Of a stretch of DNA of 64,000 nt, positions 1 through 64,000 are shown one piece after another (position 1 is the stretch's first letter; the number at the start of each line of letters is the position of its first letter). The notes beneath the pieces are model-generated. The model saw only the letters and a program-made list of their open reading frames with translations. It did not search any database and was not told the origin of the DNA. The stretch is taken from contig NZ_JACXZT010000019.1 of the NCBI RefSeq assembly GCF_014779595.1, positions 1,664,462 through 1,728,461 of the forward strand. Direction: 5' to 3'. This DNA is from Halomonas sp. ML-15. GTDB taxonomy: Bacteria > Pseudomonadota > Gammaproteobacteria > Pseudomonadales > Halomonadaceae. The position numbers and the translations under genes are program-made.

Positions 1-162
1 TGGATAGAAGGCCTTGCGCGCCAGGTGCAGCATCACCGAGGAGTCCTTGCCGATGGAGTACATCATCACCGGATGACGGAACTCGGCGGCCACCTCACGA
101 ATGATATGGATCGATTCCGCCTCGAGTTGCTTGAGGTGGGTCTGGCGTTCGGGGGACAGCAT
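1..162 (-). CDS. cysD: Sulfate adenylyltransferase subunit 2, N-terminal fragment
   Basis: The first 54 codons of CysD, cut by the window edge. CysD is the ATP-sulfurylase subunit that, with the GTPase CysN, makes adenosine 5'-phosphosulfate from sulfate and ATP in assimilatory sulfate reduction. The visible protein starts [20 protein letters not shown] and contains the PP-loop-type signature [10 protein letters not shown] typical of the PAPS reductase/CysD family. It starts at the ATG read from 162; GAAGAGG about 10 nt upstream can serve as ribosome site. Only the N-terminus is visible, so completeness of the gene cannot be judged. Confidence 0.9.
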
Positions 163-304
163 CGGCTGGCAACCTCTTCAATAAGCACTGTATCGCGGTA
201 GCGATAACGGTGCCGGTAGGGTAACGAGGAGCCAACCATAACGTCAAAGAATCAAGAAATATCTTTTTATCTCTTAATGGAATAACGCATAGGGAAATAC
301 AAGG
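163..304 (-). promoter_or_regulatory. cysD upstream region, AT-rich
   Basis: This gap separates cysD from the 3' end of cpdA. It contains a conspicuously AT-rich stretch (about 240-300) in otherwise GC-rich DNA, upstream of cysD on its strand. Promoters of cys genes are normally activated by CysB at AT-rich sites, so a CysB-dependent promoter is an inference; I could not fix a clear -35/-10 pair. Confidence 0.3.
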
Positions 305-1075
305 TCAGAGCGTTACACGTTCTACCCAGGTGGCAAGGCTGTCGTAGCTAAGGTCGACGATGCGATAACCGGGCCGCGAGGCCTGATCGATGGCGAAGGC
401 GTCAGCCCCGGGGAGGAACTGATCGGCAGTCGCCGGCGTGCCGTAGACGGGAATGCTGCGCTCTCCGTCGCTGTCCATCGCAACGGCATGGTGCGCGGCA
501 AAGGCCTGATGGATATGCCCGCAGAGCACCGCCTGCACCTGCGCATGAGGCCCCAGCGTTGTCCAGAAGCGCTCCCGGTCCTGCAGCCCAATGGCGTCCA
601 TCCAGGTGGCCCCCACCTCGAGCGGCGGATGATGCATGGCAATCAGGGTCGGCCGTGGGTCGTCGGCCAACTGCTCGCCCAACCACTGGCACTGGACCTC
701 GCCCACCTCGCCATGGGGCTGCCCCGCCACCTGAGTATTCAGCAATAGCAGCCGCCAATCGCCGAGCTCCACCTCATCGAGCAGCGGCCGAGCCTCGGCC
801 ATCAGCTGGGGATGATCGTGGTTACCGGGTAGCCAGTACCACGGGCAGTCGAGGTCGACAAACGCCTCCAGGGCATGGCGGTAGGAGGCAGACGTGGCAT
901 CCTGGCTGATATCGCCGCTGATCAGCAGGGCGTCGGGGCGTTGACGGCGCGCGTGCTCGACGACCGCCTGCAGCTGGCGCAACGGGAAACCCGCGCGCGA
1001 ACGCGCCAGCGGGTCGGCGTTGAGATGGCAATCGGTGATCTGGACCAGCCGCATCCGGCGAGGCTCCTTGGACAA
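305..1075 (-). CDS. cpdA: 3',5'-cyclic-AMP phosphodiesterase (metallophosphoesterase)
   Basis: A 256-aa calcineurin-like metallophosphoesterase of the Icc/CpdA type, hydrolysing cAMP to AMP in the cytoplasm. The dinuclear metal-site motifs appear in order: D15-x-H17 (ITDCHLN), GDIS around Asp55, GNHD around residues 84-87, HHPP in the middle and GHIHQA near the C-terminus. Length is close to the family norm (about 270). It lies 9 bp downstream of a DUF1249 gene and nudF, the same order as nudF-yqiB-cpdA in enterobacteria, which supports the specific CpdA assignment over a generic phosphoesterase. Confidence 0.88.
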   Translation of the reverse strand: MSKEPRRMRLVQITDCHLNADPLARSRAGFPLRQLQAVVEHARRQRPDALLISGDISQDATSASYRHALEAFVDLDCPWYWLPGNHDHPQLMAEARPLLDEVELGDWRLLLLNTQVAGQPHGEVGEVQCQWLGEQLADDPRPTLIAMHHPPLEVGATWMDAIGLQDRERFWTTLGPHAQVQAVLCGHIHQAFAAHHAVAMDSDGERSIPVYGTPATADQFLPGADAFAIDQASRPGYRIVDLSYDSLATWVERVTL

Positions 1076-1084
1076 GGTAGTGGA

Positions 1085-1549
1085 TCAACGCATGATCGGC
1101 AGGTCGAGGGAGTGACCGTGGGCCAGGCCATGCTCCAGCCATTCACCGAGAAAGCGGTTGAGCTGCAGCTTCTCATCGGGCTGGTGCATACGCGGATTGG
1201 GGTAACGGTAGCGACCGCGGAAATGGCGCTGGCGCTGGAAATCGGTCACCTCAGCCATGCGTACGTCGTGATAGAGGTGCACCCGCATGCGCGGCGGATC
1301 GATAAAGTCGTCCAGCACGCCGCTCTGGGATACGCGCAGGATGGTGGTGTAGGGGGCGCGCTCGAGCACCTCGAGCCATAGCGAGCCGAAGCGCGACTCT
1401 CGACCCTGCAGGGCAATCTCGCGGACGTCTCCCGCCTCGAGATCGCCCAGCAGTCGAGTCAGGCGCAGGTAGTTGGCGGTGCATTCACCCTGCAGGGTCT
1501 TGAGATCGGTGACATAGGCGGTTCTGGCCACAGGCTTACCTCCTTGCAC
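1085..1549 (-). CDS. yqiB: DUF1249 family protein (YqiB-like)
   Basis: A 154-aa soluble protein of the DUF1249/YqiB family, found almost always between nudF and cpdA; its biochemical role is not established. Sequence shows no signal peptide or membrane segment and a mixed alpha/beta composition with conserved-looking stretches such as LYHDVRMAEVTDFQ and YRYPNPRMHQPDEK. The start overlaps the end of nudF by 14 bp and the stop lies 9 bp before cpdA, so the three are almost surely one transcript. Confidence 0.85.
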   Translation of the reverse strand: MQGGKPVARTAYVTDLKTLQGECTANYLRLTRLLGDLEAGDVREIALQGRESRFGSLWLEVLERAPYTTILRVSQSGVLDDFIDPPRMRVHLYHDVRMAEVTDFQRQRHFRGRYRYPNPRMHQPDEKLQLNRFLGEWLEHGLAHGHSLDLPIMR

Positions 1550-2201
1550 GCAGTGAGGCCCGCTCTCGTGCCAACCAGTGGAAGGCGATCAGGCACATGG
1601 CATTGTCGAGTCGACCAGCCTCGAGGAGTTCCCAGGCCTTGAGAAACGGCAGCACGTGGACCTGAATGTCCTCGTGCTCCTCATCCAGGCCATGGACGCC
1701 GCCTACATCACGGCTGTCGACCAGCCCGCAATAGAGGGTCACCCGCTCGCTGCAGGCACCGGGGCTGGGATAATAGGTGTGCAGTTCGATCAGCTCGTCG
1801 ATATCGCAGCCGGCCTCTTCTATGGCCTCGCGCCGCGCCACCTCGGCGGGGTCCTCCCCGGCCTCGATCAGGCCAGCCACCGGCTCGAGTTTCCAGGGGC
1901 TCAGCGGGTCATCCAGAGCGCCGGCGCGAATCTGCTCGACCAGCACCACCGCATCACAGTTGACGTCGTATAGCAGCACGCCCACGGCGTCGCGGCGCAC
2001 GTGCACCTCACGCACCACTGGCGCGCTCCAGCCACCCTGAAACAGGCGATGGCGCAGGGTACGCCGCTCCAGGCGGAAGAAGCCTTGGAACAGGCACTCA
2101 TCGTCTTGGCGCTCGACGTCGGCGGCGTGAAAACGCGGCGTGTCGACGATTGGCGCAGCGCGCTCGGCGCCGCCTAGGGGCGCGGTAGGCGAATCAGACA
2201 T
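1536..2201 (-). CDS. nudF: ADP-ribose pyrophosphatase (Nudix)
   Basis: A 221-aa Nudix hydrolase that cleaves ADP-ribose to AMP and ribose 5-phosphate. The full Nudix box is present: G-L-I-E-A-G-E-D followed by REAIEEAGC, matching GX5EX7REUXEEXGU. Length and the N-terminal beta-rich domain that precedes the box fit the NudF/ADPRase subfamily. It is the first gene of the nudF-yqiB-cpdA unit; yqiB starts 14 bp before its stop. About 80 bp separates it from the TPR gene upstream on the same strand. Confidence 0.88.
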   Translation of the reverse strand: MSDSPTAPLGGAERAAPIVDTPRFHAADVERQDDECLFQGFFRLERRTLRHRLFQGGWSAPVVREVHVRRDAVGVLLYDVNCDAVVLVEQIRAGALDDPLSPWKLEPVAGLIEAGEDPAEVARREAIEEAGCDIDELIELHTYYPSPGACSERVTLYCGLVDSRDVGGVHGLDEEHEDIQVHVLPFLKAWELLEAGRLDNAMCLIAFHWLARERASLRARR

Positions 2202-2279
2202 CGTGACTCCGGCTCGGATGAATGAGCCATTATCACGACCTCGCCCCTCTCTGCCAACCGCCCGTGCGCCTCGCGCTTG

Positions 2280-2921
2280 TCAAGTCAGCCGCGACAGCAG
2301 GGTTCTGGCCTCGATGCGCAGCGCCTCATCGGAGTCCGGGCGATCGACTCGCGCCTCGCCGTCGACGGCGCGCTGGGCGTGCTCGCGGGCCTCCTCGCTA
2401 CGCCCCTCTTCTTGCAGGAAGGCAGCATAGTAGTAGTTGACGTCGATGCCGTCGGGGCGTATCTCCAGGGCGCGCTGGAACATCTGCTCGGCGGTGTTGC
2501 TGTTGCCGAAGCCCAGCGGGCGGCCCGGTACACGGTCGTAGAGCGCGCCCAGGGTCACGTAGGCCGAGCCGTTGCTGCCGTCCGGATCGAGCTCCACCGC
2601 CCGCTCCAGGGCGTCGCGGGCATCCCGGGCGTTGCCCAGTGCGCCGAGCCCGCTGCGCTCTTGGGCATAGGACGCCAGAATAATGCCCTGCCATACCAGC
2701 ACCTCGGCCTGATCGGCATGGCGACCGGCCAGTGCCTCGGCCTCATCGGCAAGCCGCGACAGCGCATCGCGGCGTTCGCTGCCGCGCAGCTCAGTGGTAG
2801 CGCTCTCCCACTGGGACTTGAGTGCAGCCACCTCATCCTGATAGGCCAGCAGCGGCCCGCTGGTAAGTGCCAGCAAACCGGCCAGGGTGCAGGCAGCGAG
2901 GCTAGGGAAACGACGGATCAT
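2280..2921 (-). CDS. Exported TPR-repeat protein
   Basis: A 213-aa protein with an N-terminal signal peptide (MIRRFPSLAACTLAGLLAL, likely cut after PLLA) and tetratricopeptide-like helices: roughly residues 50-80, 88-120 and 125-185, e.g. ARDALERAVELDPDGSNGSA and EQMFQRALEIRPDGIDVNYY. Such periplasmic TPR proteins usually act as scaffolds; no enzymatic motif is seen. It has the same orientation as nudF but an 80-bp gap, so co-transcription is possible but not shown. Specific function unknown. Confidence 0.75.
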   Translation of the reverse strand: MIRRFPSLAACTLAGLLALTSGPLLAYQDEVAALKSQWESATTELRGSERRDALSRLADEAEALAGRHADQAEVLVWQGIILASYAQERSGLGALGNARDARDALERAVELDPDGSNGSAYVTLGALYDRVPGRPLGFGNSNTAEQMFQRALEIRPDGIDVNYYYAAFLQEEGRSEEAREHAQRAVDGEARVDRPDSDEALRIEARTLLSRLT

Positions 2922-3040
2922 GGCGAATACTCCTGGTGCATTATTATTGATGGGTCACCCAGACAATGTAACGAACGTTTGAATGAACGCCTAGGCAGAC
3001 TTCCGTCGCATATCCACTTGACTGCCCAGCCCTTCAAGGA

Positions 3041-3232
3041 CTGCCGTCGACAGGCCTTCGAGGGGGCGCTGTAAACCTTCCCTGGGCGCTACCTGCGCCC
3101 TGCTGCGCTCTCGCATCCTGCTCCGCTTGCAGGACCGGTGCTGGCCATCCATGGCCAGCCCGTTCAGAGCAGTGCTCCTCACCCATGGCGCAGCCCCCCC
3201 TCTACGACCTGTCCCCGGCGTCCTTCGCCGAG
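3041..3232 (+). repeat. Dispersed intergenic repeat, copy 1
   Basis: Most of the 407-bp gap before greB is filled by a non-coding repeat that recurs, reverse-oriented, at 44431-44534. Shared landmarks in order: GTCGACAGGCCT-like start, GGCGCTGTAAACC, CCCTGGGCGCTACC, a GCCATCCATGGC-type palindrome and CCCCGGCGTCC near the end. This copy is longer than the second, with an additional stretch before the palindrome. No open frame with protein-like composition crosses it. The remaining sequence of the gap (2922-3040 and 3233-3328) shows nothing I can name apart from the greB ribosome site. Confidence 0.6.
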
Positions 3233-3328
3233 TAGAGGCAACCGCGATAGTGCTGCAGAGCACATCCTGCAACTTGGCCGCTTGCCCCGGCTTGCGTATG
3301 GTAGCGGCAAGCCGCAGGAGGAGCCGTA

Positions 3329-3871
3329 ATGAAAGGCCGCAATATGACTCGCTGGCGGGACCCCGCCAAGGACCCGCGCCAGGAACCCAAGAGCCACCTG
3401 ATTACCGCTGAGGGCTTTGCGCGCCTCAAGGGCATCCATGAGCACCTGTCACGGGTCAAGCGCCCGCAGCTCTCGGCCAAGGTCGGCGAGGCCGCGGCCC
3501 TCGGCGACCGCAGCGAAAACGCCGACTACACCTACAACAAGAAGGAGCTCAACCGCGTCATCGCGCGTATTCGCTATCTCGGCAAGCGCCTCGACGAACT
3601 GCAGGTCGTCGACCGGCTGCCGGCCGACACCGGCCGGATCTACTTCGGCGCCTTCGTCACCCTCGAGGACGACGACGGCGAGGAGCTCGAGATCCGTATC
3701 GTCGGCCACGACGAGACCGATACCGCCAAGCGCTGGATCAGCGTCGATGCGCCGCTGGCCAAGGCCCTGCTCGGCAAGGCGCTGGACGACGAGGCAACGG
3801 TGGCCGCACCGGGTGGCGAAACCACCTATATCATCACCGCTATCGCTTACCGCGACCCGAGCGCAAAATAG
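3329..3871 (+). CDS. greB: Transcription elongation factor GreB
   Basis: A 180-aa GreB, which binds the RNA polymerase secondary channel and stimulates cleavage of backtracked transcripts. The N-terminal coiled coil carries the acidic tip in the GDRSENADY region, followed by an FKBP-like C-terminal domain (about residues 100-175). The N-terminus before LITAEGFARLKGI and the length fit GreB better than GreA. The ATG at 3329 is preceded by AGGAGGAG at 3316-3323, which decides the start over the internal ATG at 3344. It is monocistronic: a MITE-like element starts 10 bp after its stop. Confidence 0.92.
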   Translation: MKGRNMTRWRDPAKDPRQEPKSHLITAEGFARLKGIHEHLSRVKRPQLSAKVGEAAALGDRSENADYTYNKKELNRVIARIRYLGKRLDELQVVDRLPADTGRIYFGAFVTLEDDDGEELEIRIVGHDETDTAKRWISVDAPLAKALLGKALDDEATVAAPGGETTYIITAIAYRDPSAK

Positions 3872-3880
3872 CCGCGTATC

Positions 3881-4037
3881 AGGTTTTGTACGAAAAGTCG
3901 GCGAGCGATGGCCAGACAAGGCAAAAATCGACGAAAACGGACCGGGCTCGCGCACGAGTTTACGGGGTGTAAATGAGTACTTTGAGCCGATTTTTAACGC
4001 CGTATGGGCGAGCGCAGACAGTTTTCGTACAGAACCT
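3881..4037. mobile_element. MITE-like inverted-repeat element, 157 bp
   Basis: A non-coding element bounded by 16-bp terminal inverted repeats: AGGTTTTGTACGAAAA at 3881-3896 and its complement at 4022-4037 with one mismatch (AGGTTCTGTACGAAAA). Similarity between the arms continues inward, ending at a shared AAAAATCG about 45 bp in. It fills the whole gap between greB and the convergent 4-TM gene, and its last two bases are the first two bases, on the plus strand, of that gene's stop codon (4036-4038). No transposase is encoded, so it would need an enzyme in trans. It may also fold as a bidirectional terminator. Confidence 0.7.
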
Positions 4038-4428
4038 AGGGCTTGGCCATCAGGTCGCCGCGCCAGGCCCGCCAGAAGGTCACGCCCTGCAGCACCGCGA
4101 ACAGCGCCTCGAACAGGGCCGGTAGCCATAGCCAGCCCGTGGCAAACAGGAAGAACAGCGCAAACAGCCCCCGGCACAGGATCGACAGCAGCGCCACCAG
4201 GCGATTGTGCAGCGGTGCCAGGGCAGCCGGCAGATAGAGCAGCCCCACCACGACCATGGCCAGGCCGGCATAGCGTACCCAGGTCAGTGGGTACGGCAGA
4301 TCGGCGCCCATCACGCCCAGCAGGCTAACCGGCCAGAGCCACAGCCATAGGCCCAGCAGCACATTGAGGGCGATTCCTACCTGCATCACCCGTCGATAGG
4401 TCGCGAACATATCGTGTGAGGTCTGCAT
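4036..4428 (-). CDS. Small four-helix membrane protein (paralogue of the 10504 gene)
   Basis: A 130-aa inner-membrane protein with four predicted hydrophobic helices (about residues 15-35, 48-68, 75-97, 100-122). No enzymatic motif. It is homologous to the protein at 10504-10881: compare LLYLPAALAPLHNRLVALLS with LFYLPAAFDPYHYRSIAMLA. In both places the gene is paired with a di-haem cytochrome c, which suggests a membrane partner or maturation/anchoring subunit for that cytochrome. Here it is the distal gene of the leftward set, 23 bp after the cytochrome. Its stop codon overlaps the end of the inverted-repeat element. Function is unknown. Confidence 0.7.
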   Translation of the reverse strand: MQTSHDMFATYRRVMQVGIALNVLLGLWLWLWPVSLLGVMGADLPYPLTWVRYAGLAMVVVGLLYLPAALAPLHNRLVALLSILCRGLFALFFLFATGWLWLPALFEALFAVLQGVTFWRAWRGDLMAKP

Positions 4429-4451
4429 TACATTACTCCTTAGCCAAACGT

Positions 4452-6002
4452 TTAAAACGTCAGCAAGTAGTTGAGCAGGTCAGAGCGCTCCTGCGCCGTC
4501 AGCTCGGTGCCGTAGAGATGCCCCTGGCGACCGTTGCCGGGCTCGCTGGTGTCGAAACAGAAGCCTTCTGCCAGAGGCTCGCCGGGCGTGCAGTCCGGCG
4601 CCACGAAACCGCCCTTCTCCTCATCCAGCACGTCCAGCCCGCGCACGAAGGCTGGCGGGCGCTCCGCCGGTGGCAGCAGCAGGTCATACAGGGTCGGCAC
4701 GGCGCCATTGTGCAGGTAAGGCGCCCGCAGCCAGAGCCCGTCGAGGGGCAGGTTGGCGTAGCCGTCGGTGTTGCGGAAGTGCCGGAAGCGGTAGCGCTCG
4801 TCATCCTCGAACAGAGTCATCTGATAGCGCTGCAGGGTCTCGGTGTAGCTATCGAGGCGAGCCGGATCGACGCCCAGTAGATCGTTGGGCACCACCTGGC
4901 CAAGACGCTCCCCTGCGAAGACGTAGCGCTCGCCGTCCTGGTAGCCGTGACAATCGGCGCAGTGGCGCATATAGAGCGGCTTGCCGGCGGCCACCCCCTC
5001 GGGGTCCGGACGATAAGGGCTGGGCGGCGGCTCGAGGTCCAGCAGCCAGTCGGCCACCCGCTCGATGCCCGCGTGGTCGACGCTCTCCTCTGTTACCCCG
5101 GCGCCGATGGCGGCACTCAGGTTGCGCTCCTGCAACGAGGCGTTGTTGCCATCCCAGTGCAGGTCCATGCCCTGACGGGGGCGCTGCAAGAAGATCGCCG
5201 GGAAGTCGCTGGTGCCGATCCGCTCCGCCTCATCCAGCTCAGCAACATCCATATCGAACTGCAGCAGCTTGTAGGGATTGAAGGTGTCCACGCGGCCTGG
5301 GCCCCAGGGGGGCTGCTTGTCCAGCAGTGGCGCGAGTGTCGCCCGGGTCTCCAGCAGCCCCTCGCGCACCTGGGGCAGGACCGCATAGCGCCATACCTGT
5401 CGCTCGATCCAGCCCAGCCGCTGTCCCTGGGCATCCATCTCGTCGAGCACGCGCTCCGGCGCCAGCCGCGGATCATCGGCCGCCTCCAGCAGGAAGCTGA
5501 TAAACCCATGCAGATCGAGGTTATTGGAGGGCATGCCGGAGATCTGCCGGGGGGAGGCCTCCGGCGAGTCGCGGACCGTTCCCACGTGGCAGAGCGCACA
5601 GTTGAACCAGGCGATCTCCACGCCGCGCACTTCCCGAGTGCCGAGGCCAATCGGTAGATCCCCCCGGCTCGCGTCGTCGCCCGGCGCGTAGAGAAAACCG
5701 AAGACCTCGTAGTGCCGGTCGTCGAAGACGTCCGGGAACAGCGCCGGGAGCACCCGCCATAGCCTTACCGGGAGGCCGCTGACCTCGCTGCCGATGGAGC
5801 CGTGCAGGAAGTGGGTCTCCGGGTCGGCGTAGTGCTGCACCGACTCACCGCTATAGCGCCACAGCGTCGGCACGCCGATCACCAGGGCCAGCAGACCGAT
5901 CACCACCACGGCCATGGCGAGCAGCGCCAGTGGCAGACGCAGCCAGCGCCGGCGGCGGGCCTCCTGTTGCACGGCAGTGACCGGGGGCTCCTGTGGTCTC
6001 AT
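4452..6002 (-). CDS. Membrane-anchored di-haem cytochrome c, RoxA/peroxidase-like
   Basis: A 516-aa protein with one N-terminal transmembrane anchor (about 22-46) and a large periplasmic part holding two c-type haem sites, C135-A-L-C-H139 and C348-A-D-C-H352. Between and after them are family motifs WGPGRVDTFNPYK, DLHWDGNNASLQERN and LDGLWLRAPYLHNGAVPTLY. This layout belongs to the di-haem cytochrome c peroxidase superfamily, closest in style to RoxA-type rubber oxygenases and the Pseudomonas di-haem oleate oxygenases; that relation is from memory. It may oxidise or oxygenate a lipid, or pass electrons in the locus. It starts 8 bp after the OYE gene and is paralogous to the protein at 10904. 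Confidence 0.75.
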   Translation of the reverse strand: MRPQEPPVTAVQQEARRRRWLRLPLALLAMAVVVIGLLALVIGVPTLWRYSGESVQHYADPETHFLHGSIGSEVSGLPVRLWRVLPALFPDVFDDRHYEVFGFLYAPGDDASRGDLPIGLGTREVRGVEIAWFNCALCHVGTVRDSPEASPRQISGMPSNNLDLHGFISFLLEAADDPRLAPERVLDEMDAQGQRLGWIERQVWRYAVLPQVREGLLETRATLAPLLDKQPPWGPGRVDTFNPYKLLQFDMDVAELDEAERIGTSDFPAIFLQRPRQGMDLHWDGNNASLQERNLSAAIGAGVTEESVDHAGIERVADWLLDLEPPPSPYRPDPEGVAAGKPLYMRHCADCHGYQDGERYVFAGERLGQVVPNDLLGVDPARLDSYTETLQRYQMTLFEDDERYRFRHFRNTDGYANLPLDGLWLRAPYLHNGAVPTLYDLLLPPAERPPAFVRGLDVLDEEKGGFVAPDCTPGEPLAEGFCFDTSEPGNGRQGHLYGTELTAQERSDLLNYLLTF

Positions 6003-6009
6003 GGCAGCC

Positions 6010-7365
6010 TCACGTATGCTTCGCCGGCGGCACCGGTGGCAGGCGCAGCTCGGGGCGGGTGTCGTAGATGGCCATCAGGGCCGCGATCATGCGCTCGTGA
6101 TCACCATCGAAGCGGGACAGCTCATAACAACCCAGTGGATTCTTCGGCGCGTTGAGCAGGCATTTGTTGCAGAAGGTGCAGGGGCGTGCCGGGGCGTCGT
6201 GCCCGGCCTGCCACAGCCGGGGCAGGTCGGGGTTGGCGATCAGCGCGCGGGCGCTGGAGACGGCGTCGCAGGCCCCGCTGTCGATGGCCTCGCGTACCAG
6301 AGCGGCGCGCTGATAGCCGCCGGTACTGATCACCGGAATGCCCACTGCCTGGCGCACCGCGCGCGCCTCGTCGAGGCTCACACCCTCCACCACATGGCCG
6401 CGCTGGTGGCGAGACCACAGCCAGCGAAATATCCAGCGCAGCGACGAATAGCGAAACAGCAGGTAATTGCGGAAGGTGTTGGTCCCGGCGGAGAGCATGG
6501 CATCGTAGCTGCTGGCGATGGTCTCGAAGGAGAACTCCCCCGGCGGATTCAGGGGATGGGGAAAGAGACTGCCGACCGATACGTGCAGGGCATCGGCACC
6601 CGCCGTTTCCACCCAGCGGCACACCTGCAGGCTCTCCGCCAGGGTATTGCCCTTGCGTTCCCAGGGCAGGATGTCGTTATGGTCTACGACGCTGATCTTC
6701 ACCTGCAGGTGGAAGTCGGGGCCCACTCGCTCACGAATGGCGTGGATCACCTCCAGCAGGAAGCGCGCCCGGTTGGCCAGTGACCCGCCATAGCGGTCGC
6801 GCCGGTCATTGATGGCAGAACTCAGAAACTGGGTGAACAGGTAGCCGTTGGCGGCGTGCAGCTCCACGCCGTCGAGGCCCGCCTCCCGGGCGCGCCAGGC
6901 CCCGTCGGCGAAAGCCTCGATGGTGCGTTCGATCTCATGCTCACTCATGGCCCGGCACAGGAAGCCGTGCAGCGGCTCCTTGTGGTGAGTGGCGCTGAGC
7001 GACCGGCGATGCTGGTTATGGACCCCGGGAAGATCCATCTGCCGCCCGGAGTGGCTGAGCTGCAGGATGTACTTGCAGTCGAAGCGGTGCACCGCCTCGC
7101 CGAGCCGCTGCCATAGTGGAATGAAGTCATCGCGGTGGATGGTGGCATAGCCGGCGATGATGCGCCCCTCCATCTGCACCGGCACGAAGGAGGAGATGAT
7201 GGCGCCCACCCCTCCCCGGGCGAACTGGCACTCCCAGTTGATGCGCGTTTGAGTCAGGCTGCCGTCTTCGTTATCGAAGCGCCCGGAGATGTTCGAGCGG
7301 AAGAGACGATTCTTGACCGCCAGGTTGCGCCACTTGAGCGGCGAGAAGATCACATCCTCGCTCAT
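6010..7365 (-). CDS. Old Yellow Enzyme family NADH:flavin oxidoreductase
   Basis: A 451-aa FMN-dependent TIM-barrel ene-reductase. The substrate-carbonyl pair and proton donor of OYE are visible as H170, N173 and Y175 in ELHAANGYLFTQFL, followed by the signature DRRDRYGGSLANRARF. Near the C-terminus four cysteines (396, 399, 402, 413; C-x2-C-x2-C-x10-C) resemble the 4Fe-4S cluster of 2,4-dienoyl-CoA reductase-type relatives, without the second FAD/NAD domain of those enzymes. Its start overlaps the stop of the P450-like gene by 4 bp (ATGA), so the two are translationally coupled. Reduction of an enone derived from an oxidised fatty acid is an inference from the neighbours. Confidence 0.85.
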   Translation of the reverse strand: MSEDVIFSPLKWRNLAVKNRLFRSNISGRFDNEDGSLTQTRINWECQFARGGVGAIISSFVPVQMEGRIIAGYATIHRDDFIPLWQRLGEAVHRFDCKYILQLSHSGRQMDLPGVHNQHRRSLSATHHKEPLHGFLCRAMSEHEIERTIEAFADGAWRAREAGLDGVELHAANGYLFTQFLSSAINDRRDRYGGSLANRARFLLEVIHAIRERVGPDFHLQVKISVVDHNDILPWERKGNTLAESLQVCRWVETAGADALHVSVGSLFPHPLNPPGEFSFETIASSYDAMLSAGTNTFRNYLLFRYSSLRWIFRWLWSRHQRGHVVEGVSLDEARAVRQAVGIPVISTGGYQRAALVREAIDSGACDAVSSARALIANPDLPRLWQAGHDAPARPCTFCNKCLLNAPKNPLGCYELSRFDGDHERMIAALMAIYDTRPELRLPPVPPAKHT

Positions 7366-8270
7366 CGTCCGCCCTCCCCTGACCTAGATGCCATGGCCTG
7401 CTCCCAGATATCGGCCAGCAGCGCCAGGATGAAACGCTGGGCCGGACAACGCCCCCAGCTATCGCCCATGAAGGCCAACTCCCGGTCGCCACTGCTCCGC
7501 ACACTCTCGGCGAGTCGCAGCAACACCAGATCGCCGGGCACCAGGCGACGCGGCGAGCAGGGTGTCGACAGCGGCGCCAGCACCTGGCGCAGCAGCGCTT
7601 CCGGTACGCTGAGGCAGCGCGCCAGCACCGCCGCCTGGGACAGCGCTGATGCCTCCCGAGTAGCGGCCAGAATCCTCATCGACACAAGCGCCGCCACCAG
7701 GTTATGCACCGCCACGCTGGTGGCATGCAGGGTCATGGGGTCGCCCTGGGCGCGCTCATACAACAGTTGGCGATCTCGGCGAAGTTGGCCACTGAGGCGC
7801 TGGAGCAGCGCCTTGAGGGCATTGACGCGCGGATAGTCGTTAAGCCGCCGGGCGGCGGCAAAGCTTGCCTCGTCGGCCCGGTAATCGTCGCGAAACCGCC
7901 GCCCCAGCAGCCCCTGGGCGGCAGGCCCCAGCGCCTCGGCTTCAGCCTGGCCGGCCACGACGTCCACTAGGGCCTTGAAAGCGGGATCCTGGCGCCAGAT
8001 CGCCGCTTCGGCGCCCTCGTCCAGCCGCCGCCCCAGCTCGGCGTGGCACGACTCGCGCCCCTTGGCCTCGCGGCCCAGCAGGGCCGGCAGCGGCTCTCCG
8101 TCGAAGACGAAGGCACCGCGCAGTCGGGCCAGGCGCGAGCGATTGATCAGGCCGCCGCTGGGGGCCAAGGAGCGGTCGAGACGCGAATCACCGTCGAGCA
8201 GACGAATCTCTCCGGGGTCGGTGACCTCCAGAACGTTGATCAGCCCGGGAATATGCAGGCGTCTGGCCAC
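7362..8270 (-). CDS. Short cytochrome P450-like protein
   Basis: A 302-aa protein with no signal peptide. The C-terminus LAFMGDSWGRCPAQRFILAL resembles the P450 haem-thiolate loop, with Cys275 in the ligand position and an RCPAQRF arrangement recalling the CAA/CAG-K-D pattern of CYP74 enzymes. Upstream, a long helix (about 180-205, LHATSVAVHNLVAALVS) and PEALLRQVLAPLS could be the I and K helices, although ExxR is not exact. It is about 100 residues shorter than a normal P450 and lacks most of the meander. The GTG at 8270 has AGGAG 5 bp upstream, better than the ATG at 8288. It lies directly after the dioxygenase gene, like a split dioxygenase-P450 fusion. Confidence 0.5.
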   Translation of the reverse strand: MARRLHIPGLINVLEVTDPGEIRLLDGDSRLDRSLAPSGGLINRSRLARLRGAFVFDGEPLPALLGREAKGRESCHAELGRRLDEGAEAAIWRQDPAFKALVDVVAGQAEAEALGPAAQGLLGRRFRDDYRADEASFAAARRLNDYPRVNALKALLQRLSGQLRRDRQLLYERAQGDPMTLHATSVAVHNLVAALVSMRILAATREASALSQAAVLARCLSVPEALLRQVLAPLSTPCSPRRLVPGDLVLLRLAESVRSSGDRELAFMGDSWGRCPAQRFILALLADIWEQAMASRSGEGGR

Positions 8271-8341
8271 GCTATCTCCTTCTCTCATGCCGCTGGTCCG
8301 CTATCGATCCCGCTGCTCTACTAATCCGAACTCTTTCCGCA

Positions 8342-10150
8342 TTAGCCGCGGTTCCACGGGAAGAAGGCGTTGCGCACGCCCTCCAGCCGTGGCGCCAGTT
8401 CGGGAAAGTGGCGGCCGATGACCGACTTCATATCATTGTTATCGATCCACTCCATCCCGGCCCGGGTGTAGACCTCGGGGGTATAATCGTCGGTGAAGAA
8501 GCGGTCGCTCTTGAGGCGTCGCGAGGCCATCAGGATGAAGATGCGGAAGGCGGTATCGCTGAAGGCGAAGCCGGGCGGCGGGGTCTCGGCCAGACAGCCG
8601 ATCAGCAGGTCGACCTCCTCCACGTCGCCATAGACCGCCTCCAGCTCGCGCTGCCACTCGGGGTTGTCGGTCAGCTCTGCAAAGCTCGCGGGGGCCGGCA
8701 TGTCGATCAGGCGGCGGAAGCGGCAGTAGCGCGGCACCCCGCGTTCGCGGTCGCGCAGCACATCCACCGTGGCCAGGTCGATCGTTCGATGATGGGGCGC
8801 CTGCTTCTCGTGCTGCTGCAGGTGACTCGGAAAATTGTGCAGCACCAGGGCGCCGGGGTGGCTGGTGCCCAGCGAGTAGAGCGCATCGCTGAGCGACATC
8901 TCCGAATAGAGCGCCTGGGTCAGAGAGCCGGCCACCTCGGTCAGGCCACACTCCTTGATCAGGCCGTCGTCGTCCAGACGCCGGAAGCTGAAATCGTCGG
9001 GAATCAGCGGATGCATGCGGTAGACGGCGCTGAACTCCTCGGTAATCGCGTAGGGCGCGGCATGGTGATCCACCGGCGAGCCGACGATGCCGCTGAACAG
9101 TTCGCTGTCGCTGACACGCCCCCGGCTGCGGTAGAAGTGCTCGTCGAGCACCCCCCACCAGTTGGAACGCATGCCAAGCCGCAGCTCCGGCGTGTCGAGC
9201 AGCGCCGGGGTCCACTCGACGGTGTGGATCTTGGCAATCAGCGCCGCGACTACCAGCCGAGCCTTCTGGAACAGCCACTCGCCGTCACGGTCGGGGTGCT
9301 CGATGCGCAGCCGGTCGACGATGGCGTTGTGCTCCATGGCGAACAGGGTGTGCATCAGCGACAGGCCAATCCACCAGTTGCCGTTGGCGCCCGCCAGCTC
9401 GATGCCGTGTTCATCCAGCGGCAGGTGGCCATCGGGCTTGAGGTAGAGCTTGCCATCGGCCAGCAGTTCACCGCTGTCGGGGTCGGTGCGCACCAGGCGC
9501 TGACGGCGCAGGCTGCTGCCGTAGATCTGGGAGGCGTCCCACCACTGGGTCTCGGTGTTGAGGAAGGTATCGGGGTGCCCCTCATCGGCGGAGGAGCGGG
9601 TGGTATCGCGACGGCTGCGTAGCACCGTCATGCTCTCCCAGGGCCAGTCATCGTCCTCGTCCAGGGGTACCTCGTGGCGCTCGGCCTCGGTGTCGTTGGA
9701 GCCGTGGCTGAACCAGTCGTGGACCATGAACTGCAGCCAGGCGGGGACCAGAACATTGAGCGTGGTCGCCGGCACGAAGGTGTTGCGGGTCATCAGGCGC
9801 CGGCTGATCACCCGGGGGCTGGGCGTCATCAGTCTGTCGCCGGTCTCGCCGAAGGTCTCGGCAGGCGGCACATTGCGACCGAAGCGGGTATACGCCTTGC
9901 CCATGGCGGGTTCCGCCAGGTCGTTGTAGCTGCCGTCGGCGGTGCGGAACTGGTGGACGTCGATCGCTTCCCGCTCGGGCTTCTCGAGGGGCTCCCGCTC
10001 GGTCGAGTAGAGATTGTGCCAACGCAGGTTGCGGCGCAGGGCAACGAGATTGATCACGGCGATGGGGAAGGGAAACCGATACCACTGGCGGCGCCTGTTG
10101 ATGCGCCGAAACACCCGACCGAGCAAACCACTTCCACGTTGACCGAACAT
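8342..10150 (-). CDS. Haem fatty-acid dioxygenase (COX / alpha-dioxygenase family)
   Basis: A 602-aa animal-haem-peroxidase superfamily protein most like plant alpha-dioxygenase. Motifs in order: FGRNVPP (90-96), AWLQFMVHDWFSHG with distal haem His144, WWDASQIYGS, HTLFAMEHNAIVDRL, and EEFSAVYRMHPLIPDDF. In the last, Tyr377 lies three residues before proximal His380, the spacing of catalytic Tyr385 and His388 in cyclooxygenase. That Tyr distinguishes fatty-acid dioxygenases from simple peroxidases, so insertion of O2 into an unsaturated fatty acid is expected. No signal peptide; the basic N-terminus could associate with membrane. The start is supported by GGGGGAG 5 bp upstream. First gene of the leftward set. 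Confidence 0.82.
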   Translation of the reverse strand: MFGQRGSGLLGRVFRRINRRRQWYRFPFPIAVINLVALRRNLRWHNLYSTEREPLEKPEREAIDVHQFRTADGSYNDLAEPAMGKAYTRFGRNVPPAETFGETGDRLMTPSPRVISRRLMTRNTFVPATTLNVLVPAWLQFMVHDWFSHGSNDTEAERHEVPLDEDDDWPWESMTVLRSRRDTTRSSADEGHPDTFLNTETQWWDASQIYGSSLRRQRLVRTDPDSGELLADGKLYLKPDGHLPLDEHGIELAGANGNWWIGLSLMHTLFAMEHNAIVDRLRIEHPDRDGEWLFQKARLVVAALIAKIHTVEWTPALLDTPELRLGMRSNWWGVLDEHFYRSRGRVSDSELFSGIVGSPVDHHAAPYAITEEFSAVYRMHPLIPDDFSFRRLDDDGLIKECGLTEVAGSLTQALYSEMSLSDALYSLGTSHPGALVLHNFPSHLQQHEKQAPHHRTIDLATVDVLRDRERGVPRYCRFRRLIDMPAPASFAELTDNPEWQRELEAVYGDVEEVDLLIGCLAETPPPGFAFSDTAFRIFILMASRRLKSDRFFTDDYTPEVYTRAGMEWIDNNDMKSVIGRHFPELAPRLEGVRNAFFPWNRG

Positions 10151-10202
10151 GAGACTCCCCCCTGAACAATGCCGTCGCTACCCACCCAATCTCCCCCAAG
10201 GC

Positions 10203-10370
10203 CTAGGAGCCTGTCGGACTTAACGCTGATCCACTGCGAGATCCGGTCTTTCGGCCAATTTCATTCGATCTGATTCGTTAAATAGCGGGCTATTCGCCTC
10301 ATCAGATCGATAAACTTGGCTCGAAATCCAAATCTCTCGTGACGATCGGTCAAATCCGACAGGCTCCTAG
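10203..10370. mobile_element. MITE-like inverted-repeat element, 168 bp
   Basis: A non-coding element bounded by CTAGGAGCCTGTCGGA at 10203-10218 and its exact complement ending at 10370. The arms continue imperfectly inward (ACTTAAC against TTTGAC). CTAG at each end may be part of the repeat or a target duplication. AGGAGCCTGTCGGA ends are, from memory, typical of IS1182-type elements of this group of bacteria; no transposase is present. It lies between the divergent dioxygenase gene (start 10150) and the 4-TM gene (start 10504), so it may have brought or disturbed promoters. The rest of this 353-bp gap (10371-10503) shows no other feature I can support. Confidence 0.7.
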
Positions 10371-10503
10371 AGATCTCAGTTACACAAGAGTGACGTGACC
10401 TCACCGAACTTGACTACTAACCTCTAGCACAGGGTCCGAGTTCCCACCAGCAAGGGAGCGGGCGCATCAGACCCTTAAACGCGCAGGGGGGGGGTGCCGG
10501 GGG

Positions 10504-10881
10504 ATGAGCAGATACGCCGCGGGATTTCGTGCCATGGTACTGCTGGGGGTGGTGGCCAACCTCCTCTTCGCCCTGCCGGCGGTCATTGCGCCTAACGCGG
10601 TGATCAGCCTGGTGGGCGGCGCCCCGGTTGCCGAGCCGGTGTGGCCCGCCTTTGCCGCCTGGCTGCTGATTCTGCTCAGCCTGTTCTACCTGCCGGCGGC
10701 ATTCGATCCTTATCACTACCGCTCCATCGCCATGCTGGCGGTCCTGGCGCGTTTCGCCGGGGTGGTGTTCTTCACCTTGCTGTATCCACAATTTCCCCTC
10801 TTCGCCCTGATCGACCTGTTCTTCGGCGTGACCCAGGGCGCCCTGCTGTTGCTGCTTCGCCGCGCCGAAAAAACGACATAA
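10504..10881 (+). CDS. Small four-helix membrane protein (paralogue of the 4036 gene)
   Basis: A 125-aa membrane protein with four hydrophobic helices and the same conserved core as the 4036-4428 gene (LPAAFDPYHYRS, then FFGVTQGALLLLLRR at the end). It precedes a di-haem cytochrome by 22 bp, whereas the paralogue follows its cytochrome, so gene order is swapped but the pair is kept. That conserved pairing is the only functional clue: a membrane partner of the cytochrome is likely. The ATG at 10504 is preceded by a G-rich stretch that can act as a ribosome site. Confidence 0.7.
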   Translation: MSRYAAGFRAMVLLGVVANLLFALPAVIAPNAVISLVGGAPVAEPVWPAFAAWLLILLSLFYLPAAFDPYHYRSIAMLAVLARFAGVVFFTLLYPQFPLFALIDLFFGVTQGALLLLLRRAEKTT

Positions 10882-10903
10882 TAAAACTCGAGGAGAGACG
10901 CTC

Positions 10904-12373
10904 ATGGCATCCACACACCCAGGGAGTTCCAAATCTTCGCGGCGCTGGTGGATATGGCTGCTGCTGTTATTGATCTCCGCAGGGGTGCTCGGGGCAGTCG
11001 GCTGGTACCAGCTATTTCGGGAGGAGCCGCAGCGCTTCGATAGCGTCGAGGCCTACTACCTGTACGGTTCCATCGGCGCCGAGCAGGAGGAGGGCATCCC
11101 CTACTGGATCTGGCGCGTACTGCCGGATGTCTTTCCCCAGCACCTGCCCGGAGAGGGTGGCTACGAGGCCTTGGGCGTACTCTGGGAAGAGGGCGAGCCA
11201 ACCCCGGCCGGCTTCTCCAAGAAGACCATCGGCTTCCCGCGCATCGCCATCAACTGCGCCGCCTGCCACACCGCCAGCTATCGCACCTCAGAAGACGGCG
11301 AACGCCAGATCGTCCCCACTGGCCCCCATCAGACCTTCGACCCCCAGGCCTACCTGGGTTTCCTGGGGGATGCCGCCAATGACCCGGACTTCACCGCTGC
11401 GACCCTGCTGTCGGCTATCGAGGAGGAGACCGATCTCTCCCTGCTCGACCGCCTGCTCTACCGCTTCCTGATCATTCCGCGGACCCGGGATGGGCTTCAG
11501 GAGCAGGCGACACGCTTCACCTGGACAGAGGAGCGCCCGCGCTGGGGGCCGGGGCGCATCGACCCCTTCAACCCGGTCAAGTTTCACCCCGACCTGTTGG
11601 CACTGGATCCCGCCGAAGACGACACCATCGGCAATTCCGACATCATGCCGCTGTGGGCGATGGACGAGCAGAAGGGCTTCGCCCTGCACTGGGATGGCCT
11701 CAACGACTCCTTGACCGAAGTGGTGCTGAGCGGCGCCATCGGTGACGGCGCCCGTCCCGATTCGCTGCCCGTGGCCGACCTCGCCGACCTGGAAGCCTAC
11801 CTGCTGACCAAGCGTCCGCCGCCCTACCCCTTCCTCGACGATCTCGACGCCGACCTGGCCGCCGAAGGCGAGGCGCTGTTCCAGCAGACCTGTGCCGGCT
11901 GTCACAGCCTGGAGGGCGCACGCACTGGCTCGGTGATCCCCCAGACCGAGATCGGTACCGACCCCCACCGCCTCGCGATGTGGACCAGCGAGGCCGCCGA
12001 GCGCTACAACGCCTACGCCGAGGAGTACCCCTGGGACTTCAACGCCTTCGTCAAGACCGACGGCTACGTGGCCAAACCCCTGACCGGCATCTGGCTGCGC
12101 GCGCCCTACCTGCACAACGGCTCGGTCCCCACCCTGGAAGACCTGCTCCAGCCTGCCGAGGAGCGCCCCGAGCGCTTCTACCGCGGCTACGACGTCTACC
12201 ACCCCGAGCTGATGGGCTTTATCCATGACGGCGAGGCCGCCGAGCGCCACGGCTTCCTGTACGACACCGCCGAGCCGGGCAACAGCCATCAGGGACACGA
12301 GGGAGCCGCGTTCGGCACCCAGCTCGATGACGAGGAGAAGGCGGCGTTAATCGAATACCTGAAGACGCTCTAG
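10904..12373 (+). CDS. Membrane-anchored di-haem cytochrome c (second copy)
   Basis: A 489-aa protein with an N-terminal transmembrane anchor (about 14-35) and two haem c sites, C118-A-A-C-H122 and C330-A-G-C-H334. It shares with the 4452 protein the motifs RWGPGRIDPFNPVK, LHWDGLNDSL, LTGIWLRAPYLHNGSVPTLE and a C-terminal AEPGNSHQGHEG segment, so the two are clear paralogues although diverged. The catalytic domain should be periplasmic. It lies between the 4-TM gene and the 75-aa/patatin pair on the same strand, with gaps of 22 and 16 bp, consistent with one operon. Whether it is a peroxidase, an oxygenase or an electron carrier cannot be read from sequence. Confidence 0.75.
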   Translation: MASTHPGSSKSSRRWWIWLLLLLISAGVLGAVGWYQLFREEPQRFDSVEAYYLYGSIGAEQEEGIPYWIWRVLPDVFPQHLPGEGGYEALGVLWEEGEPTPAGFSKKTIGFPRIAINCAACHTASYRTSEDGERQIVPTGPHQTFDPQAYLGFLGDAANDPDFTAATLLSAIEEETDLSLLDRLLYRFLIIPRTRDGLQEQATRFTWTEERPRWGPGRIDPFNPVKFHPDLLALDPAEDDTIGNSDIMPLWAMDEQKGFALHWDGLNDSLTEVVLSGAIGDGARPDSLPVADLADLEAYLLTKRPPPYPFLDDLDADLAAEGEALFQQTCAGCHSLEGARTGSVIPQTEIGTDPHRLAMWTSEAAERYNAYAEEYPWDFNAFVKTDGYVAKPLTGIWLRAPYLHNGSVPTLEDLLQPAEERPERFYRGYDVYHPELMGFIHDGEAAERHGFLYDTAEPGNSHQGHEGAAFGTQLDDEEKAALIEYLKTL

Positions 12374-12389
12374 GCGCTGGGAGTAAATT

Positions 12390-12617
12390 GTGGCCGAATA
12401 TCTGAAAGTCGTCTTCCCCGAGCGCCGCGAGGTCTGGCTCGACGGCGAGCCCGCCGCCTTGACCCAGTCGGTGTGCCAGGTCGATGCCGGCTGGTACACG
12501 GTGACGCTGGCCCCGCCGCAGGACTTTGCGCCCGAGTGCCAGCGAGTCGAGGTCATCGATACCCTGCCCTCGGCGCCGCTGATCGTCGAGTTCACCCTCA
12601 AGGAGCCGGGCCCGTGA
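12390..12617 (+). CDS. Small beta-domain protein, PEGA-like
   Basis: A 75-aa protein starting at GTG (12390). The pattern VWLDGEPAALTQSVCQVDAG, then WYTVTLAPP, recalls the PEGA fold (short beta domain with an xVDGx turn and G-x-hydrophobic strands), but the match is weak. There is no signal peptide. It lies 16 bp after the di-haem cytochrome, and its stop overlaps the GTG start of the patatin gene (GTGA at 12614-12617), so the two are translationally coupled. It may be an accessory to the phospholipase or cytochrome. Function unknown. Confidence 0.6.
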   Translation: MAEYLKVVFPERREVWLDGEPAALTQSVCQVDAGWYTVTLAPPQDFAPECQRVEVIDTLPSAPLIVEFTLKEPGP

Positions 12618-14026
12618 GCTCCCTTGTGACGCGAGCATTCGGCCTGCTGCTGTCGTTGACGTTGCTGGCCGGCTGTGCCGCCTTCCCCGAGAATCAGCCG
12701 CTGGAGCGCATCGATACCAGCAGCGGCTACCGCTATGCCAACCTGGAGGGGGCGGACAACAGCGAGGAGCTGTTCGTGATCCTCAGTTTCTCCGGTGGCG
12801 GCACGCGGGCTGCCGCCCTCGCCTACGGCGTGCTGGAAAAACTGCGCGACAGCTGGGTCGAGCTGGACGGGGAGTCGCGCAACCTGCTGGATGAGGTGGA
12901 TGTCATCTCGTCGGTATCCGGCGGCAGCTTTACGGCGGCCTACTATGGGCTGAATCGCGACGCCATCTTCGAGGAGGGGGGCCGGTTTCAGCGCCAGTTT
13001 CTCTACCGTGACGTCGAATCGGACCTGAAGCGTCGGCTGCTCAGCCCCTATAACTGGGCCAGACTGGCCTCGCCCACCTTCGGGCGCATCGAACTCGCCG
13101 AGGAGGTCTATCAGGAACGGCTCTTCGACCAGGCGACCTTCGCCGACCTGGCGGACAACGGCCGCAAGCCCTTCCTGCTGATCAATTCCACCGACATGGA
13201 CAAGGGGTCCCAGTTCACCTTCGTACAGTCGCAGCTCGACCCGATGTGTGTCGATCTCGACAGCATCCCGCTGTCACGGGCCGTGGCGGCCTCGTCGAAC
13301 TTCCCGATCGCCTTTACGCCGCTGACCCTCAACAGCTACCCCGGTCGCTGCGGCTACCAGGAGCCACCCTGGGTGGCCAACGCGCTGGAGGGCCTGAATA
13401 CCAACCCCCGCCGCTACTACCGCGCGCGCCACTGGCAGCGCTACCAGGAGCCCGAGCGCGACCATGTGCATCTGCTCGATGGCGGCGTCTCCGACAATAT
13501 CGGCCTGCGTCCCGCCCTCGATGCCCTGCGCGCGCCCACCCTGCAGGAGGTGGAGTGGAGCGTGCTGAACAAGATGAACCGGGAAATCGTCGACAAGCTG
13601 GTGGTGATCGTGGTCGACGCCAAGTCGGATGACATGGCGGCAGACTTCGACACCTCGCCCCGCTCTCCCGGGCCCAGGCAGGTGATCAACACCATCTCCA
13701 CCACACCGCTGGCCAACTACTCCTTCGATACGGTGGAGCTGCTCAGGGAGGCCCTGCGCGACCGCGCGGACGCTCAGCGCCTCTCTCTGGACGCCGGCAC
13801 CGGAATGCATCAGATCGATCTCTACTACATCTATGTCGGATTCGATCAGCTGCAGGACGACGCCGAGCGGGAGCGCTTCCAGCGCATTCCCACCCGCTTC
13901 CGCCTGCCCAGCGAGGAGGTGGATGCGCTGCGCCATATCGGCGCCGAGCTTCTGGAGCAGTCGCCCTGCTTCCAGCAGCTGGTGGGCCAGCGCGAGAGCT
14001 CGGATGGGCGACTGTGCAGCCATTGA
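12614..14026 (+). CDS. Patatin-like phospholipase, lipoprotein
   Basis: A 470-aa lipid acyl hydrolase. It begins at GTG (12614) with AAGGAG at 12600-12605; this start yields a lipoprotein signal with lipobox LLAGC (Cys21). Patatin elements are complete: oxyanion loop SGGGTRAAA (60-68), nucleophile Ser102 in SSVSGGS, and Asp289 in LLDGGVSDNIGL, giving the Ser-Asp dyad. The mature enzyme should be membrane-tethered in the periplasm or outer membrane and could release fatty acids from phospholipids. It is the last gene of the rightward set and translationally coupled to the 75-aa protein. Supplying substrate to the dioxygenase is an inference. Confidence 0.82.
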   Translation: MSSLVTRAFGLLLSLTLLAGCAAFPENQPLERIDTSSGYRYANLEGADNSEELFVILSFSGGGTRAAALAYGVLEKLRDSWVELDGESRNLLDEVDVISSVSGGSFTAAYYGLNRDAIFEEGGRFQRQFLYRDVESDLKRRLLSPYNWARLASPTFGRIELAEEVYQERLFDQATFADLADNGRKPFLLINSTDMDKGSQFTFVQSQLDPMCVDLDSIPLSRAVAASSNFPIAFTPLTLNSYPGRCGYQEPPWVANALEGLNTNPRRYYRARHWQRYQEPERDHVHLLDGGVSDNIGLRPALDALRAPTLQEVEWSVLNKMNREIVDKLVVIVVDAKSDDMAADFDTSPRSPGPRQVINTISTTPLANYSFDTVELLREALRDRADAQRLSLDAGTGMHQIDLYYIYVGFDQLQDDAERERFQRIPTRFRLPSEEVDALRHIGAELLEQSPCFQQLVGQRESSDGRLCSH

Positions 14027-14038
14027 CGCCTCGGCGAG

Positions 14039-15445
14039 TCAATTCTGCGGATCGTTCAATCGGAACACGTTGTCGGCCTGGGAGCGGTGCAGACAGATCT
14101 CGATCAGCAGGGTGCGATGGGGCTGGAACAGTGCTCTCAGTTGCTCGACGTTCAGACAGAGGTCCTCGATATCCTCGTCGGCCAGGGTGCGAAACCCCAC
14201 CGGGGCGTAGCGGGCATTGTGCTCGTCCTCATCCAGCATCGGCTCGGCGGTGATCGACATGCCGAGCCGGGTATCGGCACGCTCGACGGCGTCGCAGAGT
14301 CGATTGGTGTCGATATAGAGGCTGCGCAGCGAGGTATCGGCCCGGTAGTTGTGCACCTTGCGAATCGCCGACTCGTGAATGCTTCGCGCCAGGGGGCCAC
14401 CGTCTGGACGGCTAGGGTCGTAGAACTCGATCAGGTAGTCCGTCACCGGCATATCGAACTGGTCGCGCACCCGCACCACGGTATTCTGGAAGCCCGGTTT
14501 GCCGCGCCTCTCACCCGGTTGACGGGTCAGCGCCTGGTTGGCCGCGTCGCACTCGTCGCAGAAGTCGCCGAACACGTCGTCTTCGATGGTCAGGGCGCGC
14601 TCGATCAGTGCCAGGGCCTCCTGCTGACCATGGCTCAGTCGACTTTCCGCGGCGTCGAGCTTGATCGCCGAGTGATCCAGCCCATCGAGGATACGAAAGG
14701 CGCAGCGTCCGCTGGACGCCCGATAGTCGACCACCTCGGGCACGGTGACCCGAACCCCGTCGCGCTCCTTTTCGCGAAAGGCGATCTGCATATGGCCGCA
14801 GTTGAGGTTGGCCGTGGCGAGGCGTACGGTGCCGTCGCCGCCCTCCTCGTTGGCCAGCGAACGGATACCGCCATAGCCGGCGTTGCCGCAGAATACCGTG
14901 CACAGCATTCGCCCAGAGGCATACATGCTCTCCCCCGTGGCGAAGCGATCCTGCATGGCCAGCGCCCAGCTGAAGGGGCTGGCCAACTCCAGGCCGCGCA
15001 GGATATTGGCCCCGGTCTCCAGTACCGCCTGCCCCGCCTGGCGGCTGAAGAAACCGTTGGTGATACGTCCCAGCATCGAACGCCCCACGTGGGCCAGCGG
15101 CGAGCCGAAGTTGGCCGGCGCCAGCATCACCAGATGCTTGACCGGAACCTTGTCGGGGGCGAAGTGGCGCACCAGCCAATCACGGATCACCAGGCCACCG
15201 GTGGAGTGCACGATAAGGTCGACGCTGGCCACCTCCCGGGGCAGTCCCTGCGCGGTCCAGGCACGATCCAGCGCCGCCTGCAGGTCATCGAAGCGCAGTG
15301 CATCGTCCTTGGAGAGGTAGTCGCCGATGGCGATGCGCTGAATACGCTCGTCGCCGAGTCGCTTGCGCAGATGCCCGATCAGCCTTTCGAAGGAGCTGCC
15401 CTCGTCGTTCCAGCCATGCAGCAGTACCAGGGGACGATGGTTCAT
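14039..15445 (-). CDS. Alpha/beta-hydrolase lipase-like protein
   Basis: A 468-aa protein with an N-terminal alpha/beta-hydrolase domain (about 1-260): oxyanion motif LLHGWNDEG, nucleophile Ser81 in IVHSTGGLV (G-x-S-x-G with the first Gly replaced), and a plausible acid and His further on (EEGGDGTVR; LDGLDHSAIK). The C-terminal 200 residues resemble nothing I can name but contain beta-rich stretches (VVRVRDQFDMPVTDYLIEFY). No signal peptide. It is convergent with the patatin gene (12-bp gap). A triacylglycerol or phospholipid lipase is likely; the substrate is not readable. Confidence 0.75.
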   Translation of the reverse strand: MNHRPLVLLHGWNDEGSSFERLIGHLRKRLGDERIQRIAIGDYLSKDDALRFDDLQAALDRAWTAQGLPREVASVDLIVHSTGGLVIRDWLVRHFAPDKVPVKHLVMLAPANFGSPLAHVGRSMLGRITNGFFSRQAGQAVLETGANILRGLELASPFSWALAMQDRFATGESMYASGRMLCTVFCGNAGYGGIRSLANEEGGDGTVRLATANLNCGHMQIAFREKERDGVRVTVPEVVDYRASSGRCAFRILDGLDHSAIKLDAAESRLSHGQQEALALIERALTIEDDVFGDFCDECDAANQALTRQPGERRGKPGFQNTVVRVRDQFDMPVTDYLIEFYDPSRPDGGPLARSIHESAIRKVHNYRADTSLRSLYIDTNRLCDAVERADTRLGMSITAEPMLDEDEHNARYAPVGFRTLADEDIEDLCLNVEQLRALFQPHRTLLIEICLHRSQADNVFRLNDPQN

Positions 15446-15564
15446 ATTACGGCCTCACTATTGTTGTTATATGCCGCCAGGAGGCGGCCGCCCGGCCAGC
15501 GATGCTTTGGCGCTCGCGCTATCTCAAGGGTAGCCGCTTCTCCGCGGAGCGCCGCGGTATAAGC

Positions 15565-16410
15565 TCACTCACCGCGCTTGTCGCCGGGCAGATAATGGCC
15601 GGTGACCAGGCGATAGGCGTCCGAGGTGCGATCCCCGGGGATACCGTCGGCCTTCAGGTAAATCCCCGGAAAACTGGTCAGCCAGCGCTGCAGCCGCTGG
15701 GCCTTCTCGGTCTCTGCATCGCGGCGGCTGCGGCGCATGCGATGGCGCGACACCAGAGGGCGCTTGCTGTCCTTATCGCCAGCTGGTTCGGCGGCCACCT
15801 GGGCATAGAGCGTGGCCGCCGGCTGGTCGGTAAGATCCGTCTCGCCGCGCTCCACCAATCGCCGCAGCATCACCGCCGCACCGCACTGGCGGGAGACGGC
15901 GCTGTCGGACCAGCGGCCATCGGCCACATAGCGGCCGCTGGTGTAGTGATTGGAGAAGCTCCACAGATAGGGCGAAAGCACGTGGGAGTGGTACATCCGG
16001 TAGCCCCAGCCGTTATAGCGCTCCAGCTGATAGAGGGTGCCGGCCAGGCTCCAGTCGGTGTCGCCATCCAGGCGCTTTAGTGCCATGGCATCGGCGGCAC
16101 TCACCTCCCAGTCGAAAGGCGGGCTACCGCGCTTTGGCCGGCCTGCAGGCACCTGGACGGTGCGCGCGGTGAGTGGATCGCCATTGTGCAGGTGACAGCG
16201 GAAGCTGCAGCCCGACTCCATGCTGTGCACCAGCGCCACGAAGTGCCAGGGCACCCCGCGGCGCTCGGTGACGGTCCGATAGCGGTCGCGATGGGAGAGC
16301 AGGCGGTCGACGCTGCGCTCCACTTCGGCCTGGTGCTGGGGAAGGATGTCGCAGCTCTCGAACAGCTGCTCGTACTCGCGACGCAGGGGGTCAGTCAGTC
16401 GGATCGACAT
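15565..16410 (-). CDS. Lysozyme-family-like protein
   Basis: A 281-aa protein. The segment WHFVALVHSMESGCSFRCHL, with a candidate catalytic Glu in HSMESG, and NGDPLTARTVQVPAGRP resemble the COG5526-type lysozyme family, a soluble-lytic-transglycosylase-like fold. The C-terminus GIYLKADGIPGDRTSDAYRL looks like a peptidoglycan-binding repeat (xDGxxGxxT). No signal peptide, so export, if any, is unusual. The neighbours on both sides are separately transcribed. The 119-bp gap before the lipase holds nothing obvious. A cell-wall hydrolase is likely; no holin or phage gene is nearby. Confidence 0.6.
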   Translation of the reverse strand: MSIRLTDPLRREYEQLFESCDILPQHQAEVERSVDRLLSHRDRYRTVTERRGVPWHFVALVHSMESGCSFRCHLHNGDPLTARTVQVPAGRPKRGSPPFDWEVSAADAMALKRLDGDTDWSLAGTLYQLERYNGWGYRMYHSHVLSPYLWSFSNHYTSGRYVADGRWSDSAVSRQCGAAVMLRRLVERGETDLTDQPAATLYAQVAAEPAGDKDSKRPLVSRHRMRRSRRDAETEKAQRLQRWLTSFPGIYLKADGIPGDRTSDAYRLVTGHYLPGDKRGE

Positions 16411-16534
16411 GAAATCCTCCTATAAGAGGACTCCATGCACTTCGTCCACCTGCCCTGGAGCCCGTAGGGTGTCCCTGATCAGAGTAGACCAGGAACGCCA
16501 TCCGGGCGGTGGGCCGTCCCTCGCGAAGTGTTGC

Positions 16535-17527
16535 CTAGCGCTGGATGGCGCGATAGATCCGGAAGCGCCGATCGTCGGCGAGGATCTCGAAGCCGCCGAA
16601 GGCGCGCTCGAGCAGATCTGGATAAGGCAGGAAGGCGTTGGCCACCAGGGTCAGGCTGCCACCGTCGGTGAGCCTCGCCGGGGCCTCGCCGATCAGCCGC
16701 GCCGCCGGTCCATAGTCAATATCGCGCTCCTGGTGGAACGGCGGGTTGCTGATGATCGCCTCGAAGCGCGCCGCAGCCGGTAGTGCCGCGTAGACGTCGC
16801 TACCGATCGCCTGGCCGGCCACGCGGTTGGCGGCCAGGGTGCGCCGCGTGGCCTCTACCGCGAAGGCGTTGATATCCAGCGCACTGACTGTGGCCCCGCG
16901 GGTCGCCAGCCAGGCAGCGAGGATGCCGTCGCCGCAGCCGACATCGAGCACCTGGCGATCGACCCAGTCCGGCTGCTGCTCGAGGACCTCGAGCAGCAGC
17001 CGGGTGCCGTCGTCGAGCTTGCCATGGCCAAATACGCCGGGATGGCTGACCAGGGTGAGTCCCGCCGCTTCGAACCGCTGCCAGGCCAGTTCAGGGTCCA
17101 GTGACACCCGGCCAAGGCGCGTCTCGAACAGCGTGCAGCGTCGTGCGCTATCGCGCTTGCGGCAACCCAATCCCAGCGCTGCCAGTACCTTGAGCGCGCG
17201 CTTTACCCCACCGCTGTTCTCCCCTACCACCTGCAGCGGCGTGCCCGCCGGCAGCTGCTGGCACAGCGCCAGCAGCCACCACTCGCCCAGCGCATGGCTC
17301 TTGGGCCAGAACAGCACCGCTCCCGGCGGCTCGCCCCAGGCATCGAAAGGCCCACAGGCCGGCCGCCCCAGCGCCTGCCAGGCAGCCAGCACGCCGTGAT
17401 CGGCGGAGAGCAGCCGGCCGCTGCCGCTCTCCAGCCAGGCGTCCCGGGGCGGCGCTACCCACAGCCAGTCGCGATAGTCGTGGTCCTGGCGCGCCAGCAG
17501 CTGGCAGACAGGCGTCTCGGCGCTCAT
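16535..17527 (-). CDS. rsmC: 16S rRNA (guanine1207-N2)-methyltransferase
   Basis: A 330-aa class I SAM methyltransferase of the RsmC type, methylating G1207 of 16S rRNA in the 30S subunit. The duplicated architecture is visible: a degenerate N-terminal domain (about 1-155) and the active C-terminal domain with SAM loop VLDVGCGDGILAA and the N2-guanine motif NPPFHQ. Length matches E. coli RsmC (343). The start overlaps the cmoM stop by 4 bp, giving a two-gene RNA-modification operon. Confidence 0.9.
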   Translation of the reverse strand: MSAETPVCQLLARQDHDYRDWLWVAPPRDAWLESGSGRLLSADHGVLAAWQALGRPACGPFDAWGEPPGAVLFWPKSHALGEWWLLALCQQLPAGTPLQVVGENSGGVKRALKVLAALGLGCRKRDSARRCTLFETRLGRVSLDPELAWQRFEAAGLTLVSHPGVFGHGKLDDGTRLLLEVLEQQPDWVDRQVLDVGCGDGILAAWLATRGATVSALDINAFAVEATRRTLAANRVAGQAIGSDVYAALPAAARFEAIISNPPFHQERDIDYGPAARLIGEAPARLTDGGSLTLVANAFLPYPDLLERAFGGFEILADDRRFRIYRAIQR

Positions 17528-18351
17528 AGGTCAGGCTCCTCGGGCTTGCGCAGGGTATAGAGCAGATAGCGGCCTAGCCGCCAGTAGGCGTCGTCGCGGC
17601 AGTGGCGTAGTTCCAGGGCGGTGAGCTTGGCCAGCGTCTCCGGATCGGGATCGCGCTGGCGCAGGTAGTCGTGGAAAACACGAATGCCGGCCACGCCGTC
17701 AACGGTAAGACCGCACTCTTCCGCCCAGGCGACCACCTCGGCGTGGGCGACCGGCGAGATCGGCGTCAGCCGCTGCCGCTGACCGGTCCCGGCCAGGCGG
17801 TCGGCCAGCGCCTTGTCGAGATTGCCCTTGACGATATTGGAGAGCCTCAGCGCATCGCGATTGAACACCATCAGGCTCAGCTGGCCACCGGGCGCCAGCA
17901 AACCGCTCAGGGTATGCAGCGCCTGGCGCGGATCGCCCAGCCACTCCAGCACCGCGTGGCAGACGATCAGCGGCCAGGGCCCAGGGGCCTCGTCAGGCAG
18001 CGACTGCAGCGGCAACGACACAAAACGCGGCGCCGGCAAGACGACCTCGGCGGCGAGCAGCCGGCGCGCCTCATCGAGCATCTCGGCAGAGGGCTCGCTT
18101 AGCGTCACGGCGTGGCCGCGGCGCGCAAACCAGCATCCCATCTGGCCGAGCCCAGCACCCACATCCAGCACCGGCTGCCGATGGAGGTCGAGCAGCTCGG
18201 GCAGCAGGTGATCGAGCAGCGTCAGGCGCAGTTCACCCCTGGGATGGCCATAGAGGCTGGCCGAGAATTTCTCGACCAATCCATCGAAGTAGCGGTCGCC
18301 GTCAGCAGAGAGCGGCGCGGGTGAGGCGCCGGTGGGTCGAGAGGCCATCAA
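17524..18351 (-). CDS. cmoM: tRNA 5-carboxymethoxyuridine methyltransferase
   Basis: A 275-aa SAM-dependent methyltransferase of the CmoM (SmtA) family, which methylates cmo5U34 to mcmo5U34 in tRNA. Features: DRYFDGLVEKFSASLYGHPR near the N-terminus, SAM loop VLDVGAGLGQMG, acidic residue in LSEPSAEML and a C-terminal region typical of the family (GLTVDGVAGIRVFHDYL). Overlap of 4 bp with rsmC couples the two. The E. coli protein is 261 aa. Confidence in the fold is very high and in the exact substrate somewhat lower. Confidence 0.82.
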   Translation of the reverse strand: MMASRPTGASPAPLSADGDRYFDGLVEKFSASLYGHPRGELRLTLLDHLLPELLDLHRQPVLDVGAGLGQMGCWFARRGHAVTLSEPSAEMLDEARRLLAAEVVLPAPRFVSLPLQSLPDEAPGPWPLIVCHAVLEWLGDPRQALHTLSGLLAPGGQLSLMVFNRDALRLSNIVKGNLDKALADRLAGTGQRQRLTPISPVAHAEVVAWAEECGLTVDGVAGIRVFHDYLRQRDPDPETLAKLTALELRHCRDDAYWRLGRYLLYTLRKPEEPDL

Positions 18352-18381
18352 GGGTCCGAGCAGGGAGGTTGAGAACGCATT

Positions 18382-19917
18382 CTAGCGGGCCGTCGCGCTT
18401 TGTTCATCCTTGTCCACCGGCCACGGCCGGGGCAACTGATCGGACCAGCGCACCTCGCTCTCCAGCTCGGCGGCGAGCTTCAGCAGGCGGCGGTCATCGC
18501 CCATTGCGCCGAGCACCTGCACACCCACCGGCAATCCGGCAGGCGTCACATGCATCGGCAGCGACATGGCCGGCTGACCGGTAAGGTTGGCCAGCTGGGT
18601 ATAGGGAGTATGGCGTAGAGCGTCGCTGGCCAGACGCTTGAGCAGGCCGAGCTTGAGCGCCAGCTGGGGCACGCCCGGCAGCGCCAGCAGCGACATCAAA
18701 CGCTCGCGGGCCGGGGGCGGATAGAGTTCGCCAAGACGCGGCGCCGTCCCCGCGGCGACCGGCATTAGCAGCATGTCAAAGCGCTGGTGGAAGGCGCCCA
18801 TATCCCGTGCAACCCGGTTCCAGTGGCGTTTACCCAGCACATAGTCACGGGCCTTGAGCTGGCGCCCCAAACGACCGACGGCGCGGGTCGACGGCTCGAT
18901 GTCGAGCTTTCCGACTGCCACGCCGGTCTGCTCCGCGATCCAGGCCAGATCCGCCGCCAGGTGGCCAAGGTAGAGAGTCAGATAGCTGTCGGCCAGGGCC
19001 TCGCCGTCCACCGGCGGCTCACACCACTCGACGTGGTGGCCCAGCGCCTCGAGGCGCTGGGCGGCGGCCTCGATAGCCTGCCTGGCCTGCGGGTCGAGCA
19101 CACTGCCCAGCGAGCGACCGAGCGGTTCGCCGAGCGACACCGCAATGCGCAAGCGCGTTGGTGGCTGCCGGGTGGCCTCGAGAAACCCCTCTTCTCGTCC
19201 CATCGGCATCGGCGCGCCGACATCCATGCCGTTGATATGATCGAGCAGCGCCGCACTGTCGCGAACGCTGCGGGTCAGCGCATGCTCGACCACCGCGCCC
19301 TCCCAAACCTCGGCATACATCGGTCCCAGCGGCACCCGACCTCGCGAGGGTTTGAAGCCGAACAGGCCACAGTAGCTGGCCGGAATCCGGATCGAGCCAC
19401 CGCCGTCGCCGGCCATCGCCAGCGGTACCAGTCCGGCGGCCACCGCGGCGGCGGCCCCGCCGCTGGAGCCGCCCGGAGAGCGCTGTGGGTCCCAGGGATT
19501 GCGCGGATGAGGGAAGGCCTTGGGCTCGGTGATGCCCATCAGCCCCAGCTCCGGGGTCGCCGTCTGGCCGAGAATGGCAAAGCCCGCCTGGCGCAGCCGG
19601 CTTACCAGGGTCGAGTCATCCGTCGCGCGCCAGTGGCGCAGCGCCGCAGAGCCGCAGGCCATCGGCTCCCCCTGAATGGCCATCAGCAGATCCTTGGTCA
19701 ACAGCGGCACACCGGCAAACGGTGCCTCGGCAGGCACTCTTTCGAGTTCCCGACGTGCTTTATCGAAGCGGGTGCGCACCACCGCGCCGAGGCCGGGATT
19801 GACCGTCTCGATCTGGCTGCAGGCGGCGGCGACCACCTCCTCGCGGCTGACGTCGCCGTGGCGAATCAGTTCGCTCAACCCGGTGGCGTCGTAGCGCCGA
19901 TAGTCGTCCAGCTGCAT
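18382..19917 (-). CDS. Amidase signature family enzyme
   Basis: A 511-aa amidase. The Ser-cisSer-Lys triad is present: Lys75 in LLTKDLLM, cis-Ser151 in [11 protein letters not shown] and nucleophile Ser175 in [11 protein letters not shown]. The ATG at 19917 has GGGAGG 5 bp upstream, which favours it over an upstream ATG at 19956. No signal peptide, so the enzyme is cytoplasmic. The gene stands alone between cmoM and a divergent GGDEF-EAL gene. It is not GatA by context, because gatB and gatC are absent; the amide substrate cannot be inferred. Confidence 0.82.
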
Positions 19918-20080
19918 AGTCCCTCCCGATGGCGCTCTCGCCCCGCAGCATGACATGGATCATGCCCGGCCAAGCAAATCCTTCATACGCCGGCTGCAAT
20001 GTTTTACTATGCGCTTCTCGCAACACGCTGTTTAGATTAGAACTTACTATAACTACGTACGCTCGGATCAGGACACTCCA

Positions 20081-22156
20081 TTGGGCCATCTTGCCGCTTT
20101 GCCTGCGTCTCTTGCCAGCCTGCTCGATCTTCCAGGGCTTGCCATCTCCCTCGCCGACGGCGAACGCCGCGAGTACCCGCTGCTGTTCGTCAATCGCGAA
20201 TTCGAACGCCTCACCGGTTACTGCTACGAGGAGGTAATCGGCCGCTCGTGCCGCATGCTGCAGAGCCACAGTACCGACCCCGAGGCACTCGCCGCGATTC
20301 GGCGGGCCCTGGACGAGAACCAGCCAGTCACGGTGACCCTGGAGAATCGCCGCAAGGACGGCACGCCGTTCTGGAATGAGCTCAGTCTGGCACCGCTGTT
20401 CAGCCAGGGTGGGCGTCGCTACCTGGTCGGCATCCAGCGCGACGTCACCGAGCGCGAGCATTCGCAGCAGCGCATGAAGCTCGCCGACGCGGTATTTCGC
20501 AACACCCACGACGGCATCCTGGTCACCGACGCCGACAAGCACATCATCGATACCAACCCCGCGTTCAGTGAGCTGACCGGGTATCGCCAAGAGGAGGTGC
20601 TGGGCAAGAAGCCCAATTTACTCTCATCAGGCAAGCACGATTCAGGGTTCTATCAGAGCATGTTCGCCGCCGTGGAAGAGCGCGGCTTCTGGACCGGCGA
20701 CATCTGGAACACCCGCAAGGATGGCAGCCAGCTGATCGAGAACACCACGATCTCGGCGATCCGTGACGATAGCGGCAAGATCGTCAATTACATCGGCGTG
20801 TTTCGCGACATCACCCAGCGCCGGCTCAATCAGGCCCGCCTCGAGCGTATGGCCAGCTACGATCCGCTTACCGGCCTGTTCAATCGCGAGCATTTCAATA
20901 CCCTGCTCGAGCGCCAGCTAGCCAGCCTGGAGTTCACCCAGAGCGGCCTGGCGGTGCTGTTTCTCGATCTCGACGACTTCAAGCCGATCAACGACACCTA
21001 CGGTCACGCCAGCGGCGACGAGCTACTGGTAGAGATCAGCCGGCGCCTGAAGCGTCTAATGCGCGCCAACGACCTTACCGCACGCTTCGGCGGCGATGAA
21101 TTCGTGATTGCACTCGGGGGGCTCGGCACCCTGGCCAAGGCCGGCAAGGTCGCGGAGAAAGTGCTCGCCGACCTGACTCAGGCTTTCCACCTCGACAACG
21201 GTCAGCGGGTCGAGATCTCGGCCTCGATCGGTATCGCCTTCACCACCGACCATCGGTTGAGTTGCAGCGCCCTGCTCGACGCCGCCGACGCCGCCATGTA
21301 CGACGCCAAGCAATTAGGCAAGAACCGCATCGCCTTGGCCGTTAGCGGCGGTAGCCAGGACGCCACTCAGGATGCCTACACGCGGGTCAAGGCGGCGTTC
21401 GAGGCCGCCGAAATCGTGCTCCACTTCCAGCCAATACTCGACCTGAGGAGCCACGAAATCGTCGGCTTCGAGGCACTGGCCCGCTGGCAACATCCCGTCA
21501 AGGGCGTGCTCGGCCCGGAGCATTTCATCGATGTGATCACCCAGTCATCGCTGAGCCTGCCGTTCGGCCGCTGGCTGGTCGACCAGGCTGGACGCGTGGC
21601 GCGGCGCTTTCGCGATGCCGGTCACCAGGTGATGATCGCCGTCAACCTGTCCCAGGACCAGATCGAGACGGGAGCCTTTATCGAGGCGCTGTCGGCGACC
21701 CGCGCCAAGTACTCCCTGGATGAGCCCTTTCTGGTCGCCGAGGTGCTCGAATCCACCCAGTTCCACGACCTGGAGCTGGCCAACAGCCTGCTGCAGGAAG
21801 CCCGAGGTCTGGGTGCCAAGATCGCCCTCGACGACTTCGGCACCGGCATCTCGTCTATCACCTACGCCAGCCAACTGCCACTGAATACCATCAAGATAGA
21901 CCGCATGGCCACGCGCCATGTCGAACTCCGCCAGGACCGTCAGCAGTTCATCAGCGGCATCATCCATATGGGCCACGCCATGCAGCGCCACGTGCTCGCC
22001 GAAGGCATCGAAACCCAGACTCAGCTCGAGACATTGAGTGCCCTGGGCTGCGATCTGGGCCAGGGCTTCCACATCGGAAAGCCGATGGCAGAAGCAGCGC
22101 TGTTTGCGCGCTACCTCACCGACAAAGCGCCGCATGACTTCCTGCTGACGCACTGA
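20081..22156 (+). CDS. PAS-PAS-GGDEF-EAL cyclic-di-GMP protein
   Basis: A 691-aa cytoplasmic signalling protein. Two PAS domains (about 10-125 and 130-250; the first has the LOV-like stretch REFERLTGYCYEEVIGRSCR) precede a GGDEF domain with intact RFGGDEF near residue 336 and an inhibitory RxxD (RAND) exactly five residues upstream. The EAL domain starts near 460 (GFEALARWQHP) and keeps DDFGTG, the catalytic Glu residues and QGFHIGKPM. Both synthesis and hydrolysis of c-di-GMP are thus possible. Translation starts at TTG (20081) after AGGA. The first PAS has Gly-Arg-Ser-Cys-Arg where LOV flavin domains have G-R-N-C-R, so blue-light sensing is conceivable. Confidence 0.85.
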   Translation: MGHLAALPASLASLLDLPGLAISLADGERREYPLLFVNREFERLTGYCYEEVIGRSCRMLQSHSTDPEALAAIRRALDENQPVTVTLENRRKDGTPFWNELSLAPLFSQGGRRYLVGIQRDVTEREHSQQRMKLADAVFRNTHDGILVTDADKHIIDTNPAFSELTGYRQEEVLGKKPNLLSSGKHDSGFYQSMFAAVEERGFWTGDIWNTRKDGSQLIENTTISAIRDDSGKIVNYIGVFRDITQRRLNQARLERMASYDPLTGLFNREHFNTLLERQLASLEFTQSGLAVLFLDLDDFKPINDTYGHASGDELLVEISRRLKRLMRANDLTARFGGDEFVIALGGLGTLAKAGKVAEKVLADLTQAFHLDNGQRVEISASIGIAFTTDHRLSCSALLDAADAAMYDAKQLGKNRIALAVSGGSQDATQDAYTRVKAAFEAAEIVLHFQPILDLRSHEIVGFEALARWQHPVKGVLGPEHFIDVITQSSLSLPFGRWLVDQAGRVARRFRDAGHQVMIAVNLSQDQIETGAFIEALSATRAKYSLDEPFLVAEVLESTQFHDLELANSLLQEARGLGAKIALDDFGTGISSITYASQLPLNTIKIDRMATRHVELRQDRQQFISGIIHMGHAMQRHVLAEGIETQTQLETLSALGCDLGQGFHIGKPMAEAALFARYLTDKAPHDFLLTH

Positions 22157-22165
22157 GCACTGGGG

Positions 22166-22194
22166 TTTATCTCGGCGCATCAGAGGCTTATAAT
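22166..22194 (+). promoter_or_regulatory. Promoter of tRNA-Arg
   Basis: TTTATC at 22166-22171 and a perfect TATAAT at 22189-22194 are separated by 17 bp. Transcription would start near 22201, five bases before the mature tRNA 5' end at 22206. Confidence 0.65.
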
Positions 22195-22205
22195 GCCGCC
22201 TCTAC

Positions 22206-22282
22206 GCCCCCTTAGCTCAGCTGGATAGAGCAATCCCCTCCTAAGGGATAGGTCTCAGGTTCGAATCCTGAAGGGGGCGCCA
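22206..22282 (+). tRNA. tRNA-Arg (CCU)
   Basis: A 77-nt cloverleaf with encoded CCA. The acceptor stem pairs GCCCCCT (22206-22212) with AGGGGGC (22272-22278), the discriminator is G79 and CCA is at 22280-22282. The D arm is TAGCTCAGCTGGATAGAGC, the anticodon loop CTCCTAA places CCT at 22240-22242, and the T arm carries GGTTCGAATCC. It reads the rare AGG codon. Genes for rare Arg tRNAs are frequent integration sites, and an accessory, partly AT-rich region begins directly after it; no duplicated 3' end was found in the window. Confidence 0.95.
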
Positions 22283-22416
22283 ACAAAATTGATCGCTCGC
22301 CTCCAGACGGTGACTTCATCTCGCCATGAGCGACGACTTCCCTTGCCCTTTCTATATGCCTTATATTAACAAAGCTTTTACCACGATCTAGCCCACCGTG
22401 ATCAAAGGACCCTATC

Positions 22417-23340
22417 ATGAAAAAAGGAATAAAAGGCGCTAATACTTATGCAGCACCACCGGATATTGAGGGATTAAGAGCGTTATCAATCGCCATAGCG
22501 CGGGGAGAAAGCTCGATTTACCTTGGCTCCAAAACTCAACGGGTCCTTTCCAAACTCATCGAGTTACAAGGGGACCAGTCGCTTCTTTCAATTTCAAGCA
22601 TCGCCGAAAAGTTAGATGTAAACCCCTCGACAATTTCACGGTTAGCCCGGTCGCTGGGGTACAAGCGCTTTGGAGATCTACAAAAAGTATTGATACAGCC
22701 TCGGACTTATGCTCCAAGTGACTTTTATCGCCATCAGGCAGGGAAAGCGCTGGACGCCGACAAATACCACCTGATTGCAGAGTCACATGCACTTACCCAA
22801 GAGCACAAGAGAAATATCGATCTAGCCCAAGGCTTGATTAAAACGCAAGATTTTGAAAAATTATCCAGCACTATCATGGGTGCACGGCACGTACGGCTTC
22901 ATGCCATTCGGCAATTTCATGCCTTCACTAGTTTCATGAATTATGGCTTGGGCATGATTCATGATGATGTAAGCCTTCTGTGTGATGCCAGCCTCAACGT
23001 AGCAGAGCGCCTTGCCACCATGACAGAGCAGGATGTCCTAATTACAGCCAGCTGCAAGCCCTATTCCAGACATGTCGCTGAGGTTTGCAAAGTTGCCAAG
23101 TCTCACAAAATAACAACTATCGCTTTCACGGATTACGCCAGCTCACCTTTAGTGACACATTCTGACATTGCCGTGCTAGTGCCCCACGATTCAAGGTTTA
23201 TTTCCAATAGCATGGTGGCATACATCTCCATCGCAGAGTGCTTGATAAATGCGTGTGCAACAACTGCAGGTAGTGAGGCCGAACACGAACTCGCCCAACG
23301 CGACCAATTAATAGATGATCTCAACATAGAGCAGCCATAA
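22417..23340 (+). CDS. MurR/RpiR-family transcriptional regulator
   Basis: A 307-aa regulator with an N-terminal HTH (about 30-100; SISSIAEKLDVNPSTISRLA is the recognition part) and a C-terminal SIS sugar-isomerase-like domain (about 140-270; e.g. EQDVLITASCKPYSRHVAEV) expected to bind a phosphosugar. The ATG at 22417 follows AAAGGA. The base composition is clearly more AT-rich than the core genes, suggesting acquisition. No sugar-metabolism gene lies beside it, so its target is unknown; it may act on genes elsewhere or be an orphan carried by the island. Confidence 0.8.
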   Translation: MKKGIKGANTYAAPPDIEGLRALSIAIARGESSIYLGSKTQRVLSKLIELQGDQSLLSISSIAEKLDVNPSTISRLARSLGYKRFGDLQKVLIQPRTYAPSDFYRHQAGKALDADKYHLIAESHALTQEHKRNIDLAQGLIKTQDFEKLSSTIMGARHVRLHAIRQFHAFTSFMNYGLGMIHDDVSLLCDASLNVAERLATMTEQDVLITASCKPYSRHVAEVCKVAKSHKITTIAFTDYASSPLVTHSDIAVLVPHDSRFISNSMVAYISIAECLINACATTAGSEAEHELAQRDQLIDDLNIEQP

Positions 23341-23380
23341 GCAAACCACTCACTAAGAAAGAAACTATTAGAGAACCGCC

Positions 23381-24295
23381 TCACTCCATGAGAGAGGACG
23401 CTATCCATCCTAGCATCTCCTCATCTTTTAAGTAAATCTGCACCCACTCTTCATACTCCCCCAAAACATGCAACTCATCGCCCTGCTCCATACGGCTTAC
23501 CACCTCATGCTCCGTGGAGTTCCCCGCTCGAATATTGGCTCTCGTGCTAGAAACTTGACGCACTGCTAAATTATCCAAGCTTGACGCTATATTATCTCTT
23601 GCCACTTCATTGCCATTCTGGAGCGCCATCGCAAACCAAAAGACGGCCCATGCATGATTCTCCTCGACTCCCCGGCCCTGCGCATATAGGGCCCCCAGGT
23701 TATTCTGCGCATAAGCATCGCCGGCTCTGGCAGCACGTTCATACCACTCGAAAGCCCTGGCATAATCCTGCTCGACACCGCGCCCGTTTTCGTACATGCT
23801 GCCCACATTATTCTGAGCGTTTGTGACACCCTGCTGCGCAGCGGCCTCGAACCACGCAGCAGCTCGCGCATCATCCTGTTCAACACCACGCCCCTCCAGG
23901 TAGAAAAGTCCCAGCTGGAACTGAGCCTCATCACTGCCCTCCTCGGCAGCACGGCGATACCAAAGCGCGGCCTCTTCAACATGTACGTCATCTTCTTGTC
24001 TACGCATATGTAATTCGGCCAAGCCAAGCTGCGCTGGCATATATCCCTGGTCAGCCGCCAATCGATACCACTTCTTCGCTTCCTCTTCGCTGGCCGCCAC
24101 CCCTCGGCCATTTTCATGCATCATCGCGAGGCGGTATTGTGCTCTGCTATATCCTTGTTCGGCTACCTGACGCCACTCATGAATAGCAGATGCATAGTTA
24201 CCCCTTCTATATTCCAGAGCACCTTGCTCATAATCTGCTAACAACAGAGAAGGGTATAAACCTACTACCATACATAAGATCAGAATCAACTTCAT
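23381..24295 (-). CDS. Exported Sel1-repeat protein with C-terminal SH3b domain
   Basis: A 304-aa protein with signal peptide (MKLILILCMVVGLYPSLLLA), about six Sel1-type repeats of 36 residues (about 25-245; e.g. AQNNVGSMYENGRGVEQDYA) and a C-terminal bacterial SH3-like domain (about 248-303; RANIRAGNSTEHEVVSRMEQ). Sel1 arrays are protein-interaction scaffolds and SH3b domains often bind the cell wall, so an envelope scaffold is likely. AT-rich codon use matches the RpiR gene rather than the core. It lies between the convergent RpiR gene and a small lipoprotein gene on its own strand. Confidence 0.78.
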   Translation of the reverse strand: MKLILILCMVVGLYPSLLLADYEQGALEYRRGNYASAIHEWRQVAEQGYSRAQYRLAMMHENGRGVAASEEEAKKWYRLAADQGYMPAQLGLAELHMRRQEDDVHVEEAALWYRRAAEEGSDEAQFQLGLFYLEGRGVEQDDARAAAWFEAAAQQGVTNAQNNVGSMYENGRGVEQDYARAFEWYERAARAGDAYAQNNLGALYAQGRGVEENHAWAVFWFAMALQNGNEVARDNIASSLDNLAVRQVSSTRANIRAGNSTEHEVVSRMEQGDELHVLGEYEEWVQIYLKDEEMLGWIASSLME

Positions 24296-24330
24296 GGGAA
24301 CCCTTTACGCCAAGATGCGTGCTTACTCAC

Positions 24331-24717
24331 TCATTCCTCTTCATGCCTATCTACCGGCCCTTCACTCTCTATGCCATCAGGAGGTACGGAGGGCATGTCA
24401 TTATTCGCGACTAAAAGATCTAGGCGCTGATGCGTCAGCACGCATAGCACACCGGCATCCGTCTTGAAAATGGAGTGATTGGTATCACAGTACAAGGCGG
24501 CTGTATTCAGTGTCCGATAGGCGCTGTGAGCATTGGCCATATCAGCGAAGCGTGCTAAGAAAAGTTCTCCTTCAGGACATTCCAAGGCTTGCTCATCACT
24601 ACTGACGATACAAATCTCTGATTGATCCACAGCGGAGCTTTCTTGCTCCGGAAGACAGCCCGTCAGTAAAAAAGGTGCCATGAAGCATAGAGCGATACGT
24701 TTCATGTCAATAATCAT
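24331..24717 (-). CDS. Small lipoprotein of unknown function
   Basis: A protein of 128 aa (or 124 if it starts at the ATG at 24705, MKRIALCF) with a lipoprotein signal ending in lipobox LLTGC. The mature part is acidic, with several cysteines (EICIVSSDEQALECPEGE, AALYCDTNHS, VLCVL) that could form disulfides. No known domain. It precedes the Sel1 gene on the same strand with a 35-bp gap and follows the adhesin/anchor pair, so it may serve the surface system, which is inference only. Confidence 0.6.
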   Translation of the reverse strand: MIIDMKRIALCFMAPFLLTGCLPEQESSAVDQSEICIVSSDEQALECPEGELFLARFADMANAHSAYRTLNTAALYCDTNHSIFKTDAGVLCVLTHQRLDLLVANNDMPSVPPDGIESEGPVDRHEEE

Positions 24718-24778
24718 CCCAATCCCTGATTGTTATTGAAGAACATATTGAGCTTAATTTACAACATATGGCTCGCGA

Positions 24779-25588
24779 CTATTCAGTAATGTTAATCTCG
24801 ACCCGTCGATTGGGCTGCAAGCACTGCTTGAGCTCAGGCGTCGTACTCAGACCTGGACACTCTGCGACCGGGTCGCGCTCCCCACGACCGCGGCTTGCAA
24901 TCGCCACCTCCGGCACCCCCTGCGCTATCAGATAAGCTTTCACCGCTGCGGCACGGCGCTCGGACAATGCCTGATTGTAGGCGACCTCTCCTAAACGGTC
25001 GGTGTGTCCTTCAATCACGATTCCAGGATTGGAAAAATCATGCGCCAGTGTGTTCGCCAACTCATCCAGGCCACGCCGCCCTTCCAGGCTCAGGTCGCTA
25101 CTATCAAAAGCGAATAGGATGTCTGAGGAGAGCGTCACGTCATGCACCCGTTCACCGACATCCGGCGCATCGACCTCGACTGGAAAAATCAAGCTCGCAC
25201 ACTCGGGACGCTGCCAGTGCGTCTCCTTCACCCGCATGCTTTGATCGAAAAACAGCTTGTATTGGCAAGTGATATAGTCCGTCCCTTCGCCAGTATAGAA
25301 GTTGAACGCGTAGTCCCACTCTCTAACCGCGAAGAAACCTTCACTGAAGTGCGGGTCGCCAAGCAGTAGCCTGACCTGATCCTTGCTCTGCCCCTCCGAG
25401 ATGCGGTGAATGGCCTCAGGGTTGATGAAATCCCCGGTATCGAGGTAGGAGCTGTCGAGATCGGGGAAATGTACCTCACTCTCCTCGTCCAAGCTCCCGG
25501 GAGAAGCGCACCCTTGCATCCCCAAGGCCAACATACCTACAAGGCCAAGGTATAGAGGCATGCCGCGAACTGTTCGTCTTTTCAACAT
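24779..25588 (-). CDS. TpgA-like anchor: SmpA/OmlA-like plus OmpA domain lipoprotein
   Basis: A 269-aa protein that starts at the ATG at 25588, with AAAGGGG about 6 bp upstream. The lipoprotein-type signal ends in MQGCASPG. An N-terminal BamE/SmpA-like domain (about 50-120: ISEGQSKDQVRLLLGDPHFS) is followed by an OmpA-like peptidoglycan-binding domain (about 155-268: LFAFDSSDLS, IEGHTDRLGEVAYN, LSERRAAAVKAYL). This combination directly downstream of a trimeric autotransporter (16-bp gap) is the layout of Acinetobacter ataA-tpgA, where TpgA helps fibre biogenesis and fixes it to the cell wall. That role is inferred here. Confidence 0.8.
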   Translation of the reverse strand: MLKRRTVRGMPLYLGLVGMLALGMQGCASPGSLDEESEVHFPDLDSSYLDTGDFINPEAIHRISEGQSKDQVRLLLGDPHFSEGFFAVREWDYAFNFYTGEGTDYITCQYKLFFDQSMRVKETHWQRPECASLIFPVEVDAPDVGERVHDVTLSSDILFAFDSSDLSLEGRRGLDELANTLAHDFSNPGIVIEGHTDRLGEVAYNQALSERRAAAVKAYLIAQGVPEVAIASRGRGERDPVAECPGLSTTPELKQCLQPNRRVEINITE

Positions 25589-25604
25589 CGTATGCCCCTT
25601 TGCT

Positions 25605-28600
25605 TTACCAGTGGAAGCCCGCACCAACCCCGGCGCCGAAATTACCCTGAGAGTCACCGGAAACGTTGAGCTTTGCCGCCCAGCGCCCATTATCAGAAAG
25701 TCGCGAGGCGCCAACGGAAACCGCCGACTCTCCGTTGTAGGTGCCAGCCCCCGCGGCCAACATGCTCTTGCCTGGCTGGTACGCTTGCGGGATGGAGGCC
25801 ATCGCCATGGCACTCGCAGTGCCGGCATTAGCCTGATCTTCCACATCGTCGATGCGGCCATGTACATCGCCAATCTGTTGCTCGAACTGATGACTCAGCT
25901 CACGCATCTGCCCCAGGTTCACCGCGTCACTATCCTCGACACCCGCCGAGATATTGCGCAGCCGCGTAGAGGTGCCTTCCTCGCCAAACGTCACCGAGCT
26001 GTAGTCCACGTTACCGTCGCTATCCCGGTCGTAGTTCACCGCACCGGCCTGCACCGATTCCAGCTGCCGTACGTTGACCGCATCGGTCGATTCCGTGCCG
26101 CCCGCTACGTTGGTGATCTGCCGCTCGCCGCCTTCGCTGCCCACCGACACCGCGCCCTGGGTCGAGGCCACCGACTCGCCGGAGAAAGCTTCCTCCTGGC
26201 CGGCCAAGCCTTCACGCTCAGCCACTGAGCCCGCCCCCAGCGCTACGCCGCCTTCGCTCTCAGCGCGGGCACCGTCCCCCGCAGCGACGCTGTGGTCGCC
26301 CGCCGCAACGCTTTCAGGGCCCATTGCCACACTTTCGACACCGTCTGCCTCGGCCGCCGCAGCCTCGGAGTTGGCGGTAAAGTACTTGCTACCTCCCTCT
26401 TCGATATTGCTGACCTGATTCTGCACCTCCCATAGTTGGCTGCCATTGACCGCATCGCTGCTCTGTTCCGACACTTCGCCGGCCGCCACATTAGTGATGC
26501 TCGTACCTTCGTCGCCTTCCAAAGTAATGGAGTCGTAATTCACGCTGCCGTCTTCGTTGGTGTCGTACTTCACGGCTTGGTCGTTCAACTCGTCGAAGCT
26601 ATCACCCAGATTCGCGACGTCTCCCTCGACGTTTGTCACCCGATTATCGAGCTCGGTGACATCACCCTCCACCTCACCGACCCGGCCATCGATGCTCTCC
26701 ACGGCCTGGTTGGTGGCATGCAGCTGCGAACCGTTGATCGCGTCGGTGCTATCGGCGCTGACACGGCCCGCGGCGACATTGGTGATGGTACGTTCAGCGC
26801 CATTACTTCCCACGCTTACGGTGGCGACGGGCTCGGCACCGGCGAAATCGTAGCTCTGGCCAGCGATCTCGATATCCGCCGTGGCGACCGCCTCACTGGT
26901 TTGCGCCCCCTGGCCCAAGGCAACGCTGCCCTGATGGTCAGCCTGGGCATCGCGCCCCAGTGCCAAGGCGTCATCCGCCGTCGCTTGCGCGTCATACCCC
27001 ACCGCCGTGGCACCCGGCGCCTGGGCGAAGGCATCGCTCTCGGCCAGGCCACTCTCGTTGGTGCGCACGTAGCGAATGCCGCGACCATTGTCGTCGATAT
27101 ACTCCTCGCTGGTGTCACCCGCGATGTCGGTGAACGTATCGCCGACATCCTCAACGGCTTGCTGCATGGTATACAGCTGAGAACCATTGACCGCATCGGT
27201 GCTTTCCTCTTCGACGCGGCCTGCAGCCACATTGGTAATGGTGCGCTCTTGGTCTGCATCGCCCACGCTGACGGTACCCACCGGATCGCTACCGGCAACG
27301 TCATAGGTGATGCCATTGATGGTAGTCTCGGCGGTCCCCACCGGGGCCGACGTCACGGCGTTACCGCCCAGCGCCACGCTACTGGGATCACCCGCTACCG
27401 CCCCGGCCCCCAGCGCAATGGACTGTTCACCGGTGGCTTCGGACTCGGTACCCATGGCAATCGCATCGGGCAAGGAGACATAGGCTTGCTGGCCGATCGC
27501 CGTCCCCCCCGGGGCCGTGGCCTCGACCAGCGCCCCATCGCCCATACCGATGCCATGATCGGCGTTGACGATGGTGTCGGGACCGACGGCGATGGACTCC
27601 TCGCCGGCCGCTATCGAGTCGTTGGTGCCATCCTCATCGGCGGAATTTGCATGGAAGTAGAGGGTGCCGGTCTGCGTCACCGAAGAGATCGCGCCCTGCA
27701 ACTGGCGAATGGTCACGGCATCTTGATCCTGCGTCCCATCCGCCACGTTGGTGACCTGACGGTACGCCTCACCATCACGACCTAAGGAGACCGCACCGAG
27801 CAATTCCTGATCGTTGGTGTTATAGGTAATGGTCGCCGTGCCCGCATCAATCACACCGTCTGTCGGCGCCGTCTCACGATCGACGATGGACTCGGCTCCC
27901 AACGCCGCGCCCCCGACGATATTCGATTGCGCCTCCCGCCCGAAGGCCACCGCATCTTCCTGCGTGGCACTGGCCCCCACACCGGCAGCGATGGCATTCA
28001 CCTCGGTCGCGCCATCGTTGTCGAAGTTGTCCTGCTGGGTGCCGCCATCGTTGACGCTGTAGTAGCGAATCGTGCTCTCATCAATGGACTCGTTGAGCTG
28101 GCCGAGATTGACCGCGTGGTCGCCTTCGGTGCCATCGGCCAGACCGACGATCTGGGTATCGTTCATGTCGATACCGCCGCCGTCGATCACCGGGCCACCG
28201 TCGTTGATGGTCACGCTATCCAGCGCCAGATCATCGTTGAGGGCGATCTGCAGTTCGTCGTCATCGGTAACCTCGGTGCTCAGGTTGGCATTGCTGCCGA
28301 CGATGTTGAAGGTCTCGCCCAGACGGCGCTCGGTGTCGCCGACCTCACCGCCGAAGGTGAGTGGGGTATCGGCGACCTCCTCGGTCAGGTTGGTGACCTG
28401 CCCCAGGTTGACCGCATCACCCTCCTCGATCGCGTCGCCGACATTGGTGATACGGTTGTCGCTCATGTCGATCTCGGTGTTCTCGGCAATGGTGAAGCTA
28501 TCACCACCGAAGACGGTGTCCCCCTCGGTGATATTGAACACCTCGTCGCCGTCGTGCGTGACGCTGAGATCGCCTTCCATCAGCGTATCGCCTTCCACCG

Positions 28601-30698
28601 TAAGATCTTCGCTGATCTCGACATTGCTGAACGCGACATCATCGGCGGTAGCCACGCTGATCTCCTGGCCATCGCTGGTGATCTCGATGTTCTGGCCATC
28701 CAGGAAGGTGACCGTATCCCCGGGCGCCACATTGGTCGACGCATCGGCATTGGTCTGTACGTCCCAGCCCTGGTTGGCGACGTCGCTGACTTCATTGAGC
28801 TGGCCGAGATTGACCGCGTGGTCGTCCTCGCTGCCGTCGGCCAGGCCGACGATCTGGGTATCGTTCATGTCGATACCGCCGCCGTCGATCACCGGGCCAC
28901 CGTCGTTGATGGTCACGCTATCCAGCGCCAGGTCGTCGTTGAGGGCGATCTGCAGTTCGTCGTCGTCGGTGACCTCAGTGCTGAGGTTGGCGTTACTGCC
29001 GACGATGTTGAGGGTCTCGCCCAGCCGGCGCTCGGTGTCGCCGACCTCACCGCCGAAGGTGAGCGGCGTATCGGCGAGACCTTGCAGCTGCGCCACATTG
29101 ACGGCATCGCTGTCCTCGGTACCGGCGGCTACTCCAGTGATCTGACGATACTCACCACTGTCGGCATCCCCGACACTGATCGCCGAGCGAGTCGATGTCG
29201 TCGCCAGGATGGCATCGTCATCGGCACCCTCGGGTACATAGCCGGCAATGCCAGCCGCCGTGCTCGCTACCGAACCGGAGCCCAGGGCGACGCCCCCTTC
29301 CTCCGTCACGTCCGCATCATTGCCCAGCACGAAGGCATCGGCGACATCGATAGCGTTGTCGTTACCGATCACCCGGCTTCCTGTCGCACCAGCCCCAAGA
29401 GTATTGTCGTTACCAAAGGCGCCGGCCTCGTCGGCGTCGATGGTATTATCGTTCCCCAGTGCATAACTGCCTGTGCCGGTGATGACATTAGGATCACCGA
29501 CGGCCCCTGAGTGGTCGCCGCTGACCTCGTTTTGGTAGCCGATACTGATACTTTGCTCGCCGGACGCGACCGCCCCCGTGCCCAAGGCTAACGAGTCTTC
29601 CCCAGACGCCTGACTCCCTCCCCCCATGGCCAAGCTGTTAATACCTGTTGCAGCGGCTTGATTGCCTACTGCCACCGAGTCATCACCCTGAGAGTTGGCC
29701 AAGAAACCAATTGCCGTAGAGCCTTCGCCGATTGACGTCGCCTGATCACCAATGGCAGTGGCACTCAGCTCGGCTTGGGTATCGTTGCCAATCGCCACTG
29801 CGCGATTAGCTGCTGCATCAGCCAGTGCCCCGATTGCGACGGATTGTTCGCCGGCGGCACCAGCCTCCAGGCCAAAGGCCACGGCCCCCTGCTCGCTTGC
29901 CACGGCCTGTGTACCGAAAGCGAGGGAGTCAGCACCACTTGCCTGCGTGTTCTCGGTGGAGTAGTCGCGCGTGGAATCAGCAGAGCCGATAGCAATGGCG
30001 CGCTGCCCAGAGGCAAGAGACGACTGCCCCATGGCCAAAGCGCCATCACCGATGGCAGCCGAAACATTGCCAAAGGCAATGGCGTTCCTGCCGGTAGAGG
30101 CTGACTCCCGCCCTATCGCCATCGCAGCCCAGCCGGTAGCTACCCCACGGTTGCCCAGCACGACGTTATTGTTGCTACCAGCGTACGAATAGGCACCGAG
30201 AACCGTCGACGCACCTTGGTTGTTTGCGGGAGATTCAGCAATCGAATTAGCCCCAAGGACAACGGATCCAAAAGATGTTGCCTGGGCATTGGTACCAATG
30301 GCAACCGCTCCGGTGACATTTAAACCACCCGAGTAATCAATTGGCACATCATCGTCCAACACGAAAGGATTCGACCAGTAGAGCGTTGTTAACCCTGAGT
30401 CAGTTGCCTCTGTTCCATCGCCCACTTGCAAACCATCACCGCTACCTTCGAGCACTGCACTCTGTGCGGCGAAACTGGACGATGGCAATGTCACCCCCGC
30501 TGCCACCACCAGTACCACGAGTGGTAGAGAAAATAGTGGCCGTGCACAAGTTGGAGACAACCGTAACGTCTGGGCAACGGCTCTATGCCCAACCGGCCCC
30601 TGTTGTGTGGAGGATTTACTGCGGCTGTGTGCCGCTTCCGATGCCACCACTGGCCGCCCCAGCGCACGGTTCCATACTACGCGGTATATCTTATTCAT
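25605..30698 (-). CDS. Trimeric autotransporter adhesin (YadA-like)
   Basis: A 1697-aa surface adhesin. The ATG at 30698, after GAGGGGG, begins an extended signal peptide (ESPR: MNKIYRVVWNRALGRPVVAS) followed by the hydrophobic part near residues 55-75. The passenger has a head rich in Hep/Hag repeats of the type SIAIGxxAxAxGxxSVAIG (about 130-440), neck motifs (DAVNLGQL, DAVNGSQL), stalk segments and a second block of head-neck units. The C-terminal YadA anchor (about 1610-1697) ends in an aromatic residue (GAGFHW). It should form a trimeric fibre for attachment or biofilm. Two long identical passenger segments are listed separately. It forms a pair with the TpgA-like gene. Confidence 0.93.
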   Translation of the reverse strand: MNKIYRVVWNRALGRPVVASEAAHSRSKSSTQQGPVGHRAVAQTLRLSPTCARPLFSLPLVVLVVAAGVTLPSSSFAAQSAVLEGSGDGLQVGDGTEATDSGLTTLYWSNPFVLDDDVPIDYSGGLNVTGAVAIGTNAQATSFGSVVLGANSIAESPANNQGASTVLGAYSYAGSNNNVVLGNRGVATGWAAMAIGRESASTGRNAIAFGNVSAAIGDGALAMGQSSLASGQRAIAIGSADSTRDYSTENTQASGADSLAFGTQAVASEQGAVAFGLEAGAAGEQSVAIGALADAAANRAVAIGNDTQAELSATAIGDQATSIGEGSTAIGFLANSQGDDSVAVGNQAAATGINSLAMGGGSQASGEDSLALGTGAVASGEQSISIGYQNEVSGDHSGAVGDPNVITGTGSYALGNDNTIDADEAGAFGNDNTLGAGATGSRVIGNDNAIDVADAFVLGNDADVTEEGGVALGSGSVASTAAGIAGYVPEGADDDAILATTSTRSAISVGDADSGEYRQITGVAAGTEDSDAVNVAQLQGLADTPLTFGGEVGDTERRLGETLNIVGSNANLSTEVTDDDELQIALNDDLALDSVTINDGGPVIDGGGIDMNDTQIVGLADGSEDDHAVNLGQLNEVSDVANQGWDVQTNADASTNVAPGDTVTFLDGQNIEITSDGQEISVATADDVAFSNVEISEDLTVEGDTLMEGDLSVTHDGDEVFNITEGDTVFGGDSFTIAENTEIDMSDNRITNVGDAIEEGDAVNLGQVTNLTEEVADTPLTFGGEVGDTERRLGETFNIVGSNANLSTEVTDDDELQIALNDDLALDSVTINDGGPVIDGGGIDMNDTQIVGLADGTEGDHAVNLGQLNESIDESTIRYYSVNDGGTQQDNFDNDGATEVNAIAAGVGASATQEDAVAFGREAQSNIVGGAALGAESIVDRETAPTDGVIDAGTATITYNTNDQELLGAVSLGRDGEAYRQVTNVADGTQDQDAVTIRQLQGAISSVTQTGTLYFHANSADEDGTNDSIAAGEESIAVGPDTIVNADHGIGMGDGALVEATAPGGTAIGQQAYVSLPDAIAMGTESEATGEQSIALGAGAVAGDPSSVALGGNAVTSAPVGTAETTINGITYDVAGSDPVGTVSVGDADQERTITNVAAGRVEEESTDAVNGSQLYTMQQAVEDVGDTFTDIAGDTSEEYIDDNGRGIRYVRTNESGLAESDAFAQAPGATAVGYDAQATADDALALGRDAQADHQGSVALGQGAQTSEAVATADIEIAGQSYDFAGAEPVATVSVGSNGAERTITNVAAGRVSADSTDAINGSQLHATNQAVESIDGRVGEVEGDVTELDNRVTNVEGDVANLGDSFDELNDQAVKYDTNEDGSVNYDSITLEGDEGTSITNVAAGEVSEQSSDAVNGSQLWEVQNQVSNIEEGGSKYFTANSEAAAAEADGVESVAMGPESVAAGDHSVAAGDGARAESEGGVALGAGSVAEREGLAGQEEAFSGESVASTQGAVSVGSEGGERQITNVAGGTESTDAVNVRQLESVQAGAVNYDRDSDGNVDYSSVTFGEEGTSTRLRNISAGVEDSDAVNLGQMRELSHQFEQQIGDVHGRIDDVEDQANAGTASAMAMASIPQAYQPGKSMLAAGAGTYNGESAVSVGASRLSDNGRWAAKLNVSGDSQGNFGAGVGAGFHW
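28093..28375 (-). repeat. Adhesin internal direct repeat, copy A
   Basis: A 283-bp segment nearly identical to 28795-29077 (offset exactly 702 bp). It encodes a passenger unit running from TPLTFGGEVGDTERRLGET through LDSVTINDGG to DHAVNLGQLNE. Near-identity at DNA level indicates recent duplication or gene conversion, and it permits in-frame 702-bp (234-codon) expansion or loss by recombination. Confidence 0.85.
28795..29077 (-). repeat. Adhesin internal direct repeat, copy B
   Basis: Partner of 28093-28375. Differences are a few synonymous changes and one Leu/Phe change (GETLNIV against GETFNIV). Because 702 is divisible by three, recombination between the copies keeps the reading frame. 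Confidence 0.85.
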
Positions 30699-30823
30699 TG
30701 GGCCCCCTCGAGATACTCCGCGCACTCTCCGTATGCTGACGCTAGCGTCAGACCCCATCAATTGGGTCGAAACATGACGGCATATCACTCAACAGTGCGC
30801 GACATCTATTTTTATTAGCGAAT

Positions 30824-30852
30824 CTTAAACTGAGTAATAGCTAGCAATTCAA
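30824..30852 (-). promoter_or_regulatory. Candidate promoter of the adhesin operon
   Basis: On the minus strand TTGAAT (30852-30847) and TTTAAG (30829-30824) are separated by exactly 17 bp, about 125 bp upstream of the adhesin ATG. Each box matches four of six consensus bases, so this is a plausible but unproven sigma-70 promoter. Confidence 0.35.
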
Positions 30853-31094
30853 AAGGGCGCAAATGGCATGATCGAAAACGCAAAGATATTTACATACCTC
30901 TCCGAACATACCTGCCAATATCGTTATTCAACAAATGCGAGGCCATGTAACAGAAAAATTAACAAACAGAAACAACATCCTAAACCATCATTCCTCGATC
31001 TCAGGTAAAAATAATATAGTGCTGATTTCACTAACAAACCAAAGAAACGGCCGACACTGGCTATCATGCCTGCGCCAGCCGAGTGACTTACATT
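30853..31094. other. AT-rich non-coding stretch
   Basis: This sequence between the adhesin promoter region and the degraded type I secretion remnant is strongly AT-rich, with no frame of protein-like composition. AT-rich upstream DNA of surface adhesins is often bound by H-NS-type silencers (here MvaT-like); that is only an inference. Confidence 0.4.
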
Positions 31095-31097
31095 ACC

Positions 31098-31313
31098 TTA
31101 CTGATCGACGGTAATGGCCGACTCGATCTTGAACTCTTCTTCCTCACTATTTCCGTGGTACACGGTGAATTCACGTCCGCTCTCCGTGACGCTACCGCTC
31201 GCAGACCAGCCACTGCCCAACTCAACGCTATCGCCCTCGTCACCGTAGATGAAGAGCGCATTGTTGTCGTCGGGCACATCGATCACACCGTCTACCGTCA
31301 GATCGCTCAGAGG
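31098..31313 (-). pseudogene. C-terminal remnant of a large repetitive adhesin
   Basis: About 70 codons in one frame, ending at TAA (31098), read SDLTVDGVIDVPDDNNALFI and on through a segment with GWSASGSVTESGREFTVYHG. This matches the final Ig/Bap-like domain found just before the stop of large type I-secreted adhesins (pattern GDxxDxVxLxxGWxxxGxVxxxGxxYxVYxN). No start codon with ribosome site and no upstream adhesin body exist; it directly abuts the stop of the TolC-like remnant. It is therefore a deletion relic, not a functional gene. Confidence 0.6.
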
Positions 31314-32100
31314 TCAATCTCAGCATCGGCACCCAGTTCCGCCAGGCTCGGTACTCTATCGCTGCGCACGTTGAGCAGTGTGTGCTCGCTGATATCGAAC
31401 TGCTGCTGATAGACACTGCGGAAGCGATCGATCGACTGACGATATTGATTGAGGCACTCAAGCTGCTCAAACAGTCTTTGCGTATCGTTATAGGCAACCT
31501 GGGTTGTATGGCGAACGTTGGTCCAGGCCAATTCACGCTGATCGATCACCCGCTAATGATCGACATAGTTCTCTTGCGCCAAGCGCACCCGCTCACGATA
31601 GCGCTGCACATCCAGATAGGCGCGGGTCGCTTCTAGTGCCATGTCCTCGCTAGCGCCCAGCAACTCGTAGTAGCTGACCCGCTTGGCCCGATCTAGACGC
31701 TCTACCTCGCTGCGCGTGGCGAAGCCGTCATAAATCATTTGGTTGAGAGTCAACTCTGCGAAACTGGTGTCATAGCTACCTCGACCATCCCCTTCGCGAT
31801 CCTCACGACCGACACCGGCCGAGACGTCGATGCTCGGCAAATAACTGCCGCGCGCGGAGTCCACCATATGGCCCGCTGCATTAAACCCATTCCATGCAGC
31901 ACGCACCTCAGGGTTGGTCGAGATAGAACGTTGAACCACATCATGCAGGTTTTCAGAACCCTGCGAGGCTAAGCCTTCTGGCAGAGACTGCGCCGCGGCG
32001 ACAGGCAACAGTAGTGATAGCCCCCTAACACTATCGATGTGGCCAGTCGACGTGGCGGCCAGGATGAAAGCGAGACATGCGGAATAATATTACTCCGCAA
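31307..32100 (-). pseudogene. Degraded TolC-like outer-membrane channel of type I secretion
   Basis: A TTG start at 32100 with AGGAGG at 32107-32112 opens a signal peptide, but the frame shifts within a G-run (five C on the plus strand, 32021-32025). Restoring one G joins RRLATSIVLG to GLSLLLPVAAAQSLPEG, a perfect signal peptide. The following frame (SLPEGLASQGSENLHDVVQR onward) is the first TolC repeat. It hits an in-frame TAG at 31553-31555, then continues as RVIDQRELAWTNVRHTTQ and QYRQSIDRFRSVYQQQFDIS, the second-repeat end. The central 150 or so residues and part of the C-terminus are missing. It is non-functional unless the indel is a sequencing error, and even then truncated. Confidence 0.75.
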
Positions 32101-32112
32101 AGCTATACCTCC

Positions 32113-32483
32113 TTCCAGCAGGTGGCTCTCTCTTGCTTGAGGAACTACGTTATAGAGCATCCGGCGAGAATGACTCAGTGAAATCTTGCAGCGCATGTGG
32201 CAATAACCTTACAGAGAGCAATGTTTTTTGGCGCCTAAAGAGGTGTCGTAATATTCAGCCCGAGACTCTAGTATAAGCCAATGTAAATTTCTTTGCATTT
32301 TCAACAACTAAGCACGTTTTTTTTGCAAAAACGACCATCTTGCTTGCAAAATCAGTGTCTTATGTACCACATTATTTAACTCAGAGGCATGTCGCATGCG
32401 ATAGCTATCGCTGCTTCCGTATCTCATGGCACCGGCCTAGTAACAATGAACAGCATCATCTTGGGAAACATGGGAGCTTGATC
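32113..32483. other. Intergenic region before the AraC-type regulator
   Basis: This is AT-rich sequence between the TolC-like pseudogene and the divergent regulator. It holds the ribosome site GGGAG (32472-32476) of the regulator. I see no RNA gene and no convincing promoter pair. Confidence 0.35.
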
Positions 32484-33320
32484 ATGGATGAAACTCCAGC
32501 CGACTTGAGATTTGCGGAAATATGGCTGCATGACAATGCGTCCCGCAACATTTCCATGGCGAACCTGGCCAATCATTTAGGGTATTCTGAATCGCATTTG
32601 CGACGAATTTTTTTGCGTGAATTTGGCTATAGCCCTGGACGCTACCGAGACCTGTTGAGGGTAGAAAAAGCATCTCTTCTTCTGGCAAGAACGGGGCTTC
32701 CTATCATTGAGGTTTCCAACCTTTGCGGCTATACGAGTCACCCGATTTTTACTCGTGCTTTTCGTCAAAAACGGGGGATCTCTCCCCGCGCCTATCGCAT
32801 GGAGGCATGGCGGCATCTTCGCATGGGAAATAGCAAAATTTCTTGCATACCAGATAGTGTCAGCTACGACATAAAAATCTTTCAAGATATTGAGTATGAA
32901 TTTTTCCTTGCGCGGCATTACGGCCATCTCGCGACCGGCACACAGCAGAAAGCATGGCATTACTATACGAGTAGCCACCTATCGCCCAGCGTCGAGTACG
33001 GTCAAGCGGCATGGATTTGGCACGGCGACAGTTACATTACGCCTAAGGGGCGTTTCAAGCTCGATCTCGGCTTTCGCTGCAATCAACGGCGTCCGGGCAT
33101 TAATACACGCTTATTTCGTCACACAATGATAAGGGCGGACCGCGCCGTGAGGACACGTTTCAAAAAAGCGGAAGATATTCCCTGGATCCGGGAATATCTA
33201 CTGCTGAAATGGCTACCGGAGCGCAATGAGAATATCAACGGCGAGCCCATGTGCGTGGTATTCGATGCACAGGATAGTTGCGATGGGGCCGGGCATTTAA
33301 CCCTTCCACTGCACGCTTGA
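32484..33320 (+). CDS. AraC-family regulator with GyrI-like domain (Rob-type)
   Basis: A 278-aa protein. The ATG at 32484 (GGGAG 7 bp upstream) is preferred over an upstream ATG at 32340. The N-terminal AraC DNA-binding domain (about 8-105) shows both HTH units: ISMANLANHLGYSESHLRRI and IIEVSNLCGYTSHPIFTRAF, then FRQKRGISPRAYR. The C-terminal part (about 125-278) resembles the GyrI/AraC-effector fold, so HTH-first order recalls E. coli Rob. It should sense a small molecule and activate transcription. AT-rich codon use matches the island. The target is unknown; the adhesin locus is the obvious candidate by proximity. Confidence 0.75.
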   Translation: MDETPADLRFAEIWLHDNASRNISMANLANHLGYSESHLRRIFLREFGYSPGRYRDLLRVEKASLLLARTGLPIIEVSNLCGYTSHPIFTRAFRQKRGISPRAYRMEAWRHLRMGNSKISCIPDSVSYDIKIFQDIEYEFFLARHYGHLATGTQQKAWHYYTSSHLSPSVEYGQAAWIWHGDSYITPKGRFKLDLGFRCNQRRPGINTRLFRHTMIRADRAVRTRFKKAEDIPWIREYLLLKWLPERNENINGEPMCVVFDAQDSCDGAGHLTLPLHA

Positions 33321-33375
33321 GCAGTGAGTTCGCATAGCCGGGCTCTTATGTATCGAGCTCGAATGACTCCGTCGT

Positions 33376-35346
33376 TTAGGCCTGGACCACGGCATCCCGC
33401 CCCGAAGCTTTGGCTTGATAGCTTGCTGCGTCGGCCCTTGCCAGCACGGTTTCGATGTCCTCGTCACTCTCTAGCAAGGCGGTCAGCCCCATGCTGAGCG
33501 TCACATGATAGATGCTACCGTTCTGCTCGACGTAGATCTCGCCGATCGCCTTACGAATTTTCTCGGCCAGGCGTTGCGCTTGGCTGAGGCTGCAGCTGGG
33601 CAACAGCACGGCAAACTCGTCCCCGCCCTGGCGCGCCACATGATCGCTGTTGCGCACCTCCCAGGCCAGCACCTGGGCAATCCGCCGCAGCATCTCGTCG
33701 CCCAGGGCATGCCCCCCCTCATCGTTGATCGGCTTGAAGCGGTCGAGGTCGAACATCAGCAGCGCCGACGGGGTACCGGCCTTCTTCCAATCGGCGAGAG
33801 CCTCCTCGAGCCGGCGCTCGAAGCCGCGCCGATTGAGCAGCCCCGTAAGCGGATCGTGCTCGGCCTCCCAGCGCTGCAGTGCCTCGCGCTGGCGGCTATC
33901 GGTAATGTCCTTGACGGTGCCTACATAGCCCAGCGGCGCCTCGCCATCATCGACCCGGCTCACGTTCACCTCGAGCCATAGCGTCTGGCCATTGGCCGCG
34001 TGGTAGCGCATCTGCCGAGTAAAAGGGTGACCGCTGTCCAGCGTATGTCGCCACAGATCACGCACGTCATCGCGCTCGTCGACGTGCAGGTGATCGAAGA
34101 TCCCCCCGTCACGGTAGTCATTCAGGCCATAACCGGTGAGATGTTGCAGTGCGGGATTGAGATAGTCCATCTGTCCGCTCAGGTTGCAGATAAACAGCCC
34201 GGTCGGGGATGAATCGAGCACTGCGTCGAGAAATGCCTGGCGGTCCTGGAGCATCGCCTTGGCCTGCTCGCGCTGGTGTTCAAGACTATTGAAGGTATCC
34301 GCCACTTCCTGCAGCTCGCGCATCCCGGTGCGCAGATCGACGCGTCTGGCGGCCCCTTGCGCTACCCGAGCGATCTGCCGCTCGAGACGATGCAGCGGGC
34401 GCAGCAGCCATTTGAGGCCCCACCACAGCAGCGGCAGCATCAACAGCACAGTGAGTAATCCTACCCACTGCTGCTGTCGCAAGAACGCCTTCACTGGGCC
34501 AATCACTTGCGAGCGAGGTAGATAGACACCCACCACCCAGTTGGCCGACCAAACCTGTCGATAGGCCTGCAGCGCGGGCGTTCCATCGACCAGACGCCCT
34601 TCCGCTGCCCCTTGCCAACCAGACAGCGCCAGATCGAGTTCGGGGTGGGTATCGGCGCCAGGCACCGGCTGCATGATCAGCGCATGATCGGGGTGGGAGA
34701 GCACCCGTCCCGACGCCGTCGACAAGGCGGCAAAACCTGCTTCGCCGATGCGGATGCGCCGCAGGCCGGAAAAGAAGCTGCCATCCTCGACACTGACCAC
34801 ACCGCCAATCATGCCCAGAAAGCGCCCCTGCTCCAACACCGGCACGCCGATCGTGACCAGCGGCACATCGCTTGCCGCACCGATGAAGGGCTCGGAGACA
34901 TAGGGGCGGCGCACGTGCTGGATATGCCGGAAGTACTCACGTTCAGTGACATCCAAACCGCGGCGACCGGACAACTCGGGAACATCGGCCAGCACCTCAC
35001 CGTCGGCCGAAATAACCACCAGCACATCGAACAGCGCCAGTAGCCCGACGTTCTCATCGAGTAGTGCCGCGGCCTGCTCGGGCCCCTCCGGCACCTTCGA
35101 CGCGAGGCGCTGAAGGGCATCGATTCGCACCTCGACGGCCTCTTCGATATGGCGGGCGATCAGCTCCGCTTCGTACTCCAGATGGTAACGATTGGTCTGT
35201 TCGGCCAGATGGTCGCCTGTGCGCGACGCGACCAGAATTATCGCCGCGATCAGCAACAGCCAGCCGATGCTGATGCCGATGACCAAGCGCGAATGCAGGG
35301 AGTAAAGCACTCTGTGAGGGAGTGCCTTGGGAGTCTGTCGTGTCAT
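33376..35346 (-). CDS. dCache-HAMP-PAS-GGDEF diguanylate cyclase
   Basis: A 656-aa inner-membrane receptor: TM1 (about 20-42), a periplasmic double-Cache sensor (about 45-285; includes REYFRHIQHVRRPYVSEPF typical of dCache), TM2 (about 293-315), HAMP (about 316-368), PAS (about 375-495) and GGDEF (about 500-656). The active motif RQGGDEFAV is intact near residue 573, with an RxxD I-site (RNSD) five residues upstream, so product-inhibited c-di-GMP synthesis is predicted in response to a periplasmic ligand. It is divergent from the next GGDEF-EAL gene and convergent with the Rob-type regulator. Confidence 0.88.
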   Translation of the reverse strand: MTRQTPKALPHRVLYSLHSRLVIGISIGWLLLIAAIILVASRTGDHLAEQTNRYHLEYEAELIARHIEEAVEVRIDALQRLASKVPEGPEQAAALLDENVGLLALFDVLVVISADGEVLADVPELSGRRGLDVTEREYFRHIQHVRRPYVSEPFIGAASDVPLVTIGVPVLEQGRFLGMIGGVVSVEDGSFFSGLRRIRIGEAGFAALSTASGRVLSHPDHALIMQPVPGADTHPELDLALSGWQGAAEGRLVDGTPALQAYRQVWSANWVVGVYLPRSQVIGPVKAFLRQQQWVGLLTVLLMLPLLWWGLKWLLRPLHRLERQIARVAQGAARRVDLRTGMRELQEVADTFNSLEHQREQAKAMLQDRQAFLDAVLDSSPTGLFICNLSGQMDYLNPALQHLTGYGLNDYRDGGIFDHLHVDERDDVRDLWRHTLDSGHPFTRQMRYHAANGQTLWLEVNVSRVDDGEAPLGYVGTVKDITDSRQREALQRWEAEHDPLTGLLNRRGFERRLEEALADWKKAGTPSALLMFDLDRFKPINDEGGHALGDEMLRRIAQVLAWEVRNSDHVARQGGDEFAVLLPSCSLSQAQRLAEKIRKAIGEIYVEQNGSIYHVTLSMGLTALLESDEDIETVLARADAASYQAKASGRDAVVQA

Positions 35347-35559
35347 TGTGGATAGTCTATCATGCCGCTTGGAGCGACTCAGCGCGCACCATCTTCCGAT
35401 CAGCGACCACTAGTGGGCATATTAAGGTTTTATCTATTGAATTGGAAAACTTGATAGCTTATCACTTTATTTTACCGCTTATTTCAGCTCACATGGTTCA
35501 TGTAATTGACGCACCCGCCGCAACCCATAATAGTTAGGTAACTCTCCGCTCACTGACAG

Positions 35560-37329
35560 GTGCAAGATCCTATGCAGGACGATGGCAACGGCAGCCCGCC
35601 GCCGCTCACGCTTGCTGTGACGCCGCCCGATGTGGCGGCACTTGCTGCAGCATCATCTGCGTGGACGTCAGCGGCCTTCGAGCATAGCCATGCCGGCATC
35701 ATCATCACTGACCTGGCGCAGCGCATTTTGCTGGCCAACCCGGCCTTCGAGAAGATCACCGGATATGGCCGTCATGAGGTTGTCGGCTGGGACGTGAAGC
35801 GATTCCATCACATAGAGCAGAACGACGACTATCATCATCAGCGCCACGTCCTGGCCCAGCTGGGCCACTGGCAAGGCGAAGTGACATGCCGGCGTCGTAA
35901 CGGCGAACACTATCCTGAGCTGCTGACCATCAACACTCTCTACGATGAACAGCAACAGGCATGCGGCTACGTCCGGGTATTCATCGACATCTCCGCTCTC
36001 AAGGCCCATCAGAGCCATCTGCAGCTCAAGGCCCACCACGACCCGCTGACCGGCCTGGCCAATCGCTCACTGTTCGATGACTACCTGCAGCGCGCGCTAC
36101 ACCACGCCCAGCGCCAGGATGGCGAGGTCGCGCTGCTGTTCATCGATCTCGACCGCTTCAAGCCAATCAATGACTCACTGGGCCACAGCGCCGGCGACAC
36201 TCTGCTCAAGCAGGTCGCCAGGCGCTTGAGCCAGGCGCTGCGCAGCGACGATATGCTAGCCCGCTTCGGCGGCGATGAATTCCTGGTACTGCTGCAGCAC
36301 GAGGCCGGCGTCGACGGCGCCCAAGCCGTGGCGCTGAGGCTGCAGGAAGCGCTCGAGGCGCCGTTCAAGGTCAGCGACCGGCGCCTGCCCATGTCGGCGA
36401 GCATCGGCATTGCGCTCTATCCCCGTGACGGCGACAGCCCCGAGGAGCTGATGCGCAGCGCCGATGGCGCCATGTACTCGGCCAAGCATGCCGGCGGCGG
36501 CTGTCATGCCTTCGTCGACCCGCTCCTCAGCCAACAGCTGCAGCACCAGCTGGCCATCGAGCTGGCGCTGCGCGAGGCCATCGCCGATCCGGATAGCGCC
36601 TTTCATCTGGTCTACCAGCCGCAGTGCGATCTGGTCAGCGGCGAGGTGATCGGGCTGGAGGCACTGCTACGCTGGCACGCCGCGCAGCCGGGACAACCTT
36701 CACCCCGCGACTGCATCCTGCTGGCGCGCAAGCTGGGGCTGGCGGTACGCCTTGACCGCTGGGTGATCGGCGAGGTGATCGCCCAGCAGCGCGCCTGGCG
36801 AGATATCGGCTCGACGCTGGCCGAGATGCCGATCGCCGTCAACATCGTCGATGACCACCTGCGCGGCGACGCCACTGATCGCGTACCGCTGGATCACTTC
36901 CTCCGCCAGCATACCGACGATGCCTCCTGGCTAACCCTCGAGATCGCCTGCGACAGCCTCGCCGATGAACCGGAGAGCACTCAGCACCTGTTCAAACGCC
37001 TGCAGCGGCTTGGAGTCAACCTGGCCCTCGATGAACTCGGCGATGGCCACGTCAACTTCGCCTATCTGTCACACCTGCCAATCAACCAGGCCAAGATCAA
37101 CGGCGTACTGATCAAAGGTATCGCCCACGATCCCCGCAGCCAGGCCCTGCTGGGTGGCATCCAGCGGCTCCTCGAGACGCTCGGTGTCGAGTGCATCGCG
37201 GTGGGCGTGGAGAATGAGGAGATCGCCGACGCCGTGCGCCGCCAGGGTATCAAACTGGCCCAGGGCAACCACCTGGCCAAGCCGATGCCGGCCGGCGAGC
37301 TCAGCGCCTGGTACGACGCCCGATACTAA
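35560..37329 (+). CDS. PAS-GGDEF protein with degenerate EAL domain
   Basis: A 589-aa soluble protein (GTG at 35560; ATG at 35572 is an equally possible start, neither has a strong ribosome site). A PAS domain (about 35-150) precedes a GGDEF domain with intact RFGGDEF near 235 and RxxD (RSDD) five residues before it. The EAL domain (about 330-589) keeps EAL in GLEALLRWH, but the metal-binding DDFGTG is DELGDG, KID is KIN and the later catalytic Glu in the AEGVE position is Val (AVGVENEE). Hydrolysis is thus unlikely; the protein should be a cyclase with an EAL-derived regulatory or c-di-GMP-binding domain. Confidence 0.82.
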   Translation: MQDPMQDDGNGSPPPLTLAVTPPDVAALAAASSAWTSAAFEHSHAGIIITDLAQRILLANPAFEKITGYGRHEVVGWDVKRFHHIEQNDDYHHQRHVLAQLGHWQGEVTCRRRNGEHYPELLTINTLYDEQQQACGYVRVFIDISALKAHQSHLQLKAHHDPLTGLANRSLFDDYLQRALHHAQRQDGEVALLFIDLDRFKPINDSLGHSAGDTLLKQVARRLSQALRSDDMLARFGGDEFLVLLQHEAGVDGAQAVALRLQEALEAPFKVSDRRLPMSASIGIALYPRDGDSPEELMRSADGAMYSAKHAGGGCHAFVDPLLSQQLQHQLAIELALREAIADPDSAFHLVYQPQCDLVSGEVIGLEALLRWHAAQPGQPSPRDCILLARKLGLAVRLDRWVIGEVIAQQRAWRDIGSTLAEMPIAVNIVDDHLRGDATDRVPLDHFLRQHTDDASWLTLEIACDSLADEPESTQHLFKRLQRLGVNLALDELGDGHVNFAYLSHLPINQAKINGVLIKGIAHDPRSQALLGGIQRLLETLGVECIAVGVENEEIADAVRRQGIKLAQGNHLAKPMPAGELSAWYDARY

Positions 37330-37341
37330 CCCTGCCCCTCG

Positions 37342-38154
37342 CTACGCCCCCTTGAGTCTGGCCATGGCCGCCACTTCGCGCCGCCGCTTGAGTTCGTAGG
37401 CCACCGCCAGCACTACCGTGAACAGGATCAGAATCAGCCCCAGCGCATTGACCGCCGGGGTCAAGCCGGTGCGCACCTGAGAGGCGATATACACCGTCAG
37501 CGTGGTGTCATAGCCAGCCACGAACAGGGTGGTGTTGTAGTTCTCGAACGACTGTAGAAAGGCGATCACCGCCGCCGACAGAATCGCCGGCTTGAGATAC
37601 GGCAGCAGGATACGCCGGAACATCTGCCACTGAGAGGCCCCCAGGTCCAGCGCGGCACGCTCCATGGTGCGGTCGAAGCGCTGCAGACGCGCCATCACCA
37701 TCAGCATCACATAGGCCGCGATAAAGGTGGTTTGGCCCAGCACAGTAAGAAAGATCCCGCCGCTGACGCCGAATTGGCGCCAGAAGATCAGCGTCGAGAT
37801 GCCGATGATCACCCCCGGCGTCAGCAACGGCGAGAGAATCAGCGCATAGATGAACGGCTTGGCGCGGCTCGACACCGTGTTCAGGAACAGCGCACTGGAG
37901 ATGCCGATGGGTACCGCCAGCACCAGCACCCCCGCCGCCACCATCAGGCTGTTGGAGAGCGCCTGCCACATGCCGCCGTCTCGCCACAGCTCACCGAACC
38001 AGCGCAGCGTGGTACCGCCCCAAGGCGTCACGGTGGGGAAGCGGCTGTCGTTGAAGGTCGCCAGCGACATGATGATCAGCGGCAGGAACAGATAGGCGAA
38101 AAACACCACGATGTAGAACTTGAGGCCGAAGGCCAGCAGCCGCTGAGAGGTCAT
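37342..38154 (-). CDS. ABC transporter permease, spermidine/putrescine type (PotC-like)
   Basis: A 270-aa inner-membrane permease with six helices and the EAA-type coupling loop MERAALDLGASQWQMFRRIL that docks the ATPase. It is homologous to PotC/PotI. Its start overlaps the stop of the second permease by 4 bp. Together with the binding protein, ATPase and other permease it forms a complete importer, most likely for a polyamine. Convergent with the GGDEF-EAL gene at a 12-bp gap. Confidence 0.85.
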   Translation of the reverse strand: MTSQRLLAFGLKFYIVVFFAYLFLPLIIMSLATFNDSRFPTVTPWGGTTLRWFGELWRDGGMWQALSNSLMVAAGVLVLAVPIGISSALFLNTVSSRAKPFIYALILSPLLTPGVIIGISTLIFWRQFGVSGGIFLTVLGQTTFIAAYVMLMVMARLQRFDRTMERAALDLGASQWQMFRRILLPYLKPAILSAAVIAFLQSFENYNTTLFVAGYDTTLTVYIASQVRTGLTPAVNALGLILILFTVVLAVAYELKRRREVAAMARLKGA

Positions 38155-39038
38155 TTAGCGATATCCCCCAAGCCTACTTTAAATAATTTCATCACCAGCG
38201 ACATAAAGCCGATGCACAGCACCAGTAGCAGGAAGGCGTAGGCCGCGCCCTGGTTCCAGTTGCCACCTTCGAAGAACCAGTTGTAGATGATCTGGGTGAA
38301 CCAACGGCTGCCTGGCGAGCCTAGCAGCGCCGGCACCGCATAACTGCCGGCGGCGAGCATAAAGACCATGATGCAGCCGGTGGCGATGCCCGGTTTGGCG
38401 TGGGGGATCACGATGCGCCGATGGGTTCGCAGGGTGCCGGCACCCAGATCGCGCGCCGCTCGCACCTGATTGCCGTCGAGGCTCTCGATGGCGTTGTAGA
38501 GCGGAAATACCATGAACAGGATATAGGCGTAGACCATGCCCACCATCACGCCACCGTCACCGCTGAGGAAACGGATCGGCCGATCGATCAGCCCCAGCGC
38601 CAGCAGCACCTCGTTGAGCGGACCGCGGAACGCCAGCAGAATGAACCAAGAATAGGTGCGCAGGATCTCGTTGATCCAGAACGGCACGATCAACAGCAGG
38701 ATGCAGAGCGCGGCCTGACGCGGCGTGGCCACCTTGGCCAGGTACCATGCCAATGGGTAGCTCACCGCCAGGGTCAGCAGAGTGACTATCACGCTCGACC
38801 AGATGGTCTTCAAGAAGATCGCACGGTGGATGTCGTTGTTGAACAGCGTCACGTAGTTGGCCATGGTCAGACGGTCGTCCGGCCCGCCGATCTGTGCCGG
38901 CAGCAGATTGGGACGCAGCGAGTACTCGATCATCTGCAGCTGCGGCAGCGTGACCATCATGATCAGCCACATGCCCAGCAGAGTGACGATGGCCATCGCC
39001 ACCGGAGAGCCGAAGCGCGCGCTAAGCTGCCGAAACAT
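38151..39038 (-). CDS. ABC transporter permease, spermidine/putrescine type (PotB-like)
   Basis: A 295-aa permease. The ATG at 39038 has AAGGAGG upstream and overlaps the end of the ATPase gene by 17 bp; a longer frame upstream of it lies inside the ATPase gene and is not protein-like. Six helices and the EAA loop VRAARDLGAGTLRTHRRIVI are visible. It pairs with the PotC-like protein as the heterodimeric membrane channel. Confidence 0.86.
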   Translation of the reverse strand: MFRQLSARFGSPVAMAIVTLLGMWLIMMVTLPQLQMIEYSLRPNLLPAQIGGPDDRLTMANYVTLFNNDIHRAIFLKTIWSSVIVTLLTLAVSYPLAWYLAKVATPRQAALCILLLIVPFWINEILRTYSWFILLAFRGPLNEVLLALGLIDRPIRFLSGDGGVMVGMVYAYILFMVFPLYNAIESLDGNQVRAARDLGAGTLRTHRRIVIPHAKPGIATGCIMVFMLAAGSYAVPALLGSPGSRWFTQIIYNWFFEGGNWNQGAAYAFLLLVLCIGFMSLVMKLFKVGLGDIAK

Positions 39039-40185
39039 CGGACGCCTCCTTGACCTCGCCGGTCTCCTCGTCGACCACTGGGCTGCCGTCGTTGGGCAGC
39101 ACCACCGCCTCGGCAGGATCGAAACCGAGCCGGACCCGCTCCCCACGAACAAGGCGGCTGGCCGCACCACGCGCCTGCTCGCCACTGAGCTGGACTCTCA
39201 AGCGCTCGGCGCTGGCGGCAAGCCGCGTCTCGAGCATCAACCAGGCACCCTCGAAGTGCACCGCCTCGACCTCAGCCTCCAGCCCAGGGCCGCTGCTGCC
39301 TGGCCCCAGCAGGCGCAGCTGTTCGGGGCGCACGAACAGTGCCGCGCGATCACCCACGGCCAGGCCGTCACTGGCGCCCGGCACCGCACTCCCCTGCAGC
39401 CGGCCCAGCAGGCCGGCGTCGAGGGTCAGGCGCTCACCGTCGCGCTCGGCCACGCTGACCTCGAGGCGATTGTTCTCGCCGACGAAGGCCGCCACGAAAC
39501 CTGTCTGGGGAGTACGATAGAGGGTCATCGGATCAGCGACCTGCTGGATACGCCCCGCCGACATCACCGCCACCCGGTCGGACATGGTCAGCGCTTCGCC
39601 CTGGTCATGGGTGATATAGATGAAGGTGATGCCGGTCTTGCGCTGGATCGCCTTGAGCTCGGCACGCATATGCTGGCGCAGCTTGAGGTCCAGCGCCGAG
39701 AGTGGTTCGTCGAGCAGCAGCACCCGCGGCTCCACCGCCAGCGCCCGGGCAATGGCGATGCGCTGTTTCTGGCCGCCGGAAAGCTCGGCGACCTGCTTGT
39801 CACCGCTGCCCTCCAGCGCCACCAGGCTAAGCAGCCGCTCCGACGCCTCGCGCCGCGTACGCCGGTCGACTCCGCGTACCTCGAGACCGAATTCGATGTT
39901 CTGATAGACGCTCATCAACGGGAACAGCGCCAGATTCTGAAAGATCATCGCCGTGGGGCGGCGGTTGACCGGCACCCCGGCCATCGGTTCTCCACCAATG
40001 AAGATCTGCCCCTCGCTGGGGGTCAGAAAACCGCTGACCATGTTCAACAGCGTGGTCTTGCCGCAGCCCGAGGGGCCCAGGAAACTAAAAAACTCGCCGG
40101 AGTGGATCTCCAGCGAGGTCGGTTCTATCGCAGTGAAATCGCCAAAGCGCATCACCACGTTTTCCAGTGAGACGGAACCGTCCAT
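39022..40185 (-). CDS. ABC transporter ATPase, spermidine/putrescine type (PotA-like)
   Basis: A 387-aa ATPase with Walker A GPSGCGKTT, Q-loop IFQNLALFP, signature LSGGQKQR, Walker B VLLLDEPLSALD and switch His in ITHDQGEAL. The C-terminal 150 residues form the TOBE regulatory domain usual for PotA. The ATG at 40185 has GAGG 6 bp upstream and is preferred over a TTG at 40197. It energises the two permeases encoded downstream. The REP cluster separates it from the binding-protein gene upstream, which can stabilise the binding-protein mRNA and lower downstream expression. Confidence 0.9.
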   Translation of the reverse strand: MDGSVSLENVVMRFGDFTAIEPTSLEIHSGEFFSFLGPSGCGKTTLLNMVSGFLTPSEGQIFIGGEPMAGVPVNRRPTAMIFQNLALFPLMSVYQNIEFGLEVRGVDRRTRREASERLLSLVALEGSGDKQVAELSGGQKQRIAIARALAVEPRVLLLDEPLSALDLKLRQHMRAELKAIQRKTGITFIYITHDQGEALTMSDRVAVMSAGRIQQVADPMTLYRTPQTGFVAAFVGENNRLEVSVAERDGERLTLDAGLLGRLQGSAVPGASDGLAVGDRAALFVRPEQLRLLGPGSSGPGLEAEVEAVHFEGAWLMLETRLAASAERLRVQLSGEQARGAASRLVRGERVRLGFDPAEAVVLPNDGSPVVDEETGEVKEASDVSAA

Positions 40186-40209
40186 GGAGGACCTCAAAAA
40201 ACAGATAAG

Positions 40210-40424
40210 TGTGGGAGCGAACTCATTCGCGAATCTGTGGGAGCGAATTTATTCGCGATGCAGCGCGCAGCGCTGCCAACCAAGCCCATCGCGACTGAAG
40301 TCGCTCCCACTTTGGCCATGGCGCCTTGCTCTTGTGGGAGCGAATTTATTCGCGATTGCAGCGCGCAGCGCTGCCGAGATCCCCCATCGCGGCTGAAGCC
40401 GCTGCCACTTTTGCCTTGGCGCCA
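40210..40424. repeat. Cluster of REP-type palindromes in two composite units
   Basis: A 215-bp intergenic cluster. A lone half (GTGGGAGCGAACTCATTCGC, 40211-40230) precedes two tandem units, about 40238-40324 and 40334-40424. Each unit runs GTGGGAGCGAATTTATTCGC, then the palindromic core GCAGCGCGCAGCGCTGC, then an inverted half (CATCGCG-CTGAAG-CGCT-CCAC), then TTGGCGCC-like sequence. GTGGGAGCG...CGCGA is the hallmark of Pseudomonas/Halomonas REPs, which are normally mobilised by RAYT transposases elsewhere in the genome. It lies inside the importer operon, between binding protein and ATPase. Confidence 0.85.
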
Positions 40425-40431
40425 AATCCGA

Positions 40432-41547
40432 TCACGCCGATAGATAACGATCCTGATACTCGTTGCGCAGGGTCACGTACCACGGTTCCTGGATTGGCCA
40501 CCACCACAGGTTCTCGAGGTCTGCGTCGGTGTAGGAATCCAGGAAGAACTGGCGTGTCTCCTCCGGCAGCAGCTCCTCGGCGCCCACCGAGGTGGAGTTG
40601 TAGCCGGTGGCCTCGACGAACATGGCGCCAGCTTCCGGGGTGTAGTACCAGTTGATCAGCTCGTAGACGGCATCGACGTTGCGAGCGTTCTTGGGAATCA
40701 CGAAGCCCTCCATCCACGCCAGCGCGCCTTCGCGGGGTGCCGCATAGGCGATGTCCTCGCCCTCCTGCTTAAGGCGGAAGGCGGTGCTGTCCCAGGTCTG
40801 TCCGATGATCGCGCCGTTGGTACGGAACGCCGCCTGGGCCTCGTTCTCGGTATCCCAGAACTGCACCAGCAGATCCTTGTGCTTGACCGCCTCCTCGACG
40901 ATCACGTCGAAGTTGGCGCGCATCGCCTCCTCGCTGCGGTAGGACTCCAGCATCGGGAACGGCAGCCGGCCTTCACGCTCCAGCCACAGGCCGATACCCA
41001 CCAGCGCCGAGTGGCCGCGCACGGTCACGCCCTGGCCGTTGTCCGGGTTCCACAGGTCGGCGTAGCTCAGGGTCTCGCGGTCGATATCGACGAAGCGGCG
41101 GTGATAGGCGATCGCCTCGGTGCCCCAGTCGCTGGGGGCGAAGTAGCGACGGCCGTCGACCACCCCGCCCACCTCGGAGCCTTCGATGGCGCTGGCCAGC
41201 GCCCCATCCCAGTTGATGCGCGACTCGTCCAGCGGCTGAATCAGATCGTAGTCGAGGTAGCCCGGCACCCGGTCCACGGTGGGCATGATCACATCGAAGC
41301 CGGAGCCGTCGGTGGCGCGCAGCGAGTTCATCAGCTCGTCGTTGGTGCCATAGGGGGTGAAGGTGGCGCGGATGCCGGTCTTGTCGGTGAAGTCGGCAAG
41401 CATCTCGTCGCTGAAGTAGCCGGCCCAGGCGTAGATGCGTAGCGGCTCGCCCTCGGCCAGCGCCTTGTTGATATAGAAAGATGGCGCAGCGGCCACCGCC
41501 CCGGCTGCAGCCGTTCCCTGCAGAAAACGACGACGCGAGATCGACAT
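40432..41547 (-). CDS. Periplasmic polyamine-type substrate-binding protein (PotD/PotF-like)
   Basis: A 371-aa solute-binding protein with a twin-arginine signal (SRRRFLQGTAAAGAV), unusual because PotD normally uses the Sec route; the mature part starts near EGEPLRIYAWAGYFS. Fold markers of the spermidine/putrescine group are LRIYAWAGY, TGIRATFTPYGTNDELM, and the ligand-pocket aromatic-rich stretch NLWWWPIQEPW near the end. First gene of the operon (binding protein, ATPase, permease, permease). GGAGAA precedes the ATG. Which polyamine or related cation is bound cannot be told. Confidence 0.85.
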   Translation of the reverse strand: MSISRRRFLQGTAAAGAVAAAPSFYINKALAEGEPLRIYAWAGYFSDEMLADFTDKTGIRATFTPYGTNDELMNSLRATDGSGFDVIMPTVDRVPGYLDYDLIQPLDESRINWDGALASAIEGSEVGGVVDGRRYFAPSDWGTEAIAYHRRFVDIDRETLSYADLWNPDNGQGVTVRGHSALVGIGLWLEREGRLPFPMLESYRSEEAMRANFDVIVEEAVKHKDLLVQFWDTENEAQAAFRTNGAIIGQTWDSTAFRLKQEGEDIAYAAPREGALAWMEGFVIPKNARNVDAVYELINWYYTPEAGAMFVEATGYNSTSVGAEELLPEETRQFFLDSYTDADLENLWWWPIQEPWYVTLRNEYQDRYLSA

Positions 41548-41761
41548 TTTTCAATTCTCCTGAACGCAGTGATTGTTACTATGATTGTCTGCTCGACTCG
41601 ATGACCGGGAGATGACGATTGAATGACGGTTCAACGAGCTGAGTTCAGCATAGCAGCGGGCCAGCGAAAGGCGAGGCGCTGCGAGCGGCGGGTTTCAACG
41701 CTACATGCGTGATGGGAGAAGTAAGGGCGGGGAGAACTCCAGCGGCCAAACGTCAGGCATT

Positions 41762-41790
41762 AAAAAGCCGGCCCACAAAGGGGCCGGCTT
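41762..41790 (-). terminator. Rho-independent terminator of the porin gene
   Basis: A perfect 10-bp stem (AAGCCGGCCC at 41765-41774 with GGGCCGGCTT at 41781-41790), 6-nt loop, followed on the minus strand by a run of five T (41766-41762). It lies about 40 bp after the porin stop. Confidence 0.85.
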
Positions 41791-41829
41791 CTGGCGAGTC
41801 GCTAGGCGACTCGAGGGGTCAGGCTAGAC

Positions 41830-42984
41830 TTAGAAGTCGTAGCGGACGCCCACGGTGTACAGCAGATCGTCGTTCAGATCGCTGATGGCGTCGTCGCGAT
41901 CGAAATCAGCGTCGTAGACTTCAGCGAAAGCGTACATCGGCTGGCTGAAGCGATAGTTGGCGCCCAGCATCCACTGGTTGGAAGAGCTGATGCTGCCGGT
42001 CGCTTCGTTGTCATCCCAGCTGACGCGAGCGTACTGGCCGTAGATCTCGCCCATGCCGTAGTCGAAGGTACCGCCAACGCTGAAGATATCGCGACCCAGA
42101 TACTGGAAGCTACCAGCGGTTTCTTCCAGGCGCGAATCGTTGGAGCTGCTGGTCTCATAGCCGATGCGACCGCTAAAGGCCGGGGTAAACTGGTAAGAAG
42201 CAGCTAAGCCCCACAGCCCCTCATCGGAGTGGCGACCAGCGTTGGCCAGGCTGTCGCCAGGGCCGTCGCCAGCGGTATGGCCGCGGCCGACACGGCTGTA
42301 GTCGCGGTTCTGGTCGTAACCAGCGGCAACGTACAGATCCTGCCAAGTGTAGCTTACCGCCGCCTGAGAGCTGGTGGTGGAGCTATTATCGCCATCGCCT
42401 TGAACTTCGTCATTACCGGAGTAGTGCTTGACCTGGACATGAGCCTGGAAGCCTTCCAGTACCGGAGTAGAGTACGCCAGGGCATTACCGTGGGAGCTGT
42501 TATCTACGCTACCGAAGTTAGACCAGCCTGCGTTTTCCGGTACGTCGAATACGGAACCAACGGCATTGTAGTAGATGCTGTTGAAGTTACCGACCCAGAA
42601 ACGACCAAACTGCTGGCTCTCGACGCCAAGGAAAGTCTGGCGGTTGTTGGTGATCGGATCTGCGTTGCGGCTAGAGGCGTCGAAACGGAATTCCATGTTG
42701 GCAAACACGGAAAGATCAGTGTTGACCTCATGACGAGCACGGAAGCCCAGACGCGAGCCCAGATCGTTGATCTCGGAGCCAGATGATTTAGCACGACGTA
42801 CCTGCTCACCATCTTCGTTGGTGGTGAATGTAGTATCCTCCACACCACCAGAAGTCAAAGCCATAACAACACGGCCATAGACGTCAACTTCGGTGCCGTC
42901 TTGGCTGTATACGGTAGCTGCCTGAGCAGCAGCGGAGACGCCCAGGGCGCCGGCGATAGCAGTCGCTAACAGTGTCTTTTTCAT
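41830..42984 (-). CDS. General outer-membrane porin (OmpC-like)
   Basis: A 384-aa beta-barrel protein. Signal peptide MKKTLLATAIAGALGVSAAA is cut before ATVYSQDG. It begins TEVDVYGRVVMAL and ends in a C-terminal Phe (YTVGVRYDF), the outer-membrane insertion signal. Repeated amphipathic strands and the constriction-loop-like region (FWVGNFNSIYYNAVGSVFDV) match gram-negative trimeric porins. Codon use is of a highly expressed type. It is monocistronic with its own candidate promoter and a strong terminator. Confidence 0.88.
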   Translation of the reverse strand: MKKTLLATAIAGALGVSAAAQAATVYSQDGTEVDVYGRVVMALTSGGVEDTTFTTNEDGEQVRRAKSSGSEINDLGSRLGFRARHEVNTDLSVFANMEFRFDASSRNADPITNNRQTFLGVESQQFGRFWVGNFNSIYYNAVGSVFDVPENAGWSNFGSVDNSSHGNALAYSTPVLEGFQAHVQVKHYSGNDEVQGDGDNSSTTSSQAAVSYTWQDLYVAAGYDQNRDYSRVGRGHTAGDGPGDSLANAGRHSDEGLWGLAASYQFTPAFSGRIGYETSSSNDSRLEETAGSFQYLGRDIFSVGGTFDYGMGEIYGQYARVSWDDNEATGSISSSNQWMLGANYRFSQPMYAFAEVYDADFDRDDAISDLNDDLLYTVGVRYDF

Positions 42985-43339
42985 CGCGATATGTCCTTAA
43001 CTAGCTTACTGTTTCGATCGTGTCTGCATATGCAGTCGGCTTTCCCGGTGCGCCTGGCCAATCTGCCGAGGCATGATGGCCGGGGCTGCCACCTGAGCGA
43101 AGCCTAGTTATATTCCAATGCTCGCAGGACAAACCTTATACCGGGATTTCCGGGAACGCAACAAGAAAAAACACTGTTTCCAATCTCGATGCACGGAATC
43201 CATGGAACTTTTGTCCTACGCAAGCGTCACGCCACCACCTTGAAGCCCGTGACGCCGGGCCGCCCGGCGCCTCGCGGACGATACAGCGGCGTGGTGCCCC
43301 ATGCCGATGTCCCGTTCGAAGGCGCTCACAGTACGCTTC
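42985..43339 (-). promoter_or_regulatory. Porin upstream region with candidate promoter
   Basis: On the minus strand TTGTTG (43164-43159) and TATAAG (43140-43135) are 18 bp apart, about 150 bp before the porin ATG, implying a long 5' leader of the kind controlled by small RNAs in other porins. The rest of this 355-bp gap shows nothing else I can name. Confidence 0.4.
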
Positions 43340-43494
43340 TCAGCGGCTGCGGCGACTAGCGTGGGCTATCTTGGCCGGGTCGAGGACGACATGCAAGTCC
43401 GCCTTGTGGCCGGCTGTCAACGGCTTGTCGTAGATCAAGGCAATGATTAGCGAGGCCGCCGGAGGCAAATCCGAGCGGTTAGCGTAAGAGCCCT
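43340..43494 (-). other. Short protein-like remnant after the ProQ-domain gene
   Basis: Directly after the ProQ-domain stop, in a different frame, about 48 codons read SYANRSDLPPAASLIIALIY then DKPLTAGHKADLHVVLDPAK, ending at a stop at 43340. The composition looks like the C-terminal end of a real protein rather than random GC-rich sequence, but it has no start codon or ribosome site of its own. It may be a gene relic. I do not recognise the family. Confidence 0.25.
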
Positions 43495-44337
43495 TCAGCG
43501 CTGCTCGTGCTTGGAGAGCAGCTGGCCGAGCTTCTGCTCGAGGCGCGCGTCTTTTTCGCGCTGTGCCTGACGCTCGGCCTGCTGGGCCTTGCGGGTGCGG
43601 TTCTGGGCACGCAGCTCGTCGAGCTGGCGGCGGGCGTAGCGCGCCTCGCCGTCGCTCACTTCGCCGGCGTTGGCGCCGCTGAGGTCGACCCGCTCGGCGC
43701 CGGTACGCACCGCCTTGAGATAGCGCGGCAGATGCACGTAGCAGGCCAGCGCACGGCGTACCAGCTTGTCGGGCCAGGGCTCGTGAGCCACCAGGTCTTC
43801 GTGAATGCCGACCTTGAGCGGCCGGGTGTGGCCCTTGAAGAAGGTCTGCGGGTAGCGCTGGTACCACTCGTCGAGCAGCGCCTGGGGCGACGGCGCCTCT
43901 CCGATCGGCAGGCGGCTCTGGGGTTCGTCCTGGGCCTCTGCCGCTGGCGTTGTCTCGGCGGATGCGGCGGGCTCAGGCGCCGCTGATGAAGCTGGAGCCG
44001 CCGCTGGGGGCTTAGGCTCCGGCGCGCTGGGCGTGGCTTGCGGCTGCTGTGTAGAGGCGTCCGTGGCGAGATCGTGATGCCTGGCGGCAAACCGCGGGCG
44101 GCGCGACATCAGCGCAGCCAGGCCCTGGCTGCGCGGGCTTGCTGCCGGCTCCCGGGCCTCGACTTCCTGCTGCAGGCGCTGATTGTCGGCCTCGAGCTCG
44201 GCCAGCCGGCGCTCGAGTTCGGCAATGGTGCTCCGCGCCTCGCGCAGCGCCACCAGACCGTGCTCGGCGCGCTGCTCCAGGGCGTTGAGCAGTGCCGCGG
44301 TGTGATCTTCGTTCAAGGCGTCGCCCTCCATGCGCAT
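43495..44337 (-). CDS. ProQ/FinO-domain RNA chaperone
   Basis: A 280-aa protein. An N-terminal coiled coil (about 15-65, ERRLAELEADNQRLQQEVEA) and a long Ala/Pro/Glu-rich linker (about 100-150) precede the FinO/ProQ domain (about 152-240: YPQTFFKGHTRPLKVGIHED, RRALACYVHLPRYLKAVRTG). A basic/acidic helical tail ends the protein. The core domain binds structured RNA and 3' hairpins of sRNAs and mRNAs. E. coli ProQ has the domain first and a linker plus Tudor domain after it, so the order is different here: the coiled coil could mediate oligomerisation. Confidence 0.85.
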   Translation of the reverse strand: MRMEGDALNEDHTAALLNALEQRAEHGLVALREARSTIAELERRLAELEADNQRLQQEVEAREPAASPRSQGLAALMSRRPRFAARHHDLATDASTQQPQATPSAPEPKPPAAAPASSAAPEPAASAETTPAAEAQDEPQSRLPIGEAPSPQALLDEWYQRYPQTFFKGHTRPLKVGIHEDLVAHEPWPDKLVRRALACYVHLPRYLKAVRTGAERVDLSGANAGEVSDGEARYARRQLDELRAQNRTRKAQQAERQAQREKDARLEQKLGQLLSKHEQR

Positions 44338-44430
44338 CTCACGTGATCATAGCCTCAAGTGTGTGCCAGCTTTGGCATTATGACAATGCGCCTCTCGCTA
44401 CTTACCGTCGCCTGCAGAGCGCCATCCCAG

Positions 44431-44534
44431 CGAGGGACGCCGGGGGTAGGCCGAAGAGGAGGTGTCGATGCCATGGATGGCATCGGTAGCGCCCAGGGAT
44501 GGTTTACAGCGCCTCCTCGCAGGCCTGCCGACGG
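44431..44534 (-). repeat. Dispersed intergenic repeat, copy 2
   Basis: Reverse-oriented, shorter copy of the repeat at 3041-3232. On the minus strand it reads GTCGGCAGGCCTGCGAGG, GGCGCTGTAAACC, CCCTGGGCGCTACC, a GATGCCATCCATGGCATC palindrome and CCCCGGCGTCC. It starts one base after the folA stop (44536), so it lies at the 3' end of the lgt-thyA-folA run and may serve as a terminator or mRNA 3'-end structure. Confidence 0.6.
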
Positions 44535-44535
44535 A

Positions 44536-45084
44536 TCAGTCCCGAGCGGGGCCGGCATCGCGACGCCGATACTCGACAAAGGCATAGGCCGGCTGCCCTT
44601 CGCGGGGCGAGCCAGGCACCCGCTGGCGCTCCTGCCAGTCGTCCGGGTCGAGCTCGGGGAAGCGCGCGTCGCCTTCCACCTCGAGGTCAACTTCGGTCAG
44701 ATAGAGCCGCGACGCGTAGGGCATTGCCTGAGCGTAGATCTGCCCGCCGCCCATCACCATGATCTCCTCCACGCCGTCGATGATCGCCTGCTGGTCGGCG
44801 AGGTCCAGGGCGCTCTCCAGGTCGTGGCAGACCCGCACCCCCGGATGCTCGAAACTGGCGTCACGGGTGACCACGATATTCAGTCGCCCCGGCAGCGGCT
44901 TGCCGATGGAGGCGAAGGTCTTGCGCCCCATCACCAGCGGTTTGCCCTGGGTCATGGCCTTGAAGAACTTGAGGTCTTCGGGCAGATACCAGGGCAGCTG
45001 GTTGTCGACCCCGATCACGCGATTACGCGACATGGCGGCGATCATCGCCACCGGGACCATGGTGTCGAAGCGCTGCTCTCTCAT
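44536..45084 (-). CDS. folA: Dihydrofolate reductase
   Basis: A 182-aa DHFR, reducing dihydrofolate to tetrahydrofolate with NADPH. Motifs: [20 protein letters not shown] (Met20-loop region), [12 protein letters not shown] with the substrate-binding Asp, [17 protein letters not shown] and [10 protein letters not shown]. Its ATG overlaps the thyA stop by 4 bp (ATGA), which supports this start over an internal ATG at 45060. Coupling to thyA is functional, since ThyA produces dihydrofolate. Confidence 0.93.
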
Positions 45085-45935
45085 ACCGCCACCTCGGCCT
45101 TGATATGCGGATGCGGGTCATAGTCGTGAATGGCGATGTCCTCGAAGCGGAAGGCGAACAGATCGCGGATCTCGGGGTTGAGCGCCAGTCGCGGCGCCGG
45201 GCGCGGCGACCGCGACAGCTGCAGCTCGGCCTGCTCGAGGTGGTTCGAATAGAGGTGTGCATCGCCCAGGGTGTGGACGAAATCCCCCGGCTCGAGGCCG
45301 GTCACCCTGGCCACCATGCAGGTCAGCAGCGCGTAGCTGGCAATATTGAACGGCACGCCGAGGAAGATATCGGCGCTGCGCTGGTAGAGCTGGCAGGAGA
45401 GCCGTCCCTCGGCGACGTAGAACTGGAACAGCGCATGGCACGGCGGCAGCGCCATCTCATCGACCAGCGCCGGGTTCCAGGCCGAGACCATCAGTCGCCG
45501 CGAGTCCGGGTTGCGACGGATCTGCTCGACCACCTGGCGAATCTGGTCGACGTGGCCGCCATCCGGTCGCGGCCAGCTGCGCCACTGGTAGCCATACACC
45601 GGCCCCAGGTCGCCGTTGGCATCGGCCCACTCGTCCCATATGCGCACCCCATTCTCCTTGAGGTAGCGGATATTGGTGTCACCGGAGAGAAACCACAGCA
45701 GCTCGTGGATGATCGAGCGCAGATGGAGTTTCTTGGTAGTCACCAGTGGAAAGCCGCGCGCCAGATCGAAGCGCATCTGGTGGCCAAACACGCTGCGCGT
45801 GCCGACCCCGGTGCGGTCATGCTTGGCCACGCCCTGATCCAGCACCTGACGCATCAGGTCGAGATAGGGCTGCTCGAGCGCCGGCGCGTCAGGCGCCAGC
45901 CGTTCGGATGCGGGATGTTGAGGAGCTTGTGTCAC
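45081..45935 (-). CDS. thyA: Thymidylate synthase
   Basis: A 284-aa thymidylate synthase converting dUMP and methylene-THF into dTMP and DHF. Core motifs are intact: [19 protein letters not shown], the catalytic Cys in [31 protein letters not shown] and the DYDPHP C-terminal region. Start at GTG (45935) gives about 20 residues before the conserved [16 protein letters not shown]; the frame extends further upstream but that part overlaps lgt and is not protein-like. It sits after lgt, the same order as in E. coli. Confidence 0.93.
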
Positions 45936-46012
45936 ACGCTTGCCATCTTGAGTAAAGGGCCAAGGGACCAGCCGTGGCGGCCCACTCGACGTGAAATAGT
46001 GGAACCACCCGC

Positions 46013-46804
46013 CTAGCCCGGCACACGCTGGTCCACCGGCTGACGCCGCGACCAGGCGATCAGCGCCGTACCGGCCAGGATCATCGGCAGGGTCAGCAGC
46101 ATGCCCATGGTCACCCAGCCGAAGGCGATAAAGCCGATGTGGGCATCGGGCAGGCGCACGAACTCTACCGCGAAGCGGAACAGGCCATACAGCAGCAGGA
46201 ACAGCCCGGAGATCAAGCCGCGCTGACGCGGCGTCGCCGATACCACCCATAGCACCGTAAACAGCACCAGTCCTTCCAGGATGGCCTCATAGAGCGCGGA
46301 GGGGTGGCGCGGCTCCGGCCCGAGGCCGGGGAACGGCATGCCCCAGGGCAGCTCGGTGACGCGCCCCGGCAACTCGCGGTTGATAAAGTTGCCGATACGC
46401 CCGGCGCCGAGGCCGATCGGCACCAGCGGAGCAATGAAGTCGGTGAGGGTGAGGAAAGCCAGCTGCTTCTTGCGAGCGAAGTAGAGCGCCGCCAGCAGAA
46501 CGCCAATCAGGCCGCCATGGAAGCTCATGCCGCCGTCCCATATCTGGAACAGCCACAGGGGGTTGTCGATCAAGCGGCCCATGCCGTAGAACAGCGCGTA
46601 GCCCAGACGGCCACCGGCTACCACGCCGATGGCGCAGTAGAACAGCAGGTCGCCGATGTCGTCGCGGGTCAGCCCGAGACGCGCCGCTCGCCGGCAGCCC
46701 AGCCACCAGGCGGCGACGAAGCCGATCACATACATCAGGCCATACCAGTGAATGCTCAGCGGCCCCAGCGAGATGGCAACCGGATCGATATCGGGATAGT
46801 TCAT
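46013..46804 (-). CDS. lgt: Prolipoprotein diacylglyceryl transferase
   Basis: A 263-aa polytopic inner-membrane enzyme that transfers diacylglycerol from phosphatidylglycerol to the lipobox Cys of prolipoproteins, including the several lipoproteins in this window. The Lgt signature [20 protein letters not shown] and the [10 protein letters not shown] segment with the essential His are present; seven hydrophobic helices are visible. It lies upstream of thyA (77-bp gap). AGGA precedes the ATG. Confidence 0.93.
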
Positions 46805-46834
46805 CTAGGTCCTGCTCGATAAGAAGAGAGACGG

Positions 46835-48238
46835 TCAGGCATGTTTTGCCAACCAGCGTCGTGCCATGTCGACCAATGCCTGGGGACGATACGGCTTGGC
46901 GAGGTAATCGTCCATGCCGGCGTCGAAGAAACGATGACGGTCACTGTCACTGGCATTGGCGGTCAACGCCACCAGCACGCTGCGATGCTCCTGGCGGCTC
47001 TCACGGGCACGCCAGCGACGACTGGTCTCGACACCGTCCATGCCCTGCATGTAGATATCCATGAACACCAGGTCATAGCGATACCGCTCCCCCAGACCCA
47101 GCGCCTGCTCACCGTTCTCGGCCGTGTCCACGTGGACCCCTTCGGCCTCCAGCACCTGGCGAGCCAGCATGGTGTTGACCGGACCGTCATCGACGATCAG
47201 CACTCGTGAAACAGCCGCACTCGCCTCATCGTCCAACGCCGTCGAGGCAAGGTCCAGAGTCGATGCCGCGCTTGAGGGCGAGGCGGATGCCAGCGTTTCT
47301 GGCGACTCCACCAGGTTGGTGACCAGCGTTTCCAGGTCGGCAAGCCCCTCGAGAAGCTGAGGGACCGGCTCTCGCTGAGACTGCAGCGTCTGCATCAGCC
47401 CGGTGAGTTCTTTCTGCAATACCTGCAGGTAGTGGGTCTTGAGCCGCGACTCTTCCCGCGCTCGATCCCGCGACAGCATCAGTTGGGCCATTTGCTGCTG
47501 CTGGTCGACGACATCCTCCAGCAACCCCATGCAGTGACCATGGCCGTCGTTCAGCGACAGCAGTCGGAAGGTGCGGTAGCCACCGCGAATGCCATTGATG
47601 CGAACCACATCGGCGCTCTGGCTGCCAGGTTCGACGCCGGTATCCACGCGGATCAGATAGTTGAGCTCCAGGCCACGCAGCTCGTTCAGGCTGCGCCCCA
47701 CGAGCTGCTCGAAAGCGCCGTTGGCCTCGACCAGCTTATCCTCGCGAGTGATGAACGTCGGGATCGTCAGCCGATTCAGCATGGTCGCGAAGCGCGGCCG
47801 CTCGGCAACACGCTCCATCAAGTCCTCGAGGGCGTCGAGCAGGCGCTGCAACCGATGCACGGGCCCCTCTTCAGCACCTCCCAGAGGCAGCACGCGCTCA
47901 CTCTTCAACCAGACCGGCAGGTCGCCGTGAATGATGCCCAGCAGGCGCTCGAGGCGCTCATACGGCACGCTGAGGGCATTCTCCCACTGCTGCAGGCGCT
48001 GCCGCAGCATCAGCAGGAAAGTAGCCACGCTGAGGCTGGTGCCTACGCCCAGGGCCAGCAGCAGCCAGCTAAGGTTGAGCCAGGCGGTTGCATCCTGGCC
48101 ATCCATTTGCCAGATCAGCAGCCACGCCAGCAAGCACAGCAGCATCAATCCTAGCTGGGTCAGCAACAGCGGCCAGAGCGTCGGCCAGATCACCCGCTGC
48201 CAGAGACTATCGGAGGCTTTGTCGACTCGCATTCTCAT
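46835..48238 (-). CDS. Membrane PAS protein with C-terminal receiver domain, no kinase core
   Basis: A 467-aa protein with two N-terminal helices (about 18-46 and 55-78), a HAMP-like/helical linker, a PAS domain (about 150-245), a coiled region where HisKA would be (SRLKTHYLQVLQKELTGLM, without the H-E-x-R/K-T-P phospho-box) and a REC domain (about 340-465; phosphoacceptor Asp in VFMDIYMQGMDG and Lys in DYLAKPYRP). No HATPase domain exists between them. It looks like a hybrid histidine kinase that lost its catalytic core but kept the receiver; phosphate must come from another kinase. It lies between lgt and the divergent NRDE gene, inserted in the rppH-ptsP-lgt-thyA order. Confidence 0.78.
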   Translation of the reverse strand: MRMRVDKASDSLWQRVIWPTLWPLLLTQLGLMLLCLLAWLLIWQMDGQDATAWLNLSWLLLALGVGTSLSVATFLLMLRQRLQQWENALSVPYERLERLLGIIHGDLPVWLKSERVLPLGGAEEGPVHRLQRLLDALEDLMERVAERPRFATMLNRLTIPTFITREDKLVEANGAFEQLVGRSLNELRGLELNYLIRVDTGVEPGSQSADVVRINGIRGGYRTFRLLSLNDGHGHCMGLLEDVVDQQQQMAQLMLSRDRAREESRLKTHYLQVLQKELTGLMQTLQSQREPVPQLLEGLADLETLVTNLVESPETLASASPSSAASTLDLASTALDDEASAAVSRVLIVDDGPVNTMLARQVLEAEGVHVDTAENGEQALGLGERYRYDLVFMDIYMQGMDGVETSRRWRARESRQEHRSVLVALTANASDSDRHRFFDAGMDDYLAKPYRPQALVDMARRWLAKHA

Positions 48239-48344
48239 CCCTGTGAATCGTCGATGGGTCTAAATAGTACGAAAATGCACGCCGCCTGTCATGACGCGCT
48301 ACGGCGCGCTTTGTTACGCCTTGTCGGCGCGGTATGGTAGTGCG

Positions 48345-49121
48345 ATGTGCCTGATCGTCTTCGCCTTCCAGCCCGGCACCCCGGTGCCCCTGCGGCTTGT
48401 CGCCAATCGCGACGAGCAGCATGCGCGACCCACAGCGCCCCTGGCCTACTGGCGCGATGTGCCTGCCATTCTCGGCGGGCGCGATCTGGTGGCTGGCGGC
48501 AGCTGGCTGGCGCTGCACCGCGGCGGACGCATGGCGGCCATCACCAATGTTCGCGACCCACGCATTCAGCTCAAGGGTAACCCGCCAAGCCGTGGCGAAC
48601 TGGTTCGCCAGGCGCTGCTCTGTAACGATCTACCGGGTTGGCTCGCCGGGCTCGCAGAGGGCGAAGCGTGGCGCTATGGCGGCTTCAATCTGCTGGCCGG
48701 AGACAGCCAACGACTGTGGCACCTCCACCGAGGCCATCAGCGCCTCGCGCTACAACCGCTCTCACCGGGGCAATACGGGCTCTCCAACGCCGACCTCGAG
48801 ACACCCTGGCCCAAACTGCGACTCGCCAAGGCCGGACTCGCCACCAGCCTCGACGGCGGCCGCTGGCCAGAAGACGCCCTGACCGCCATGGCCGAGCAGC
48901 ATCAGATCCGCGACCCTTCCCGCCTTCCAGATACCGGTATCGGCGAGACACTGGAGCGCTTCCTGTCGCCACCCTTCATCATCGGCGACGAGTATGGCAC
49001 CCGCGCCACCTGCTGGCTTAGCTGGCACGCCGACGGACGCATCGACATCACCGAACGACGCTTTGGGCCTGGCGGAGTCCCCGCCGGCGAGACAGCCGAA
49101 CGCCTGATACTGGACGCGTAG
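48345..49121 (+). CDS. NRDE (TANGO2-like) family protein
   Basis: A 258-aa NRDE-family protein. It begins MCLIVFAFQPG, giving the conserved Cys2 of the family (an Ntn-hydrolase-like position), and shows the name motif in LVANRDEQHARP, then GGRDLVAGGSWLAL and FNLLAGD. Eukaryotic TANGO2 members have been linked to haem or lipid handling; no bacterial role is settled. The ATG at 48345 is chosen because it places Cys2 correctly; a longer frame from 48291 does not. It is convergent with ptsP (15-bp gap). Confidence 0.82.
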   Translation: MCLIVFAFQPGTPVPLRLVANRDEQHARPTAPLAYWRDVPAILGGRDLVAGGSWLALHRGGRMAAITNVRDPRIQLKGNPPSRGELVRQALLCNDLPGWLAGLAEGEAWRYGGFNLLAGDSQRLWHLHRGHQRLALQPLSPGQYGLSNADLETPWPKLRLAKAGLATSLDGGRWPEDALTAMAEQHQIRDPSRLPDTGIGETLERFLSPPFIIGDEYGTRATCWLSWHADGRIDITERRFGPGGVPAGETAERLILDA

Positions 49122-49136
49122 CGCTGGGCGCTCAGC

Positions 49137-51398
49137 CTAATCCCGCGGCGGGAGCAGATGCGCCAGCTGCCACTCGCCCAACCGCGTGGCGAGGTGCGCG
49201 CGCACCTTGGCCGGTGACTCCAGCGTCAGCGTCTCGCTGACCAGCGACTGCGCCGCCGACAGCGGCACCCGGCGGATCGCCGCCCGCACCCGCGGCAGGC
49301 TCGGCGCGTTCATCGACAGCGCATTGAAGCCCATCCCCATCAGCAGCAGCGCTCCGGCCGGGTCACCGGCCAGCTCACCGCACAGCGATACCGGCATCTG
49401 CAGCAGCGCCGACTCCTTGGCGAGACGATCCAGCGCCACGAGCACCGCCGGATGGCAGGCGTCGTAGAGCTCGGCAACCCGCGGGTTGTTGCGGTCCACG
49501 GCCAGCAGGTATTGGGTCAGATCGTTGCTGCCCACCGAGAAGAAATCGACCCGCTCCGCCAGTGCCGCGAGCTGATAGAGCGTGGCCGGTACTTCGAGCA
49601 TCACCCCCACCTTGGGCCGCGGCACGCTGACCCCCTCTTCGGCAATCTCTTCCAGGGCGCGGTCGAGCAGCCGCAGTGCATCATCGACCTCGTCGACGTT
49701 GGTCACCATCGGCAGCAGCACCTGCAGATTGTCGAGCCCCTCGGACGCCTTGAGCATGGCGCGCAGCTGCACCATCAGCACCTCGGGGTGATCCAGCGTC
49801 ACGCGTATGCCGCGCCAGCCGAGAAAGGGGTTGGCTTCGTCGATGGGAAAGTACGGTAGATCCTTGTCGCCACCGATATCCAGGGTGCGCATTACCACCG
49901 GCAGCGGGGCAAAGCTCTCGAGCTGATCACGATACAGGCGAACCTGTTCCTGTTCGCCGGGAAAGCGCTCGGTGATCATGAACGGCACTTCGGTGCGGTA
50001 CAGCCCCACCCCGCTGATACGCGGCTTGAGAGAAGCCACAGCGTCCACCGCCAGGCCGGTATTGACCATCAGCGGCATGGCATGGCCATCGGGGGTTTCG
50101 CTGGGCAGATCCTGCTCGTGCTCGAGCACCGCGGACAGCGCCTCCTCCTCGGCGATCAGCGAGCGGTAGTGGCTCTCGATATCCGCGGTAGGGCGAACGA
50201 ACAGCCGGCCGCGATGGCCGTCGAGCACCACCTTGGTGCCATTCAGGCGCGGCAGCGGCAGGTCGACCATGCCCAGCACGGCAGGAATGCCCATGGCCCG
50301 TGCGATGATCGCCACATGGGAGGTACTGGAGCCGCGTACCGAGACCAGCCCGGCGAGCTTGTCCCGGGGCACTTCACCCAGCGTCGCCACGCTGATCTCA
50401 TCGCCGACCAGTACGGTGCGTTCGGCAAAGGTGTCCGGGGTCTTCGGCATCTCCTCCTGCAGGTGGGCGAGCACCCGCCGCCCCAGATCACGGATGTCCG
50501 CGGCTCGCTCGCGCAGGTAGTTGTCGTCGACCCGTTCGAGATACTGCACGTGGCGGCGCACCACATCGGCCAGGGCGCCGGGAGCCCACTGCCCCTCGCG
50601 GATACGCTTCTCGACCTCCTGGCCCAGCGCCGCCTCGCTGAGCATCTCCTGATAGACCTCGAACAGCGCCAGCTCCTGGGCACTGATACGGCTGGCAAGA
50701 CGCTCACCGGCGGCGCGAATCTCGTCGCGCACCCGATAGATGGCCCCCTTGAGACGCTGGATCTCATAGTCGACGTCGGTGGGGATCAGATCAGGCACGC
50801 TGTCGAGGTCGGCCGGCGGCGCAATCACCAGCACCTCACCGATGACCATCCCCGGCGAAGTCGCCACCCCGGTGAACATCGCCTGACCGTCGCCGCGACT
50901 GGATCGCGATAGCCCACCGGTGGCCAGCGCATGGGCCAGCACCCCGGCCAACTGCGCGGCCATGGTCACCAGAAAGGCTTCATCGCCCTCGTCAAAACGG
51001 CGTTTGTCCTGCTGCTGAACCACCAGCACGCCAAGCATGCGCCGCTGGTGAATGATCGGCACGCCGAGAAAGCTCGAATAGCGCTCCTCGCCGGTCTCCT
51101 CGAAGTAGCGGAACAGCGGATGGCTAGGCGCATCCTCGAGATTGAGGGGCTCCTCACGCTGCCCCACCAGCCCCACCAACCCTTCGCCAAGGCGCATCGA
51201 CACCTGGCCCACGGCGCGACTGTGCAGGCCAATGGTATCGTTGAGCACCAGGCGTTGCTGGGCGGTATCGAACAGATAGAATGAGCACACATCGGTGCGC
51301 ATCGCCTTGCGAATGCGGCGCACCATGGTCGACAGCGCGGCCTCCAGCGTGCGAGCGCTATTGACCTCTTGGACGATGCGGCGAAGGACATCGAGCAT
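49137..51398 (-). CDS. ptsP: Nitrogen-PTS enzyme I (PtsP)
   Basis: A 753-aa phosphoenolpyruvate-protein phosphotransferase, first component of the PTS-Ntr chain that phosphorylates NPr and then EIIA-Ntr. An N-terminal GAF domain (about 1-165) distinguishes it from sugar EI and is known to sense glutamine in E. coli. The phosphohistidine lies in GSSTSHVAIIARAMGIPAVL; the PEP-binding barrel carries GVGLYRTEVPFM, MRTLDIGGDKDLPYFP and SLCGELAGDPAGA. The ATG at 51398 aligns with family starts. It follows rppH by 55 bp, as in E. coli. Confidence 0.93.
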   Translation of the reverse strand: MLDVLRRIVQEVNSARTLEAALSTMVRRIRKAMRTDVCSFYLFDTAQQRLVLNDTIGLHSRAVGQVSMRLGEGLVGLVGQREEPLNLEDAPSHPLFRYFEETGEERYSSFLGVPIIHQRRMLGVLVVQQQDKRRFDEGDEAFLVTMAAQLAGVLAHALATGGLSRSSRGDGQAMFTGVATSPGMVIGEVLVIAPPADLDSVPDLIPTDVDYEIQRLKGAIYRVRDEIRAAGERLASRISAQELALFEVYQEMLSEAALGQEVEKRIREGQWAPGALADVVRRHVQYLERVDDNYLRERAADIRDLGRRVLAHLQEEMPKTPDTFAERTVLVGDEISVATLGEVPRDKLAGLVSVRGSSTSHVAIIARAMGIPAVLGMVDLPLPRLNGTKVVLDGHRGRLFVRPTADIESHYRSLIAEEEALSAVLEHEQDLPSETPDGHAMPLMVNTGLAVDAVASLKPRISGVGLYRTEVPFMITERFPGEQEQVRLYRDQLESFAPLPVVMRTLDIGGDKDLPYFPIDEANPFLGWRGIRVTLDHPEVLMVQLRAMLKASEGLDNLQVLLPMVTNVDEVDDALRLLDRALEEIAEEGVSVPRPKVGVMLEVPATLYQLAALAERVDFFSVGSNDLTQYLLAVDRNNPRVAELYDACHPAVLVALDRLAKESALLQMPVSLCGELAGDPAGALLLMGMGFNALSMNAPSLPRVRAAIRRVPLSAAQSLVSETLTLESPAKVRAHLATRLGEWQLAHLLPPRD

Positions 51399-51453
51399 AA
51401 GCGTTCTTCTTATAGGGCCCCGCAGGGCCTGAGTGTCGTGCCGCTGGCAGGGT

Positions 51454-51954
51454 TCAATCGTCACCCAGCGCCAACCGCTGCGCGCGAGGAGCCAGCTCGC
51501 GCAGCGCGCGGCGATAGACCTCCCGCTTGAAGGGCACTACCTGACCCAGAGGGTACCAGTAGCTGACCCAACGCCAGCCATCGAATTCCGGCTTGGCGGT
51601 CGTATCCACGCAGATCTGGCTATCCTGACAGCGGATCTGCAGCAAAAACCACTTCTGTTTCTGACCGATACATACCGGCCGCGAATGCGTTCTTATCATG
51701 CGTCGTGGCAGACGATAGCGCAGCCACCCCCGGGTACAGGCCAGCACGTCGACATCGGCAGCCGTCAAGCCGATCTCTTCTTCGAGCTCGCGATACAGCG
51801 CCTGTTGTGGTGTCTCGTCAGCCTTGATGCCTCCCTGGGGAAACTGCCACGCATTCTGGCCCACCCGACGCGCCCAAAGCAGCTGGCCCTCGCGGTTGGC
51901 AATGATGATGCCAACGTTGGGGCGGAAGCCGTCAGCGTCGATCACGGACGTCAC
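51454..51954 (-). CDS. rppH: RNA pyrophosphohydrolase
   Basis: A 166-aa Nudix enzyme removing pyrophosphate from 5'-triphosphorylated mRNA to start decay. The Nudix box [23 protein letters not shown] is complete. The N-terminus [20 protein letters not shown] and WQFPQGG are diagnostic of RppH. Adjacent to ptsP in the usual order. Confidence 0.93.
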
Positions 51955-52096
51955 CTTATAAATCCACTATTGCAGCCATTCTTCCACAAAGCCGGAAAGC
52001 CCATCAATACACTTGCCGCGCTTGGCATTGTTGCCCGGCAGCCAACTCTGCAATAATCAGCGGCTGTTTTTCTCACCCCCACCCTAGGAGCGCGTC

Positions 52097-52750
52097 TTGA
52101 GCCTGGCCATCTTTGATCTCGACAACACCCTGTTGGGTATCGACAGCGATCACGCTTGGGGCGAATTCCTGCTCGAGCAGGGCGCCGTGGATCCAGTCAG
52201 CTATCGCGAGGCCAACGAGCGCTTCATGCGCGACTACGACGCCGGCACCCTGGATATCCATGCCTTCCTCGAGGTCGCCCTCAAGCCGCTGTCCGACAAT
52301 ACACCCGAACAGCTTGCTGCATGGCATCAGCAATTCATGGCCAGCAAGATCGAACCCAACATCCTGGCCAAGGGCGAAGAGCTGCTGGCGCGGCACCGTA
52401 GCCGCGGCGACACCCTGCTGATCATCACCGCTACCAACCGCTTCATTACCGGCCCGATCGCCGAACGCCTTGGGGTCGACCATCTGATCGCGGTGGAGCC
52501 CGAGATCGTCGATGGCCGCTATACCGGCCGCGTATCGGGCACACCCAGCTACCGTGAAGGCAAGGTCGAGCGCCTCGAGGCGTGGCTCGCCGACAAGGAC
52601 CTGACGCTGGACGACGCCTGGTTCTACAGCGACTCGCACAATGACTTGTCGCTGCTGGAACAGGTCGACCACCCGGTGGCAGTCGACCCCGATGACACCC
52701 TGCGCCAGGTCGCCGAGTCGCGTAACTGGCGCATAATGAGCCTGCGCTGA
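52097..52750 (+). CDS. HAD-IB phosphatase, possible histidinol-phosphatase
   Basis: A 217-aa HAD hydrolase of the SerB-like IB subfamily. Motif I AIFDLDNTLLG has nucleophile Asp7 and acid/base Asp9, motif II is ITATN, motif III the Lys in SYREGKVERL and motif IV DSHNDLSLL. Translation starts at TTG (52097) with TAGGAG 6 bp upstream. It is divergent from rppH-ptsP; in Pseudomonas a HAD protein in this same position has been described as histidinol-phosphate phosphatase, so that role is the best guess, with phosphoserine or another small phosphoester as alternatives. Confidence 0.8.
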   Translation: MSLAIFDLDNTLLGIDSDHAWGEFLLEQGAVDPVSYREANERFMRDYDAGTLDIHAFLEVALKPLSDNTPEQLAAWHQQFMASKIEPNILAKGEELLARHRSRGDTLLIITATNRFITGPIAERLGVDHLIAVEPEIVDGRYTGRVSGTPSYREGKVERLEAWLADKDLTLDDAWFYSDSHNDLSLLEQVDHPVAVDPDDTLRQVAESRNWRIMSLR

Positions 52751-52794
52751 GCCAGGCGCAGTTGCGCCGCCCACATCTACGACCAACGTATAAT

Positions 52795-52828
52795 ATTGCG
52801 CCGCACCATTTATTTGGTGCGGCGCAAT
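52795..52828. terminator. Perfect 14-bp palindromic hairpin
   Basis: ATTGCGCCGCACCA (52795-52808), loop TTTATT, then its exact complement to 52828. It lies 44 bp after the HAD stop. There is no U-run after it, but such a GC-rich stem can end or protect the HAD transcript. It could also be an operator; position favours the former. Confidence 0.5.
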
Positions 52829-52952
52829 GTTATTTAACCTACTGAATTTTATTGGATTTTCACTAAAACCCAGACCCAAGATATTCCTTATGGCCAAGGT
52901 GATGAGCATAAAGTCGAGCTTTGGCATGGATTTTATTTGTCGACAAAGCGTC

Positions 52953-52958
52953 TATAAT
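52953..52958 (+). promoter_or_regulatory. Candidate -10 box upstream of the malate:quinone oxidoreductase gene
   Basis: A perfect TATAAT about 108 bp before the ATG at 53067, with no good -35 at 16-18 bp; an activator-dependent promoter is possible. The remainder of the 52829-53066 gap shows no other feature. Confidence 0.3.
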
Positions 52959-53066
52959 GCCCATATCTGCATGACGTCGAGCCGGCGACGATCGATCATC
53001 GCCACCGGCCAGGGCCTTCGGTCACCGCCGAAGGATTCGTTCCGCACCAGGCAAGCGAGAGCCCCC

Positions 53067-54461
53067 ATGTCCACACCGACCTATGATGTCCTGATCGTGG
53101 GAGGCGGCGTATCCGGCACCGCCCTTCTATATGAACTGGCTCGCTACACCGACCTCAAGGCCATCGGCCTGGTCGAGAAGTACGATCACGTGGCAATCGT
53201 CAATTCTCACGGCCGCAACAACAGTCAGACGATCCACTGCGGTGACATCGAGACCAACTACACCCTCGACAAGGCCAAGGTGACCAAGCGCACCGCGGGC
53301 ATGGTAGTCAACTTCGCCACCAAGCTGGCCCCCGACGTGCGTGACAAGATCGTCTACAAGTATCCCAAGATGGTCCTCGGCGTCGGCGACACCGAGTGCG
53401 ACTTCCTTCGCAACCGCTTCACCAAGTTCAAGGAGCTGTTCCCGCAGATGCGTCTGCTCGAGCGTGACGACATCGCCGAGCTGGAACCGAAGCTGGTCGA
53501 GGGACGTCCCTCCGAGCAGCCCATCGTGGCGATGGGCTCCACCGACGAATACAGCGCGGTGAACTACACCACCCTCTCGGAGGCGTTCGTCGAAGAGGGG
53601 CGCAAGAATGCCGACGAGAAGGGCATGGCCTACGACGTGCACCTCTCGACCGCGGTGGAAGATATTCAGCAGGACGGTGATCTGTTCAAGATCAAGACGC
53701 CCAACAAGGGCACCCTCAAGGCGCGCTACGTGGTGGTCAGCGCCGGCGGCCACTCGCTGCTGTTCGCTCACAAGATGGGGTACGGACTGGACAAGTCGTG
53801 CCTGCCCATGGCCGGCTCCTTCTACTTCACACCCAAGGTGCTCAACGGCAAGGTCTACACCGTGCAAAACGAGAACCTGCCGTTCGCCGCGGTACACGGC
53901 GACCCCGACGTGCTGGTCGAGAACAAGACGCGCTTCGGCCCCACCGCCTTGATGCTGCCGCTGCTGGAGCGCTACAACGGCAAGACCTTCTTCGAATTCG
54001 TCAAGGTGCTGCGACTCGACCGCAACGTCGTCAAGGCCCTGTGGGATCTGATGAAGGTGCGCGATATCCGTCGCTATATCTTCAAGAACTTCCTGTTCGA
54101 GGTGCCCTTCCTGCGCGAGCGGCTGTTTCTCAAGGACGTGCAGAAGATCGTCCCCAGCCTCACTGTCAAAGAAGTCAGCTTCGCCAAGGGCTTCGGCGGC
54201 GTGCGCCCGCAGCTGATCGACAAGGAGCAGAAGAAGCTGGTGATGGGCGAAGCCAAGATCAACCCGGGCACCGGTATCGTCTTCAATATGACACCGTCGC
54301 CAGGGGGAACCAGTTGCCTGGGCAATGCCGAAAAGGACATGTACCTGGCTCAGGAATTCCTCGGCTTCAACGTCGACAAGGAAGCCTTTGAACGCGACCT
54401 GCTGACCGGTGAGATCCCGCTCACCGACCTCGAGCGACCGGCGGCCAGCTCGCTGATGTAA
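53067..54461 (+). CDS. mqo: FAD-dependent malate:quinone oxidoreductase
   Basis: A 464-aa flavoprotein with the N-terminal dinucleotide-binding motif VLIVGGGVSGTALLYELARY and a DAO/Mqo-type fold; VNSHGRNNSQTIHCGDIETN and the C-terminal TPSPGGTSCLGNAEKDM are typical of the MQO group. MQO oxidises malate to oxaloacetate at the membrane and reduces quinone, a TCA-cycle step. The ATG at 53067 precedes the FAD motif by the usual distance; the frame is open for 80 codons upstream but not protein-like. It is slightly shorter than classic Mqo (about 500), so another 2-hydroxyacid oxidase of the family cannot be excluded. Confidence 0.82.
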   Translation: MSTPTYDVLIVGGGVSGTALLYELARYTDLKAIGLVEKYDHVAIVNSHGRNNSQTIHCGDIETNYTLDKAKVTKRTAGMVVNFATKLAPDVRDKIVYKYPKMVLGVGDTECDFLRNRFTKFKELFPQMRLLERDDIAELEPKLVEGRPSEQPIVAMGSTDEYSAVNYTTLSEAFVEEGRKNADEKGMAYDVHLSTAVEDIQQDGDLFKIKTPNKGTLKARYVVVSAGGHSLLFAHKMGYGLDKSCLPMAGSFYFTPKVLNGKVYTVQNENLPFAAVHGDPDVLVENKTRFGPTALMLPLLERYNGKTFFEFVKVLRLDRNVVKALWDLMKVRDIRRYIFKNFLFEVPFLRERLFLKDVQKIVPSLTVKEVSFAKGFGGVRPQLIDKEQKKLVMGEAKINPGTGIVFNMTPSPGGTSCLGNAEKDMYLAQEFLGFNVDKEAFERDLLTGEIPLTDLERPAASSLM

Positions 54462-54483
54462 CCCGCCCACCGTTACACTCTTG

Positions 54484-54505
54484 TTCCCCGGCCTCGGCCG
54501 GGGAA
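54484..54505 (+). terminator. Hairpin terminator of mqo
   Basis: TTCCCCGGCC (54484-54493) pairs perfectly with GGCCGGGGAA (54496-54505) around a 2-nt spacer that would open to a 4-nt or larger loop. A weak T-run (TGTCGTTT) follows. It lies 22 bp after the stop. Confidence 0.6.
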
Positions 54506-54592
54506 TGTCGTTTAAGTGATGGCTTTTACGCTATGCTAGGCTGCGCTTGATTAGCATTGTCCTCTCCCTATTCGATTCACCAAGGAAGGCCC

Positions 54593-55729
54593 ATGGTCGT
54601 GCGGCGCCCCTCCCCTTCGATTCTGCTGGCCCTGGCCTGCGGCCTGGCACTGCTGCTGTGGATGCTGTTCGGTGACCTGCAGCGCTTCAGCGCCGAAGCC
54701 CCGGAGGCCGAACCGGCCCGTGATGTGACGCTGACCCGGGTCGAGGTGCAGCACAGCAACGCGCAGCGATTCTCGCCGCGGCTCACGGCTCAAGGCCAGC
54801 TTAGCGCCTGGCAGGACATTGAGCTGCGCGCACGCCGCGAAGGCCAGATCGATGCGCTGCCGGTGGCCCAGGGCGAACGCGTCGAGGCCGGCCAGACCCT
54901 GCTCGAGCTTGCTCGCGAAGATCTACCCTCCCAGCTCGCCCGCGCCGAAGCCGATCTGGAGCTGGCCCGGGCCGAACTGGCCGGCGCCGATCAGCTACGC
55001 CAACGCGATCTGGTCTCACGCACCGAGCAGCTGCGCCTGGCTGGCGCAGTGGCCGGCGCCGTGGCCGAGGTGGAGCAGCTGCGCCAAGCGCTAGAGCACA
55101 CCCGGCCCAAGGCACCGTTCGCCGGCACCCTCGATCAGCTCAATGTCGATGCCGGCGCTACGCTGCAGGTGGGCGAGGTCTATGCCCGGCTGGTCGACGA
55201 CTCTCGGCTGCGCGCCACGGCGAATATCGCACAGCGCGATGCCCTCGACCTCGAGCCGGGTCTGCCGGTGAGCGTGCGGCTGCTCGACGGCAGCACCCTT
55301 GACGGCGAACTCAGCTACGTGGCCAGCCGCGCCGATGAGGGCACACGCAGCTTCGCGGTAGAAGCGCGCGTCGATAACCCCGAGCGGCGGCGCCTGGCCG
55401 GCGCCAGTGCCAGCCTGATCATCACCCGCGCCGAGCAGTCCGCCCATCGGCTATCCCCTGCCCTGCTGGTACTCGACACCGAGGGTCAATTGGGCGTCTA
55501 CGCCGTTGACGATGATGACCGCGTGGTCATCCACTCGGTGCGCTTGCTGGCTGCCGACAGCCGTGAGGCCTGGGTGACCGACCTGCCTGACAGCGTCACG
55601 CTGATCACCCTCGGCGGCGGCTTCGTCTCAGACGGTGAACGGGTCGAGCCGGTGCCCGCCGAGGACGACGCCTTGCTTGACGGCGACGGCCTGCCGGAGG
55701 CGCCCGACAGCGGCGCTGCGGTGAACTGA
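54593..55729 (+). CDS. RND efflux periplasmic adaptor subunit
   Basis: A 378-aa membrane-fusion protein: one N-terminal helix (about 8-24), a barrel-sandwich/lipoyl part (QGQLSAWQDIELRARREGQI; RPKAPFAGTLDQLNVDAGAT) split by a short alpha-hairpin (about 110-165, Ala/Glu/Leu-rich coiled coil), then a beta-barrel. The short hairpin fits adaptors that work with a TolC-like duct. The ATG at 54593 follows AAGGAAGG. Its stop overlaps the pump start (TGATG). No outer-membrane factor gene is adjacent. Confidence 0.87.
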   Translation: MVVRRPSPSILLALACGLALLLWMLFGDLQRFSAEAPEAEPARDVTLTRVEVQHSNAQRFSPRLTAQGQLSAWQDIELRARREGQIDALPVAQGERVEAGQTLLELAREDLPSQLARAEADLELARAELAGADQLRQRDLVSRTEQLRLAGAVAGAVAEVEQLRQALEHTRPKAPFAGTLDQLNVDAGATLQVGEVYARLVDDSRLRATANIAQRDALDLEPGLPVSVRLLDGSTLDGELSYVASRADEGTRSFAVEARVDNPERRRLAGASASLIITRAEQSAHRLSPALLVLDTEGQLGVYAVDDDDRVVIHSVRLLAADSREAWVTDLPDSVTLITLGGGFVSDGERVEPVPAEDDALLDGDGLPEAPDSGAAVN

Positions 55730-58700
55730 TGCGACGTCTGATCGAGGCGGCCCTGCAGCGGTCGCGCACCACCCTGCTGCTGCTGGTATTCCTGCTGCTG
55801 GCCGGCAGCGCGGCCTACCAGGCGATTCCCAAGGAGGCCAACCCCGACGTCGCGATCCCGATGATCTATGTGTCGCTGAGTCTGGAAGGGGTCAGCCCCG
55901 AGGACGGCGAACGGCTGCTGGTGCGCCCCATGGAGCAGGAGCTGCGCTCGATTGTCGGGGTGCGCAAGATGACCTCCCAGTCCAGCGAGGGCCACGCCTC
56001 GGTGACGCTGGAGTTCGATGCCGGGTTCGACGCCAACCAGGCGCTGGCCGACGTTCGCGAGCGTGTCGACATCGCGCGCAGCTCGCTGCCCGATGAAGCC
56101 GATGAGCCCCGGGTCATGGAGGTCAACGTGGCGCTCTTCCCGGTGCTCTCGATCGGTCTCTCCGGGCCCCTGGAAGAGACCCAGCGACTGGCGGTGGCGC
56201 GCCAGCTCAAGGAGGAGATCCAAGGGATCCCCGAGGTGCTCGAAGTGGATATCGGCGGCGAGCGCGAAGATCTGCTGGAGATCGTCGTCGATCCGCTGGT
56301 GCTCGACAGCTATGGCGTCGACTTCGACAGCCTGTTCAACATGGTCTCGCGCAACAACCGTCTGGTCGCCGCCGGCAGCCTGGACACCGGCGCCGGACGC
56401 ATGGCACTCAAGGTGCCCGGGGTGATCGAGCGCCTCGAGGATGTGATGGGGATGCCGGTCAAGGTCGAGGAGGATCGGGTGGTCACCTTCGGCGATGTGG
56501 CGCATATCCGCCCCACCTTCAAGGACCCGGAGGGCTTCGCGCGCATCAACGACCAGCCGGCGCTGGTGCTGGAGATCTCCAAGCGCGCCGGGGCCAATAT
56601 CATTGCCACCGTGGACGCCGTGCGCCAGCTGTTCGAGGAGGCCGGGCCGCTGCTGCCGGACGGGCTTGAGATCACCACCATCATGGACGAATCCGAGACC
56701 GTCGACGATATGCTCTCGGAGCTGCTCAACAACGTGCTCACCGCCGTGGTGCTGGTGCTGATCGTAATTCTCGCCGTGATGGGGCTGCGCGCCGCGCTGA
56801 TGGTCGGCCTGACCATTCCTGGCGCCTTCCTGACCGGCATTCTGCTGATCTGGGCAGTGGGCTATACCCTCAATATCGTGGTGCTGTTCGCGCTAATCCT
56901 GGTCGCCGGCATGCTGGTCGACGGCGCCATCGTGGTCAGCGAACTGGCCGACCGTAACCTCTCCGCCGGCCAGTCGCCGTCAGAAGCCTGGGCCGGGGCG
57001 GCCTCGCGCATGGCCTGGCCGGTGATCGCGTCGACCGCCACCACCCTGGCGGTGTTTCTGCCGCTGATGTTCTGGCCTGGGGTGGTCGGCGAGTTCATGA
57101 AGTACCTGCCAGCCACGGTGATCCTGTGCCTGCTCGCCTCCCTGGCCATGGCGCTGATCTTCCTGCCCACCCTGGGCAGCGTGATCAGCCGCGGCCAGCC
57201 GGCCGGCGACGGCGAGCCACGCGCCCCCAGCATCAGCCGCGGCGGGCGCGCCTACCGTCGCACCCTGGGCTGGCTGCTGGCACGCCCCGGCATCACCCTG
57301 CTCGCCGCGCTGGGCATCATGGCGCTGGTCTACACCGGCTATGCGCGCTTCAACCACGGCGTCGAGTTCTTTCCCAGCGTCGAGCCCGACAGCGCCCAGG
57401 TCCTGGTGCGCGCCCGCGGTGATCTCTCGGCGCTGGAGAAGGATGCCGTGGTGCGCCGCGTGGAACGCCGGCTGGCCGGCATGAGCGAGGTCCAGGCGCT
57501 CTATGCGCGCTCCTTCGCGATGGCCAACGAGCAGCTGGGTCCCGACGTGATCGGCCAACTGAGCTTCCAGTTTATCGACTGGCAGCAGCGCCGTCCGGCT
57601 CAGCGCATTATTGACGAGATGCGCGAGCGCACCGCCGACCTGCCGGGGATCCTCCTCGAGTTTCGCGAGCAGGAGCAGGGCCCTGCCGGCGGCAAGCCGA
57701 TCGTGCTCGAAGTCAGCGCTCAGGATCCCACCCTCACCGACCAGGCGGTGGACGAACTGCGCGCTGCCATGAATGACCTCGGCGGCTTCCGCGATATCGA
57801 GGACAACCGCAGCCTGCCCGGGGTGGAGTGGCGCATCGAGGTCGACCGCGAGGCCGCCGCCCGTTTCGGCGCCGACGTGGCAACGGTAGGCAGCGCAGTA
57901 CAGCTGATTACCACCGGCCTGCAGGTGGCCAGCTACCGTCCCGCCGAGGTCACCGATGAGGTCGATATCCGCGTGCGCCTGCCGGAGGCGCGACGCTCGC
58001 TGGATCAGCTCCGGGCCATGACCATCCACACCGAGCGCGGCCAGGTGCCGATGAGCCACTTCGTCGAGCTGACGCCAGCACCCAAGGTCGGCAGCCTGCA
58101 GCGTATCGACGGTCGTCGCGCGATCACCCTGGAGGCCGATGTCGCAGCCGGGGCTCAGCCAGCCGAGCGCCTACAGGCACTCGGCGACGCCATGCAGACA
58201 CTCCCCGACGGCGTGATTGTCAATGTTGCCGGCGAACAGGAGGATCAGCAGGAGACCGCGCAGTTCCTGGTCAGCGCCTTCCTGATAGCGATCTTCCTGA
58301 TGACGCTGATTCTGGTGACCCAGTTCAACAGCCTCTACCAGGCCGCATTAGTGCTCTCGGCGATCGTGTTCTCCACCGCCGGGGTGTTGATCGGCCTGCT
58401 GGTCAACGGCCAGCCGTTCGGCATCGTCATGGTGGGGATGGGCATCATCGCCCTGGCGGGGATCGTGGTGAACAACAATATCGTACTGATCGACACCTAC
58501 AACCAGCTGCGTCGCGATGGGCTGAGCAGCCCTGAAGCGGCCCTGGAGGCGGGCGGACTGAGACTGCGACCGGTACTGCTGACGGCCATCACTACGGTGC
58601 TGGGGCTGCTGCCGATGGTGCTGGGAATCAACGTCAATCTGTTCGCGCCAAGCCTGGGCATCGGCGCGCCCTCGACCCAGTGGTGGACACAGCTCTCCAG

Positions 58701-58797
58701 CGCCATCGCCGGCGGCCTGACCTTCGCCACTGCCCTGACGCTGCTGTTGACGCCGTGCATGTTGGTGCTGGGGGGCAAACTCTCATCCAGAAGATGA
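55729..58797 (+). CDS. RND efflux transporter permease
   Basis: A 1022-aa inner-membrane pump of the AcrB superfamily with twelve helices and two large periplasmic loops. The proton-relay helix reads AGMLVDGAIVVSELADRN: the first of the two Asp residues found in AcrB (Asp407-Asp408) is kept, and the second is Gly, a pattern shared with some metal or other RND types. N-terminus ALQRSRTTLLLLVFLLLAGS and VDIARSSLPDEADEPRVMEV are typical. Coupled to the adaptor by 1-bp overlap. Substrate not inferable: lipophilic compounds or oxidised lipids are possible but unsupported. Confidence 0.9.
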   Translation: MRRLIEAALQRSRTTLLLLVFLLLAGSAAYQAIPKEANPDVAIPMIYVSLSLEGVSPEDGERLLVRPMEQELRSIVGVRKMTSQSSEGHASVTLEFDAGFDANQALADVRERVDIARSSLPDEADEPRVMEVNVALFPVLSIGLSGPLEETQRLAVARQLKEEIQGIPEVLEVDIGGEREDLLEIVVDPLVLDSYGVDFDSLFNMVSRNNRLVAAGSLDTGAGRMALKVPGVIERLEDVMGMPVKVEEDRVVTFGDVAHIRPTFKDPEGFARINDQPALVLEISKRAGANIIATVDAVRQLFEEAGPLLPDGLEITTIMDESETVDDMLSELLNNVLTAVVLVLIVILAVMGLRAALMVGLTIPGAFLTGILLIWAVGYTLNIVVLFALILVAGMLVDGAIVVSELADRNLSAGQSPSEAWAGAASRMAWPVIASTATTLAVFLPLMFWPGVVGEFMKYLPATVILCLLASLAMALIFLPTLGSVISRGQPAGDGEPRAPSISRGGRAYRRTLGWLLARPGITLLAALGIMALVYTGYARFNHGVEFFPSVEPDSAQVLVRARGDLSALEKDAVVRRVERRLAGMSEVQALYARSFAMANEQLGPDVIGQLSFQFIDWQQRRPAQRIIDEMRERTADLPGILLEFREQEQGPAGGKPIVLEVSAQDPTLTDQAVDELRAAMNDLGGFRDIEDNRSLPGVEWRIEVDREAAARFGADVATVGSAVQLITTGLQVASYRPAEVTDEVDIRVRLPEARRSLDQLRAMTIHTERGQVPMSHFVELTPAPKVGSLQRIDGRRAITLEADVAAGAQPAERLQALGDAMQTLPDGVIVNVAGEQEDQQETAQFLVSAFLIAIFLMTLILVTQFNSLYQAALVLSAIVFSTAGVLIGLLVNGQPFGIVMVGMGIIALAGIVVNNNIVLIDTYNQLRRDGLSSPEAALEAGGLRLRPVLLTAITTVLGLLPMVLGINVNLFAPSLGIGAPSTQWWTQLSSAIAGGLTFATALTLLLTPCMLVLGGKLSSRR

Positions 58798-58823
58798 GAG
58801 GTCACCGCGATATCGGGGAAGGG

Positions 58824-59327
58824 TTAGGACGTGGCGCGCAGGCTGGCTTCGGCGCCGGGCGGCGGTGAGTGCGCCGCATGCAGGCGACCGATCAGCTGGT
58901 CTTCGAGGGCGAAGCGCTCGGTGAGGCCCTTGGCGAGCCGATCCAGCCAGGCTGGCAAGCGCCCCAGATGGTGCTGGCACTTGACCGGCGACGAGTAGTC
59001 ATCATCGAAGGAGAGCACCAGCTCGGTGGACATGTCGAGGCGCTCGAGCAGACGGTCGGCGATCACCAGCGCTTCATCGTCGTTGAAGGCCGTCGCCTCT
59101 TCCCGAAGCTGCGGATAGATCTCGAAGTGACCGGCGCTGATGTAGTCCATCAGCAGCTCGCTGAAGGCATCGATCTGCACCTTGGTGACCGCCTCGAGTT
59201 CGGCATCGCAAGCTTCCTGCAGCTCGACGAAGCTCACCAGCATTTCTCGGCGCTGGTCGAGCCAGCGGTCGATCAGCCGATGCACACCTCCCCAGCGTTC
59301 CAGGGCCGTCTTGCAATCTTCCAGCAT
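58824..59327 (-). CDS. rsd: Rsd/AlgQ-family anti-sigma-70 regulator
   Basis: A 167-aa all-helical protein of the Rsd/AlgQ family, which binds sigma-70 and favours alternative sigma factors in stationary phase. Conserved pieces: ALERWGGVHRLIDRWLDQRR at the N-terminus, LLMDYISAGHFEIYPQL in the middle and LAKGLTERFALEDQLI near the end. The ATG at 59327 with GGGAGG upstream is chosen; about 30 open codons upstream lack protein character. It is convergent with the RND pump and followed (upstream) by a lipoprotein gene on the same strand. Confidence 0.88.
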   Translation of the reverse strand: MLEDCKTALERWGGVHRLIDRWLDQRREMLVSFVELQEACDAELEAVTKVQIDAFSELLMDYISAGHFEIYPQLREEATAFNDDEALVIADRLLERLDMSTELVLSFDDDYSSPVKCQHHLGRLPAWLDRLAKGLTERFALEDQLIGRLHAAHSPPPGAEASLRATS

Positions 59328-59425
59328 GGGCGCCTCCCTTGCACAGCCTGACCCGCCAACAGGGCGGACTGACAGACTCGCGCGACTGGCGAGTCGTGTC
59401 AATCCTCCTTCAGGCAAGTTTTTCC

Positions 59426-59851
59426 TCAGCCGCGATCGACGCGGAAGTTGAGCGTGAACGACATGTTCTCGTTCGGGCAGAGCCGGGAACTGCAGGCCTG
59501 GGGCTGGCGCATTTCGAGGTAGTAGGTACCCGCCTCGAGCCGCTCGGCGATGCGGAAGTTGAAGCGCTCGCCGCTGTCACGATCCTCGGCCAGCACCTGG
59601 CCGTCAGCGTCCATCAGGCGACCGTTATAGCCACCCGGCAAGCTGCGCATGACCGGCGTGGTGGCACTCAGCACTACGCTGGTGGGCCGATCCAGGGTAA
59701 AGCGGAACAGTCGCGAACCAGAGGCTAGCTGGCCATGGTAGACCTGACCAGGGCGCAGCTCGGTGGCACGCTCCTGCTGCATGGCAGTGGTCGAACAGCC
59801 GGCCACGAGCAGCATCACGAACAGTATCAGGGGAAGGGTCAGAAGGCGCAT
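59426..59851 (-). CDS. Small lipoprotein, beta-sandwich type
   Basis: A 141-aa protein with lipoprotein signal and lipobox VAGC (MRLLTLPLILFVMLLVAGCS). The mature part resembles a pre-peptidase-C-like or galactose-binding beta sandwich: GQVYHGQLASGSRLFRFTLD, then RLEAGTYYLEMRQPQA. Two Cys near the C-terminus (ACSSRLCPNE) may form a disulfide, in keeping with dsbB close by. Function unknown; no orthologue recognised. Confidence 0.7.
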   Translation of the reverse strand: MRLLTLPLILFVMLLVAGCSTTAMQQERATELRPGQVYHGQLASGSRLFRFTLDRPTSVVLSATTPVMRSLPGGYNGRLMDADGQVLAEDRDSGERFNFRIAERLEAGTYYLEMRQPQACSSRLCPNENMSFTLNFRVDRG

Positions 59852-59921
59852 ACCAGATTCCTTGTAGCTGGGTTGCCGAAAAAGATCACCCGTAGGTGAG
59901 GTGCCGAAACGGTAGCATATT

Positions 59922-60449
59922 TCAGCCGCCGCGCACCGCCTGAATGCCGCGCACCAGCATCGCCAAGGGCGCGATAGCCAGCACCACGAAACCGATCAGC
60001 GTCCAGCCCGGCAGCGAGATCCCCAGAAACAGGAAATCGATCTCGGCACACTCGCCGGAGCCCGACAGCACCCTCGACACCACGTCGCGCCACGGCAGGA
60101 TATCCATCATGTAGTCGAGCCCCGGCCCACAGGTCGGCACCTGATCCGCCGGCAGCGACTGCAGCCACAGATGACGCCAGGCCACCCCGATACCCCCCAC
60201 CACCGCGACCAGCCCCAGAGCGGCATACACGATAAGGCCGGCAGCGCGGGGATTATGCAGCGCCGCCACCAGCAATACCGCCGCTGCAGCGAGCACCGCA
60301 ACGCGCTGAAAGATACACAGCGGGCAGGGCTCGAGCCCCGCCGCGTGCTCGAGCAGCAGCGCCACGGCCATCATCAGCGCGCAGAAGGCGAGCCCCGCGA
60401 GGCTCCACTGGCGCGGCGACAGCGCCTTGAGAGTTGAGGTCACACGCAT
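59922..60449 (-). CDS. dsbB: Disulfide bond formation protein DsbB
   Basis: A 175-aa inner-membrane protein with four helices that re-oxidises DsbA and passes electrons to quinone. First periplasmic loop has the active pair CPLC (LEPCPLCIFQRVAVL), and the second has the interacting pair in TCGPGLDYMM and SGECAEIDF. The ATG at 60449 with AAGGA upstream is chosen over longer forms. It lies 37 bp after gshA on the same strand, linking two thiol-redox genes. Confidence 0.93.
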   Translation of the reverse strand: MRVTSTLKALSPRQWSLAGLAFCALMMAVALLLEHAAGLEPCPLCIFQRVAVLAAAAVLLVAALHNPRAAGLIVYAALGLVAVVGGIGVAWRHLWLQSLPADQVPTCGPGLDYMMDILPWRDVVSRVLSGSGECAEIDFLFLGISLPGWTLIGFVVLAIAPLAMLVRGIQAVRGG

Positions 60450-60486
60450 GTCCTTGAAGTCACGTTGATGATCGAGTGGCGCTGAC

Positions 60487-62112
60487 TCAGACGGCTCGCG
60501 CCGCTCGGGGTTCACGGGCGCGGGTGAAATAGCCCTCCAGGAAGGCGCCGAAGCGCTCCTCATCGCCCGCTTCGATTTCCCCCTGCTGGCGATGCGAGGT
60601 CTCGATCAACTCATCGAGCAGCGCGCGGTGCGCGGCATCCATTGGCTCGCGGCGGAACTGCTCGGCCTGCTCGCGGGCCAGCGCCAGCATCACCTCGGCG
60701 AAGCTCTGCTGGGTCTCCTTAAGCCGCGCCATGACGCGTCCCGACGGCGTCAACGAGGGGTCATCGAGCAGCGGTGCCAGTCCGCGCACCGCGTCGCTGT
60801 GCGGGCTGCCCTCCTCCAGGATATCGAGCAGCTCGGCCACCGCCTCGAGTTCGGTGAATATCTCATGCCCTCGTTCGGGCACCGAGCGCAGTTCGCCACC
60901 GATGTTCAGGCGCATCGCCGGGTCGCGCCCGCGCTCCACCACCAGGCGACGGTTGTCATCGAGGTGATCGCACTCGTCATCCGGGATCCATGGACTGTCG
61001 GAGAGCAGGCACCACATCAGGAAGGTGTCCAGAAAATACATCTGGGCAGCGTCCACGCCCAGCGGCAGCAGGGGGTTGAGGTCGAGGCAGCGCACCTCGA
61101 TATACTCCACGCCGCGCGCCTCGAGGGCCTGGCTGGGGGTCTCGTTGTGACGGGTCACCCGCTTGGGGCGGATGTCGCTGTAGTACTCGTTCTCGATCTG
61201 CAGGATGTTGGCGTTGAGTTGCTGCCAGGTGTCGCCTTGATTGACGCCCAGCGCCTGGTAGGGGGGCCAGGGCGTGGAAATCGCATGGCGCAGGGTACCG
61301 ACGTAGTTCGACAGCGAGTTGAAGCAGATCTTGAGCTGCTCCTGCACCTTGTTCTGGTAGCCAAGCCCCGACATGCGCAGCGTGGTGGCATAGGGTGACA
61401 GCAGGGTATCGGAGCCGTGCGCCTCGAGCCAATCGGGTGCCGGCTTGCCGTCCAGAAAGCTGCGGTCGATTGCCGGCGAGGCGCCGAACAGGTACATCAG
61501 CAGCCAGCTGTTACGGCGGAAGTGGCGAATCAGGCCGAAGTAGCGGCTCGAGCGGTAGTCGGCGTCCGACGAGGCGGCGGTGTCCGACGCCTGAGGGTCG
61601 ATCTCGCGCAGCAGCGGCCACAGGTCGTCGGGGAGCGACACGTTATAATGCACCCCGGCGATGGCCTGCATGATGCGTCCGTAGCGGACGTCGAGGCCCT
61701 TGCGGTAGACGTGCTTCATGGTGCCGATATTGGAGCTGCCGTAGTCGGCGATCGGCACGCTGGCGTTACCATTGAGCCGCGCCGGCATGCTGGCCGGCCA
61801 GATCAGCTCCTCCCCCAGGTAGTGATAGCTGAAGCGGTGCAGGTCGCCGAGAAACGCCAGCGCATCGTGGGGCTTGCAGTAGACCGGCGTGATGTACTCG
61901 AGCAGCGCTTCAGAGTAGTCAGTCGTGACGTGCGGATGGGTCAGCTTCGAGCCCAGCGCGTGGGGGTGCGGCGTCTGGGCGATGCGGCCGGCGGGATCGA
62001 CCCGCAGCCCCTCTTTTTCGATGCCGCGACGCAGGCGGCCGATCTGACCCTGCTGGGCCGGCGCCTTGAGCCGGGCGATGACGGAAGCGAGTGGCTCGGA
62101 CAAGGTGAACAC
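60487..62112 (-). CDS. gshA: Glutamate-cysteine ligase
   Basis: A protein of about 541 aa that joins glutamate and cysteine, the first and rate-limiting step of glutathione synthesis. Type I proteobacterial GshA signatures: GIEKEGLRVDPAGRIA, THPHVTTDYSEALLEYITP, and MQAIAGVHYNVSLPDDLWPL. The start is uncertain: GTG at 62112 or TTG at 62103 (preceded by GGGGTG) best match E. coli GshA, while the frame is open to an ATG at 62205. The extra stretch contains a perfect 9-bp hairpin (62164-62172 with 62183-62191) and looks like a 5' leader, not protein. Confidence 0.88.
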   Translation of the reverse strand: MFTLSEPLASVIARLKAPAQQGQIGRLRRGIEKEGLRVDPAGRIAQTPHPHALGSKLTHPHVTTDYSEALLEYITPVYCKPHDALAFLGDLHRFSYHYLGEELIWPASMPARLNGNASVPIADYGSSNIGTMKHVYRKGLDVRYGRIMQAIAGVHYNVSLPDDLWPLLREIDPQASDTAASSDADYRSSRYFGLIRHFRRNSWLLMYLFGASPAIDRSFLDGKPAPDWLEAHGSDTLLSPYATTLRMSGLGYQNKVQEQLKICFNSLSNYVGTLRHAISTPWPPYQALGVNQGDTWQQLNANILQIENEYYSDIRPKRVTRHNETPSQALEARGVEYIEVRCLDLNPLLPLGVDAAQMYFLDTFLMWCLLSDSPWIPDDECDHLDDNRRLVVERGRDPAMRLNIGGELRSVPERGHEIFTELEAVAELLDILEEGSPHSDAVRGLAPLLDDPSLTPSGRVMARLKETQQSFAEVMLALAREQAEQFRREPMDAAHRALLDELIETSHRQQGEIEAGDEERFGAFLEGYFTRAREPRAARAV

Positions 62113-62267
62113 CCCATGGCATGGAAGGATGGGGCCCGGCCCCTCTTCGCTGATGAAACGGTACGAGCGTCGGGCAACACCGCGACGCTCGCATAAGTGA
62201 CACATTATGGTGCCTGGCCGAGTCCTTTCAAGGCACTAAGCGTGAAAGGTGTTTTGTCACACGGGCA

Positions 62268-64000
62268 CTACTTGTCCTTGCGGCGTGCCTGCAACAGCGC
62301 CGCCCCCAGGGCGCCGACCTGCCCGCTGCTGCTGTCACCTCCCTGCTGCGCCGGCCGTGACTCGCGTTTGCGGCTGGGCTTGTCGCTGCGCGCCTGGCGC
62401 GCGCCCTGGCTGGTCTGCTCGCCGGGCTGGTCGTCGAGGCGCATGCTCAGCCCGATGCGGGCGCGCTCCAGATCGACGCTCATCACCTTGACCTTGACGA
62501 TGTCACCGGCCTTGACCACCGAGCGCGGATCCTCGACGAACTTGTGGGAAAGCGCGGAAATATGCACCAGACCATCCTGGTGCACGCCAACATCGACGAA
62601 GGCCCCGAAGTGGGTAACGTTGGTCACGGTGCCTTCGAGCAGCATGCCCACCTCGAGATCCTTGAGCGTCTCGACGCCATCGCGAAGTTCGGCGGCCTTG
62701 AACTCGGGCCGCGGATCGCGCCCCGGCTTGTCGAGCTCCTTGAGGATATCGCTGACGGTGGGTACCCCGAAGCGCTCATCGGCGAAGTCCGCCGGCTTGA
62801 GCGCCTTGAGAGTGGCGCTGTCGCCGATCAGGCCGCCCAACGAGCGCCCGCTGCGCTCGGCGATGCGCTCCACCAGCGGATAGGCCTCGGGGTGCACGGC
62901 GCTGGCATCGAGGGGGTTGTCGCCGTCCATGATGCGCAGGAAACCGGCACACTGCTCGAAGGTCTTGGGGCCCAGCCGACTCACCTCGAGCAGGGCCCGG
63001 CGGCTGTGGAAGGCGCCGTCGGCGTTACGCCGCGCGACGATGTTCTCGGCCAGCCCCAGGTTGAGCCCGGAGACCCGCGACAGCAGCGCCGTGGAGGCCA
63101 TGTTGAGATCGACGCCCACGGCGTTGACGCAGTCCTCGATCACCGCTTCCAGGCTGCGTGACAGCTGCACCTGGGAGACGTCGTGCTGATACTGGCCGAC
63201 ACCGATCGACTTGGGTTCGATCTTGACCAGCTCGCCGAGCGGGTCCTGCAGGCGCCGGGCGATGGACACCGCACCGCGGATGGTAACGTCGAGGTCGGGG
63301 AACTCCCGAGCGGCGTACTCCGAGGCGGAATAGACCGAGGCGCCGGCCTCGCTGACCATGACCTTGGCCAGCCGACGCGGCGCGAGCCGCTTGATCAGCT
63401 CAGCGGCCAGCTTGTCGGTTTCACGGCTGGCAGTGCCGTTGCCCACTGCGATCAGTTCGACGGCGTGCCGCTCGACCAGCTTGGCGAGCACCGCCAGCGC
63501 TTCGTCCCAGCGCTTCTGCGGCGCGTGGGGGTAGATGGTGGCGTGTTCGAGGAACTGGCCGGTGGCATCGACCACCGCCACCTTGCAGCCGGTACGCAGG
63601 CCGGGGTCGAGGGCCAGGGTCGGCTTGGGGCCGGCCGGCGCCGCCAGCAGCAGATCCTTGAGGTTGGCGGCGAAGACATCGATCGCCTCGAGCTCGGCGC
63701 GCTCGCGCAAGCGCCCCATCAGCTCGGTCTCGAGATGGGTGTAGAGCTTGACCCGCCAGGTCCAGCGCACCACCTCGGCGAGCCACTTGTCGGCGGCACG
63801 CCCCTGGTCGCTGATGCCGACGTGCTTGGCGATGGCGACCTGGGCCGGATGCAGCGGCGCCTCATCCTCGCCGGGCAGCTTGATGGCCAGCGACAGCACG
63901 CCCTCGTTGCGCCCGCGGAACATTGCCAGAGCGCGATGCGACGGGGTCTTGGCCAGCGCTTCGTCGTGTTCGAAGTAGTCGGAGAACTTGGCGCCCTGCT
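62268..64000 (-). CDS. tex: Tex-family transcription accessory protein, N-terminus outside window
   Basis: The C-terminal 577 codons of Tex, an RNA-binding protein linked to transcription and stress tolerance. Visible: an RNase H/YqgF-like domain ([20 protein letters not shown]), helix-hairpin-helix repeats ([38 protein letters not shown]) and a C-terminal S1 domain ([20 protein letters not shown]). A basic low-complexity tail (about the last 50 residues) ends the protein. The frame stays open to the window edge with [20 protein letters not shown] upstream of the first visible Met. Upstream of gshA on the same strand with a 155-bp gap. Confidence 0.93.

Follow-up and report, generated by a model that had tools for sequence, protein, structure and literature searches.

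The window, a stretch of 64,000 nucleotides from Halomonas sp. ML-15, carries a group of genes whose best explanation is a conserved bacterial cassette for fatty-acid alpha-oxidation, a reading drawn from sequence to which we give an even chance. The gene set, its order and spread, the family and fold assignments, active-site conservation and gene fusions were all computed here. The genes named in an earlier note on this DNA, which proposed a jasmonate-like oxylipin locus, are all present at the coordinates it gave, though its list overlooked a second small membrane protein (10504-10881, plus strand). The features of the locus are as follows.

4036-4428, minus strand: small membrane protein 1 (130 aa), which has several hydrophobic segments and ends the conserved order
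4452-6002, minus strand: di-haem cytochrome A (516 aa), RoxA/FadCcp superfamily
6010-7365, minus strand: Old Yellow Enzyme (OYE)-family ene-reductase (451 aa) with a four-cysteine C-terminal motif
7362-8288, minus strand: P450-like (P450-fold) protein, 302 aa when counted from its likely start, without Pfam or NCBIfam assignment
8342-10150, minus strand: alpha-dioxygenase (alpha-DOX)/haem peroxidase (602 aa), which opens the minus-strand set
10203-10370, no strand: MITE-like insertion of 168 bp between the divergent sets
10394-10435, no strand: conserved intergenic block, candidate shared promoter/operator (alignment of the window with 9 relatives)
10504-10881, plus strand: small membrane protein 2 (125 aa), paralogue of small membrane protein 1
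10904-12373, plus strand: di-haem cytochrome B (489 aa), divergent set
12473-14026, plus strand: patatin-like lipoprotein, accessory and lineage-specific, its true start probably near 12614
14039-15445, minus strand: alpha/beta-hydrolase (lipase-like), accessory

Within the minus-strand set, neighbouring genes are 23, 7, -4 and 53 bp apart, the negative value being the overlap between the OYE and P450-like genes. The arrangement in two divergent sets with small gaps or overlaps, as previously described, holds for the genes of the sets but not for the lipase-like gene. This minus-strand gene has its 3' end facing that of the patatin gene, 12 bp away, and belongs to neither set. The insertion between the sets has perfect inverted ends of 16 bp and is common to the window and loci L103 and L106, while being missing from L102 and L105.

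A genome scan recovered the complete order alpha-dioxygenase, P450-like protein, OYE, di-haem cytochrome and small membrane protein in 35 of its 80 best loci. Of these 35, 14 are from Halomonadaceae, and the remainder belong to families that include Ectothiorhodospiraceae, Caulobacteraceae, Rhizobiaceae and Roseobacteraceae. The clustering of these genes is more than chance, and the conservation in relatives on which the earlier note had made its proposal depend supports its view of a single functional unit. Across 201 sampled Halomonadaceae genomes, the 12 that have the P450-like protein are the same 12 that have the close dioxygenase. The P450-like gene is next to alpha-DOX in 43/80 loci (including one fused protein), and either it or the OYE gene adjoins, or is fused to, alpha-DOX in 50/80; a di-haem gene lies immediately beside alpha-DOX in just two (L168 and L174). 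Members of the small membrane protein family were found in 40/80 loci. The proteobacterial sets fall in a single alpha-DOX branch of 47 rows with an SH-aLRT support of 100 by a quick tree method. We also noted two single-frame fusions: alpha-DOX with the P450-like protein in a cyanobacterium (L156; hhalign probability 95.6, E 1.2e-8, in one comparison), and OYE with alpha-DOX in an acidobacterial MAG (L168), which, given its source, could be an assembly artefact.

The association has exceptions. Seven acidobacterial DOX-OYE loci and five DOX-membrane-protein loci have no P450-like gene adjacent to alpha-DOX, so this component is not indispensable, and in 25/80 loci, three of them at a contig end, cassette genes are absent from the counted chain, although L153, L176 and L179 carry an OYE on the opposite strand. 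Lower-identity alpha-DOX genes elsewhere in the taxonomic order (20 regions) lacked the cassette set, except for L045 from the same family, and among 369 genomes sampled across the class, none but the window's own had a convincing P450-like match. A non-cassette cluster, with a sensor kinase as its sole annotated member, recurs within 10 kb in 25/80 loci; apart from this and the cassette families, no family was found within that distance in more than 8/80.

The patatin and lipase, which had been counted as part of the system, fall outside the conserved core, with homologues in 5/14 and 7/14 Halomonadaceae loci respectively. The patatin-like protein (PF01734, E 9.2e-17) has a lipobox-like LLAGC and a DGG motif, and the strict G-x-S-x-G motif was not found in it; the hydrolase has an HSTGG motif and hydrolase matches only below curated cut-offs. 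In the window, as on a Calothrix and a Qingshengfaniella plasmid, alpha-DOX does have patatin or hydrolase genes nearby, which would suit a catabolic or detoxifying role. Fatty acids that are exogenous, unusual or peroxidised would then be shortened or rendered harmless through alpha-oxidation, removal of hydroperoxides by the P450-fold protein and reduction of reactive enals or enones by the OYE, and no signal would be made. OYEs commonly reduce reactive enones, and no cassette-conserved regulator or receptor was recognised among the annotated recurrent families, most minor clusters being unannotated. Furthermore, the Pseudomonas pair of di-haem proteins is described in terms of oxygenation and hydroperoxide control in the available part of PMC4496055. 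However, the committed order, dedicated partners and fusions look like a defined pathway, and neither an aldehyde dehydrogenase nor an acyl-CoA gene was seen among the annotated recurrent families; we regard this role as somewhat unlikely.

The earlier placement of the dioxygenase in the COX/alpha-dioxygenase family stands as regards a fatty-acid dioxygenase (PF03098, E 1.7e-110), and is narrowed to the plant-type alpha-dioxygenase branch by its matches to rice alpha-DOX (4kvj, E 1.4e-112), lactoperoxidase (2e-28) and COX-2 (8e-16). Its haem ligands H144 and H380 and catalytic Y377 align with rice H157, H382 and Y379, and its carboxylate binders H309 and R545, along with T314, align with rice H311, R559 and T316, for which the available part of PMC8720084 gives roles in carboxylate binding and C2 placement. 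Y377, H380, H309, R545 and T314 are kept in all 80 sequences, window included, and H144 in 79. Among the 13 residues listed for the channel of the rice fatty-acid enzyme, one is the catalytic Tyr; ten of the others are identical here and the remaining two show close substitutions (M to L, A to S). Given that the conserved carboxylate-binding set puts the substrate C2 at this Tyr, the products should, by sequence, be 2-hydroperoxy fatty acids and not the 13-hydroperoxide needed for an allene oxide and OPDA. The jasmonate-like chemistry proposed earlier, in which a mid-chain hydroperoxide from the dioxygenase is turned into an allene oxide by the P450 and the resulting cyclopentenone is reduced by the OYE, is therefore unsupported and strikes us as very improbable, even though the same enzyme folds as in the plant and fungal routes are found together here. 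Lipoxygenase and allene oxide cyclase searches gave no match in the own genome, a weak negative since none of 14 control genomes matched either. What survives of the earlier interpretation is the functional unit and the enzyme types.

The P450-like call was a good one, as Pfam and NCBIfam both miss this protein, and it is borne out by the predicted fold. An AF2 model from 35 sequences (pLDDT 93.3, pTM 0.90) drew 144 PDB chains in Foldseek at E<=1e-3, and the best 50 of these 144 are all P450s, including the entries for GfsF, TylHI, OleP and CalO2, which we take to be P450s though their titles omit it; the superpositions of these 50 are loose (query TM 0.38-0.62, rmsd 5.8-15 A). A poor model built from 12 sequences had no P450 in its best 50 matches. 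None of 35 family members matched PF00067 at E<=1, and hhalign of the family profile against 22 ordinary P450s was not significant (best local probability 1.3%), so that kinship with P450s rests on a confident fold prediction. The own genome likewise lacks a PF00067 match, the same search having matched in 7/14 control genomes. Cys275, invariant in 41/41 complete sequences within a W-x-x-C-P-A loop, is a candidate haem-thiolate ligand, and R228 and H182 are each conserved in 42/42. The near-invariant Asn190 (39/42) in a long helix is compatible, by analogy, with the axial Asn reported in several self-sufficient hydroperoxide P450s, which is dispensable in some enzymes (both from the available part of PMC13049297). 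The ExxR of the K helix was not found, the Glu being missing and Arg218 present in just 29/42; hence the protein may bind haem differently or not at all, and we term it P450-fold without classing it as a P450 family member. Its start is probably at 8270, as the frame immediately upstream holds a stop in 4/12 family genomes (for example, L039 and L040). No ferredoxin or ferredoxin-reductase family was recognised within the conserved order.

The ene-reductase has the FMN barrel of its family (PF00724, E 9.4e-60), in agreement with its earlier identification as an Old Yellow Enzyme. The carbonyl-binding H170 and N173 are each conserved in 45/48 sequences, and the proton-donor Y175 and C396/C399/C402/C413 in 48/48; this flavoenzyme probably carries a [4Fe-4S] cluster. 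Its closest solved relative in a PDB comparison is the bacterial 2,4-dienoyl-CoA reductase 1ps9, which also speaks against the jasmonate-like route, and no plant OPR label appears in the best 60 of its 138 PDB matches. Its substrate is not obviously supplied by a simple alpha-DOX product.

The di-haem cytochromes, which the earlier note had set beside the oleate-diol enzymes of Pseudomonas, are RoxA/diol-synthase-like, with cytochromes A and B scoring 153.8 and 173.7 bits against NF040606 (cut-off 150) and RoxA (4b2n) being the best solved relative (E 1e-21 by profile). CXXCH occurs twice in 58/58 family members (at 118 and 330 in cytochrome B, which also has PYLHNGS), PYLHNG in 55/58, and the inter-haem Trp W283 in 58/58. 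The latter corresponds to RoxA W302, whose role is taken from the available part of PMC4496055. RoxA F301 is replaced by His282, so the chemistry may differ. Cytochrome A has a single N-terminal hydrophobic segment (26-44); the di-haem proteins are probably membrane-anchored and periplasmic, and hydropathy suggests that they and the other cassette enzymes are on opposite sides of the membrane. Each di-haem gene adjoins its own small-membrane-protein gene, the two small proteins being paralogues (29.9% over 107 aa, E 3.45e-9). The divergent cytochrome B copy is mainly a Halomonadaceae feature within the scan (L102-L116 and L143); small membrane protein 2 lies upstream of it throughout L102-L116, of which L102-L115 are the 14 Halomonadaceae loci.

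This superfamily membership raises the prospect of two linked routes, with the di-haem proteins forming an allylic hydroperoxide in the periplasm, as PA2077 does on oleate, which the P450-fold protein would dehydrate to an enone for reduction by the OYE, alpha-DOX then acting at the chain end. Such a scheme provides the OYE with a natural enone substrate, but the apparent separation across the membrane, the His282 substitution and the preference of the P450-like and OYE genes (50/80), and not the di-haem genes (2/80), for a place at alpha-DOX make it distinctly unlikely. The relationship to RoxA might also point to a non-fatty-acid carboxylate or isoprenoid substrate, such as RoxA-like cleavage products, in which case the cassette would serve to degrade terpenoids; isoprenoid-type enals are reduced by OYEs. 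We consider this hardly probable, given the near-complete match to the rice fatty-acid channel and the lack of any terpene-degradation gene among the annotated recurrent families.

Under the favoured alpha-oxidation reading, a haem-generated tyrosyl radical would, going by residue conservation, enable alpha-DOX to add O2 at the fatty-acid C2, giving a 2-hydroperoxy acid. The small P450-fold protein may then convert this labile 2-hydroperoxide without a redox partner to a defined product, in place of spontaneous decarboxylation, as CYP74, fungal diol and allene-oxide synthases and prostacyclin synthase do with their hydroperoxides. Counted against this reading is that electrons could in principle come from the OYE or the di-haem proteins. 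The OYE would reduce a carbonyl-conjugated C=C of the product or substrate and, in the weakest step, the di-haem proteins might oxidise the lipid on the outside, or pass electrons or peroxide to and from the pathway. More tentatively, we propose a widespread bacterial oxylipin pathway, in which alpha-DOX and a self-sufficient P450-fold enzyme of about 300 residues form and rearrange 2-hydroperoxy fatty acids, with the iron-sulphur ene-reductase and the di-haem proteins of the periplasm completing lipid mediators of a new class. If true, the COX-P450 and Ppo systems would have a counterpart in a prokaryotic operon, and its P450-fold family might rank among the smallest known.

Fatty-acid dioxygenase-P450 pairs form a core lipid-signalling logic of animals, fungi and plants. 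The roles of bacterial oxylipins are largely unidentified, the worked example in the available parts of PMC5155153 and PMC6377657 being Pseudomonas aeruginosa. The presence of the conserved genes in named isolates (Halomonas, Caulobacter, Labrys) allows a test of this logic via alpha-oxidation in bacteria, and the P450-fold family missed by Pfam and NCBIfam may find use in hydroperoxide chemistry and fatty-aldehyde production.

The literature matches listed include neither a described cassette of such composition nor a report of a characterised proteobacterial alpha-DOX. Rice OsaDOX, CalDOX and LepDOX have the sequence family, haem ligands, catalytic Tyr, carboxylate-binding His/Arg and Thr at C2 in common with the cassette enzyme. 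P450-like, OYE and di-haem partners of the plant and cyanobacterial enzymes go unmentioned in the available part of PMC8720084, the words 'P450', 'old yellow' and 'operon' are absent from the main text of PMC9305512, and the annotated neighbours of the Calothrix plasmid alpha-DOX differ from the cassette. The OYE resembles the E. coli FadH/[4Fe-4S] family in its four-cysteine motif following the barrel, but has 451 aa against the 671-aa FadH chain and His170/Asn173 in place of Met and Glu; the significant match spans chain residues 5-250, the stretch over the cysteine motif (273-343) not being significant alone. The di-haem proteins share the two CXXCH, PYLHNG and the inter-haem Trp with Pseudomonas aeruginosa PA2077/PA2078 (FadCcp) and RoxA and, as in Pseudomonas, two paralogues lie in one locus; they differ in their size (about 490-520 aa), the His at RoxA F301, the companion small membrane proteins and the alpha-DOX setting, with no LysR regulator recognised alongside. 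The plant jasmonate pathway (LOX-AOS-AOC-OPR3) likewise joins P450-type and OYE-type enzymes to a fatty-acid dioxygenase, whereas the cassette has alpha-DOX instead, no LOX or AOC match (the weak negatives above) and an OYE whose closest solved kin is the bacterial 2,4-dienoyl-CoA reductase. Fungal PpoA/LDS, AOS and EAS fusions and COX-prostacyclin/thromboxane synthases also pair a peroxidase-COX superfamily dioxygenase with a P450-type partner. In contrast to these, the cassette has predicted alpha-carbon chemistry, genes that are separate as a rule and fused once (L156), a P450 fold of about 300 aa without significant sequence similarity, and additional OYE and di-haem genes. It is best read as a bacterial counterpart of the fungal dioxygenase-P450 pairs that would operate via alpha-oxidation chemistry.

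The genome carrying the window spans 4.8 Mb, and the closest relatives of its dioxygenase come from Billgrantia, Franzmannia and Halomonas. The genes listed in the earlier note are present, and a second small membrane protein had been overlooked, giving the following arrangement:

Genes of the locus (window coordinates)
8342-10150, minus strand, alpha-dioxygenase (alpha-DOX), first in transcription order
7362-8288, minus strand, P450-like protein, second in transcription order
6010-7365, minus strand, Old Yellow Enzyme (OYE), third in transcription order
4452-6002, minus strand, di-haem cytochrome A, fourth in transcription order
4036-4428, minus strand, small membrane protein 1, last in transcription order
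10504-10881, plus strand, small membrane protein 2, 29.9% identical to protein 1 over 107 aa
10904-12373, plus strand, di-haem cytochrome B
12473-14026, plus strand, patatin-like lipoprotein
14039-15445, minus strand, lipase-like gene, facing the patatin gene

The gaps within the minus-strand set are, in transcription order, 53, -4, 7 and 23 bp. In the intergenic region between the divergent sets, a block at 10394-10435 is kept in the window and in nine further Halomonadaceae loci, ten in all, and is a candidate site for a shared regulator. The same region also carries an insertion of 168 bp (10203-10370) whose 16-bp ends are perfect inverted repeats, a stretch common to two other loci of the family (L103 and L106) and absent from two more (L102 and L105). 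Outside the locus, the genome has one more exact match to a 16-bp end; this may be chance, since the reversed pattern used as a control matched twice with one mismatch or fewer.

The dioxygenase aligned with rice alpha-dioxygenase over residues 15-600 with an e-value of 1e-112, as against 2e-28 for lactoperoxidase and 8e-16 for COX-2, a difference on which a COX-like reading was rejected. Its haem ligands and catalytic tyrosine (H144, H380 and Y377) correspond to H157, H382 and Y379 of the rice enzyme, and its H309, R545 and T314 to rice H311, R559 and T316, which, according to the available part of the source, hold the fatty-acid carboxylate and position C2 (PMC8720084). The same paper gives 13 channel residues for the rice enzyme, with position 379 printed as F379, yet names Y379 as the catalytic tyrosine; against this set, 10 residues of the window protein are identical and two are close substitutions (M325L and A331S), which leaves position 379 itself as the thirteenth. 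Y377, H380, H309, R545 and T314 are invariant in 80 sequences and H144 is found in 79 of them; in this and the other per-family residue counts, length cut-offs removed short or partial matches, and a fused protein (L156, see below) was left out of the P450-like set. The conservation of the carboxylate- and C2-positioning residues predicts that the enzyme forms 2-hydroperoxy fatty acids. Alpha-DOX sequences are known in five bacterial phyla, and the abstract of the source reports characterised enzymes from cyanobacteria (PMC8720084).

The P450-like protein was not recognised by Pfam, NCBIfam or PDB sequence profiles, a profile alignment (hhalign) of its family against 22 ordinary P450s was not significant, and a plasmid-borne homologue is annotated as a hypothetical protein. 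An AlphaFold2 model built with 35 diverse homologues (pLDDT 93.3, pTM 0.90) matched 144 PDB chains in Foldseek at E<=1e-3, and the matches listed (best 50 of 144) are all cytochromes P450, with TM-scores of 0.38-0.62 and TylHI as the best (E 4.9e-6, TM 0.62 on the query, rmsd 6.8 A). A first model built with just 12 close homologues was of low quality (pLDDT 53) and had no P450 among the matches listed. Cys275 is present in 41/41 complete sequences, R228 and H182 in 42/42 and N190 in 39/42. Given that the glutamate of the ExxR motif is absent and its arginine is found in just 29/42, we name the protein 'P450-fold'; the solved P450 chains in the matches listed (376-411 residues) also exceed it in length by about 75-110 residues. 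In the available part of PMC13049297, several self-sufficient P450s acting on hydroperoxides have an asparagine over the haem iron, which is dispensable in some, and by analogy N190 could be its equivalent.

In the OYE, H170 and N173 are conserved in 45/48 sequences and Y175 in 48/48. Four cysteines (C396, C399, C402 and C413) are likewise found in 48/48, with a spacing like that of an iron-sulphur site, and may hold a putative cluster. The best solved relative is the E. coli 2,4-dienoyl-CoA reductase, and none of the matches listed (best 60 of 138) bears a plant OPR label. The di-haem proteins show two CXXCH motifs and W283, each in 58/58, and their profile matches RoxA (E 1e-21) with W283 falling on RoxA W302 and H282 on RoxA F301. 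The roles of these two RoxA residues are described in the available part of PMC4496055, which also places PA2077 and PA2078 in this di-haem superfamily. Hydropathy analysis detected one N-terminal hydrophobic segment in each di-haem protein of the window, none in the alpha-DOX or OYE, and one borderline segment, around a long helix, in the P450-fold protein.

The gene neighbourhood, which the earlier note had proposed following across Halomonadaceae and beyond, is not a chance cluster. Among 201 Halomonadaceae genomes queried with the P450-like protein and the dioxygenase, the former had matches in 13 (12 full-length and one weak fragment) and the latter in 19 (12 full-length at 84% identity or more; the other 7, partial and distant, stand outside the count of 12), and the full-length matches to both lie in exactly the same 12 genomes. 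Results from the wider groups speak against a broad spread. Among 369 genomes sampled from the class, no P450-like match other than that of the window itself was convincing; weak matches in one family genome (G446) and four class genomes were taken as chance and excluded from the counts. In the wider order, the dioxygenase had a match in 36/293 genomes, and the cassette set was absent from 19 of the 20 regions fetched. Two peptide patterns drawn from a dioxygenase alignment were scanned against a collection of 84,980 species genomes; this gave 417 related stretches, the best 80 of which were surveyed. In 35 of these 80 the whole order dioxygenase–P450-like–OYE–di-haem–membrane protein is kept on one strand, and one further locus, from Sphingomonas (L139), has a permuted set. 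Seven others have the P450-like gene after the dioxygenase (three are cut by a contig end, and L156 encodes both in one fused protein), 5 have dioxygenase–membrane protein, and in 7 an OYE comes before or after the dioxygenase and the P450-like gene is absent. The counted chain holds no cassette gene in 25 (3 cut at a contig end), among which L153, L176 and L179 have an OYE on the opposite strand, 0.1-1.3 kb off.

Halomonadaceae account for 14/35 whole sets. The others belong to Ectothiorhodospiraceae, Chromatiaceae, Caulobacteraceae, Rhizobiaceae, Labrys, Acetobacteraceae, Stappiaceae, Roseobacteraceae, Rhodovibrionaceae, Rhodospirillaceae, Burkholderiales, unplaced Rhodobacterales and alphaproteobacterial records, and one record labelled Anaerolineae (L145), which adjoins an alphaproteobacterial MAG in the dioxygenase tree and may be misbinned. 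In this tree, made by a quick method and carrying a long-branch warning, the proteobacterial sets form one branch of 47 rows (SH-aLRT 100), five of which lack the P450-like gene. Ectothiorhodospira, a gammaproteobacterium, groups with the alphaproteobacterium Rhodovibrio in a part of the tree that is mainly alphaproteobacterial, a placement suggestive of transfer.

In five loci from Methylobacteriaceae and Defluviicoccus (L121, L128, L133, L136 and L119), the alpha-DOX is followed directly by a member of the small membrane-protein family, the chain holding no further cassette gene, and given this adjacency alpha-DOX may have a direct partner in this family. An OYE-family gene lies 4.4-4.5 kb away on the opposite strand in L133 and L136.

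The divergent second di-haem gene and its membrane protein occur in 14/14 Halomonadaceae loci and in L116 and L143; being found in so few loci, the pair falls outside the wide core. The patatin and lipase, which the earlier note had counted as members of the unit, do not belong to its core: neither was seen in five Halomonadaceae loci whose sequence runs 7.8 kb or more past di-haem B (L107, L108, L110, L111 and L115), nor in a sixth with 6.7 kb (L113). When all flanking frames were compared with one another, the cassette families and a single cluster (25 loci) alone recurred in more than 8 of the 80 loci. The one member of that cluster that was identified, from Nitrospira, is a sensor kinase, and no regulator was recognised as recurrent near the cassette among the recurrent families of the 80 loci, most smaller clusters being un-annotated. 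Four Nitrospira alpha-DOX loci (L163, L165, L166 and L173) have common neighbour genes of their own, which in L165 include a GAF/histidine-kinase/receiver hybrid sensor kinase.

Gene fusions usually join parts serving one pathway. In the cyanobacterium Iningainema tapete (L156), alpha-DOX and a P450-like domain form one 948-aa frame; the domain scores 28 bits (E 4e-7) against the P450-like family profile, the next chance frame scoring 9 bits, and hhalign, in one comparison, gives a probability of 95.6 (E 1.2e-8) and aligns the cysteine within the stretch FGTGSPERAC. Pfam does not recognise this domain either. In an acidobacterial MAG (L168), OYE and alpha-DOX share a 1054-aa frame. Gammaproteobacterial alpha-DOX proteins of about 920 aa (L054-L059, L063 and L064) were rejected as P450-like fusions (hhalign probability 0.6%), their C-terminal domain of about 300 aa (e.g. 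L054:11081-11980) being of a different family. On a Calothrix plasmid, this domain (L213:9211-10122, 47% identical to L054) is encoded by a gene of its own downstream of alpha-DOX; the plasmid also has a GMC oxidoreductase and a patatin near alpha-DOX. The domain had no Pfam match in three proteins examined, and looks catalase-like by eye; a PDB profile search did not find catalase.

A Qingshengfaniella plasmid (L212) carries alpha-DOX–P450-like–membrane protein and, on the divergent side, a FAD_binding_4/ALO oxidase, a membrane protein, a di-haem cytochrome and an alpha/beta hydrolase; its gene table, possibly incomplete, annotates no OYE within 18.9 kb. Oxidases of this type lie near alpha-DOX in three unrelated bacteria (L212:5582-6961, L143:6029-7435 and L148:6926-8335), none of which showed an OYE nearby, as judged by profile for L143 and L148 and by annotation alone for L212.

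The dioxygenase would most likely form a 2-hydroperoxide, which the P450-fold protein most likely rearranges, dehydrates or cleaves; the OYE would then most likely reduce a conjugated double bond, with the di-haem proteins most likely acting at the periplasmic side. Production of a signal and detoxification are two readings that the sequence does not separate. Among the open-access papers listed, none describes such a cassette or a P450 fold of this kind within one, and within that open-access scope the novelty is provisional. The likeness to jasmonate synthesis drawn in the earlier note does not stand, because the dioxygenase is predicted to oxygenate C2. The logic of the cassette is similar to that of the fungal DOX–P450 fusions and of the COX–prostacyclin synthase pair.
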